A DNA stretch of 42,542 nt, from positions 1 through 42,542 of the forward strand of contig CAMYNR010000013.1 in NCBI GenBank assembly GCA_947259715.1, written 5' to 3'. A program made the translations under genes and the position numbers. The notes under the pieces are model-generated. The model did not search any database. It was given only the letters and a program-made list of their open reading frames with translations, and was not told the origin of the DNA. Shown in pieces: positions 1-42,542 of this stretch (position 1 is its first letter; the number at the start of each line of letters is the position of its first letter). The DNA comes from an uncultured Desulfuromonadales bacterium (GTDB lineage: Bacteria > Desulfobacterota > Desulfuromonadia > Desulfuromonadales > Geopsychrobacteraceae).

Positions 1-2
1 CC

Positions 3-824
3 GAACTTTGCCTGATCAGTCCGATCGATCTGGTCCATACCCGGCACCTGGGAGGTAGCCTGCCTGAGATTGCCGCCGAAAAGGCCGGTATTTTCAAGCA
101 GGGCGTTCCGGTCGTCAGCGCACAGCAGAATCGAACTGTCATGGATGTGCTGCATGAGAGGGCGGATCAGTTGCAGGTGCAACTTTTTTTTGCGGGCCAG
201 GATTATAGCTGGCAAACCTCGGGGCAGAGCTTTTCTTTTGCTGGTCATGAGTTGCGCTTACGGAATCTTCAGCCGAAGCTGGTTGGTTGTCATCAGCAGC
301 AGAATCTGGCTTTGGCTCTGGCAGGGGCGGAGCAATTGCGCCGGCTGGGGGTTGTATTGCCGGACGCGGCGCTGCGCCAGGGGGTCGAGGCGACCCGCTG
401 GCCCGGGCGGCTGGAGTGGTTGCCCGGCCAGATCCTGCTCGATGGCGCACACAATCCGGCCGGGGCAAAGGTCTTGGCCGACTACCTCGGTCAGCAACAG
501 CTGCTGGGCGTTCATCTGCTGCTGGGACTGAAGGGCGACAAGCCGGCGACCGAGTTGCTTGGCCCATTGCTGCCCTTCGTGAAGCGCCTGTATGCGACCG
601 AACCTCCGGTCGATGAGGCGATTCCGCCTGAAACTCTGGTCGGTCAGGCGCAGGCTCTGGGTATTTGTTCTGCTGCCTATAAGCAGCCTCAGGTGGCTCT
701 GGCAGCAGCATTGCAAACTCGCCAGCCAGGTGAGGTGCTGCTGGTGGCCGGATCGTTGTTTCTAGTGGCGGCGGTACGGGAACAGCTCCTGCCGGCGACG
801 GAACTGTTGTCGATATCTGCTTGA
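3..824 (+). CDS. folC: Folylpolyglutamate/dihydrofolate synthase, 3' part
   Basis: The open frame enters from the window's left edge and ends at TGA 822-824, so the N-terminal P-loop part lies outside. What remains is the end of the Mur-ligase-like central domain (EIAAEKAGIFKQGVPVV near the start) and the C-terminal domain. This includes the family signature LLDGAHNPAGAK near 437-472, where the His and Asn help place the substrate. The enzyme adds glutamate to folates, and in many bacteria also to dihydropteroate, in the cytoplasm. The usual GLDH motif upstream reads DLVH here. It is followed after 21 bases by lptD on the same strand. folP, the enzyme one step earlier in the pathway, lies about 9 kb downstream. 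The family call is firm; the length of the missing part cannot be told. Confidence 0.93.
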   Translation, partial: ELCLISPIDLVHTRHLGGSLPEIAAEKAGIFKQGVPVVSAQQNRTVMDVLHERADQLQVQLFFAGQDYSWQTSGQSFSFAGHELRLRNLQPKLVGCHQQQNLALALAGAEQLRRLGVVLPDAALRQGVEATRWPGRLEWLPGQILLDGAHNPAGAKVLADYLGQQQLLGVHLLLGLKGDKPATELLGPLLPFVKRLYATEPPVDEAIPPETLVGQAQALGICSAAYKQPQVALAAALQTRQPGEVLLVAGSLFLVAAVREQLLPATELLSISA

Positions 825-845
825 TATCTGCTTTGGATGTAATCG

Positions 846-2906
846 ATGTTGCTGCGATTGATGTTTATTTTGAGCCTGCTTCTGGCAGCCCAGCCGGTTT
901 GTGCGGCAGACTGGACGCAGGTCGGTTCCTCCGGTGTGCCGGTCAACCTGGAGGCCGACGAGCTCAGCTACGACAAGCGCAGCGGTCGCTATCGAGCCGC
1001 CGGAAATGTCCAGTTGCAGCAAGGCGCAATGGAACTGCGCAGCCGAATCCTCTGGTGGAACCAGCAGAGCGGTGAGGTCGAGGCTGAAGGGGATGTTGAG
1101 CTCAGCTCACCCGATGAAAGGATGAGCGGCAGAAGGCTCATCTATGACCTTGATGAAGGGGTTGGCCGGGTTGAGGATGGGCAGGTGTTCCTGCGCGAAC
1201 ATAACCTGCATGTGCGCGGCAAAACCATCGAGAAGCGCAGCGAGGTTGATTACCGGGTCGTCGACGGCACCTTCACCACCTGCGACGGCGAGGTGCCATC
1301 CTGGAAGTTTGGTGCCGACCAGCTGGATGTGACTGTCCAGGACTTCGCCCGGGCCAAGAACGTGGTCTTTTACCTGCACGACATTCCTTCCATGTATGTC
1401 CCCTATCTCGCCTATCCGATCAATAATGACCGGGAATCGGGTTTTCTGATGCCGAGCTTTGGCTATTCGGACAAGCGTGGCGTTCAGATAAGCGCCGCCT
1501 ACTATCAGGTGATCGCCCGTAATCAGGATGCCACTCTCTACGTCGATTATTTGTCCGATATGGGGGTCGGCAAGGGGATTGAATATCGCTATATCTTTGG
1601 CCAGAACAACCCTGGCGAGGTGCGCGCCTATCACATCGATGTCAGTCAGGATGCCGGAGTTGAGGTTGATGAGCAACGTTATGCTCTGGAGTGGCAGCAC
1701 AATGGGCTTTTGCCCGGCGACGTACGGATGGTCGCGGATGCCATCTATGCGGATGATGATGATTATTTCGAAGATTTCGGCGAGGTCGCCGAGGAGTACA
1801 ACCGGGACAAGGTTCAGTCGATATTCTCCTTGAGTAAAAACTGGGGTAAATCCAACCTGGTCGGTCAGTTGAAGTACACCAAGGATCTCGAAGTCGATGA
1901 TCCGACCACCCTGCAGCTGCTGCCACGGATCAATTTTGACATCAACCGGCAGCGGATCGGGCGAACCCCTTTTTATTACGCCTTTGACAGCGAATACACC
2001 AATTTCTGGCGTGACGAGGGGGTGCGGGGGCAGCGCCTCTCCTTGCGTCCCAGTTTGTCTGCCAGCGTACAGCTTTGGGACGTCATCGAGGTCAACCCCG
2101 AGATCGGCTATCGTGATCGCTATTACTGGAATTTAAATGATCGATCCAACTCCGAGCAGGAAGGGATCGTCGATTTTTCCACCAAGGTGACAACCCGTTT
2201 GCAGCGGGTCTATGAGCAGCCGATCGGACCAATCTCCAAGTTGCGCCACAGCATCGAACCGGAAGCGACCTATAAAAACACTCCCGAGGTCGATCAGAGC
2301 CATCTGCCCAGTTTCGACAGTACTGACCGGATTGCCGAGGCCCACCGGATTGAATACGCCCTGGTGCAACGCCTTACCGCCCGTTTTAATCGCGAAGATG
2401 GTGGTTCCAGCTACCGCGATCTGGTTTATTTGCGCCTGTCGCAAAACTATTATCTGGATGAGGAGGCGCAGGATGAGTCCTTCTCGAGTATCCGTGGCCA
2501 ACTGACCTTGCTGCCGACCGATTGGGCCAGGCTGCGTTTCGATGCAACCTTCGATATCGACCAGGGCGTGTGGAGCAAATATTCCGCCGAAGCCGAAATC
2601 CACGATCAGCAGCAGAATTCCCTCTGGTTGGAGTACCGCAAGGATCTCAACCTGCAGGTTGAGTATGGTGAGCTTAAGCTATCCGCCGGTTATCTGAAGC
2701 CGATCTATGTCAATTTCGGCAAACGCTACGATTTCGAGTCGGACGAGCATCTGGAGGACCTGCTTCAGGTTGAATATCGGCACCAATGCTGGAGTGCGTT
2801 TTTAACCTTTCGGGAGAATGATACCGATCGTTCAATCATGCTAAGCTTCTTTATGAAAGGGATCGGTTATGTCGGTCGCCTGGGCGCCAGTCTGGCAGGT
2901 GAATAG
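846..2906 (+). CDS. lptD: LPS-assembly outer-membrane protein LptD
   Basis: The 686-residue protein has a signal peptide (hydrophobic residues about 3-17, ending PVCA before ADW). An OstA/LptA-like beta-jellyroll follows at about 30-130 (VNLEADELSYDK, AAGNVQLQQG). The rest is a long C-terminal beta-barrel with alternating aromatic strands. Conserved LptD segments include the stretch around residues 175-205 (PSMYVPYLAYPI, ESGFLMPSFGYS). It forms the outer-membrane part of the Lpt bridge that places lipopolysaccharide in the outer leaflet, so the host is an LPS-bearing Gram-negative. The start at 846 gives a complete signal peptide; an ATG at 861 is an alternative. No strong ribosome site precedes either, which fits translational coupling to folC 21 bases upstream. 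Confidence 0.95.
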   Translation: MLLRLMFILSLLLAAQPVCAADWTQVGSSGVPVNLEADELSYDKRSGRYRAAGNVQLQQGAMELRSRILWWNQQSGEVEAEGDVELSSPDERMSGRRLIYDLDEGVGRVEDGQVFLREHNLHVRGKTIEKRSEVDYRVVDGTFTTCDGEVPSWKFGADQLDVTVQDFARAKNVVFYLHDIPSMYVPYLAYPINNDRESGFLMPSFGYSDKRGVQISAAYYQVIARNQDATLYVDYLSDMGVGKGIEYRYIFGQNNPGEVRAYHIDVSQDAGVEVDEQRYALEWQHNGLLPGDVRMVADAIYADDDDYFEDFGEVAEEYNRDKVQSIFSLSKNWGKSNLVGQLKYTKDLEVDDPTTLQLLPRINFDINRQRIGRTPFYYAFDSEYTNFWRDEGVRGQRLSLRPSLSASVQLWDVIEVNPEIGYRDRYYWNLNDRSNSEQEGIVDFSTKVTTRLQRVYEQPIGPISKLRHSIEPEATYKNTPEVDQSHLPSFDSTDRIAEAHRIEYALVQRLTARFNREDGGSSYRDLVYLRLSQNYYLDEEAQDESFSSIRGQLTLLPTDWARLRFDATFDIDQGVWSKYSAEAEIHDQQQNSLWLEYRKDLNLQVEYGELKLSAGYLKPIYVNFGKRYDFESDEHLEDLLQVEYRHQCWSAFLTFRENDTDRSIMLSFFMKGIGYVGRLGASLAGE

Positions 2907-2924
2907 CGGTTCACAGGAGAGTAG

Positions 2925-3080
2925 ATGACCGTTTCTGGGAAATCAGGATTGACCTGGTTTGCCGGGCGTGCCAAGCTGATCTGTTTGTTGCGACCGCACA
3001 AAACTTTGTCCAGGTTCGCAGGCCTCGGTCGGTTTTTTTTTAACAGTTCGCGTGGAGATATGATTGGCTTCTGCCCCTGA
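2925..3080 (+). CDS. Possible small ORF between lptD and ftsB-like gene
   Basis: A 51-codon frame starts at ATG 2925 after a good ribosome site (ACAGGAGAG at about 2913-2921) and fills the 157-base gap between lptD and the ftsB-like gene. It stops at 3080, overlapping the next gene's start by 17 bases. The peptide is basic and has no motif I recognise. The ribosome site and overlap make coupled translation possible. The codons, including a run of three TTT, do not look strongly selected. It could equally be untranslated leader. Confidence 0.2.
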   Translation: MTVSGKSGLTWFAGRAKLICLLRPHKTLSRFAGLGRFFFNSSRGDMIGFCP

Positions 3081-3402
3081 ACCGGAGTTCTCCGGCAGTA
3101 AAAATTATGTGACCCTCTGGTTGCTGGTGATTATTGTCATCATGTCCGGTTACGCCATCTTCGGTGAGCGCGGGGTGTTGCGGATTCTGCAGGCTGAAAA
3201 GCAGCAAGAGAGACTTGAGCAGGAGTTGGAGCGGATAACTCAAGAGCAGCAGCGCTTGCGCGAAGAGATCGAGCGGCTGCGAAACGATAAAGATTATTGG
3301 GAACAGTTGGCCCGAACCAAGTTGGGCATGGTGCGCGAAGGTGAATTGATCTACCACCTGCCAGCGAAAGAGAAGAAAGCAAGAGGCGATAAACCGCAAT
3401 GA
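3064..3402 (+). CDS. ftsB: FtsB/DivIC-family septum formation protein
   Basis: The 112-residue protein has one TM helix at about residues 19-34 (WLLVIIVIMSGYAIFG), then a coiled coil of heptads rich in Gln, Glu and Leu (about 43-80). A conserved FtsB/DivIC-like tail follows (YWEQLARTKLGMVREGE), then a short basic end. Proteins of this family form the FtsQLB bridge that signals septal peptidoglycan synthesis. The start is TTG 3064, five bases after TGGAGA. The stop overlaps the argS start by four bases (ATGA), so the two are translationally coupled. The family call is good; whether it acts as FtsB or FtsL cannot be told from sequence. Confidence 0.85.
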   Translation: MASAPEPEFSGSKNYVTLWLLVIIVIMSGYAIFGERGVLRILQAEKQQERLEQELERITQEQQRLREEIERLRNDKDYWEQLARTKLGMVREGELIYHLPAKEKKARGDKPQ

Positions 3403-5060
3403 AAAACCAGTTACGAGATGCCATTTCAGAGGCTTTGCAGCAATGCTATGCGACCGGCAGCCTGCATTCAGGTGAGATCCCCGGTGAGATTCAGCTGGAG
3501 GTGCCGAAAAACTCCGAACACGGGGACTTTGCTACTAACCTGGCCATGACCCTGGCCAAGGTCGAGCGCAAGGCGCCCCGGCAGATCGCCGAAGCGCTGG
3601 TCGCCGCGCTGCAGGATCATCCACTTTGCGACAGAATTGAAATTGCCGGACCCGGTTTTATCAACTTTCGGCTTGCTGCCAGTTGCTGGTACGGAGTGCT
3701 CGAGCAGATCATGCGCGAGGGCGACGCCTATGGCCGCAGTCAGGTGGGCTCCGGCACCAAAGTGCAAGTCGAATTTGTCAGCGCCAATCCGACCGGGCCG
3801 CTGCATATCGGCCATGGCCGGGGGGCTGCAGTTGGCGATGCGGTCGCCAGTGTTCTGCAGGCTGCCGGATTTGACGTCCAGCGCGAGTACTATGTCAACG
3901 ATGCCGGTAACCAGGTGAAGACTCTCGGTCTTTCGAGTCTGCTGCGGCTGCGCGAGCTGCAGGGCGAGGTGATCGATTTTCCCGAAGATGGCTATCAGGC
4001 CGAATATATTCGCGAACTGGCCGAAAAATACCTGAAAACCGAAGGTGATCTGCAGGGTGTCGCTGAAGCTGAGGCGGTCGAGGGTTGTGCCCGCTTCGGG
4101 GTCGCCCAGGTGCTCGACTGGATCGCTGCCGATCTCAAAGCCTTCGGTATCAACTTTGACAACTGGTACAGTGAGAAAAGCCTCTACGACCGGAGCATGG
4201 TCGACATGGAACTCGCCAAGCTCCAGGAGAAGGGGTTGTCCTTCGAGCAGGAGGGGGCGCTCTGGTTGCGCACCACCGAATATGGCGACGACAAGGACCG
4301 GGTGCTGATCAAGTCGGATGGCAGCTACACCTATTTTGCCTCCGATGTCGCCTACCACATGGAGAAGTTCGACCGCGGCTTCGACCGGGTGATCGATGTC
4401 TGGGGCGCCGATCATCATGGCTATATTCCCAGAATGAAGGCGATGCTCACCGGCCTCGGCCATCCACCGGAGGATCTCGAGGTGCTGCTGATCCAGATGG
4501 TCAATCTGCTACGCGACGGTGTGCCCTTTACCATGGGCAAGCGCTCCGGGAACTTTATCACCTTGCGCGAAGTGATCGATGAGGTCGGCAGCGACGCCTG
4601 TCGCTTCTTCTTTCTAATGCGGCGCTGCGACAGTCAGCTTGATTTCGATCTGGAGCTTGCCAAGCAGCAGAGCAGCGATAACCCGGTCTATTATGTCCAG
4701 TATGCCCACGCCCGGGTCTGCAGTATCAATCGCAATGCTGCAGAGGCGGGGGTCGCTCTGCCCGATGCTCAGCAGGTCGATTTCAGCAGGTTGCAACTTG
4801 CTGAGGAGCTGGCCCTGGCCAAGCAGCTCGCCCGCCTGCCGGAAGCGGTGGTCGGCGCGGCGCTCAACTATGAGCCGCATCGGGTGGTGTTTTACCTGCA
4901 GGAGCTCGCTGCTCAGTTCCATAGTTACTATAATCGGCAGCGGGTGCTGGTCGATGATCCCGCGACCAGCCAGGCCCGGTTGTACCTGGTCAATTCGGTG
5001 CGCATCGTGTTGGCGAATGCGCTGCGGATTCTCGGTGTTTCGGCACCAGAACAGATGTAA
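3399..5060 (+). CDS. argS: Arginine--tRNA ligase
   Basis: This 553-residue class I synthetase charges tRNA-Arg in the cytoplasm. Visible parts are the N-terminal Add-1 domain (about 1-100), the HIGH motif at residues 136-139 within SANPTGPLHIGHG, and a KMSKS-equivalent loop reading MGKRSGNF. The C-terminal DALR anticodon-binding domain ends with NALRILGVSAPEQM. Length matches the family. The start ATG overlaps the ftsB-like stop, and the SPOR gene begins 11 bases after the argS stop, so the three genes form one unit. The degenerate KMSKS is usual for many ArgS enzymes, which often carry variants there. Confidence 0.97.
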   Translation: MKNQLRDAISEALQQCYATGSLHSGEIPGEIQLEVPKNSEHGDFATNLAMTLAKVERKAPRQIAEALVAALQDHPLCDRIEIAGPGFINFRLAASCWYGVLEQIMREGDAYGRSQVGSGTKVQVEFVSANPTGPLHIGHGRGAAVGDAVASVLQAAGFDVQREYYVNDAGNQVKTLGLSSLLRLRELQGEVIDFPEDGYQAEYIRELAEKYLKTEGDLQGVAEAEAVEGCARFGVAQVLDWIAADLKAFGINFDNWYSEKSLYDRSMVDMELAKLQEKGLSFEQEGALWLRTTEYGDDKDRVLIKSDGSYTYFASDVAYHMEKFDRGFDRVIDVWGADHHGYIPRMKAMLTGLGHPPEDLEVLLIQMVNLLRDGVPFTMGKRSGNFITLREVIDEVGSDACRFFFLMRRCDSQLDFDLELAKQQSSDNPVYYVQYAHARVCSINRNAAEAGVALPDAQQVDFSRLQLAEELALAKQLARLPEAVVGAALNYEPHRVVFYLQELAAQFHSYYNRQRVLVDDPATSQARLYLVNSVRIVLANALRILGVSAPEQM

Positions 5061-5071
5061 GGGGGCTGTTT

Positions 5072-5809
5072 ATGAAATCGGCAACCAAAACACGGACGCA
5101 ACGGCGCATGGAGCGAAAGCAGGTTTTCTTCCTGGTGGTTCTGCTGCTGGTGGTTTCCCTGGCCAGCTTCACTCTGGGGGTGATGGTCGGCAGCCGCGGG
5201 TCCGAGGCGGAACTGGCCCGGCAGGTGGCGGATCGGCCGGCTGAGCCGGCTGCTGCGGCGCCGCCAGCGAAGGTCAAGGCTCCGCCCAAGCCAACTGCGG
5301 CGCTGCCCAGCAAAAGTCCTGCGGACACCATCGCCGAAACCAAGCTGACTTTTTACGACAAGCTGGCCAAGGAATCGGCTCCGCTTGGCAGTGGAATTAA
5401 TCTGCCACCGGAAGAAGAGGTCAAGCCTAGGCCTGTCGCCAGGCCGCCTATCGAACTGCCGGAACGGCCGGTGGTGAAAAAGGAACCAACGGTGGCCGCT
5501 GCGGCGCCGCCTGCCAGCTCTGCAGCGCCGGTGAGTACTTCTCCGGCTCCCAGTCAGCCGCCAGCCAGCTCGCAGGGGAAATACGCTCTGCAGGTGGCTT
5601 CCTTCGCCAAGGCGGCTGATGCAGGGCGTTTGAAGTCGAAGCTGGTCAGTAAGGGCTACCCCGCTTTCGTCGTCGAGGCCGATCTGGCCGCCAAGGGGAT
5701 CTGGTATCGGGTGAAAATCGGCCCCTACGCTGATAGCCAGGCGGTGGCCGAGATGCAGCAGTTGATGGAGAAAAAGGAGCAGCTCAAGGGCTTTGTGACC
5801 CGTCTTTAG
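5072..5809 (+). CDS. SPOR-domain membrane protein
   Basis: The 245-residue protein has a short basic cytoplasmic end, one TM helix at about residues 17-37 (FFLVVLLLVVSLASFTLGVMVG), and a long Pro/Ala/Lys-rich linker typical of proteins that span the periplasm. A C-terminal SPOR domain covers about 170-245 (YALQVASFAKAADAGRLKSKL, WYRVKIGPY). SPOR domains bind glycan strands stripped of stem peptides at the division septum. A role at the septum therefore fits the ftsB-like gene two positions upstream. Its exact function, as a DedD- or FtsN-like factor, is inference. A ribosome site (AAGGGGG) precedes the ATG. Confidence 0.9.
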   Translation: MKSATKTRTQRRMERKQVFFLVVLLLVVSLASFTLGVMVGSRGSEAELARQVADRPAEPAAAAPPAKVKAPPKPTAALPSKSPADTIAETKLTFYDKLAKESAPLGSGINLPPEEEVKPRPVARPPIELPERPVVKKEPTVAAAAPPASSAAPVSTSPAPSQPPASSQGKYALQVASFAKAADAGRLKSKLVSKGYPAFVVEADLAAKGIWYRVKIGPYADSQAVAEMQQLMEKKEQLKGFVTRL

Positions 5810-5841
5810 GTCTGGCTGGGAACCGCTTTTCTGCACGGTTT

Positions 5842-5869
5842 CAGGGCTGTCCCGAGCGCTGATTTTTTT
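5842..5869 (+). terminator. Weak terminator after the SPOR gene
   Basis: A 7-bp hairpin (5842-5848 with 5855-5861, one G-G mismatch, six-base loop) is followed by seven T residues. It would end the folC-to-SPOR transcript just before the tRNA promoter. The stem is imperfect, so the call is moderate. Confidence 0.4.
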
Positions 5870-5870
5870 C

Positions 5871-5899
5871 TTGACATTTCAGTCGCAGGATACTATTTT
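5871..5899 (+). promoter_or_regulatory. Sigma-70 type promoter for the tRNA pair
   Basis: A perfect -35 box TTGACA (5871-5876) is spaced 17 bases from a -10 like TATTTT (5894-5899). The predicted start near 5906 lies only about six bases before the mature initiator tRNA, a compact layout usual for tRNA operons. Confidence 0.6.
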
Positions 5900-5911
5900 C
5901 CTGCCTCGTGT

Positions 5912-5991
<80 letters not shown>

Positions 5992-6026
5992 AAGCCGATC
6001 CTCCTTTTCGGAGTGACTATAGATTC

Positions 6027-6103
6027 GGCGGTGTAGCTCAGTTGGTTAGAGCATGCGGCTCATATCCGCAGTGTCCGGAGTTCGAATCTCTGCACCGCCA
6101 CCA
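6027..6103 (+). tRNA. tRNA with CAT anticodon, probably elongator Met
   Basis: This is a complete 77-base cloverleaf. Acceptor GGCGGTG pairs with CACCGCC, anticodon stem TGCGG/CCGCA holds loop CTCATAT, and the T-loop is TTCGAAT, with A73 and encoded CCA. The acceptor GGCGGTG resembles elongator tRNA-Met of several bacteria. A CAT anticodon is also carried by tRNA-Ile2 before TilS converts C34 to lysidine, and tilS is the next gene. Ile2 therefore cannot be excluded by eye. It is cotranscribed with the initiator tRNA, 35 bases apart. Confidence 0.93.
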
Positions 6104-6108
6104 TATTA

Positions 6109-6139
6109 AGCCCTTCACGCTATCGTGAGGGGCTTTTTT
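6109..6139 (+). terminator. Intrinsic terminator after the tRNA pair
   Basis: An 11-bp stem (6109-6119 with 6124-6134, one G-T pair, loop CTAT) is followed directly by T residues. It begins five bases after the second tRNA's CCA and separates the tRNAs from tilS. Confidence 0.85.
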
Positions 6140-6205
6140 CGTCTATAGTTCTGGACAGTGGCGATGTAGAGCGATTCTGTTCCGCTTTTGGAAAGATCTT
6201 CAGTT

Positions 6206-7555
6206 GTGACCCATGCACTCTCATCTCTGTTTTTCGGTGAAGACTTTTCCGGTGATGCCTCTTTGCTGGTGGCTGTTTCAGGCGGTGTTGATTCCGTGGT
6301 CCTGCTCCATCTGCTGCGAGGGGCTGCGCGGGAATTCAATCTGACTCTCCAGGTCGCCCACCTCGACCATCAGATTCGTCCGGAGAGCGCCGCGGATGCT
6401 GAATTTGTCGCTTCGCTCTGCGAGAAGTGGCAGCTGCCTTGTCAGCTGGGGCGAGAGGATGTGCCGGGGTTGGCGAAAGGCTCCGGGTTGAGTCTGGAGA
6501 TGGCTGCCCGGCAGGCAAGGCGCAAGTTTTTGCAGGTCGTCGCCGACAGTTTCGGCTGTGAACGGATCGTTCTGGCTCACCATCGCGACGACCAGGCCGA
6601 AACCTTTTTTCTGCGCCTGCTGCGGGGCACCGGCATCAGCGGTCTGGCGGCAATGCGCCCTCTGCAGGGGCGCTGGTGGCGGCCGCTGCTTGGCGTCAGT
6701 CGCCGGCAGATTCTGGACTATGCCAGGCAACAAGGGCTGCGCTGGGTCGAGGATGAATCAAACCGCGACCCGGCCTATCTGCGTAATCGCTTGCGTCAGC
6801 AGATTATGCCGCAACTGCGGGATCTGAATCCCCAGTTGGACGAGCGATTGAGCGTTCTTTGTGAGCAGGTCCAGGGTGAAGAGGATTTCTGGCAGCAGCA
6901 TCTGGCCCAGTTGCTCATTGCGCTTGAGGTGCCGGCCCTGGACGGGCTGCGACTGGATCGGGCTCTGCTGCTCGAGCAGCATCCGGCTTTAAGGCTGCGC
7001 ATCTACCGTGAAGCATTGCGGCGGGTGCGCCATGATCTGCAGCGGATCGAGACGAGCCATCTGCGGGCGATAGACGGGCTGCTGCTGGCCGATCGCAGTC
7101 AGGCCCAGATCGATCTCCCCGAGTGCTGGGTGGCGCGACGCTATGAGCAGCTCTGGTTTCGTTCCGTCGCTCCAGCTCGGTTGTCTGGCTACGATCTTCC
7201 CCTGCCGATTCCGGGGCAGGTTGACCTGCCGCACGGGCAGACCCTGCAAGCTCTGGTTCTGGCCGAGCAGCAGGGGGAGTCGGCCGCAGTCGTTGAATTT
7301 TCCCTTGCTGAACTTAATGAACCTCTGCGGGTGCGCAGCTGGCAGCCGGGAGATTGTTTTGCTCCGCAGGGCATGGCAGGGCGCAAGCGACTGAAGCGCT
7401 ATTTCAGCGATGAACGGATTGAGCTTGAAGAGCGGGCCAGCATTCCTTTGCTGGTTGCCGGAGAAAAGATTCTCTGGGTGATCGGTCGGCGCCGCTCAAG
7501 GCATGCACGGGCCAATCTGCAAGCGGGGCCGATTCTGCGTTTGGAACTTCTTTGA
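6206..7555 (+). CDS. tilS: tRNA(Ile)-lysidine synthase
   Basis: TilS uses ATP and lysine to turn C34 of tRNA-Ile2 (CAT) into lysidine, switching its reading from AUG to AUA. The N-terminal PP-loop ATPase motif SGGVDS is at residues 25-30 within LLVAVSGGVDSVVLLHLL. A second conserved block is LAHHRDDQAETFFLRLLRG. The central substrate-binding region and the C-terminal TilS-C domain (PGDCFAPQGMAGRKRLKRYF) are intact. I chose GTG 6206, which has GGAAAG ten bases upstream and gives a normal-length N-terminus. TTG 6188 in the same frame adds six residues but has no ribosome site. It lies right after a CAT-anticodon tRNA gene. Confidence 0.95.
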   Translation: MTHALSSLFFGEDFSGDASLLVAVSGGVDSVVLLHLLRGAAREFNLTLQVAHLDHQIRPESAADAEFVASLCEKWQLPCQLGREDVPGLAKGSGLSLEMAARQARRKFLQVVADSFGCERIVLAHHRDDQAETFFLRLLRGTGISGLAAMRPLQGRWWRPLLGVSRRQILDYARQQGLRWVEDESNRDPAYLRNRLRQQIMPQLRDLNPQLDERLSVLCEQVQGEEDFWQQHLAQLLIALEVPALDGLRLDRALLLEQHPALRLRIYREALRRVRHDLQRIETSHLRAIDGLLLADRSQAQIDLPECWVARRYEQLWFRSVAPARLSGYDLPLPIPGQVDLPHGQTLQALVLAEQQGESAAVVEFSLAELNEPLRVRSWQPGDCFAPQGMAGRKRLKRYFSDERIELEERASIPLLVAGEKILWVIGRRRSRHARANLQAGPILRLELL

Positions 7556-7684
7556 AGGGCAGTAGCGCGGACAAAAAACTTGTGGGTGGTTGTTCTTTAT
7601 GGTAATTTTTCCTGCTGATTCTACCTATTTGTTGGCGGTACTTTGTGCCGCTGAAATTGCTAATAAAACTCCACAGGGGGTATT

Positions 7685-9688
7685 GTGAGCCAATTCCAGA
7701 AAAATCTCGCTTTGTGGCTGGTTATTTCGCTGTTGATGATCATGCTTTTCAACATGATGACCCAGCGCGAAGGCGAGCTGACCAAGATTAATTACACCGA
7801 ATTTCTCACCGCCATTGAAGCCGGTCGGGTGACCAATATCACCTTCCAGGGCAACCAGGTGACCGGGGTCTATGAGGATGGCAGTAAATTCCAGACCCAT
7901 GCGCCGATGGATGAGGAGCTGATCCCGGAGCTGAAGGAAAAGGGCGTGGTGATCGAAGCCAAACCGGTTGACGATCAGGGATTCTGGTTCACCCTGCTGG
8001 TTTCCTGGGGCCCGATCCTGCTGCTGATCGCCGTCTGGATCTTCTTCATGCGGCAGATGCAGGCCGGTGGCGGTAAGGCGATGAGCTTCGGTAAGAGTAA
8101 GGCCAAGCTGCTGACTGATACCCAGGGGCAGGTGACCTTCAAGGATGTCGCCGGTGTGGATGAAGCCAAGCAGGAGCTTGAAGAGGTGGTTGAGTTCCTG
8201 AAGGATCCCAAAAAATTCACCCGCCTGGGCGGTAAGATTCCCAAAGGGGTGCTGCTGGTCGGCTCCCCGGGAACCGGGAAGACCCTGCTGGCCCGCTCCG
8301 TGGCCGGTGAGGCCGGGGTGCCGTTTTTCACTATTTCCGGTTCTGACTTTGTCGAAATGTTTGTCGGGGTCGGCGCCAGTCGGGTTCGTGACCTGTTCGT
8401 TCAGGGCAAGAAGAACGCTCCCTGCATCATCTTTATTGATGAGATCGATGCGGTTGGCCGCCATCGCGGCGCGGGACTTGGCGGCGGTCATGATGAGCGT
8501 GAGCAGACCCTTAACCAGCTGCTGGTCGAGATGGATGGCTTTGAAACCAATGAAGGCGTCATCCTGGTGGCGGCCACCAACCGGCCCGATGTTCTCGATC
8601 CCGCACTGTTGCGGCCCGGACGTTTTGACCGCCAGGTTGTCGTGCCGCGTCCAGATGTCAAAGGGCGGCTGAAGATCCTGCAAGTTCACTCCCGCAAGGT
8701 GCCGATGGATGAAAATGTCGATCTCGCTGTGGTCGCCAAGGGGACGCCTGGTTTCTCCGGTGCCGATCTCGCCAACCTGATCAACGAAGGGGCGTTGCTG
8801 GCTGCCCGGGCAAACAAGGCCAAGGTTGACATGGATGATATGGAGGCGGCCAAGGACAAGGTGCTGATGGGGGCCGAGCGGCGCTCCATGGTGATCACCG
8901 AGGAAGAAAAGAAGGTGACGGCCTATCATGAGGCCGGCCATGCCCTGGTTTCACTGCTGACCCCGGGTTCAGATCCGGTGCATAAGGTTTCGATTATTCC
9001 GCGCGGCCGGGCGATGGGCGTTACCATGTACCTGCCGGCCGAAGAGAAATACAACGAAACCGCCAAAGGCCTGCATATCCGCATCCGCTCGATGCTCGGT
9101 GGGCGAATTGCCGAGGAGCTGACCTTCGAGTCGGTGACCAGTGGCGCCAGCAACGACCTGGAGCGGGTTTCAGCGATCGCCCGCAAGATGGTTTGCGAGT
9201 GGGGGATGAGTGAAAAAATCGGCCCGTTGACCTTCGGGGAAAAAGAGGGCGAAGTCTTTCTCGGCCGCGACATGGGGCATATGAAGAATTACAGTGAGGC
9301 GACTGCTGTTGAGATCGACCAGGAGATTCGGCGCATTGTCCACGAGAATTATGAAATTACCCGCAAGCTTCTCAAGGAAAATCAGCATCTGCTGGTGGCG
9401 CTGTCCGAAGAATTGCTGGAAAAAGAAACCCTGGGTTCTGGCGAAGTTATCGCGACGGTTTTCCCTGATGGGGCGCCGGATTACCTGAAGCCGAAAGAGA
9501 GCGAAGAGTCCTTTAAGTTCGAAGATGATCACCCGGCGGCGCCGACCGCAGACCTGGGTCTAAAGAAGGATGACGCCGAGAAAATGGCCGAGGACGTTGA
9601 CGCGCCGGACGGAGGGCCTGAGCAGGGCGCGACAGAAGGTGACGCAGAAGAGAAAAAAGAAGACAAGGAAGAGATGCCATCGTCCTGA
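7685..9688 (+). CDS. ftsH: ATP-dependent zinc metalloprotease FtsH
   Basis: This inner-membrane AAA+ protease degrades damaged membrane proteins and short-lived regulators. In order: TM1 (about residues 7-23), a periplasmic FtsH-extracellular domain, and TM2 (about 101-121). Next is the AAA domain with Walker A GSPGTGKT at 193-200, Walker [12 protein letters not shown] and the second region of homology [17 protein letters not shown]. The M41 peptidase domain follows with HEAGH at 415-419. After about residue 605 there is an unusually long, strongly acidic tail of some 60 residues. The start is GTG after CAGGGGG. The 3' end overlaps the likely beginning of folP. Confidence 0.97.
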
Positions 9689-9753
9689 GCGAAATTTTAG
9701 CAACGCGGCTGCTTGGGCGGGACTGTTGCCTGGATCTGCGACAACCGCGGATC

Positions 9754-10548
9754 ATGGGCGTACTCAATGTGACACCCGATTCATTTTCAGATGGCGGTCG
9801 CTTCCTGAATGTTGACTCCGCACTCAAGCAGGGGTTGCAGCTGCTTCGGGATGGTGCCGACCTGCTCGACATCGGCGGAGAGAGTACCCGGCCGGGAGCA
9901 CCGGCGGTCAGTCTTGATGAGGAATTAAACCGGGTTGTTCCGGTCATCGAGCGGTTGCGTCAGGAGACCGATCAACCGATCTCAATCGATACCAATAAAG
10001 CGGCTGTCGCTCGGGAGGCTATTGCCGCCGGGGCTAACTTTATAAATGATATCAGCGGCCTGACTTTCGACCCAAAGATGCCTGCCGTTGCCGCCGAATC
10101 TGGCGCCGGGCTATTCCTCATGCACACCCGCGGCCGTCCCGCAGTGATGCAGCAGGACACCCGTTATGACCATCTTATCAGAGATGTCCTGGCCTTTTTG
10201 GAGCAGAGTATTCAGGCTGCTCTGAGCGCAGGGGTCGAGCAGGCAAAATTGGCCATCGACCCGGGAATCGGTTTCGGCAAGGACGTGCAAGGGAACTTGA
10301 AGATTCTGCAGCAGTTGCGGCAGTTTCACCGTCTCGGCTGTCCGATTCTGCTTGGCACGTCGCGCAAAAGTTTTATTGGTAAAATTACCGGCCAGAACCA
10401 GCCGGCCCAACGCCTGGCCGGGACTCTGGCCACCCTGGCGCTGGCGGTCGCCCAGGGGGTGCAGCTGTTTCGGGTGCATGATGTGAGGCCGGCTCTGGAC
10501 GCCGTTAGAGTGGCTTGGGCGATCCGTGAGCAGCGGCTGGCAGATTGA
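9754..10548 (+). CDS. folP: Dihydropteroate synthase (true start unclear)
   Basis: The enzyme joins 6-hydroxymethyl-dihydropterin diphosphate with p-aminobenzoate. Conserved parts are MGVLNVTPDSFSDGG, DIGGESTRPGA, the phosphate-binding region IDPGIGFGK, and GTSRKSFIG. The coordinates use the first ATG, but that Met is the internal one of the first beta-strand. The same frame continues upstream with family-like sequence (LGRDCCLDLRQPRI), as in other FolP proteins that carry about 17 extra residues. Between a stop near 9639 and 9754 this frame has no ATG, GTG or TTG. Candidate starts are ATC 9679, CTG 9685 or ATT 9694, behind the purine-rich AAGGAAGAG at 9665-9673 inside the ftsH tail. A non-AUG start coupled to ftsH is my inference. 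Confidence 0.93.
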   Translation: MGVLNVTPDSFSDGGRFLNVDSALKQGLQLLRDGADLLDIGGESTRPGAPAVSLDEELNRVVPVIERLRQETDQPISIDTNKAAVAREAIAAGANFINDISGLTFDPKMPAVAAESGAGLFLMHTRGRPAVMQQDTRYDHLIRDVLAFLEQSIQAALSAGVEQAKLAIDPGIGFGKDVQGNLKILQQLRQFHRLGCPILLGTSRKSFIGKITGQNQPAQRLAGTLATLALAVAQGVQLFRVHDVRPALDAVRVAWAIREQRLAD

Positions 10549-10626
10549 TGTTCTTGGTTTCCCGCTGCAGGCTTGCTGCCCTGTTCGACTGTTGTATCAC
10601 CTCTCTGCCTGTCGGTGGATGCTGTC

Positions 10627-11406
10627 ATGCTTGATGTCTTTTCCAATATTCGTCTGCTCGATCTGCTTGATATCAGCATTGTCGCCTTCATCATCTACCG
10701 GATCATCCTGCTGATCAAGGGCACCAGGGCGGTCCAGATGCTGCTTGGGCTGGCGGTTATTCTGGTCGTTTATCTGGCATCCCGGGTCGGCGATCTGCAT
10801 ACTCTTAACTGGTTTCTCAGTAACTTTCTTTCTTCGATCATCCTGGTCATTGTGGTTATCTTTCAGAATGACATCCGCCGTGCCCTGATGCACGTCGGCA
10901 GCAATCCTTTTTTCGGTGGCATGACCTATCGGGAAGAAACCGAAATGATCGAGGAGCTGGTCAGGGCCTGCGTTGCTCTCGGCAATCGCAAAATCGGGGC
11001 TCTGATCGTTATTGAACGCGAGACCGGAATCAAGGATATCCTTGAATCGGGGACGCTGATCGATGCCCGGGTCGAGAGTGAGTTGATCCGCGCGATCTTC
11101 ATGCCGAGTTCGCCAATTCATGACGGCGCACTAGTCGTTCAGCAGGGGCGATTGCAGCAGGCCGGCTGCTTTTTGCCTCTGACCCAGAGCAGCGATGTCA
11201 GCAAGGCGCTGGGTACCCGCCACCGGGCCGCGATCGGTCTGACCGAACTGGCTGATGCGGTGGCGATTATCGTCTCTGAAGAGACTGGCAAGATCTCCGT
11301 CGCCGTGAATGGCGGTATTACCCGCAACCTCGACGCCACCAGTCTGAAAAAGGTTTTGGGAAGGTTGCTTGAGCCGCGTCGGCCGGCGAAGAAGAAAAAG
11401 GACTAG
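10627..11406 (+). CDS. cdaA: Diadenylate cyclase CdaA
   Basis: The enzyme makes c-di-AMP from two ATP. The N-terminus has three TM helices (about residues 13-30, 36-52 and 66-80), followed by a DAC domain. Both hallmark motifs are present: DGA at 166-168 (IHDGALVVQ) and RHR at 198-200 (GTRHRAAIG). The C-terminus is a short basic tail. ATG 10627 gives the family's usual N-terminus; an upstream TTG at 10573 would add 18 residues with no family match. cdaR follows after four bases and glmM after that. This is the same order as in Firmicutes, where CdaR and GlmM bind and tune the cyclase. Confidence 0.95.
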   Translation: MLDVFSNIRLLDLLDISIVAFIIYRIILLIKGTRAVQMLLGLAVILVVYLASRVGDLHTLNWFLSNFLSSIILVIVVIFQNDIRRALMHVGSNPFFGGMTYREETEMIEELVRACVALGNRKIGALIVIERETGIKDILESGTLIDARVESELIRAIFMPSSPIHDGALVVQQGRLQQAGCFLPLTQSSDVSKALGTRHRAAIGLTELADAVAIIVSEETGKISVAVNGGITRNLDATSLKKVLGRLLEPRRPAKKKKD

Positions 11407-11410
11407 CGGC

Positions 11411-12130
11411 ATGTTCAAGGTGTTGACGGAGAACTGGACATTAAAGCTGATCTCGCTGGTCTTTGCCCTTATCCTCTGGATGTTTATCATGGGCGAACGG
11501 CGGCTGGAGGTCGGCTATACGGTCCCCCTCGAGCTGCAGAATGTTCCTGCCGGGCTGATGGTCGCCAACGAAGTTCCCAGCCTGATCGATGTGCGCGTCA
11601 GCGGTCCCAGGACGCTGCAGATGAAGGTCAGCCCGAACGATATCGGTATCACCGTTGACCTGAGTGATCTGCAGCCCGGGTTGACCACCTTCAAGCGCCT
11701 CGAAGAACGGCTCAATCTGCCGAGTGGCTTGCGGGTGACGCGCCTGTCACCATCCTTTATCGATCTGAAACTGGAGCGGGTGGCGGAAAAGAAGGTTCCG
11801 ATCAAGATCTCTTTGAGCGGCGAACCGCTGGCCGGCTATGCGGTTGGCAGAGTCAGCGCCGCACCCGATCGGGTGGTCATCGAAGGAGCAGAATCGGAGC
11901 TCAAGAGTGTCACCTCAGTGACCACCGAGCCGGTCGATCTGACCGGCGTCAATGAAAGTTTTTCCTTAATCGTTCCATTGGTTCATCAGGGGACCTACAC
12001 CAATTTTAAAAATGAAAAGACGACGGAAGTCGAGGTCGAGATTCAGGCTCTGGAGCCGGCTGCAGGCGGCAGTGATGAACTGGATGCCATAGATCAGTTG
12101 ATTGAAGAAAATACGCAAGGGGATAAGTAA
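11411..12130 (+). CDS. cdaR: YbbR-domain protein, CdaA regulator
   Basis: The 239-residue protein has one N-terminal TM anchor (about residues 9-25, [17 protein letters not shown]). The rest is extracytoplasmic and made of tandem YbbR repeats, with the pattern [12 protein letters not shown]...V.VSGP and a second copy around [17 protein letters not shown]. In Gram-positives such proteins bind membrane-embedded CdaA and modulate c-di-AMP output. Here the same partner gene lies four bases upstream and glmM three bases downstream. The start ATG 11411 has AAGGA nine bases before it. The family is clear; regulation of CdaA in this organism is inference from gene order. Confidence 0.88.
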
Positions 12131-12132
12131 GC

Positions 12133-13491
12133 ATGGATAAGAAACTGTTTGGAACAGATGGGGTCCGGGGGATCGCCAATATTGAGCCGATGACCTCCGA
12201 GATGGCGATGCAGCTTGGGCGATCCGCCGCCTATGTATTTAAAAATGGCGGCAGTCGGCGCCATCGGGTGGTGATCGGTAAGGACACCCGGCTGTCCGGC
12301 TATATGATTGAAAATGCTTTGGTTGCCGGCATCTGTTCGATGGGGGTCGATGTCCTGCTGGTTGGGCCTCTGCCGACCCCGGGGATCGCCTTTATCACTT
12401 CTTCGATGCGCGCCGATGCGGGGGTGGTGATCAGTGCTTCTCACAACCCTTACCAGGATAATGGCATCAAATTTTTCTCCAACGATGGCTTCAAGCTGCC
12501 TGATGACCTGGAACTGAAGATTGAAGATCTGATTCTCAATAACCGCCTCGATGAACTTCGGCCGATCGCCGAGGATGTCGGCAAGGCTTATCGGATCGAT
12601 GATGCCAAAGGCCGCTACATCGTCTTTCTGAAAAACACCTTTCCGCGCGATCTCGACCTGCAGGGGCTGCGGATTGTCCTCGATTGTGCCCATGGTGCCG
12701 GCTATAAAGTCGCGCCGGCGGTACTGACTGAGTTTGGTGCTGAAGTGATCACCCTGGGCTGTGAGCCGAACGGCATGAATATTAACGACGGTTGCGGTTC
12801 TTTGCATCCCGAGGTGATGGCGCGCAAGGTTCGCGAGTATCGCGCAGATCTGGGGATTGCCCTGGACGGTGATGCCGACCGGGTGATTTTTGTTGATGAG
12901 AATGGCGACGAGGTCGATGGCGATCACATTATGGCGATCTGCGGAACCGAGATGCTGAAAACCGGTGAGCTGAAAAAAAAGACCGTCGTCGCTACCGTCA
13001 TGAGCAACATGGGGCTTGATATCGCCATACAAAAAGCGGGCGGCAAAGTTGTCCGCACCGGGGTCGGCGACCGTTATGTCGTCGAGGAGATGCGCAAAGG
13101 TGGCTATAATCTGGGCGGCGAGCAATCAGGGCACATGATTTTCCTTGATCATAACACCACCGGTGACGGGATCCTTTCTGCGCTGCAGGTTCTGGCGATC
13201 ATTCAGCGCAGCGGCAAGCGGTTATCGGAGCTGGCTAAGGTGATGACCTCCCTGCCGCAGGTCCTGGTGAATGTCCGGGTTCGGGAAAAAGCCGATCTGG
13301 CTGAGATTGCACCGATTAAACAGGCGATCGATGAGGTCGAAGCTGAGCTGAAGGATAAGGGGCGGGTGCTGATCCGTTATTCTGGGACTGAGCCGCTGCT
13401 GCGTGTGATGATCGAAGGTGAAGATCAGGGCCGAATTGCCGAATTGGCAGATAGTCTGGCCCGCCTGGTCAAAGAACATATCGGGGCCTGA
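12133..13491 (+). CDS. glmM: Phosphoglucosamine mutase
   Basis: GlmM converts glucosamine-6-phosphate to glucosamine-1-phosphate for UDP-GlcNAc, feeding peptidoglycan and lipid A. The 452-residue length is normal. The catalytic phosphoserine loop [16 protein letters not shown] places the acceptor serine at about residue 103. The metal-binding loop DGDADR (within [13 protein letters not shown]), the sugar-binding GEQSGH loop and the phosphate-binding [12 protein letters not shown] are all present. It begins two bases after the cdaR stop. Cofactor synthesis follows downstream (pdxJ). Confidence 0.97.
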
Positions 13492-13613
13492 TATAATTTT
13501 AGTTGCCTGACCACCACCCGGTTGGTCGAGGGTGGCGGTGACCTGGACAGTTTGCAAAAAAAATCTGTGCAGAGGCGCAGGGAAATGCTGAAATCGCAGA
13601 GGGAGTTTGGAGT

Positions 13614-14324
13614 TTGGCTAAGCTGGGAGTAAATGTCGATCATATTGCGACAATCCGCCAGGCGCGCGGTATCGATGAGCCTGATCCGGTTGCCGCGGCG
13701 CTGTTGGCGGAACTGGCTGGTGCTCAGGGGATTACTGTTCATCTGCGCGAGGATCGGCGGCATATCCAGGATCGTGATGTTGAATTGCTGCGTAAGACGG
13801 TTAAGACCCGCCTTAATCTGGAGATGGCCCTGACTGACGAAATGGTCGCTTTTGCCCTGAAGGTTTTGCCGGATGTGGTGACCCTGGTGCCGGAGGGCCG
13901 GCATGAATTGACCACCGAGGGGGGGCTCGATGTGTCCCTGCTGCGGTCGACGCTGAAGGAAAAGATCGCCCTGCTCAAGCAGGCGGGGATTCTTGTCAGT
14001 CTGTTTATTGAGCCGGAAATCGAGCAGATTAAGGCCAGCCACAGGGTCGCAGCCGATTACATTGAAATCCACACCGGCACCTACTGCGAGACGACCAACC
14101 CCGCCGACCAGCGCGCGCAATTGCAACGGATCGAGATCGCTGTCAGCGCTGCCCGCAAGCTGGGCTTGGGGGTAAACGCGGGCCATGGACTCAATTACCG
14201 GAATATTGGTCCGGTCGCTGCGCTGCGGGGGATCGAGGAGTTTAACATCGGCCACAGCATAGTTGCCCGGGCGGCCCTGGTCGGAATGGAACGGGCGGTC
14301 CGTGAGATGCTGGCGCTGCTGTAG
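13614..14324 (+). CDS. pdxJ: Pyridoxine 5'-phosphate synthase
   Basis: The enzyme condenses 1-deoxy-xylulose-5-phosphate with 3-amino-2-oxopropyl phosphate in the DXP-dependent vitamin B6 route. The 236-residue TIM barrel keeps the family motifs [15 protein letters not shown] at the N-terminus, [26 protein letters not shown], and [14 protein letters not shown] near the end. The start is TTG 13614 after GGGAGTTTGGAG; no closer ATG fits. A 122-base gap separates it from glmM, with a GC-rich inverted repeat (CCACCC/GGGTGG) but no terminator-like T run. acpS follows after 21 bases. Confidence 0.96.
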
Positions 14325-14345
14325 ATAACCGGACAGGAGAGCGTT

Positions 14346-14732
14346 GTGGCAATCTGTGGGGTAGGGACCGATCTGACCCGTATTGATCGCTTTCGTAAAT
14401 TTCTTACGCCTGACAACCGCGTCCTTGAACGATTGTTTTCTGCCGAGGAGCGCTGTTATGCGCTGGAGAAGAAAGATCCGGCGCCCCATTTCGCTGCCCG
14501 CTTTGCCGCCAAAGAAGCCTTCCTGAAGGCGCTGGGGACCGGACTGCGGGATGGTTTGGCCTGGCAGCAGATCCGGGTCAGGCGTGATGCCCTCGGCTGC
14601 CCGTCGCTGCAGTTGTCCGGCCGGGCGGCGGAACTCCTGGCCGCGCGCGATATTTCTTCAGTCCATCTCAGCTACTCACACGACGGCGACTACGCCGTTG
14701 CGACTGTCATTCTGGAGTCCTCATGCGACTGA
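14346..14732 (+). CDS. acpS: Holo-[acyl-carrier-protein] synthase
   Basis: AcpS moves phosphopantetheine from CoA to the serine of acyl carrier protein. The 128-residue product has the two family motifs: GVGTDLTRIDRF at the N-terminus (Asp binds Mg) and RFAAKEAFLKALGTG in the middle. It ends in the usual LSYSHDGDYAVATVI. The start GTG 14346 is preceded by ACAGGAGAG. The stop overlaps the next gene (nnr) by ten bases. The pdxJ-acpS-nnr order is common in bacteria. Confidence 0.95.
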   Translation: MAICGVGTDLTRIDRFRKFLTPDNRVLERLFSAEERCYALEKKDPAPHFAARFAAKEAFLKALGTGLRDGLAWQQIRVRRDALGCPSLQLSGRAAELLAARDISSVHLSYSHDGDYAVATVILESSCD

Positions 14733-16285
14733 TCAGTGCCGATGAGATGCAGGCGATCGACCAAGGCGCAATCCAGACCTTGGGCGTTCCCGGGACTGTC
14801 CTGATGGAGAACGCCGGCAGCGCGGCCACGGAGATTTTTTGCCGCGAGTTTGGCGATCTTTTTCCTGGTCCGGTGCTGATTGTCGCCGGCAAGGGCAACA
14901 ATGGCGGCGATGGCTATGTCATGGCCCGTCGGTTGGCCGAGCAGGGCTGGAATGTGCAGACCCTGGTGCTGGGGCAGGCGGAAGCGATTCAAGGGGATGC
15001 TGCAGTCATGCTCGGTATTCAGCGAAAGATGAATCTGCCAACCTCTTTCATCCTGGATGGTGACCAACTGCGCAACGGGATCGACCTGGCGGCACCGGAG
15101 GTGATTGTCGATGCGCTGCTGGGCACCGGACTGAAAGCGACGGTGACCGGTCTGTACGCCGAAGCGATCGACCTGATCAACAGTTCGGGGGTGCCGGTTT
15201 TTTCCGTCGATATCCCCTCAGGAGTTGACGCCAGCAACGGGCGAATCTGCGGCAGCGCCGTACAGGCTGACCTGACGGTGACCTTTGACCAGGCCAAAAT
15301 CGGTCATGGCAGTTATCCCGGCGCCGGCTGCGTGGGGGCTCTGGAAGTGGTGGATATCGGTATCCCCCGCTTTGGTCGGCCGGAATTGACCAGCAAGGTG
15401 CTGCTGACCGGAGCTGAACAGGCGCGTGACTGGTTACCCTCAAGGTCTTCGGCTGGCCACAAGGGCAGCTTTGGCCATCTGCTGCTGCTTGCCGGTTCTC
15501 CCGGCAAAACCGGTGCGGCGGCTCTGGCCGGTGCCGCTGCGCTGCGCAGCGGCTGCGGACTGGTGACTGCTGCTGTTCCGGCAGCCGTGCATGCTATTCT
15601 CGAAGTCAAGCTGACCGAGGTCATGACCAGTCCGCTTGCTGACCGGGAGGGTCTGCTTTGTCTGCAGGCGAAGCCGGCGTTAGAGAAGCTGTTGATCGGT
15701 CGGCAGGCCCTCGCCATCGGGCCAGGGCTTGGTCAGAGCGATGACTTGAAAGAGTTGCTGCGCTGGCTGGTGGTTGAAGCAAATCTGCCGCTGGTGATCG
15801 ATGCCGATGGCTTGAACCTGCTGGCCGGACAACTTGATTGTCTGCAGCAGCGCCAAGGCCCATTGCCGGTGTTGACCCCGCATCCGGGCGAAATGGCGCG
15901 TCTCTGCGGCCGGTCCGTGGCGGAAATAGAAGCGGATCGTTTCCAGCTCGCCGTCGATTTCGCCGCCAGGCATAAGGTTGTATTGTTACTGAAGGGCCCC
16001 CGAACGCTGATCGCCGACCCCGAAGGCGCGGTCTGTATCAACTCCAGTGGCAACGATGGCCTGAGCAGCGGTGGCAGCGGCGATGTGCTGACCGGACTGC
16101 TGGGCGGATTGCTGGCCCAGGGGCTGGACAGCTTTGCTGCGGCAGCACTTGCCGCCTGGCTGCATGGCCGAGCGGCCGAACGGATAGCCAGGCACCAGGG
16201 AACAGCCGGAATGGCCGCTTCGGATTTGCTTCCACAACTCCCGGCGGCCCGCCGGGAACTGACCGAAGGAGAAGACCCATGCTGA
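14723..16285 (+). CDS. nnr: Bifunctional NAD(P)H-hydrate epimerase/dehydratase
   Basis: Nnr repairs hydrated NAD(P)H. The N-terminal YjeF_N epimerase (about 1-215) shows LMENAGSAATEIF, GKGNNGGDGYVMAR and VDIPSGVDASNG. The C-terminal ribokinase-like dehydratase (about 230-510) shows GHKGSFGHLLLLAGSPGKTGAA, LTPHPGEMARL and the GSGDVLTGLLGGLLAQG motif. At 520 residues it has the normal fused length. It overlaps acpS upstream and the CBS gene downstream by seven bases, indicating tight translational coupling through this block. Confidence 0.96.
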   Translation: MRLISADEMQAIDQGAIQTLGVPGTVLMENAGSAATEIFCREFGDLFPGPVLIVAGKGNNGGDGYVMARRLAEQGWNVQTLVLGQAEAIQGDAAVMLGIQRKMNLPTSFILDGDQLRNGIDLAAPEVIVDALLGTGLKATVTGLYAEAIDLINSSGVPVFSVDIPSGVDASNGRICGSAVQADLTVTFDQAKIGHGSYPGAGCVGALEVVDIGIPRFGRPELTSKVLLTGAEQARDWLPSRSSAGHKGSFGHLLLLAGSPGKTGAAALAGAAALRSGCGLVTAAVPAAVHAILEVKLTEVMTSPLADREGLLCLQAKPALEKLLIGRQALAIGPGLGQSDDLKELLRWLVVEANLPLVIDADGLNLLAGQLDCLQQRQGPLPVLTPHPGEMARLCGRSVAEIEADRFQLAVDFAARHKVVLLLKGPRTLIADPEGAVCINSSGNDGLSSGGSGDVLTGLLGGLLAQGLDSFAAAALAAWLHGRAAERIARHQGTAGMAASDLLPQLPAARRELTEGEDPC

Positions 16286-16728
16286 CTGCCAAAGACATCA
16301 TGACCACCGAGGTTGTCACCGTGACCACCGACACCAGCCTGAAGGAGCTGGCCAGTAAATTTGTCGAGACCAGGTACAGCAACATGCCGGTCCTTGATTC
16401 CCAAGGCACGTTGGTCGGGGTCATCAGCGAAACCGACCTGATTGAGCAGCAAAAACCTTTGCATATTCCCACTGTGATGGCTCTGTTTGATGGGGTGTTT
16501 TATCTGGATAGTGAAAAACGCTTCAAGGGCGAGGTTGATCGGGTGACGGCCACCACCGTTGGCGAACTCTATAATAAGCGGCTGGTCACCTGCGGTCCCG
16601 ATACACCGGTACGCGACATTGCCGGATTGATGGCCAAGCATAAAGCACATCTGATTCCGGTGGTTGAAGAGGAAAAGATGCTTGGTGTGGTGGCCCGGCT
16701 TGACCTGATCCGGGCAATGGAAAATTGA
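16279..16728 (+). CDS. Two-CBS-domain protein
   Basis: The 149-residue protein is essentially a tandem pair of CBS domains (about 7-60 and 92-147). Each has the MPVLD...G.LVGVIS.TDL type motif (NMPVLDSQGTLVGVISETDL; HLIPVVEEEKMLGVVARLDL). Such Bateman modules bind adenosine nucleotides and act as energy or nucleotide sensors. No catalytic domain is attached, so it presumably works by binding a partner. Its overlap with nnr (seven bases) and its position just before tsaE suggest co-expression, but no partner can be named. Confidence 0.85.
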   Translation: MLTAKDIMTTEVVTVTTDTSLKELASKFVETRYSNMPVLDSQGTLVGVISETDLIEQQKPLHIPTVMALFDGVFYLDSEKRFKGEVDRVTATTVGELYNKRLVTCGPDTPVRDIAGLMAKHKAHLIPVVEEEKMLGVVARLDLIRAMEN

Positions 16729-16733
16729 CCGTC

Positions 16734-17234
16734 ATGAAACACAGCATTGACAGCGTCTGTGAAGAGCAGACGCTGAAACTCGGAGTTCGACTGGGCCGGT
16801 TGCTTGAGCAGCCGGCCCTGATTCTGTTGCAGGGCGACTTGGGCGCCGGCAAGTCGGTTCTTGCCCGGGGCATCGCACGAGGGCTTGGCGTGGCTCCCCA
16901 GGTGCCGATCACCAGCCCGACCTTTACCCTGATGAATCATTACCCGGCCCGTTTGCCGCTTTATCATTTTGACCTTTATCGCTTGAGCGATCCGGATGAA
17001 CTGATCGAGCTCGGCTTTGATGAGTATGCCCATGGTGATGGCGTGGCTCTGGTGGAGTGGCCGGAGCGTTTGCAGGAAGATCATCTGGAGGCTCTTTGGG
17101 TTCACCTCAAGCATCAGGGCGGCGACCGGCGCCGGGTTGATTTTCGTGCCCTTGGGAAGGATGCCGAAAGCCTGCTTCTCGGTCTGCAGGACAGTCTGCA
17201 GAAACATCCTTTAATGCCGCCCAAAGAGGCGTAA
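16734..17234 (+). CDS. tsaE: tRNA t6A-modification ATPase TsaE
   Basis: TsaE is the ATPase that recycles the TsaB-TsaD complex during N6-threonylcarbamoyladenosine formation at A37 of ANN-reading tRNAs. The P-loop GDLGAGKS, the conserved ITSPTFTLMNHY segment, the YHFDLYRL motif, ELGFDEY and VEWPERL are all present. ATG 16734 gives the common N-terminal length. A TTG at 16725 overlapping the CBS stop codon is the alternative start. The t6A substrates include the initiator and Ile tRNAs, linking it to the tRNA-tilS genes upstream. Confidence 0.93.
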   Translation: MKHSIDSVCEEQTLKLGVRLGRLLEQPALILLQGDLGAGKSVLARGIARGLGVAPQVPITSPTFTLMNHYPARLPLYHFDLYRLSDPDELIELGFDEYAHGDGVALVEWPERLQEDHLEALWVHLKHQGGDRRRVDFRALGKDAESLLLGLQDSLQKHPLMPPKEA

Positions 17235-17265
17235 AAAGCTTTTGACCGGTGGAGGAATTCCTGTT

Positions 17266-17373
17266 ATGAAAAGGGATTTCCGAGACCTTTTAGGACTTTT
17301 CAGCGATATCGGCACGGTTGCGTTGGCACCGAATTTCCAATCTGGAGGAAGAGGACTGCTATGGCCCTGGTAG
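17266..17373 (+). CDS. Possible leader ORF overlapping lysC
   Basis: A 35-codon frame starts at ATG 17266, ten bases after a strong GGAGG (17251-17255), and ends at TAG 17371-17373, 13 bases inside lysC. The lysC ribosome site lies within it. The peptide has no run of Lys, Thr or Met, so it does not look like a classic amino-acid attenuator peptide. It may serve to couple translation, or may be chance. No family recognised. Confidence 0.25.
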
Positions 17374-18593
17374 TACAGAAATATGGCGGCACATCTGTCG
17401 GCACAGTTGAGCGGATCCGCAATGTTGCCCGGCGGGTGGCCAAGACGTTTGATGATGGCAACGACGTCGTGGTGATTGTCTCGGCCATGGCGGGGGAAAC
17501 CAACCGCCTGGTGGCATTGGCGGAAGAGATCAGTGAATTCCCCACTGAACGGGAATATGATGTGCTGGTCTCAACCGGCGAGCAGGTCACCATTGCCCTG
17601 CTCTCGATGTGTCTGCAATCGATGGGCTACAATGCCAAGAGTTATCTCGGCTCCCAGATCCCGGTGGTCACTGATAACGCTCATGCCAAAGCGCGGATCA
17701 AGAGCATCGATGATAAAAATATCCGCGAGGACCTGAAATCGGGCACCATCATAATCGTCGCCGGTTTTCAGGGCACCGATGGACAGGGAAATATTACCAC
17801 CCTGGGGCGCGGCGGCTCTGACACCTCGGCTGTTGCCGTCGCTGCCGCATTAAAGGCGGATGTCTGCGAGATCTACACCGATGTCGACGGTGTCTATACC
17901 ACCGACCCGCGGATGGTCCCCGAGGCCAGCAAAATCGAGAAGATCTCTTATGAGGAAATGCTCGAGATGGCTTCGCTGGGCGCCAAGGTGCTGCAGATTC
18001 GCAGTGTTGAGTTTGCCAAAAAATATAACGTAATCATTCATGTGCGTTCGAGCTTCAACGACAAGCCGGGAACGCTGGTAATGAAGGAGGATCAGGAAAT
18101 GGAGACGGTACTGGTTTCAGGTGTGGCGTACAATAAGGACGAAGCAAAAATCAGTATTTTCGGGGTGCCCGATCAGCCGGGAATCGCTGCGCAGATCTTT
18201 TCCCCGCTGAGCGAAGCGAATATTACCGTCGATATGATCATCCAGAACGTGTCCCATGAAGGCAAGACCGACATGACCTTCACCGTGCCCAAGGCGGATT
18301 GCAAAAAAGCGGTGAAAATCGTGGAGGAAATCGCTCAAAAAATCGGCGCCAGCGGCGTCAAGCACAATGAGAATATCGCCAAGATTTCGATCATCGGGGT
18401 TGGTATGCGCTCCCATTCCGGGATCGCCAGCACCATGTTCCAGACCCTCTCTCGGGAAGGCATCAATATCGAAATGATTTCCACCAGTGAAATCAAGGTC
18501 TCTTGCATTATCGACACCAAGTACACCGAACTGGCGGTCCGGGTGCTGCACGAAGCCTTCGGCCTGAATCGGTCGGAGAGTGATGAGAGCTAA
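17361..18593 (+). CDS. lysC: Aspartate kinase
   Basis: The enzyme phosphorylates aspartate, the first step to lysine, threonine, methionine and diaminopimelate. The N-terminal kinase domain has [11 protein letters not shown], the nucleotide-binding [16 protein letters not shown] and the [15 protein letters not shown] segment. Two C-terminal ACT domains (about 265-405, with [17 protein letters not shown] and [19 protein letters not shown]) are the usual sites for feedback by Lys and Thr. The 410-residue, single-function length matches the monofunctional type. GGAGGAAGAGG precedes ATG 17361. cimA follows after 36 bases, tying aspartate-family synthesis to the isoleucine route. Confidence 0.97.
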
Positions 18594-18629
18594 TACTATT
18601 CAGGTTCAGGCGGGAAAGGATGTCATGCA

Positions 18630-20198
18630 ATGAGTCGGATACTGCTTTACGATACCACCTTGAGGGACGGCACCCAAGCTGAGGATATTTCCTTTCAGGT
18701 TCAGGATAAGGTGCGCATTGCCCAACGGCTCGATGAGCTGGGAATCGATTATATCGAAGGAGGCTGGCCCGGCTCGAATCCCAAGGACATTACCTTTTTT
18801 CAGGAGATTAAAAAGGTCTCGCTCAAGCACAGCAAGGTTGCTGCCTTCGGCTCAACCCGCCGGGCCAAAGTGACACCTGCTGAGGACAACAACATCCAGA
18901 TGCTGATCGAGGCCGAGCCGGACACGGTGACGATTTTCGGCAAAACCTGGGATTTCCATGTCCATGAGGCGCTGCGGATCTCCCTGGAAGAGAATCTTGA
19001 ATTGATTTACGACTCGCTGGTTTATCTTAAAGAGCGGGTTGGCGAAGTCGTCTACGACGCCGAACACTTCTTTGACGGTTATAAGGCCAACCCGGACTAT
19101 GCGATCAAGACCCTGCAAGCTGCTGCCAGCGCCAACGCTGACTGCATCGTGCTTTGCGACACCAACGGCGGAACCCTGCCGCACGAGATACCGACAATCA
19201 TGGAGGTCGTCAAACAGGCGGTTGATGTACCGATCGGCATTCATGCCCACAACGACAGTGAGTGTGCGGTGGCCAATTCCCTGATGGCGGTCAGTTGCGG
19301 TGCGGTGCATGTTCAGGGAACCATGAATGGATTTGGCGAGCGCTGCGGCAACGCCAACCTCTGTTCCATTATCCCCTCGCTTAAGCTTAAATTAGGCAAA
19401 GAGTGTCTCAGCGATGAGAATCTGAAAAGGTTGCGGCAGGCTTCGCGGCATGTCTATGAGCTGGCCAACCTGATCCCGAACAAGCATCAGGCTTTTGTCG
19501 GCAATTCCGCCTTTGCCCACAAAGGTGGCGTCCATGTCTCGGCAATCCAGCGCCATCCGGAAACCTATGAGCATATTCGCCCTGAACTGGTCGGCAACCG
19601 CACCCGTGTTCTGGTCTCCGACCTGTCCGGGCGGTCCAATATCCTCGCCAAGGCTGAAGAGTGTGGGATCGAACTGGACAGTAAAGATCCGGTCACCATG
19701 GAGATTCTGGAAGAAATCAAAGAACTGGAAAATAAAGGTTTTCAGTTCGAAGGGGCCGAAGCATCCTTTGAGCTGCTGATGCTCAAGGCGATGGGCAAGC
19801 TCAAGCATTATTTCACGGTAACCGCCTTCCGGGTGATCGATACCCTGCGGGACGGAGAGAACGACCCGATCTCGGAAGCCACCATCAAGGTCAAGGTTGG
19901 TGGCAAGGTCGAGCACACCGCCGCTGATGGCAATGGGCCGGTCAATGCTCTCGACATGGCCCTCCGTAAGGCTTTAATCAGCTTTTACCCGCAGCTTGGC
20001 GAGGTCAAACTGCTTGACTATAAGGTCCGGGTATTGCCGGCCAGCCAGGGCACTGAGTCTGTGACCCGGGTTCTGGTCGAGTCGGGTGACCATGACAGCC
20101 GCTGGGGAACAGTTGGGGTGAGCAGTAATATCATCGACGCCTCATATAATGCCCTGGCCGATGCCTTGACCTACAAGCTCTACAAAGATCAGATCTGA
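18630..20198 (+). CDS. cimA: (R)-citramalate synthase
   Basis: CimA condenses pyruvate and acetyl-CoA to citramalate, opening the threonine-independent route to 2-oxobutanoate and isoleucine. The N-terminal HMGL-like TIM barrel starts [20 protein letters not shown]. It has [16 protein letters not shown] and the [15 protein letters not shown] active-site segment. A C-terminal regulatory LeuA-dimer domain follows (about 390-520). The [11 protein letters not shown] segment and the 522-residue length place it in the long CimA/2-isopropylmalate-like subgroup rather than LeuA or homocitrate synthase. A strong hairpin terminator follows 20 bases after the stop. Confidence 0.93.
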
Positions 20199-20217
20199 GC
20201 AACACAGACCTTCCTTG

Positions 20218-20260
20218 ACAAAAAAGCCGGCACTGCTTAGCAGCGTGCCGGCTTTTTTGT
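20218..20260. terminator. Strong bidirectional terminator after cimA
   Basis: A perfect 16-bp inverted repeat (20218-20233 with 20245-20260) has A6 on one side and T6 on the other around a GCCGGCAC core. It can stop transcripts from either strand. It ends the long tilS-cimA gene series. Confidence 0.92.
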
Positions 20261-20261
20261 C

Positions 20262-20767
20262 ATCAAATAAATGACGCCAGTCGACTTTGGTCGTCAGATT
20301 TATGACGAATAGGCCTGGCTTTAGATTGGGAAATAACCTTATCGTTTTGTAGTCCAGATGATTGTCTATTAAAATCAGGGTGTTGGCTTGCTCTTTGATG
20401 CGTGTAAGCAAAAGCGAAAGACCGCTTCAACATAAACCTTATGTTCCTCTATACCCTGGTTGACATTTTTTCAATTTGTGCTAGAACCATGACATCTCAT
20501 CCGCCGTCAAAAAAATGGCGAAAAATTCTGTTTTCATTTGCAGTTTCCTTTACAGAAGGCAAAGTTCTTCTCACTGGTTTAGAGCCAACGTCCTTTTCAC
20601 TTGTCCAACTCACTGAAAAATAGAGATTAATTTATTGGTGAGCTAAAAGGTCTTTTTTTTCCCGCTCCTTGGCATGTCTCATGAAGAAGTAAAGGTCGAC
20701 AAAACCAGTCTGTTTGCTCTGGTTGGTTCGGCTTAGGTTAAAACTCTGGCGCCATGGAGGTAGCTAA
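20262..20767. other. AT-rich intergenic region, no clear gene
   Basis: About 500 bases hold no convincing coding frame. An interrupted inverted repeat (TGACGCCA with TGGTCGTCA, about 20272-20296) lies near the left end, and TGACG recurs just after. A promoter-like sequence is at 20460-20487. A long T run lies at 20653-20660. The frame 20441-20623 has no ribosome site and no recognisable product, so I treat it as chance. The right end carries the ribosome site GGAGGT of the zinc-ribbon gene. Confidence 0.5.
20460..20487 (+). promoter_or_regulatory. Candidate promoter for the zinc-ribbon gene
   Basis: A perfect -35 TTGACA (20460-20465) sits 16 bases from TAGAAC (20482-20487), with TG one base before it as an extended -10. 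Start would be near 20494, leaving an untranslated leader of about 270 bases before ATG 20768. Confidence 0.45.
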
Positions 20768-20923
20768 ATGAAATGTCCAAAATGCAAAGGTAGGATGTAC
20801 TCAGAAAAATATTATGATTTCGTGCGAGCTTTCGATGCCTGGAAATGCTGTGCATGTGGAGAAGTTATCGATCCGACAATTATCGCCAACCGAGCGCGCA
20901 ATCACAGCGTTCATCTCGGTTGA
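20768..20923 (+). CDS. Small zinc-ribbon protein (51 aa)
   Basis: The 51-residue frame starts at ATG 20768, six bases after GGAGGT, and ends at TGA 20921-20923. It is MKCPKC at the N-terminus, then an aromatic-rich middle (YYDFVRAFDAW), then CCACGEVIDPTI and a basic tail. The two CxxC pairs (Cys3/Cys6 and Cys27/Cys30) are 21 residues apart and would hold one zinc ion. Small proteins with this look are common in Desulfuromonadales as far as I recall, but I know no proven function. It stands alone, with its own promoter candidate and terminator, which argues for a separately regulated gene. Nucleic-acid or protein binding would be a guess. Confidence 0.75.
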   Translation: MKCPKCKGRMYSEKYYDFVRAFDAWKCCACGEVIDPTIIANRARNHSVHLG

Positions 20924-20958
20924 CATAAGTTGACATACTATACTTGAACAAAGAACTT

Positions 20959-20986
20959 GGGCTGGAGATCTTCTCTGGCCCTTTTT
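20959..20986 (+). terminator. Terminator after the zinc-ribbon gene
   Basis: A 10-bp stem with two G-T pairs (20959-20968 with 20972-20981) and a three-base loop is followed by T5. It lies 36 bases after the small gene's stop. Confidence 0.8.
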
Positions 20987-21110
20987 CTTTGCCTATTAGA
21001 GCAGTTGCGCAACATCAACTGATCGTTTTTTCGAGTCTGCTGATCACTGCAGCTCAGCTTTATTGCCTCCGCACCGTTGACCCAGCAATCTACCTTTCAG
21101 GAGTGTTCAG

Positions 21111-22397
21111 ATGAAACAAGGGGCGCACGAGGTTCATTTAAATCTTAATGTCCGCGGCTTGCCGGTCTCGGCGACCCTGGGAATTAATGAAGAGAGTAAT
21201 CGTTTACTGGCGGCGGGAAAGCAGATCTATAAATTGGGATTGGGGCAATCGCCATTTCCGGTTCCAGGTCCGATTGTAAAAGAGTTACAGAATAATGCCC
21301 ACCAGAAAGACTATCTGCCGGTGCGGGGCCTCCAGGCCCTCTGCAGTGCGGTCGCGGGCTATTATCGGCGGACCCAGGACCTGACTTTTTGCAGCGAGCA
21401 TATTCTGATCGGTCCCGGTTCAAAGGAGCTGATGTTCATTCTTCAGCTGGTCTACTACGGAGACTTGGTCATCCCGACGCCGAGCTGGGTCTCCTATGCG
21501 CCTCAGGCGCATATCATTGGGCGGCATGTGCGTTGGTTGCAGACCGAGGCGAAAAACGATTGGCTGCTGACTCCCGAAGAGCTTGAGGGTCTCTGCCAAG
21601 CCGATCCGACCAAGCCGCGGATTGTCATTTTGAACTATCCCAACAACCCAACTGGATGTTCTTATTCCGATCAACAGCTGCAGGATCTGGCGGCGGTAGC
21701 GCGAAAATATCGTTTAATCATGCTTTCTGATGAAATCTACGGTGAGCTGAATTTTACCGGCACGCACCGCTCCATCGCCCGTTACTACCCGGAAGGGACG
21801 ATCGTTGCCAGTGGGCTGAGCAAGTGGGCCGGTGCCGGCGGCTGGCGACTGGGCACCTTTGCCTTCCCGACAGAGCTGAGCTGGCTGCTCGATGCGATGG
21901 CGGTGGTTGCCAGCGAGACCTTCACAGCGACCAGTGCGCCGATCCAGTATGCGGCTGTCAAGGCGTTTCAGGGTGGGGCCGAGCTGGAGCGCTATCTGCA
22001 GCAGTCGCGGCGAATTCTCAAGGCGCTGGCAGATTGGATCTTCGCTCAGCTGACGGCAGCTGGGCTTGAGGTCGCCCGGCCGATTGGAGCCTTTTATATC
22101 TTCCCTGATTTCAGTCCTGCCCGGGCGAAGCTGGCGGCGCGGGGTGTGACTGATGCGGAGAGTTTGTGCCGAAAAATACTGCAGGAGGCCGGGGTGGCTT
22201 TTTTGCCCGGCAGCGCCTTTGGCCGCCCGCAGCATGAGCTAACGGCGCGCCTGGCCTTCGTTGACTTCGATGGGGCCAGGGCCCTCGCCGCAGCAGAACA
22301 GAGTCCACTGGACCAGGAGCTGGATGAGACTTTCCTCGACCAGTACTGTGAAAAGGTCCTGATCGCGATCCGCACGATCTGCCATTGGTTGAGATAG
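21111..22397 (+). CDS. PLP-dependent class I/II aminotransferase
   Basis: This 428-residue fold-type I aminotransferase shows the substrate arm YLPVRGLQALCSAVAGYY and NYPNNPTG (Asn contacts PLP). The LSDEIYGEL motif has the Asp that bonds the pyridine nitrogen, SGLSKWAGAGGWRLG carries the Schiff-base lysine, and the C-terminal half has an ARLAFVDFDG segment. It is most like aspartate/aromatic or broad-specificity enzymes; the substrate cannot be told. The C-terminus runs some 35 residues beyond the last conserved Arg region. A ribosome site (AGGAG) precedes ATG 21111. The gene appears monocistronic and converges on the hypothetical gene downstream. Confidence 0.88.
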   Translation: MKQGAHEVHLNLNVRGLPVSATLGINEESNRLLAAGKQIYKLGLGQSPFPVPGPIVKELQNNAHQKDYLPVRGLQALCSAVAGYYRRTQDLTFCSEHILIGPGSKELMFILQLVYYGDLVIPTPSWVSYAPQAHIIGRHVRWLQTEAKNDWLLTPEELEGLCQADPTKPRIVILNYPNNPTGCSYSDQQLQDLAAVARKYRLIMLSDEIYGELNFTGTHRSIARYYPEGTIVASGLSKWAGAGGWRLGTFAFPTELSWLLDAMAVVASETFTATSAPIQYAAVKAFQGGAELERYLQQSRRILKALADWIFAQLTAAGLEVARPIGAFYIFPDFSPARAKLAARGVTDAESLCRKILQEAGVAFLPGSAFGRPQHELTARLAFVDFDGARALAAAEQSPLDQELDETFLDQYCEKVLIAIRTICHWLR

Positions 22398-22417
22398 TGT
22401 GACAAAGCGCCTTGGGC

Positions 22418-23059
22418 TCAGCCTTTTTCGCACTCTGTCTCTGGCTGGATTTTCTTAGCCGGCGATTTAAGCAGGTCAAACAGCAATTTCAGCAGGCCGA
22501 TGACAGCCATTGTCGAGAAAAAAAGGGCTCGCCCCTTCACCGGCTGCTTCCCCTCGCTGATAAAGATGACATTCTCACTGGCCGGAACATTCATCTCCTC
22601 AAGCAGTTCAAGCAATTTCTGCCGATTGGAATCGGCTACCAAGCTTTCCGCGGTCATCCCGGTCAATTCCCGTTCAGCAGTCAGGATGAATTGGTTTTCA
22701 ACGAGGAATTCGCTGCGCTCAGTATCATTATCCAGGTGGAAATAGTAGCTTGTCAGCAGGTCGACAATCTCCGGGTCGCGGGTTTCGAACCAGACATGGA
22801 TTTCACTTGCCTCTGGTGATGCCTTGAGGGGGACCAGAAAGGAGTCGATTTCCATGGTTCCAGACATGTTGATCGCCTGCAGCAGATCCTGGTGACCGCC
22901 AGTCACGGTCAGCCATTCCCGGGGTGCTCCGTTCCTTTCCAGATCGCCGATGCTGATCGGCACAGGCTCTGGATTACGCAGCAGGATGCGAAGGTCGGCA
23001 TAACCGAGCCAGCCGAGTATCAGGCAGATCACCAGCAGGGTAACGCGGAAACGTTTCAT
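22418..23059 (-). CDS. Hypothetical protein with N- and C-terminal TM helices
   Basis: The 213-residue protein has an N-terminal hydrophobic helix (about residues 5-22) and a second one near the C-terminus (about 177-196), followed by a basic then acidic tail. The middle is about 150 soluble residues, mixed alpha/beta by eye, which with two flanking helices would lie in the periplasm. It has no cysteine in the soluble part and no motif I recognise. It is transcribed away from the actP gene end, with a terminator between them. Its start region shows GAGGAATAGCA before ATG, a fair ribosome site. Function unknown. Confidence 0.65.
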   Translation of the reverse strand: MKRFRVTLLVICLILGWLGYADLRILLRNPEPVPISIGDLERNGAPREWLTVTGGHQDLLQAINMSGTMEIDSFLVPLKASPEASEIHVWFETRDPEIVDLLTSYYFHLDNDTERSEFLVENQFILTAERELTGMTAESLVADSNRQKLLELLEEMNVPASENVIFISEGKQPVKGRALFFSTMAVIGLLKLLFDLLKSPAKKIQPETECEKG

Positions 23060-23099
23060 TGCTATTCCTCTTGTGGATAACTTGTGAATTGTTGTTGAT

Positions 23100-23126
23100 A
23101 AAAAAACAGGCCGCCCGAAGGCGGCC
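23100..23126 (-). terminator. Terminator of the actP operon
   Basis: Read on the minus strand, a 7-bp GGCCGCC stem with a TTCG tetraloop (23120-23126 with 23109-23115) is followed by TGTTTTTTT. It lies 36 bases after the actP stop. Confidence 0.9.
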
Positions 23127-23161
23127 CAAAGTATGGCAGATCAAATTTATTCGAACAAGGT

Positions 23162-25087
23162 TTAAGCTTCGGCGGCATCGCTGACAACCACCGGAACATC
23201 CTTCTGGGTCATCAGCGAAACGATCACCAGGGCCAGGAAGGAGGCCGGGATCGAGATCAGCGCCGGGCTGTTGAACTGGATCGGAGCATCGCCCGGCAGC
23301 ATGCCGTAGCGGACCCACATATCCGGGGAGATCAGGATCAGCCCAAGGGAGCTGACCAGGCCGACCATGATCGAAGCGGCCACGCCCTTGGCGGTGGTCT
23401 TCTGCCAGAACAGCAGCATCAGAATCGCCGGCAGGTTAGCTGAAGCAGCAACCGCGAAGGCCCAGCCGACCAGGAAGGAGACGTTCATCCCTTCGAAGAC
23501 GATCCCCAGGTAGATAGCAATACAACCGACCACGATGGCCGAAATCTTACCGGCGCGCACCTTGCCGGCATCGCTCATCTTCATGCCGAGGAAGTTATCC
23601 ATCAAGTCGTGGGCCACAGCGCCAGAGGCAGCGACGATCAGACCGGAGACCGTCCCGAGCACGGTGGCGAAAGCCAGCGAGGAGATGACCGCGAACAGCA
23701 CCACCCCGAAGGAGAGCGCCAGCAGCGGTGCCGACATGTTGTTATCGGTCAGGTTGATGACGCCGTTGGTCATCGCGCCCATCCCCAGGAACAGGGTCAG
23801 GACATAGAAGAAGCCGATGGCGGCGATGGCGACGATGGTCGACTTACGGGCGGCGGCCTGACTCGGCACGGTGTAGTAACGGATCAGGATGTGCGGCAGG
23901 GCGGCGGTCCCGCAGAACAGTGCCAGCATCAGCGAAATGAAGTTGAATTTCTGCAGGCCGGTGGCGTTGTCGACCTTGAACTTAAGGCCGGGACGCAGCA
24001 CCCGGGCTCCCGGGGTCGGCTTCTGGTAGTAGATGGTGGTGGTGGCGTCGCCTTCTTTAACGTATTTTTTACCCCAGAGAACGATGGTCGAGTCTTTCAG
24101 GGCGGACAGGTAGGCGAGCGGACCGACAGCGCCGGTCGCTGCCACTTCCTGGCCGTTCATGCGCAGTTCTTTGACATGGCCAACCGGGAAGAAGGCACCC
24201 TCTTCTTTGGCCGCGCCGTTGAACAGCTTGGTGCCGTCCGCCAGCTTGGTCATGAACAGAGTCTCTTCGAGGGTATAGCCGTTGGTAGTTTCGTTCAGCT
24301 GCCAGATCGTCTCCTGGCCATCTTTACTCAGTTTGACGAAGCCGGCTTCCCCATAAGCCGAATCAAGACCGGCAACCACAGTGTAGCCAGGCTCACTGAT
24401 TTCCAGAGCGACGGTTGCCTGCATGGTTTTGAAGTCATGATAGGCAACACCGTTATTTTCCGGAGCGGTCGACAGCCCACGGACCAGAACAGCAATAACC
24501 ACAACCGTCGACATGATCAGCAGCAGAGCGCCTTTGAAGAACTGTACATAGGTGGTCGAGGCCATTCCGGCGGTGGCAACGATGATGGTAACAACAACAC
24601 CAACGATACAGACACCAACCCAGTGCGGCAGGCCGAGCAGCGGCTGCACCAGCACGCCGGCACCAACCATCTGCGGGATCAGGTAGAAAACCGAAACCAG
24701 CAGGGTAGAGATGGCGGCAGTCAGCTGAATCGCCTTGGAGTTGAATTTGGAGTCGAGGGCATCGGTAAAGGTGTACTTACCGAGGCGCTTCATCGGCTCA
24801 GCAACCAGGAACAGGGCGACGATCCAACCTGCCAGGTAACCGATGGAGTACATCCAGCCATCGTAACCGGCGGTGGCGATCATACCACAAATCCCCAGGA
24901 ACGATGCCGCCGACAGGTAGTCACCGGCAAAGGCGACGCCGTTGGTGAACCAGTGGATATTACCACCGGCAGCATAGTAGCCTTCGGCCGAGCTGGTACG
25001 ACGGGCTAGGTAAAAGGAGAGGCCAAGAACAAATAGAACAAAGGTAACGAACAGGCCAATGGCCAGAGGTGATTGAGTGTATACCAT
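23162..25087 (-). CDS. actP: Cation/acetate symporter-like SSS transporter
   Basis: This sodium:solute symporter of 641 residues is closest to ActP, which takes up acetate and other short carboxylates. Typical parts are YYAAGGNIHWFTNGVAFAGDYLSAASFLG in the first sodium-site region, YTFTDALDSKF, MASTTYVQFFKGALL, and GTAALPHILIRYYTV. About 13 TM segments can be counted. Unlike ordinary ActP (about 550 residues), it has an insert of some 150 residues at about 210-370 between two TM helices, hydrophilic and presumably periplasmic. The small DUF485 protein gene lies 13 bases upstream and is probably cotranscribed, as is common for acetate permeases. Substrate assignment is by family. Confidence 0.88.
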   Translation of the reverse strand: MVYTQSPLAIGLFVTFVLFVLGLSFYLARRTSSAEGYYAAGGNIHWFTNGVAFAGDYLSAASFLGICGMIATAGYDGWMYSIGYLAGWIVALFLVAEPMKRLGKYTFTDALDSKFNSKAIQLTAAISTLLVSVFYLIPQMVGAGVLVQPLLGLPHWVGVCIVGVVVTIIVATAGMASTTYVQFFKGALLLIMSTVVVIAVLVRGLSTAPENNGVAYHDFKTMQATVALEISEPGYTVVAGLDSAYGEAGFVKLSKDGQETIWQLNETTNGYTLEETLFMTKLADGTKLFNGAAKEEGAFFPVGHVKELRMNGQEVAATGAVGPLAYLSALKDSTIVLWGKKYVKEGDATTTIYYQKPTPGARVLRPGLKFKVDNATGLQKFNFISLMLALFCGTAALPHILIRYYTVPSQAAARKSTIVAIAAIGFFYVLTLFLGMGAMTNGVINLTDNNMSAPLLALSFGVVLFAVISSLAFATVLGTVSGLIVAASGAVAHDLMDNFLGMKMSDAGKVRAGKISAIVVGCIAIYLGIVFEGMNVSFLVGWAFAVAASANLPAILMLLFWQKTTAKGVAASIMVGLVSSLGLILISPDMWVRYGMLPGDAPIQFNSPALISIPASFLALVIVSLMTQKDVPVVVSDAAEA

Positions 25088-25100
25088 GATTATATCCCCC

Positions 25101-25367
25101 TTAGCCGTTCAGTTTGGCTTCTGCTGAAGTGCAGAGGTGATTGTAGACGACTGCCATAACAAGGGCTAAACCGATCAGCCCGAAGCCCCAGACAACGGCT
25201 GCTGTCTGGCCGAAAATGATGTCCTGCATCGCCTTCGGGTTGGTTGCGTTGATGGCAACAAAGATGGCGTAAACGATGGTGTAAACGATAAACATCGATA
25301 CCCCGAGTTTGGTCTTGTAGCCGGACGCATTGTCCTTGCCGAGTTTAACTGCTGGTCCGTGTCCCAT
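25101..25367 (-). CDS. DUF485 membrane protein
   Basis: The 88-residue protein has two TM helices (about residues 22-40 and 53-75) and a short basic N-terminus, the pattern of DUF485 (YjcH) proteins. These are almost always encoded just upstream of actP-type symporters and are thought to help or associate with them, but their role is not settled. It starts after GAGAGGAGATT and ends 13 bases before actP. The long AT-rich region upstream probably holds the operon's control sites. Confidence 0.85.
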   Translation of the reverse strand: MGHGPAVKLGKDNASGYKTKLGVSMFIVYTIVYAIFVAINATNPKAMQDIIFGQTAAVVWGFGLIGLALVMAVVYNHLCTSAEAKLNG

Positions 25368-25899
25368 AGAGAATCTCCTCTCTTAAATAGAAGTGCCGGG
25401 AGCTCATCCAGCCCCATCGGCAAGTAAACGATGTTAAACCAAAACTGGTTATAAAATTCCTGATATGACCAAGGTTCGCGCTATCTGGTTGTTTTTGCTA
25501 GATAATCTGCTGTATCTTGTGATAAAAAATGAGCGATATTGGTTGTTTTGTTTCGCGACATAATACGTTGTTATAAAATCATGTCAATAGGAAATTTTTT
25601 GCCTAAAAACTGTTTCGTATACAGAAATGTTGTTTCTATGGGCCTTCTTAATGGGTATGTATACGTAAGTACAGTATTTTATCAGCCATTTAGAATGGTG
25701 TTTTGCGGTACCTGGAATTAAAAACCTGATTTGGGATTAATTGTAAATAATTTTAGTGGGACTTAATGGTGTTTCGGGAACGGTTTTTGATTTTTTTGTT
25801 GCAGCTGTTGCGTTTTACCGCAGTGAAGAAGGGCTGGTGGCGACGAAGCTGGTTAAATACCTGCTTGCAGTGTAATGAGTTGGAACCGTAAAGTCTCCC
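25368..25899. other. AT-rich intergenic region upstream of the actP operon
   Basis: About 530 bases lie between the DUF485 start and the epmA end. No frame here looks coding; 25539-25721 has no ribosome site. The part next to DUF485 holds a near direct repeat (GCGCTATCTGGTTGTTTTT at 25478-25496 and GCGATATTGGTTGTTTT at 25533-25549) and a short inverted repeat AACCA/TGGTT at about 25437-25450. These could be regulator sites for the acetate-type symporter. I found no clear -10/-35 pair and no terminator for epmA. Confidence 0.4.
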
Positions 25900-26811
25900 T
25901 TACAAATCTTCAGGGCAGAAAGGGACCACCTGGTCAATTCTCTCGGCATCGCACAGCAACATCACCAGGCGGTCGATACCCAGGGCGATGCCTGCGGCAT
26001 CGGGCATGCTCGCCAGTTCTTTGAGGAAGGGCTCGGGAGACGGATAGGGCGGCTTGCCGGCGACCCGACGCTGTTGCTCTTCGTTGCTGAAACGCTGCCG
26101 CTGCTCAGCAGGATCGGTCAATTCACTGAAGGCGTTGGCCAGTTCCATTTTGCCGATATACAGTTCAAACCGTTCGGCAACCGCAGGGTCGCCAGGTTTC
26201 TTCCGCGCCAGCGCGGCATGTTGGCTCGGGTACTCAGTCAGAAACACCGGCCTGTCCGCTGGCAGCTGAGGCTCGATCTGCAGGCTGATGATTTCATCAA
26301 AACGGCCTTCCTTGAGTGCCTCGGTAAGCGGGGTGTCGCTGAAGCGAGCAAAGGCCTCGGCGATCTTCAAGCGTGGCCAGGGACGCCGCAAATCGATTGT
26401 TTGACCCTGCCACTTGAGCTGCGAGGCTGCGCACAGTGCAGCCAGCAGTTCTTCGCAATCGGTCAGCAGGAGTTGGTAGTCGGTGCCGGCCCGGTACCAT
26501 TCAAGCATGGTGTATTCGGGCAGGTGGCGGTTGCCCCGTTCGCCGTCGCGCCAGCAGCGACAGATCTGAAAAAGTTTTTCATAGCCGGCCGCCAGCAGCC
26601 GTTTCATGCAGAGTTCCGGTGACGTCTGCAGAAACCAATCGCCAGAGGCGATGGCATCGATATGCAACTCCGGGGCATTGGCCGGGATTCGCTGCGGGGT
26701 CTCCACCTCGAGAAACTGCCGAGCAATGAAAAAAGCCCGGATCGCTTGAACGATCCGGGCCCGTTTTTCCAGCATGGGCCGTTTGCGGGCCAGCTGCCAA
26801 TTGCCTTCCAT
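25900..26811 (-). CDS. epmA: Elongation factor P--(R)-beta-lysine ligase
   Basis: EpmA is a truncated class II lysyl-tRNA synthetase paralog (303 residues, no anticodon domain). It attaches (R)-beta-lysine to a conserved lysine of EF-P. Class II motifs are visible: motif 2 LFQICRCWRDGERGNRHLPEYTMLEWYRAGTDY, the loop DRPVFLTEYP, and motif 3 near the C-terminus GIALGIDRLVMLL. It begins two bases after the efp stop, a direct pairing of modifier and substrate. No epmB (lysine 2,3-aminomutase) is seen in the window. An intrinsic-terminator-like hairpin lies inside the coding sequence near codons 18-28. Confidence 0.94.
   Translation of the reverse strand: MEGNWQLARKRPMLEKRARIVQAIRAFFIARQFLEVETPQRIPANAPELHIDAIASGDWFLQTSPELCMKRLLAAGYEKLFQICRCWRDGERGNRHLPEYTMLEWYRAGTDYQLLLTDCEELLAALCAASQLKWQGQTIDLRRPWPRLKIAEAFARFSDTPLTEALKEGRFDEIISLQIEPQLPADRPVFLTEYPSQHAALARKKPGDPAVAERFELYIGKMELANAFSELTDPAEQRQRFSNEEQQRRVAGKPPYPSPEPFLKELASMPDAAGIALGIDRLVMLLCDAERIDQVVPFCPEDL
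26729..26760 (-). terminator. Terminator-like hairpin inside the start of epmA
   Basis: On the minus strand a perfect 10-bp GCCCGGATCG stem (26751-26760 with 26735-26744, six-base loop) is followed at once by six T residues. It lies 51-82 bases into the epmA frame, just downstream of efp. The structure is as strong as the real terminators in this window. It could cut epmA expression relative to efp, but a translating ribosome would interfere with it. Function is inference. Confidence 0.5.
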
Positions 26812-26813
26812 TG

Positions 26814-27377
26814 TTACTCTTTGACCCGGGTGACATATTCGCCGGTGCGCGTATCGATCTGGATCAGCGTTCCTTCTTCGACAAAAGATGGCACCTGCAG
26901 GGTGTACCCGGTCTCGACGGCGGCCGGTTTGTTGTTTCCGGCGGCGGTGTCCCCCTTGACCCAGGGATCGGCCTGGGAAACGCGCAGATTGACAAAGTTC
27001 GGCAGGGTGATGCCGATGCCGATATCGCCATACATCAGAATTTTGACTTCCATGTTGTCTACCAGAAAGTATTTATCGTCGCCCAGGGTTTCTTCGGCAA
27101 GAACAACCTGCTCGTAATTCTTCTGGTCCATAAAAACATAGCCGGTTTCATCCTGGTAAAGGTACTGCATGTCGCGCTCGTCCAGGCTGGCCGGTGCAAA
27201 GGATTCACCGCTGCGGTAGGTACGGTCAAAGAGTGCACCGGTGATCATGTTGCGCAGTTTGCAGCGATACAGCGCCTGGCCTTTGCCCGGTTTACTGAAG
27301 TCGAACTGCACTATGACGTGGGGGTCACCGTCAATCATCAGCTTAAGACCTTTTTTCAGATCGGAACATGAATACAT
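26814..27377 (-). CDS. efp: Translation elongation factor P
   Basis: EF-P relieves ribosomes stalled at polyproline. The 187-residue, three-domain protein shows the N-terminal KOW-like domain with the modification loop SKPGKGQALYRCKLRN, where Lys32 is the residue expected to be beta-lysylated. It also has the central OB-like domain and C-terminal domain with the EF-P signature KGDTAAGNNKPAAVETGYTLQVPSFVEEG. It is the EpmA-dependent type (Lys at the loop tip, epmA adjacent) rather than the rhamnosyl-Arg or 5-aminopentanol types. A good GGAGCC-type ribosome site precedes the ATG. The 164-base gap to the upstream PAS-GGDEF gene contains an inverted repeat CCAGAGG/CCTCTGG (about 27404-27428). Confidence 0.96.
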   Translation of the reverse strand: MYSCSDLKKGLKLMIDGDPHVIVQFDFSKPGKGQALYRCKLRNMITGALFDRTYRSGESFAPASLDERDMQYLYQDETGYVFMDQKNYEQVVLAEETLGDDKYFLVDNMEVKILMYGDIGIGITLPNFVNLRVSQADPWVKGDTAAGNNKPAAVETGYTLQVPSFVEEGTLIQIDTRTGEYVTRVKE

Positions 27378-27541
27378 GGAGGCTCCTTGTTTGTGCTTAT
27401 CAGGCCAGAGGCCGTCACCACCCTCTGGGATTAAGTCAGTAATTCAGGGCCGGCATTTAACCACAGACCGGCTTGTTTGTCATGAGAAAAACCTTGCCAG
27501 CCGCCAGCCGCCTGGTCAGGAGATGATTCTTTTCGATAACG

Positions 27542-28462
27542 TCAGTCGGCAGGAAGGTCCTGACTGACGGTGACGCAATTCCGACCATTTTTCTTACTCT
27601 GGTAAAGCAGGGCATCAGCACGCCTGAGCAGGGAATCGAGGGTGTCTTCCAGATTCATCAGGGTGGCGCCGATAGAGACATTGACCTGCAGCTTGCGATT
27701 TTCATGGATGAGAAACGCCGAGCCGATCAGGACCCGTACGCGGTTGGCGAGATGCTCCAGATCTTGCAACTCGATATTGCGGATCAAGCCGATAAATTCC
27801 TCACCACCCCAGCGGCCGAACAGGTCAAAAGGCCGGGCATTGCTGGTCAGGGTTGCGGCGACCAGTTTAAGGATATCATCACCGACGGCGTGGCCGAAAT
27901 TATCATTGATCTTTTTGAAATGATCGATATCGATAAACAGAACGCCAAAGGGGATAAGCATTCGGTGCATCTCTTCAATGCGAATCCGCAACTCTTTTTC
28001 TAGATAGGCTCGGTTGGCCATCCGGGTAAGATGATCGAGCTGGGAAATGGCCTCCAGTTCTTTGATACGCAACTCGGTCGCCTGACGGTTGCTGATGTCA
28101 GAGAACAATTCAATGCCTCCGATGATCTCATTTCCGGACCCGTAAAGTGGAGTCACCCGCACCGAGACCGGAATCCGATGGCCCTGCTTGTGGTGCAGAT
28201 AAATCTCATCTTCATGCCCCTGGACCCCTTCAAGGGTTTTCGCCAGTGGGCAGAGGCCTTCGCAGAGCTCCTTGCCTTGTCCGTCAACATGACAAAGGAT
28301 ATTATCCGCACAACTTCGGCCGACAACTTCGGCGGCACTGAAACCGGTAATCTGTTCTGCAGCTTTGTTCCAGAAGGTGATCCGGCGTTGGCTGTCGGTC
28401 AGATAGAGACCGTCATGCAGGTTCTCCAGAATAGCTCGATAGGCTTGGCTGTTCAGTTCCAT
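27542..28462 (-). CDS. PAS-GGDEF diguanylate cyclase
   Basis: The 306-residue soluble protein makes c-di-GMP. The N-terminal PAS domain (about 8-124) is followed by a short helix and a GGDEF domain (about 140-300). The active-site motif is GGEEF at 219-223, a functional variant. RPFD at 210-213, five residues before it, is a canonical inhibitory I-site, so product feedback is expected. The PAS domain carries an unusual Cys set (Cys51, Cys57-His58, Cys67, Cys71) on its variable loop. This may bind a metal or react to redox, but that is inference. There is no TM helix or signal peptide. It is transcribed toward efp but 164 bases away. Confidence 0.92.
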   Translation of the reverse strand: MELNSQAYRAILENLHDGLYLTDSQRRITFWNKAAEQITGFSAAEVVGRSCADNILCHVDGQGKELCEGLCPLAKTLEGVQGHEDEIYLHHKQGHRIPVSVRVTPLYGSGNEIIGGIELFSDISNRQATELRIKELEAISQLDHLTRMANRAYLEKELRIRIEEMHRMLIPFGVLFIDIDHFKKINDNFGHAVGDDILKLVAATLTSNARPFDLFGRWGGEEFIGLIRNIELQDLEHLANRVRVLIGSAFLIHENRKLQVNVSIGATLMNLEDTLDSLLRRADALLYQSKKNGRNCVTVSQDLPAD

Positions 28463-28607
28463 AACTTATCCTTGCAGGTCGGCGGCTGGAGCAGGCCGTG
28501 ACTGAAAATAAAAAGCAACTATAACGCAGAGTTGTCAGCAGGCAAAGAGAAAATGGGAAATTGCTAACGTTGGTATCTGAACAAGCTCCTTGTGGATTTG
28601 GAAAGAC

Positions 28608-28616
28608 TGTGATAAT
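28608..28616 (+). promoter_or_regulatory. Candidate extended -10 for the small membrane ORF
   Basis: TGTGATAAT matches an extended -10 (TGnTATAAT with one change). A good -35 at the right distance is not visible. Transcription would start near 28623, about 30 bases before the small ORF's GTG. Confidence 0.3.
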
Positions 28617-28653
28617 TGTTACCGAAAAGGTCCTTATTTTCAAGGAGGTCAGC

Positions 28654-28794
28654 GTGGATGTTCTTCAGCAAAGTATGCCTTGGATAGCACAGTCGACGGT
28701 CGCGGTCGTTATCGGTTTAGGGCTCTCTGGAATAGCTGGCCTTGCTGCCGCCAGAAGAAGAAGGCCCGCCATTAAGTTGAAAGTCAGAAGGTAA
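28654..28794 (+). CDS. Small single-TM basic protein (46 aa)
   Basis: The frame starts at GTG 28654, four bases after a perfect ribosome site AAGGAGGT (28642-28649), and ends at 28794. The peptide has a polar N-terminus (MDVLQQSMPWIAQ), one Gly/Ala-rich TM helix (about residues 15-34) and a strongly basic tail (ARRRRPAIKLKVRR). By the positive-inside rule the tail would be cytoplasmic. A terminator follows 27 bases after the stop, so it looks like a complete one-gene unit. I recognise no family. Membrane-active peptide, small regulatory subunit and type I toxin are all possible, none shown. Confidence 0.6.
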   Translation: MDVLQQSMPWIAQSTVAVVIGLGLSGIAGLAAARRRRPAIKLKVRR

Positions 28795-28821
28795 TCTTCA
28801 GCCGCAGACATAGAGCAGATA

Positions 28822-28856
28822 AAAACGGGAAGCCTCAGCGCTCCCCGTTTTTTTTG
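28822..28856. terminator. Bidirectional terminator between convergent small genes
   Basis: A 12-bp stem with one mismatch (28822-28833 with 28840-28851, loop CTCAGC) ends in T8 on the plus strand and has an A run on the other side. It serves the small membrane ORF and, on the minus strand, overlaps the last codons of the Cys-rich gene. Confidence 0.8.
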
Positions 28857-29038
28857 TGCCCCGCCTCCGAGGCTGCGGCATTAAGTTTTTCGTAGATCTC
28901 GATCTGCTCTGCCAAAGAGAGCTTGCTTTTTTCGCCACAGCCTTTCCGACAGAGCCGGCAGCGGTCTTCGCTACACCACTGGCAGTGTCGACAATCCGGG
29001 CAGGGATATCTTTTTCCGCGTGTGTCCATATCTTTCAT
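28835..29038 (-). CDS. Cys-rich miniprotein (67 aa)
   Basis: From ATG 29038 the peptide has seven cysteines packed into residues 13-34: CPDCRHCQWC, then SEDRC, RLC and RKGC. A helix-forming Leu/Glu-rich end without cysteine follows (about 38-55). This could hold one or two metal ions, such as paired zinc knuckles. I recognise no named family. It starts 13 bases after the stop of the MATE-like gene, so it is likely the last gene of the trmFO-maf-yggS-gph series. An in-frame TTG at 29065 would add nine residues overlapping the previous gene. No strong ribosome site is seen, which suggests coupled translation. The stop lies within the terminator hairpin. Confidence 0.6.
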   Translation of the reverse strand: MKDMDTRGKRYPCPDCRHCQWCSEDRCRLCRKGCGEKSKLSLAEQIEIYEKLNAAASEAGHKKNGER

Positions 29039-29051
29039 ATTAATGGCTGAG

Positions 29052-30353
29052 CTAAAGCGGGGCAAGCTGCTGGAGTTCGGCTGGCAGCCGCTGGCGCTGT
29101 TGACGCAGATAGAGAGCTTCTATTCCTTCAGCAGCCAGCAGCAGCCCGATTGCCAGGGAAATACCTGAGATTGGTGGCTGCAGGAAGACCAGCGGGCCCC
29201 AGACAATCATCAGAAAACCGCTTTTCAGGCCTGTCGAGCGACCCAGCTGGGCGGTTTTATGGGCACCGGCAAACCAGCCGCGCAGCAGATTGCAGACCCC
29301 GTAAAGAAATGGGAACAGGGCGCAGGTCGCCAGCGGCCAGCGCAGATAATGGCGCAACTCGCTTTCGACGCCGAGTAGGCGCCCTAAAATCAATTCATTC
29401 AGTGGGCCCGCCGCCAGCAGCACCAGCAGCCCCATTCCAGCTGCCACCAGCAGGTTGAAACGGATCAACAGCCGGTAGTCAGCGGCCGTTTTCACCAGCG
29501 CCAGATAGGCCTGCTGCAGGTTGCGCATCGGTCCGGCCAGCAGGAAAAGAAAGCCCCGGATGACGCCAAATGCGGCCAGCGCCAGGGCGGCGTCGGGCAG
29601 TCGGCCGAGGATTGAGCTGATCAGCAGAGGGATGGTCTGCTGCAGGCAGGAGGAATAGGCCAGCGGAAAGGAGTAGCGCAGAATTTCGCCGGTCGATTTT
29701 TCCGTCTCCTCCCGGTCCAGCGGCAGGTGCACCCGCCAGGCGCAAGCTGCGATGACCAGCGTTTCGGTGATCACGCAGCCGACCAGAGCAAAGGCCCCCA
29801 GCTGAGCGCCGGAAAACCAGTTCTGGCCAAGGGTCAAGTAGCCGAACAGCGCCGCAACCCTGACACCTGTCGCCAAAGAAACCAGGCTGGTGCGGCGGGC
29901 CTGGATGATCAATCCCTGACAGAAGCCGCGGATGCCGGTAAAAAATGGCAGCAGCACCAGCAGATAAAGAGCTTCGCGGGCCGCCTGGGCAACCAGCGGC
30001 GGGGCGCCAAGCAGGCGTACCAGAACCAGGTCGCCCAACGGTGAAAAGGCGATCAGCGCCAGCATGATTGCCACATAGCAGGCGACCAGGGTAATAAACA
30101 GCAGTACGCTGCGCATTGAGCGGCGGCCGCGCACCATGGCGATGGTGACCGTATGGTTCTGGTAGGAGGGCGAAGCGAAAAACAGGTGGACGATCATCGC
30201 CACCGACATTCCGGCCAGCGCGGTGACGTAATCGTCCAGACGGGCCAGGGCGCCATTGATGACGGTATGGGAAACGCTCATCAACTGAACATTGAGAAGC
30301 AGCGGAAAAAAGAACAGGGAGATCTCTTTGAGGCTTAATGGCGAATTCTTCAC
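29052..30353 (-). CDS. MATE-like/MOP-superfamily membrane protein
   Basis: The 433-residue protein has about 12 TM helices arranged as two similar halves, in the manner of MATE and polysaccharide-flippase proteins. The first helix region reads FFFPLLLNVQLMSVSHTVINGAL, and LPFFTGIRGFCQGLIIQ is in the middle. By eye the spacing and some residues recall bacterial relatives of ANKH (the pyrophosphate/ATP-export protein), but this is weak. The substrate is unknown. It overlaps gph by four bases, so it is the distal part of that operon. A C-terminal Arg/Gln-rich tail is short. Confidence 0.75.
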   Translation of the reverse strand: MKNSPLSLKEISLFFFPLLLNVQLMSVSHTVINGALARLDDYVTALAGMSVAMIVHLFFASPSYQNHTVTIAMVRGRRSMRSVLLFITLVACYVAIMLALIAFSPLGDLVLVRLLGAPPLVAQAAREALYLLVLLPFFTGIRGFCQGLIIQARRTSLVSLATGVRVAALFGYLTLGQNWFSGAQLGAFALVGCVITETLVIAACAWRVHLPLDREETEKSTGEILRYSFPLAYSSCLQQTIPLLISSILGRLPDAALALAAFGVIRGFLFLLAGPMRNLQQAYLALVKTAADYRLLIRFNLLVAAGMGLLVLLAAGPLNELILGRLLGVESELRHYLRWPLATCALFPFLYGVCNLLRGWFAGAHKTAQLGRSTGLKSGFLMIVWGPLVFLQPPISGISLAIGLLLAAEGIEALYLRQQRQRLPAELQQLAPL

Positions 30354-30991
30354 GCCAGCGACCCGGGGAAGAGTCTCAGCAGATCTTCTGAGGTTTTCGC
30401 CAGGTAGTCCGCTTGCAGCCCGCCGGTGTTGCCTAAACCATAAGCGCAGAAACAGGTCGCGATGCCGGCCGCCTGGCCCGAATGCAGATCGGTATGATGG
30501 TCGCCGATCATCACCGCTTGGCGCGGGTCGGCGCCGAGCTGCTCAAGAGCTTTGTGGACCGGCAGGGGGTGGGGCTTTTTCTCGGCATAACTGTCGCCAC
30601 CGATGAGCACTTTAAAATATTTGCTCAATCCCAGACCAGCCAGCAGATCGGCGCTGAGCTGGTAGGGCTTGTTGCTGACCACCGCCATCCGTTCTGGCGG
30701 ATGACTGGCCAGCAGTTTTTCGATGCCGGGGTAGCAGCGGGTGGTGCGGGTCAGGCGCTCGCCATAGATCTCCAGAAAGCGCAGCAGCTGCTGGCGGTGA
30801 TAATTTTCTTCGCCAAAGGCCCGCTTGATAAGTTTGACCGCACCGTCACCGACCATCTCGCGCACCTGGGAAACACTCAGCGCCGGCCGGTTCTGCTCCT
30901 GACCGAGCAGATTGAGGGCATCGGCCAGGTCGGTCACCGAGTCGACCAGGGTGCCGTCCAGGTCGAACAAGAGGTATTTAGGGGGAGTCAT
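30350..30991 (-). CDS. gph: HAD phosphatase, phosphoglycolate phosphatase-like
   Basis: This 213-residue HAD hydrolase has motif I LFDLDGTLVDS (nucleophile Asp and acid/base Asp), motif II VVSNKP, motif III lysine in EKKPHPLP, and motif IV MIGDHHTDLHSGQAAG. An alpha-helical C1 cap lies between motifs I and II. It is of the Gph/PGP type, which clears 2-phosphoglycolate made by DNA repair or oxygenase side reactions, but HAD specificity is hard to read from sequence. It overlaps yggS by four bases upstream and the MATE-like gene by four bases downstream. Confidence 0.85.
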   Translation of the reverse strand: MTPPKYLLFDLDGTLVDSVTDLADALNLLGQEQNRPALSVSQVREMVGDGAVKLIKRAFGEENYHRQQLLRFLEIYGERLTRTTRCYPGIEKLLASHPPERMAVVSNKPYQLSADLLAGLGLSKYFKVLIGGDSYAEKKPHPLPVHKALEQLGADPRQAVMIGDHHTDLHSGQAAGIATCFCAYGLGNTGGLQADYLAKTSEDLLRLFPGSLA

Positions 30992-31692
30992 GGCTGGCCT
31001 TTTTTCTGGCGCTCACCGAAAATGGCCGTCCCGACCCGGACCAGGGTCGCCCCTTCTTCGACAGCGATTTCAAAATCCCCGCTCATCCCCATCGACAGCT
31101 CCTGCATGCTGACCCCGGGCAGTTCCAGTTGCTCCAGTTGCTTAGCGAGTTGGCGCATTTCCCGGAAGTAGGGGCGCACCGCTTCGGCGGCGTCGCAATG
31201 GGGTGGCAAACACATCAGACCGCGAATCTGCAGCTGTGGAAGTTTGCCAACGGCTCGGGTCAGCTGCTCCAGGTCTGCTGGTAAGCAGCCAGATTTCTGC
31301 GGCTCCAGGCCGATATTGACCTGCAGTAACACCTGAATCGGCTGCTCGATTTTTTGCCATTGACGACTGATTTCCTGCGCCAGGGAGAGGCGGTCCACCG
31401 AATGAATCATCGCCAGCTTGCCACGCAGATACTTGACCTTGTTGCTTTGCAGGCCGCCAATAAAATGCCACTCCACCGGGGCCTGCACCTGGGGGGCCTT
31501 GTCGCGGAACTCCTGCACATAGCTTTCCCCGAACAGCTTCTGACCACTGGCGAAAGCGGCTTCGACCTGCGCGGCCGGTTTGACTTTGGAAACCGCAATC
31601 AGGCGGACTTCGCTCGGATCACGGTCGACCCTGCGGCAGGCGGCAGCAATCCTTTCCTGGATACGGGCAATGTTGTCGGCAATCTCACTCAT
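30988..31692 (-). CDS. yggS: PLP-homeostasis protein YggS/PLPBP family
   Basis: This single-domain PLP-binding protein shaped like the alanine-racemase N-terminal barrel keeps vitamin B6 and amino-acid pools balanced. Motifs: LIAVSKVKPA (Lys binds PLP), FGESYVQEF (the family usually has FGENYVQE), WHFIGGLQSNK, and the phosphate-binding LSMGMSGDFEIAVEEGATLVRVGTAIFG. I start it at ATG 31692 with GAGAGA just upstream; an in-frame TTG at 31710 would add six residues. It follows maf after a repeat-like block and overlaps gph. pdxJ elsewhere in the window supplies the cofactor. Confidence 0.93.
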   Translation of the reverse strand: MSEIADNIARIQERIAAACRRVDRDPSEVRLIAVSKVKPAAQVEAAFASGQKLFGESYVQEFRDKAPQVQAPVEWHFIGGLQSNKVKYLRGKLAMIHSVDRLSLAQEISRQWQKIEQPIQVLLQVNIGLEPQKSGCLPADLEQLTRAVGKLPQLQIRGLMCLPPHCDAAEAVRPYFREMRQLAKQLEQLELPGVSMQELSMGMSGDFEIAVEEGATLVRVGTAIFGERQKKGQP

Positions 31693-31721
31693 CGAATCTC
31701 TCGTTGGCAATTAGTTTCCAT

Positions 31722-31826
31722 CCGAAAACGGCCCTTTTTCGCAATCTCTGCGTCAATCTGCGGCCTTGTTTGTGCGGCGTACGATGTACGCCTCCGCGCA
31801 ATGCCTTGATTTCCTTGACCTTGCTA
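31722..31826. repeat. Repeat-like intergenic block at the maf 3' end
   Basis: About 100 bases between maf and yggS hold a perfect hairpin GGCGTAC-GAT-GTACGCC (31776-31792) flanked by GCG/CGC. It also holds a TTTTTCGCAATCTCTGCG stretch unlike the neighbouring coding text. It resembles dispersed intergenic repeats that I associate with related genomes, though no second copy is in this window. Its left part supplies the early stop of maf. Boundaries are approximate. Confidence 0.5.
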
Positions 31827-32336
31827 GCTGCCTTCAATGCCGGCGACAAAGCAGACTCCCAAGCCTTGGATGGCATAGCTGCCGGCTTTATCGGCTGGCT
31901 CTCCGCTTGCAATGTAGCCTGCGATTTCCTCTTCTGTCAAATCGCGAAAGCGCACCCGGGTGGTCACCGCTTCGCTGCGCTGGGCACCGCTTTTCCGGTC
32001 AAGGATGGCGTACCCTGACAGGACCTGATGTTCGCGCCCGGAGAGGAGGCGCAGCATCTCTGCTGCTTGTTCTGCATCAGCCGGTTTGCCGAGGATTTGG
32101 CCTTGGCAAACAACAACCGTGTCGCTGCCGATCACCCAGCGGCCAGTCAGTCCGGGGCGGTTTGCCACTTCGCTGGCTTTGGCGATACTCAGACGGACAA
32201 CCAGCGCCTCCGGCGTTTCCTGCGCCAGGATGATTTCTTCTGCAGTGCTGGGGATGACCTGAAACCTGAGGCCGATCTGCTCCAGCAGCTGTTTGCGGCG
32301 CGGCGAAGCCGAGGCGAGGATGATCTCATCGGTCAT
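31824..32336 (-). CDS. maf: Maf nucleotide pyrophosphatase, C-terminally truncated
   Basis: Maf proteins hydrolyse non-canonical or excess nucleoside triphosphates (dTTP, UTP, pseudo-UTP types). Present are SASPRRKQLLEQIG at the N-terminus, GSDTVVV, GKPADAEQA and DKAGSYAIQGLG. The protein ends at 170 residues with VAGIEGS. The family normally continues YSNVVGLPL plus a terminal helix, about 20-25 more residues. TAG appears exactly where the TAT or TAC for that Tyr should be, and the following sequence is repeat-like. The catalytic core is complete, so the product may still work, but the conserved tail is lost. It lies three bases after trmFO. Confidence 0.88.
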   Translation of the reverse strand: MTDEIILASASPRRKQLLEQIGLRFQVIPSTAEEIILAQETPEALVVRLSIAKASEVANRPGLTGRWVIGSDTVVVCQGQILGKPADAEQAAEMLRLLSGREHQVLSGYAILDRKSGAQRSEAVTTRVRFRDLTEEEIAGYIASGEPADKAGSYAIQGLGVCFVAGIEGS

Positions 32337-32339
32337 CGG

Positions 32340-33680
32340 TCAGGCCTCCTGGGCACGGCGCTCGGCGATCGGTGCCCACCACTGGGGGAGGCAGTTCAGG
32401 GCGCGCTCGGCCATCGCCAGGCGGCGGTCGGCACGTTTCATTTTGCGTTGCAGCTCCAGCGGCGGAAAGAGGCCGTAATTGACGTTCATCGGCTGAAAAT
32501 TGTCGGCGTCCGCTTCAGCCAGATGGGTCAGCAGGGCTCCGAGGGCGGTTTCTTTCGGGGGGAGGGGCTCTGCTTCGCCGCGCAGGCGATAGCTGGTAAA
32601 TAGCCCCGCCAACAGGCCGCAGGCGGCCGATTCGACGTAGCCTTCGACGCCGCTGATCTGGCCCGCCAGACAGACCTGTGGCGCAGCTTTCAGTTGCAGG
32701 GTTCTGGTCAGGCAGCGGGGCGCGTTGACGAAGGTATTGCGGTGCATGCTCCCCAGCCGGGCAAACCTGGCATTCTGCAGCCCCGGGATGGTGCGGAAGA
32801 TGCGCTGCTGCTCCGGGTAGGTCAGGCGGGTCTGAAAACCCACCAGGTTAAACAGCGAGGCGTGGCGGTTGTCCTGGCGCAGCTGAATCACCGCATGGGG
32901 GATCTTGCCGGTGCGTGGGTCGGGCAGACCGACCGGCTTCATCGGACCGAAAGCAAGGGTCTGGGGTCCGCGGGCGGCCATCTCCTCGATCGGCATGCAC
33001 CCCTCGAAGTGGATCAGCTTCTCAAATTCGCGTCCTTTGACCTTGTCGGCATCAATGAGAGCTTGAACAAAAATTTCGTATTCTTCTTTGCTCAGCGGAC
33101 AGTTGAGATAGTCGGCGCCACCTTTATCGTAACGCGAAGCGCGCCAGGCAACGGAATAATCGATGGAGTCGGCTTCGACGATGGGGGCGATGGCGTCGTA
33201 AAAGTAGAGATGCTCGCTGCCGGTCAGTCGGGCCAGCTCAGCGGAAAGCGCTTCAGAGGTCAGCGGGCCGCTGGCCAGAATAACCGGACCTTCCTGCGGC
33301 AGGCTGGTGACTTCTGCGCGGATCAGTTCGATCTTGGTTTCCGCGGCAATTTTCTGACTGACAAAGCGGGAAAATTCCTCGCGATCGACGGCCAGCGCGC
33401 CGCCGGCCGGGACCGCTGTGGCGTCGGCCGCCTCGATAAACAGCGAACCGACCCGCCGCAGTTCCTCTTTCAGGCAACCGACAGCGTTGTTCATCCCGGC
33501 GCCGCGCAGGCTGTTGGAGCAGACCAGCTCGGCCAGGTCTTCGCTTTCATGGGCAGGAGAGAATTTCTCCGGTTTCATCTCGTAGAGTTTAACCTCGAAG
33601 CCCTCTTTAGCGGCCTGCCAGGCGGCTTCGCAGCCGGCCAGGCCGGCGCCGATGATGGTAATCTGCATTTTCGCATCCAT
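32340..33680 (-). CDS. trmFO: Folate-dependent tRNA-(m5U54) methyltransferase TrmFO
   Basis: The FAD enzyme uses methylenetetrahydrofolate to make 5-methyluridine at position 54 of tRNA. It has the N-terminal dinucleotide-binding [16 protein letters not shown], then the family signature [12 protein letters not shown] with a catalytic Cys, and [14 protein letters not shown] with the second Cys. [16 protein letters not shown] and the C-terminal [17 protein letters not shown] complete it. 446 residues is normal. ATG 33680 is used; an ATG four codons later is possible. Between it and topA lie a terminator and a short inverted-repeat element, so trmFO is probably the first gene of the next transcript. 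Its folate cofactor links to folP and folC. Confidence 0.96.
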
Positions 33681-33690
33681 AGGTTTTTAT

Positions 33691-33762
33691 TGTAGGGGTA
33701 AGATATGTCTCGCCCGCTGTTCGCGTGGTGTTGCCGCGGGCGCCATATATGGCGCCCCTACA
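33691..33762. repeat. Short palindromic element with TGTAGGGG ends
   Basis: A 72-base block begins TGTAGGGG and ends CCCCTACA, an 8-bp terminal inverted repeat. Inside, CGCCCGC pairs with GCGGGCG, and a perfect 20-bp palindrome spans 33738-33757 (half-site GGGCGCCATA). This is the layout of small nonautonomous repeats (REP or MITE-like). It sits between the topA terminator and the trmFO start. No second copy is in the window. Confidence 0.6.
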
Positions 33763-33772
33763 TTGAAAACGT

Positions 33773-33805
33773 AAAAACCGGCCGAACCTCTGTGGTTCGA
33801 CCGGT
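33773..33805 (-). terminator. Terminator of topA
   Basis: On the minus strand a 12-bp stem with one G-T pair (33794-33805 with 33777-33788, five-base loop) is followed by T5. It lies 25 bases after the topA stop. Confidence 0.85.
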
Positions 33806-33830
33806 CGATCCTACCGTATATTGTTGAAAC

Positions 33831-36254
33831 TCAAGCGTCCTTTTTAACGGTCTTTTTTGCCGGAGCCTTCTTAGCAGTAGTTTTCTTTGCTGGAGCCTTT
33901 TTCGCCGCGGTCTTGGTTGCGGTGGTTTTCTTGGCTGTGGTCTTTTTCTTTGCCGGAGCTTTTTTGGCGGCCGGTTTTTTCTCCGGCGGGATCAGCTCCT
34001 TTTCCCAGTCGCACTCTTCCTGCGGGCAGCGTTGGACTGTTCCCCAGCGCTTGGTGGTCTTGATCTCGGTCAGCGGCCAGCTGCACTTCGGACAGGCTTC
34101 CGCTTTGGGCGGATTCCACAGGGCGTATTTGCATTTTGGGTAGCGATTGCAGGAGTAGAAGATTTTTCCGTAGCGGCTCTTCTTCTCCATCATCTCCCCT
34201 TCGTTGCACTGCGGGCAACCGATATCCAGCGCCTTCGGCTTCTCCAGCGGCTGAATGTTCTTGCAGTCGGGGTAGGCGCTGCAGGCGAGGAACTTGCCGT
34301 AACGACCGGTTTTGATCAACATGCCGGCGCCGCATTTGTCGCATTTTTCTTCCGACATCACCGGCTCTTCGGCTTCACTGCCGTCGCTGTTCAGAGGCTC
34401 GGTGTGGCGGCAATCGGGAAAACCGGAGCAGGCCAGAAAGCGTCCGGAACGGCCGAGCTTGATGACCAGCTCTTTACTGCACTCCGGGCAGACCTTGTCG
34501 GTTTTTTCAGTGGTCACATCCGCCTTGCTGACCTCCTTGTCCTTCTTCTGCAGCAGAGCAATAAAGGGGTCCCAGAACTGCTTGACCGCCGGGGTCCAGG
34601 CCTTTTCTCCGCGGGAGATGGCGTCCAGGTCCTCTTCCAGTTCAGCGGTGAAGTCGTAGTCAACGTACTGGCTGAAGTGGTCGACCAGCAGTTTTGAGAC
34701 CACCCGGCCGGTATCCTCAGGGAAGAAAGTGCGTTTTTCCAACCGCACGTATTTGCGGGTCACCAGGGTGTTCATGATGCTGGCGTAGGTCGAAGGGCGG
34801 CCGATGCCGTATTCTTCCAGGGTTTTGACCAGGCTGGCTTCGGTGAAGCGCGGCGGTGGCTGGGTGAAGTGCTGCTCGGGGGTCAGCTCTTCCTTTGTCA
34901 GTTTTTCGCCTTCATTCAGCGGTGGCAGCAGGCCTTCCTTGTTTTCATCGTCGCCGTTGTCGGTGCCTTCGATGTAGAGCGCCATGAAGCCGGGAAAGCG
35001 GATCACCTGGCCGCTGGCGCGGAAGCTGTACTGCTCGCCGGCAGCGATATCGACGGTGGTGGCGTCGAAGATTGCCTGGGCCATCTGCGAGGCGACGGTG
35101 CGCTTCCAGATCAGGGTGTAGAGGCGCAGCTGATCGGAGCTGAGGTAGGGCTTGACCAGTTGCGGGGTCCGGGCGATCGAAGTCGGCCGCACCGCCTCGT
35201 GGGCTTCCTGGGCGTTTTTGCTCTTATTTTTGAAAGTCCGCGGTTTATCCAGCGCGTAGGATTCATCATAGAGCTTGCAGATCACCTCGCGCGCTTCGGT
35301 GGTGGCTACTTCAGAAAGAGCCACCGAGTCGGTTCGCATGTAGGTGATCAGACCGTGGGTGCCATCGTCGACCTCGACCCCTTCGTAGAGTTTCTGCGCC
35401 ACGGTCATGGTTTTACGGGCTGAGAAGCCGAGCTTTCGGCTGGCCTCCTGCTGCAGGGTACTGGTTGTGAATGGCGGCGCCGGGTTGCGTTTGCGCTGCT
35501 TCTTCTCCAGTTTACTGACCGAGAAGTCAGTCTGCTGCAGCAGGGCAAGGATCTCTTCCGCCTGCTGCTGGTTTTCGATGGCGAACTTGCCAAGGCTTTT
35601 ACCGTCCTTGGCGTGCAGTTTGGCACTGAACTGGCTGTCTGCGGCGTTGGCCAGCAGGGCTTGGATGCTCCAGTACTCGCGCGGCTCAAAGGCTTCAATG
35701 TCCGTTTCCCGCTCACAGATCAGGCGCAGTGCAACCGACTGCACCCGGCCGGCGGAGAGGCCGTAGCGGATCTTTTTCCAGAGAAAGGGAGAGAGGTTGA
35801 AGCCGACCAGATAATCGAGGATCGAGCGGGCTTGCTGGGCATCGACCAGGTCGCGGGCAATCGAACGCGGGTTGGCCATCGCTTCCTCGATCGCCGGCTT
35901 GGTGATCTCGTGGAAAGTGACCCGTTTGACCTTTGGCTTGTCGGCGTTTTCATCAATCCCCAAGGCTTCCAGCAGGTGCCAGGCGATCGCTTCCCCCTCG
36001 CGGTCGAGGTCAGTTGCGAGGATCAGTTCATCGCTCTTGGCGACCTCTTTCTTCAGGGTCGAGATATGCTTCTGGCTTTCCGGAAGAACATGATACTTGG
36101 GGGTGAAATCGTGTTCCGTGTCGACCGAGCCCTGCTTACTTGGCAAAGCGCGGACGTGCCCGTAGGAGGCGAGGACCTTGAAGCCCTTGCCGAGAAATTT
36201 TTCGATGGTTTTTGCTTTGGCCGGTGATTCGACAATAACCAGTGATTGGGCCAT
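33831..36254 (-). CDS. topA: DNA topoisomerase I with lysine-rich tail
   Basis: TopA relaxes negative supercoils by cutting one strand. The 807-residue protein has the Toprim domain (VIVESPAKAKTIEKFLG and DLDREGEAIAWH), the catalytic Tyr in GLITYMRTDS, and the TOPO IA central domains. Four C4-type zinc-finger modules follow (about 585-755), each starting CPxC or CDKC. The last 50 residues are nearly all Lys, Ala, Pro and Thr (AKKAPAKK-type repeats), like a histone H1 tail. The tail would bind DNA without sequence choice. The dprA-smg-topA neighbourhood is conserved in many Gram-negatives. Confidence 0.97.
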   Translation of the reverse strand: MAQSLVIVESPAKAKTIEKFLGKGFKVLASYGHVRALPSKQGSVDTEHDFTPKYHVLPESQKHISTLKKEVAKSDELILATDLDREGEAIAWHLLEALGIDENADKPKVKRVTFHEITKPAIEEAMANPRSIARDLVDAQQARSILDYLVGFNLSPFLWKKIRYGLSAGRVQSVALRLICERETDIEAFEPREYWSIQALLANAADSQFSAKLHAKDGKSLGKFAIENQQQAEEILALLQQTDFSVSKLEKKQRKRNPAPPFTTSTLQQEASRKLGFSARKTMTVAQKLYEGVEVDDGTHGLITYMRTDSVALSEVATTEAREVICKLYDESYALDKPRTFKNKSKNAQEAHEAVRPTSIARTPQLVKPYLSSDQLRLYTLIWKRTVASQMAQAIFDATTVDIAAGEQYSFRASGQVIRFPGFMALYIEGTDNGDDENKEGLLPPLNEGEKLTKEELTPEQHFTQPPPRFTEASLVKTLEEYGIGRPSTYASIMNTLVTRKYVRLEKRTFFPEDTGRVVSKLLVDHFSQYVDYDFTAELEEDLDAISRGEKAWTPAVKQFWDPFIALLQKKDKEVSKADVTTEKTDKVCPECSKELVIKLGRSGRFLACSGFPDCRHTEPLNSDGSEAEEPVMSEEKCDKCGAGMLIKTGRYGKFLACSAYPDCKNIQPLEKPKALDIGCPQCNEGEMMEKKSRYGKIFYSCNRYPKCKYALWNPPKAEACPKCSWPLTEIKTTKRWGTVQRCPQEECDWEKELIPPEKKPAAKKAPAKKKTTAKKTTATKTAAKKAPAKKTTAKKAPAKKTVKKDA

Positions 36255-36334
36255 CTGCTCCTCTATTTCGAAACTTTAAATTTAATAGCTGTTGCTTGCC
36301 TGATAATGAGCACGATTTTTAGCATAGCAGAAAT

Positions 36335-36361
36335 AAAAAAAGGCTGCGGCAATGCGCAGCC
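36335..36361 (-). terminator. Terminator after smg
   Basis: On the minus strand a 7-bp GGCTGCG stem (36355-36361 with 36342-36348) with a six-base loop is followed by seven T. It lies eight bases after the smg stop and separates smg from topA. Confidence 0.85.
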
Positions 36362-36369
36362 CGTTTTAC

Positions 36370-36849
36370 TTAGTGGTAGATTCGGGCCCAGTCGTTTTCC
36401 ATGAAGCAGTCGACCTCCCGTTGCCAGAGATTGTTCGATTTTGACAGCAGCGTCAGGGCGGCTATCATTTTCATCTCTTGCAGGCCGATCGGATCTTCGG
36501 CGCCGCGCACCGCGCGTTCGATGATCTCTTCCTGATTGTCATCGGTCAACAGGCCCATGGCGCGCAAGCGGATGAGAAAACCGAGCGCTTCGCTGGAAAT
36601 CGCCTGCTGTTCTTCCCAGCTGTAGATCCGGTAGGTCGGTTTGACCAGCGGAGCGCCGGCGAGATCTTGTTCACCGGGCAGCTGCAGAGCGACCGATTCC
36701 ATCCAGGAAAAGGCGTCATTGATCTCTTCCGCCTCAAAACCGACCGACATCAACTCGGCGACCAGCTCCTGCTCGTTGATGGGAGCGTCTTCTGCACCTA
36801 ATACATATTTGGCAATCAGGTTGACAATCGCCAGGACTCGTTCGCGCAA
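36370..36849 (-). CDS. smg: Smg/DUF494 protein
   Basis: The 159-residue, mostly helical acidic protein matches the Smg family (MRERVLAIVNLIAKYVL at the start, AEEINDAFSWMESV, LGFLIRLRAMGLL). The family is encoded next to dprA and topA in many proteobacteria. Its biochemical role is not known. No TM helix or metal motif is seen. It is separated from dprA by 133 bases with no clear terminator. Confidence 0.85.
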   Translation of the reverse strand: MRERVLAIVNLIAKYVLGAEDAPINEQELVAELMSVGFEAEEINDAFSWMESVALQLPGEQDLAGAPLVKPTYRIYSWEEQQAISSEALGFLIRLRAMGLLTDDNQEEIIERAVRGAEDPIGLQEMKMIAALTLLSKSNNLWQREVDCFMENDWARIYH

Positions 36850-36982
36850 AGGGCCTCCAGGCAGGCATTCGTTTTTAGCCTGCAGTGTCTAGGATACGCG
36901 TTTCTCAAACGACCGCGTACAAACAGCGGGACAGCCTTCAGCTCTGGTGGTTGTGGATAAGGTCATGAAATCCATGTCCTTT

Positions 36983-38071
36983 TCAGAGTTGGCCGCGAAT
37001 GTATTGATTTCCCGGCAACATTTGAACACCACCCCGGAGTTCTAGGTCGAGTAAAATAGCCGAAAGCTCCATGGGAGTCAAGCCGCATTTCCGGCCGATT
37101 TCGTCGATATGCTGCGGTTCATGGCCAAGCTGCTGATAGATCTTCAGTGCCGCTCCCTGCAGCTGGTCAGCAAATCTGTTGATGGCCTTTTGCTGTTGCC
37201 GGTTCAGTCGATTCGGCCAGAGGCAGTGCAGGATGTCGTCAACTTCAGTGACCAGCTGAGCCCCCTCTTTCAGCAGTCGGTTCGGTCCTTTGCTGTAGGG
37301 GTTTTGCACCGCTCCCGGTGTCGCAAACAGCTCGCGGCCCTGCTCCAGGGCAAAATCACCGGTAATCAATGAGCCGCTTTTGGCTGCCGCTTCGACGATC
37401 AGAACGCCACGGCTCAGACCGCTGATGATCCGATTGCGACCGGGAAAATGTCCAGCCAGAGGTGGGGTTCCTGGAGCATATTCGCTGATAATCGCGTTCT
37501 TTTCGCAGATTTGATGGAAGATCTGAGCATTTTCAGGAGGGTAGATCCGATCGATGCCGCAGCCGAGCACGGCAATGGTTGGTCCGCCTGCTTCCAGCGC
37601 ACCGCGGTGGGCGGCGGTATCGACGCCGCGGGCCAGGCCGCTGACCACGCAGATATTATGTGCGGCCAATTGACCCGCCAGCTCCTCGGCCAGGTGAAGC
37701 CCGGCGGTGGTGGCGCGTCTGGAGCCGACAATCGCAAAGCACTCCGTTTCTGGCAATTGACCGCGCACATAGAGCAGGGCCGGGGGGTCGTGAATCTGTT
37801 TCAGGAGAGAGGGGTATTCCCGATCCCAGTAGCTCAGCAGCTGGACGCCGAGAGCGTCGAGCTGTTTAAGGGTTGTCTGCAGCAGGGGAGCATCTGGCGG
37901 CAGGATATTGCCGATGACGCGTTCGCTAAGGCCGGCCGCTTTGAGCTGTTTGGGGCTGGCCTGTAGTGCGCAGTTGAAATCGCTGAAGTAAGCCTTCAGT
38001 TTGAACAGCGCCAGCCGGCCAAGACCGGGCGTCAGGTGCAGGCGCAGCAGGTTAACCGCAGTTCGGTTCAT
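36983..38071 (-). CDS. dprA: DNA-processing protein DprA
   Basis: DprA loads RecA on incoming single-stranded DNA during natural transformation; it is also kept in bacteria not known to be competent. The Rossmann-like core shows AIVGSRRATTAGLHLAEELA, VVSGLARGVDTAAHRGALEAGGPTIAVLGCGIDRIYPPEN, and FPGRNRIISGLSRGVLIVEAAAKSGSL. It has an N-terminal SAM-like region and a C-terminal winged-helix (DML1-like) domain (about 290-360). 362 residues is normal. No other competence gene is in the window. Confidence 0.95.
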   Translation of the reverse strand: MNRTAVNLLRLHLTPGLGRLALFKLKAYFSDFNCALQASPKQLKAAGLSERVIGNILPPDAPLLQTTLKQLDALGVQLLSYWDREYPSLLKQIHDPPALLYVRGQLPETECFAIVGSRRATTAGLHLAEELAGQLAAHNICVVSGLARGVDTAAHRGALEAGGPTIAVLGCGIDRIYPPENAQIFHQICEKNAIISEYAPGTPPLAGHFPGRNRIISGLSRGVLIVEAAAKSGSLITGDFALEQGRELFATPGAVQNPYSKGPNRLLKEGAQLVTEVDDILHCLWPNRLNRQQQKAINRFADQLQGAALKIYQQLGHEPQHIDEIGRKCGLTPMELSAILLDLELRGGVQMLPGNQYIRGQL

Positions 38072-38146
38072 GTCTCATCCCCTCCAATAATGTGGCAGTA
38101 CTGAAATCTGATTGGCAGCTATCCGTTGTGAGCGGATAGAAAATAA

Positions 38147-38177
38147 CAAAGGGATTGAAGCAGCTTCAATCCCTTTG
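38147..38177 (-). terminator. Hairpin, probable terminator of the LysM gene
   Basis: A perfect 14-bp inverted repeat (38147-38160 with 38164-38177, three-base loop) lies 32 bases past the LysM stop. On the minus strand it is followed by TTATTTTC, a weak T-rich tract. A second 7-bp inverted repeat (CTATCCG/CGGATAG, 38119-38139) follows. Confidence 0.6.
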
Positions 38178-38208
38178 ATGGAAATATTTTGAATCTATTT
38201 GGCGCCTG

Positions 38209-39219
38209 TCAGTTGTTGACGACCCTGACATGATCACCGATGAAGATGGCGTCAACGCTCTTGATAATCACCGCCGAAGCAGTGCTGGCGCTGGTATCGA
38301 CCACCACTGCTGCACCCAGAACCTGGTCGGGAAGTTCAATCTCGCCGGCAATTTTTACCATCTCATCAGAGGCTTTGCGCGGCCGGAAGATATAGAGCAG
38401 GTTCCCGGTTTGCAGGCCATCATCGCTGCCCAGGTTGATAAAGACGATGTCGGTCGTCCCTTGGGTAAGTTTCGTGTCGCGCCCGGCGATGATGAATCCC
38501 GCAGCATCGCTGGTGCCGCGCTGCAAGGTGATCTCCTTCACCGGTGGAATGTAATCGAACAGTTCGGCGCCCCGCTCAACTTCACGGTAAACCTCGCCTA
38601 ATTTTGCCGCGAAGGTCTGTCCGGTTCTGCCGGTGACCTGAAGGAACCCGAGGTTGCTCATCAGGGTGCCGATGAGCTCTTTGGTCACCGGGTGGTAGAC
38701 TTCGCGGCCGGCCTGGTAGAGACCATAGGTGTCGCCGACAATGACCTGGCTGGCATCGCGCATCTTAACAAAAACCTGGTCATTTTCGGTCAGCAGAACC
38801 CGATTGTCGACGGAATCGACCAGCATTCCCAGCGGCTGTTCAGCGGAGAGAATAAAGCCGGTGCCGCTGCCAGTCGATTTGACGGTTATGACAGCCTCGC
38901 TCTCCGGCAGCTCATCGAGAGTTAAATTAGCAGGCGACTCTCCCGCCCCCGGATAGGCCGGCAGGATTTCCAGGCGGCCGTTCAGGATGCGAACTTTCTG
39001 GCCGGGGAAAATCAGGTGAGGATTGGTCACCTTGGGATTTCTGGCCCACATGTTCGGCCAGTAGTAGGGATCATTCATAAAGCGCTTGGAGAGGCCCCAG
39101 AGGGTATCCCCCTTTTTGATGGTATAAATCTGCCCTTCCTCTGCCAAGCTGGGAAATGCGGTGGCCAGAACCAGCAGCAGGGTCAACAGTGATAACCGGC
39201 GAAAGATCGAATGTGTCAT
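38209..39219 (-). CDS. Secreted LysM peptidoglycan-binding protein
   Basis: The 336-residue protein has a signal peptide (hydrophobic about residues 10-22, cleavage after SLAEE or nearby). One LysM domain follows (about 30-80: YTIKKGDTLWGLSKRFMNDPYYWPNMWARNP, HLIFPGQKVRIL), then about 250 residues of mostly beta-rich sequence without a named domain. It probably sits in the periplasm bound to peptidoglycan. It follows the TPR lipoprotein gene by 32 bases and is likely cotranscribed. No catalytic motif for an amidase or peptidase is seen. Confidence 0.85.
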   Translation of the reverse strand: MTHSIFRRLSLLTLLLVLATAFPSLAEEGQIYTIKKGDTLWGLSKRFMNDPYYWPNMWARNPKVTNPHLIFPGQKVRILNGRLEILPAYPGAGESPANLTLDELPESEAVITVKSTGSGTGFILSAEQPLGMLVDSVDNRVLLTENDQVFVKMRDASQVIVGDTYGLYQAGREVYHPVTKELIGTLMSNLGFLQVTGRTGQTFAAKLGEVYREVERGAELFDYIPPVKEITLQRGTSDAAGFIIAGRDTKLTQGTTDIVFINLGSDDGLQTGNLLYIFRPRKASDEMVKIAGEIELPDQVLGAAVVVDTSASTASAVIIKSVDAIFIGDHVRVVNN

Positions 39220-39251
39220 CGGGTCCCTCTCAATTGAAGCCTGGCGCAGTT

Positions 39252-39935
39252 TTACTGCGACTCATCACTCCGGTAAGAATGTTGCGCTTCCGGGCTGTTC
39301 GGGAAGCGGCGGCGCAACTGTTCAAGAAGATCTTCGGCTTGAGCATTCAGGTTCTGCTGACGGTAGAGTTGCGCCATGCGGAGGAGAGCCGCTGGAGCTT
39401 TCTCATGGGCTTGCGGATCGCCGACCAGCTGCCGATAAGTGGCCATTGCACCCGTCAGGTTGCCCTGGGAGGACTGGGCATTGGCGAGCCAGAACCGGGC
39501 GTTGGTGCTATATTGGTGAGCTGGAAACTGGTTGATGAAGCGTCGAAAGCCGGTTTCCGCCTCGGCAAAACGGCCGCTGGCCAGGGCGGAGAATGCGGCC
39601 AGGTAGGAAGAGGCCGATTCGGTCAGCGCAGCAAGCTCCTGCCGGGCGCCGAGAGGAACTCGGATCTCGGACGCTGGTGGCGATGTGCCGCTGATACTGC
39701 TTTCAATCTGGGTGGTAACCAGGTTATCCCCCGCCAGTTGCAGCTGAAGATCATTGAACTGCTGCTGCAGGTTCTCCAATTGCCGGGCTTGCTCTTGCTG
39801 TTGCTCTGCCATTTGCGTGAGCTGCTGTTTCAGCGCCAGAGAGGATCCTGCCTGCGGCGCGCAAGCGCTCAGATAAAAAGCGCAGAACAGTGCGCTTGCC
39901 AACCAGAAAAATCGCTTACTGCGGTGGGGGATCAT
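39252..39935 (-). CDS. CpoB/YbgF-like TPR lipoprotein
   Basis: The 227-residue protein has a type II signal with lipobox LSAC (Cys at about residue 25), so it is a lipoprotein. A Gln-rich coiled coil follows (about 33-75), as in the trimerising N-terminus of CpoB. Three or four TPR units complete it (about 105-220: YLAAFSALASGRFAEAETGFRRFI, ANAQSSQGNLTGAMATYRQLV). CpoB links peptidoglycan synthesis with Tol-Pal driven outer-membrane constriction. Here tol-pal genes are not next to it, and LysM is. The start is ATG 39935 with a promoter candidate upstream. Confidence 0.85.
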   Translation of the reverse strand: MIPHRSKRFFWLASALFCAFYLSACAPQAGSSLALKQQLTQMAEQQQEQARQLENLQQQFNDLQLQLAGDNLVTTQIESSISGTSPPASEIRVPLGARQELAALTESASSYLAAFSALASGRFAEAETGFRRFINQFPAHQYSTNARFWLANAQSSQGNLTGAMATYRQLVGDPQAHEKAPAALLRMAQLYRQQNLNAQAEDLLEQLRRRFPNSPEAQHSYRSDESQ

Positions 39936-39990
39936 CAGAATTTGACTGTCCTTCGAGAGTAAAAACGAAAATAAAAACTAATTTTTAAAA

Positions 39991-40017
39991 ATTATAGGCT
40001 TATTAACAAGTTGTCAA
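39991..40017 (-). promoter_or_regulatory. Promoter with perfect -35 and -10 boxes, 15-bp spacer
   Basis: On the minus strand TTGACA (40017-40012) and TATAAT (39996-39991) are both perfect consensus but only 15 bases apart, two short of the optimum. Transcription would begin near 39984, about 50 bases before the TPR lipoprotein ATG. Confidence 0.55.
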
Positions 40018-40140
40018 GTTTGAAACTGGCTGGGAGGTCAAGATTTCCGCGCTGAAAGGGTGCTGCCCCCGGCATTTTATTGTGTTATGCTCCCCGGGTT
40101 AATTTTGCTGGTCAAGCGGTCAGCAGAGAAAAGGACCGGA

Positions 40141-41367
40141 ATGAAGGAACAAAACAGACCCCGCCGACCCGAGCTACTGCTGCCAGCCGGAGATATGGCG
40201 AAATTGAAGACAGCGATCCGTTTCGGCGCCGACGCGGTCTACCTGGGCAGCGAAACATTCGGCCTGCGTGCCCACGCCGGCAACTTCACTGTCGCACAGC
40301 TAAAAGAAGCCCGGGAGCTGACCCGGACGGCCGGGGTGGCTATCTATTTAACTTTGAATGCGTCCTTGCGACCGGCTGAATTCAATGCTCTGGAAGACCT
40401 TCTGGAGGAGCTGAAGCCGCTCGACCTGGACGCGTATATTCTTGCTGACCCAGGCGTTTTAAGCAGCGTCCGCCGGGTCGATCCGCAACGTCCCATTCAT
40501 ATCTCAACCCAGGCGAACAGTTGTAATCCGCAGACCGCTGAATTCTGGCGTGGCAATGGCGCCAGCCGGATCAACCTGGCCCGCGAGCTAACGCTGGCCG
40601 ATATCCAGAGCTTTCGACCGCTGACCGAGGTTGAGCTGGAGTGTTTTATCCATGGGGCGATGTGCGTTGCCCATTCCGGTCGCTGTTTATTGTCAGCCGC
40701 CCTGTTGGAGCGCAGCGCCAATCGTGGTGATTGTGCTCAGCCCTGTCGCTGGCATTACAGCCTGGTCGAGGAGACCCGGCCGGGTCAAAGCTTTGCCATC
40801 GAAGAAGATCAGCATGGCAGTTATATCATGAACAGTCGCGACCTGTGTCTAATCGAGCAGCTACCGCAGCTGATTGCCGCCGGAATCGACAGTTTCAAGG
40901 TCGAGGGGCGGATGAAGAGCCTTTATTATGTGGCGACCACCGCCCGTATTTACCGCGATGCCATCGATCGGCTCACAGTAGACCCCAGCGATTTCGATCC
41001 AGGCTGGCGCGAAGAATTGGAGAAGGTCAGTCATCGACCCTATGACAGTGGCTTCTTGCTCGGCAGGGAAGATGCAAAGATCCATCCGCTTGACACCCAT
41101 TATATCCGCACCCACGACTTTGTCGGCTTTGTCCGCCAAAATGAGGCAGGGCTCTGGGTCGAGGGGCGCAATCGCTTTCTGCTTGGAGATGAGGTCGAGT
41201 TGATCGGCCCGCAGATGCGCCAGGAAAAATTCGTCGTCAATGAAATCCTCAACTTCTCCGGTGAGGCCTTAAGCGCCGGTCAACCGAACTCGCAACTGCG
41301 GATCGCGCTGCCCGCCTGGGCCGAGGAGGGTGATCTGATCCGCCGCAAGCGACCATCCCTGCCATGA
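40141..41367 (+). CDS. trhP: U32 peptidase-family protein, TrhP (YegQ) type
   Basis: The 408-residue protein starts PELLLPAGDMAKLKTAIRFGADAVYLG and carries the U32 signature ECFIHGAMCVAHSGRCLLS. It also has the TrhP-like blocks PIHISTQANSCNPQTAEFW and GSYIMNSRDLCLIEQLP. TrhP-type proteins hydroxylate U34 of certain tRNAs using prephenate and an iron-sulfur cluster. Several Cys residues around 210-235 (GRC, RGDCAQPC) fit a cluster site. I chose ATG 40141 (AAAAGGACCGGA upstream); the frame is open back to 40060 but with no ribosome site. It overlaps the next gene by four bases. U32 members also include UbiU/V and RlhA, but the YegQ-like blocks favour TrhP. Confidence 0.82.
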   Translation: MKEQNRPRRPELLLPAGDMAKLKTAIRFGADAVYLGSETFGLRAHAGNFTVAQLKEARELTRTAGVAIYLTLNASLRPAEFNALEDLLEELKPLDLDAYILADPGVLSSVRRVDPQRPIHISTQANSCNPQTAEFWRGNGASRINLARELTLADIQSFRPLTEVELECFIHGAMCVAHSGRCLLSAALLERSANRGDCAQPCRWHYSLVEETRPGQSFAIEEDQHGSYIMNSRDLCLIEQLPQLIAAGIDSFKVEGRMKSLYYVATTARIYRDAIDRLTVDPSDFDPGWREELEKVSHRPYDSGFLLGREDAKIHPLDTHYIRTHDFVGFVRQNEAGLWVEGRNRFLLGDEVELIGPQMRQEKFVVNEILNFSGEALSAGQPNSQLRIALPAWAEEGDLIRRKRPSLP

Positions 41368-42542
41368 AAATCTTTTTGCTGACCAGCTATTTAGTGATTA
41401 CTGCGATTCGTTTTACCCTTGACTGGCTCAATCTGCGCCACCGGCAGACCGTGGAGCGCAAACTGCCGGATGCCTTTGCCGGCCAGATTGACCGGCAGCG
41501 GCTGGAGCGCAGTGAGGCTTACGCTTCAGCCGGGGACCGTTTCAGCCTGGTGGAGGATGGCGTCGGTGTCGTATTGACGCTGCTCCTTCTCTTCGGCGGT
41601 CTGCTGCCCTGGTACGATGGTCTGGTGGCCGGCTGGACGAGCGGGTTTGTCAGCCAGGGCCTGATGTTCTTCGGCCTGTTGCTGCTCGTGCAGATGCTGG
41701 TAGGAATTCCCTTTTCCCTCTACCGCAACTTTGTTCTTGAGGCGCGCTTCGGCTTTAACCGCATGAGCCTGGGCCTCTGGTGTGCCGACCTGCTGAAATC
41801 GCTGCTGCTGGGCGGGGTGCTGTTCCTGTTGCTGGCCGGTGGCGCACTCTGGCTGGTTGCGCTGGCGCCAGACAGCTGGTGGCTCTGGGTCTGGGGATTC
41901 TGGGCGGGAATGACCCTGTTTCTGTTTTATCTCTCCCCTTATCTGATCGAACCGCTGTTTTTCAAAATCTCTCCGCTGGACAAGCCGGAACTGGAGGAAG
42001 AGGTTCGCGAATTGCTCAAGGCTGCCGGTGTTCAGGCCGGCAAGGTCTTGCAGGTCGACGCCTCGCGGCGCAGCGGGCACAGCAATGCCTATTTTACCGG
42101 CATCGGGCTTGGACACTGGCAGTGCGGGCATATCCGCAAACGGCTGATCAAAAGCCAGCTGGTGGCGGTGGTCAGTTGCTATCTGGCATTTATTTTACTG
42201 AAAACCCAGGTTCTTCCAGGCTGGCTGGGGTTGGAACAGTTATCTTTTGCCGGGCAGGTTCTGCTGCTCGGCTGGCTTGCCTCGCTGCTCGGTTTTCTCT
42301 GGACCCCCATCAGCAGCTGGTGGTCACGGCGTCAGGAACGTGAGGCCGATCAGTTCGCCATTGACCTGGTCGGCAGCGGTCGCGAGCTGGCCTCGGGGTT
42401 GGTCAAGCTTGCACGGGAGAACCTGAGCAACCTGTTTCCCCATCCGCTTTATGCCGCGATCTATTACTCTCATCCACCGCTGGTGGAGCGAGTGGTGTGG
42501 CTGGGAAAGCGTTCCCTGGCCGAAACAGGAGCCCTTGCAGCT
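41364..42542 (+). CDS. Ste24-like M48 protein lacking its HExxH motif, 3' partial
   Basis: The frame from ATG 41364 runs off the window end (393 codons seen). It has about five TM helices and the Ste24/CAAX-protease landmarks NFVLEARFGFNRMSL, LIEPLFFKISPL and VDASRRSGHSNAYFTGIG. The third zinc-ligand region RQEREADQFA (Glu327) and the tail NLFPHPLYAAIYYSHPPLVERV are also present. The segment after YFTGIG normally continues for about 30 residues to the catalytic HExxH. Here YFTGIG (ending about residue 248) is joined directly to LGHWQCGHIRKR, so the His and Glu of HE are missing while the frame stays open. Without them a zinc protease should be inactive. It overlaps the TrhP gene by four bases (ATGA). 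Confidence 0.85.
   Translation, partial: MKIFLLTSYLVITAIRFTLDWLNLRHRQTVERKLPDAFAGQIDRQRLERSEAYASAGDRFSLVEDGVGVVLTLLLLFGGLLPWYDGLVAGWTSGFVSQGLMFFGLLLLVQMLVGIPFSLYRNFVLEARFGFNRMSLGLWCADLLKSLLLGGVLFLLLAGGALWLVALAPDSWWLWVWGFWAGMTLFLFYLSPYLIEPLFFKISPLDKPELEEEVRELLKAAGVQAGKVLQVDASRRSGHSNAYFTGIGLGHWQCGHIRKRLIKSQLVAVVSCYLAFILLKTQVLPGWLGLEQLSFAGQVLLLGWLASLLGFLWTPISSWWSRRQEREADQFAIDLVGSGRELASGLVKLARENLSNLFPHPLYAAIYYSHPPLVERVVWLGKRSLAETGALAA

Follow-up and report, generated by a model that had tools for sequence, protein, structure and literature searches.

Missing HExxH segment in a Ste24-like M48B gene close to a contig end: most likely a recent knockout or a sequencing error

The M48B gene and its neighbors

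The stretch of DNA analyzed here (the window) is the entire contig C13, 42,542 bases long, of a draft genome of 2.6 Mb in 209 contigs that is estimated to be 76.7% complete. On the plus strand at its 3' end lies a coding sequence (41364..42542) for a membrane metallopeptidase resembling the Ste24/M48B CAAX proteases, identified by its open reading frame (ORF), its Pfam matches, and its relatives in the PDB, human ZMPSTE24 and yeast Ste24p. Its reading frame starts with an ATG at 41364 and stays open up to the contig end at 42542, which truncates the gene 3' after 393 codons (393 aa). The product scored 180 bits against Peptidase_M48_N (PF16491; cut-off, 27) and 67.1 bits against Peptidase_M48 (PF01435; cut-off, 20.3), with the latter alignment beginning no earlier than position 73 of the 186-position profile. 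The domain order is that of M48B/Ste24 proteins, in which an N-terminal multi-helix membrane domain (PF16491) is followed by the M48 domain (PF01435).

Upstream on the same strand is an ORF (40060..41367) that we take to encode a peptidase-U32-like protein, and that overlaps the M48B start by 4 bases. The U32-like gene adjoins the M48B gene in two congeners, the 4-base overlap is likewise present in the congener G006, and about 13 kb of the last 20 kb of the window is colinear with G006. More widely, a U32-like gene was matched at most 3 kb upstream in 22 of 80 relative loci (the best 80 of 94 confirmed), with one of these matches being weak (42%).

The missing segment

When the window protein is aligned with its relatives, a stretch of 27 residues is absent. 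Close relatives read TGIG-(K)VKRVVLFDTLxEQLxxxELLAVLAHE-LGHW, whereas the window reads TGIG-LGHW. The join lies between the last base of the Gly248 codon and the first base of the Leu249 codon (42107..42108, plus strand), and the deficit of 27 residues corresponds to 81 bases, so that the frame is kept. This placement was obtained from a protein alignment with 18 homologues and from a DNA comparison, and the gap is identical against both congeners. The 18-homologue alignment lacks the loci L091 and L092, which were lost to the ORF extraction rule, and the DNA comparison skipped minus-strand loci. A preliminary description of this DNA had put an in-frame join near 42107/42108, and the open frame (41364-42542), together with the protein and DNA alignments, bears this out. 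Its estimate of the size (about 30 residues, or 85-95 bases) was slightly too large, and its statement that a segment is absent holds.

The segment gone from the window encodes the catalytic Glu together with the first His of the zinc site, as had been proposed, and alignment both to relatives and to ZMPSTE24 agrees on this point. No HExxH occurs anywhere in the window ORF. What remains of the motif is its second His, His251 (42114..42116, plus strand), which lies in an invariant column and aligns to the LGHW of ZMPSTE24. Glu325 of the EREAD sequence (42336..42338, plus strand) is also retained in an invariant column; it is presumably the equivalent of the third zinc ligand, a role that we carry over from ZMPSTE24 and Ste24p. 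The ExxxD motif that contains this third-ligand Glu is present, with both E325 and D329 at invariant columns.

Relatives carry the segment

We compared the window with 80 loci on genome contigs (the best 80 of 94 confirmed), which were fetched by using peptide patterns independent of the missing segment. HExxH is present in the M48B gene of all 80. The preliminary description had considered that HExxH might be encoded at another place in this gene; the window ORF has none.

A search of genomes from the same family gave a similar picture. Matches were found in 39 of 44 genomes; apart from the window's own, 36 matched at both flanks of the gap, and two at one flank only. The residues between the flanks are present in all 36, numbering 27 in 34 genomes, 26 in one, and 23 in one, the last belonging to a remote homologue that is only 32-35% identical. 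The five unmatched genomes, one genome matched in the N part only, and one matched by a C-terminal piece only are uninformative on the gap. Among 41 relatives up to the level of order, 34 genomes besides the window's were matched, each in at least two pieces. In a genus search of 10 genomes, none of them conspecific with the window's, the nearest proteins have identities of 78% over one flank and 85% over the other, and for both flanks the closest match is the same congener, G006. In another genome of the family (G024), the C-terminal stretch matched in the M48B homologue (contig C46, 73124-73528) contains one TGA.

The closest known proteins are the M48B peptidases of Malonomonas and Desulfuromusa relatives, for example, L003 and L017 (the latter from Malonomonas rubra DSM 5091), which are, respectively, 80% and 74% identical to the window over aligned positions. 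The genome G004, from the same genus group, is that of M. rubra DSM 5091, as the middle 300 bases of its locus L085 are identical to those of L017; the window thus probably comes from a Malonomonas-like member of Geopsychrobacteraceae. They share with it a position beside a U32-like gene, the membrane domain, and the ERxAD and SHPxL motifs. However, both carry the 27 residues with HELGH that the window does not.

Outside the gap, the window protein is well conserved. Alignment of 44 homologues, drawn from 44 of the 80 loci, contains 62 invariant columns, of which nine are inside the lost segment and 53 outside. The window retains 52 of these 53, including the remaining two zinc-ligand sites; the single exception is F75, which is L in the window. 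The landmarks on either side of the join are thus kept much as first described.

Additional searches addressed other places where the gap or the missing piece might appear. The pattern GIGxGHW matched 17 of 395 genomes of the phylum, including that of the window, and the other 16 places, read as DNA (nine loci of 3.0 kb and seven of 1.1-1.2 kb), encode no M48 relative (best E value, 0.26). A plasmid search returned three records, all with less than 31% identity. A second copy of the gene, or the missing piece elsewhere in the same genome, was sought by protein, Pfam, and DNA searches; in this 76.7%-complete assembly, these searches gave only the M48B gene and two other M48 genes (on contigs C173 and C164), a result that is not decisive at this level of completeness. 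The gene on C164 looks BepA-like, with an HECAH read by eye. In a full-text literature search, no title among the matches listed concerned a bacterial M48B protein without HExxH.

Predicted structure and expected activity

In the AlphaFold model of the closest intact relative (pLDDT 92), the residues corresponding to the missing segment (249-275) form a strand (250-256), a helix (257-262), and most of a second helix (265-280), and include His274 and Glu275. The model of the window protein lacks the hairpin strands and has a shortened helix (245-253). Its mean pLDDT is 90.5, falling to 64 at residues 241-250, although AlphaFold can score a protein highly after a deletion without this proving that it folds. 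The model shares the Ste24 fold (Foldseek E value of 2.4e-18 and query TM-score of 0.89 to 2ypt_D).

Human ZMPSTE24 (4aw6, 2ypt, 5syt, and 6bh8) and yeast Ste24p (4il3) thus resemble the window product in the fold of its model and match its sequence both before and after the join, but they are zinc proteases with the whole motif. The structure 2ypt is that of an engineered E336A mutant, in which one residue is changed, compared with a loss of 27 residues in the window.

A His-His-Glu zinc site cannot form when one His is gone, and the general base is gone as well. With a zinc ligand and the general base both lost, neither zinc binding nor proteolysis is expected, and from its sequence the product is expected to be inactive as a zinc metallopeptidase. 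It is probably also unstable.

Selection after the join

The preliminary description had called for an assessment of dN/dS downstream of the join, and we found no sign of relaxed selection there. Against the nearest relative, the C part has a dN of 0.083, a dS of 1.20, and a dN(C)/dN(N) ratio of 0.54, values to be read with the caution that dS is near saturation and undefined in several pairs. Over the 16 pairs that include the window, dN(C)/dN(N) ranges from 0.40 to 0.88; among the other homologues, the median over 119 pairs is 0.74 (0.43-1.13), one of 120 pairs having been dropped under the dN limit. Loci L091 and L092 are missing from these calculations and from the trees for the reason given earlier, and L019 and L010 were excluded from both as copies of L088 and L087.

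Trees point in the same direction. The terminal branch of the window ranks 14th in length among 17 in the C-part protein tree, of which it makes up 2.4%, and fifth among 17 in the N-part tree, of which it makes up 5.8%. At columns invariant in the 16 other homologues, the window departs at three of 100 before the join and at one of 55 after it; in a leave-one-out comparison, just two of the 16 other homologues depart at more than three columns before the join. By this measure, it is the N part that is a little more unusual.

Constraint is therefore visible on the window branch, and the branch gives no date for the loss. With no decay after the join, the loss is recent, or it is not real, or the remainder is still selected, and these data cannot choose among the three.

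A probable recent in-frame deletion

Of these possibilities, we lean modestly toward a recent in-frame deletion of 81 bp that makes the gene for a Ste24-like M48B membrane protease null in this strain. Among the three explanations offered, without a preference, in the preliminary description, it fits best, because the sequence downstream of the join shows no relaxation and the gap is found in no relative examined. The observations themselves establish the gap, what it took away, its confinement to this genome among those examined, and the lack of decay in the rest of the gene; the existence of the deletion in living cells, the loss of activity, and the recent date are what we infer from them.

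According to this explanation, the in-frame loss would inactivate the bacterial protease by taking away a beta-hairpin strand, a short helix, and the greater part of the active-site helix, including the first zinc His and the Glu that serves as general base. The remainder would consist of the membrane helices, one His of the HExxH motif, and the third-ligand Glu. Without a His-His-Glu zinc site or the means of activating water, such a remnant would be a null and probably unstable protein. If the deletion is real, a bacterial Ste24 homologue has been knocked out naturally here, and at least one strain can do without this protease.

A possible artefact near the contig end

A lesser but appreciable possibility is that the gene of this strain is intact, and that the join is a sequencing or assembly artefact, produced by a chimeric read or by the false closing of a gap in a thinly covered region near the contig end. 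The join is only 435 bp from the end of a contig in a fragmented genome of 209 contigs, where errors are likelier, and no decay would be expected if nothing has been lost. The last 151 bases of the contig have no other match in the assembly at E ≤ 0.001, and the contig therefore does not end at a repeat; an end of this kind would suit low coverage. When the contig's continuation was sought with the stretch downstream in a congener, the matches were the end of C13 itself and a place inside C63.

Assembly collapse, the form of artefact that had been suggested, is weakened by the data where it would act at a repeat, whereas other kinds of artefact near the contig end are still plausible. In 86 relative loci (with minus-strand loci skipped and at least seven being second copies of the same genomes), the homology between the ends of the 81-bp piece is 0 bp in 49, 1 bp in 36, and 2 bp in one. 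This measure is taken on relatives' DNA, and is thus an indirect guide to the DNA that this strain itself would have lost. So read, it does not favor repeat-driven assembly collapse, as an overlap of 0-2 bp leaves k-mer collapse little to act on; a slipped-strand deletion, like a k-mer collapse, would probably want more end homology than this. No relevant repeats were found in the window near the join.

A chimera of two sources would be compatible with some differences between the two parts of the gene. In the N-part DNA tree, the window stands beside L082; in the C-part DNA tree, it groups, with poor support, with L096, L094, L095, and L082, and in the C-part protein tree, it is with L096. 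GC3 is 0.75 before the join and 0.68 after it. Against an artefact, G006 is nearest by protein for both flanks. Preservation of the frame, which an artefact would achieve with one chance in three, also speaks against an error, as does the clean state of the other compared genes on the contig. Among 17 likely genes in the last 20 kb, compared with one or two congeners, only the M48B gene has a gap in the window of more than five residues. These 17 ORFs were picked by hand; 13 matched both congeners (one only partly in L115), and four matched one. The interval 22412-22819, which gave a 36% match with a stop in one congener only, is probably not a gene.

If the join is an artefact, it usefully illustrates an error that leaves the frame clean close to the end of a contig; annotation would not flag it, because both Pfam cut-offs are still exceeded.

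A retained pseudoenzyme as the least supported reading

We consider it improbable that the product is a pseudoenzyme, that is, a catalytically dead protein kept for a non-proteolytic role, for example, binding substrates or partners in the membrane. Pseudoproteases have lost catalytic residues and kept the rest, as in the window. Conservation of 52 of the 53 other invariant columns, a branch that looks constrained, and a window model that is confident overall would all agree with such a role. The established pseudoproteases of which we know are conserved in lineages, whereas the loss in the window is seen in one draft genome only.

A precedent exists for function of the Ste24 scaffold without catalysis. 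According to PMC9601121, the catalytically dead E336A form of human ZMPSTE24 keeps its ability to restrict viral entry, and its co-precipitation of IFITM3 exceeds that of the wild type. However, the remaining roles that PMC9601121 names in human and yeast require catalysis.

No other lineage examined shares the loss, which was found in none of the 80 loci (best 80 of 94) and none of the 36 same-family genomes with both flanks. In addition, the deletion takes out a strand of the hairpin besides the catalytic residues. The suggestion in the preliminary description that the protein is kept for another role thus draws its support from the lack of decay, and finds none in a second lineage or in the nature of the lost piece. 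A more specific version, in which a Ste24-fold protein with its catalytic strand and helix excised has been retained by this Malonomonas-like species as a membrane chamber or substrate trap without proteolytic activity, is harder still to credit. Since the relatives examined keep the segment, the likeliest readings of the window are a recent knockout of the gene and an error of sequencing, and not a novel type of protein.

Other elements of the contig

Between a divergent gene pair, an A+T-rich intergenic stretch (39969-40025) is 91-95% identical in three congeners; the proteins that flank it are 48-64% and 75-79% identical to those of two congeners. This stretch has no Rfam match and is possibly a shared promoter or regulatory site.

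A dispersed intergenic element (31712-31824) has the core GTTTCCATCCGRAAACGG, with six exact core matches in its own genome. The core was matched in four of the 41 genomes searched, namely, the window's own and three congeners, and weaker DNA matches to the element occur at several places in other congeners. No Rfam family matched it at the gathering score. Finally, two consecutive tRNA-Met (CAT) genes are located at 5912-6103.
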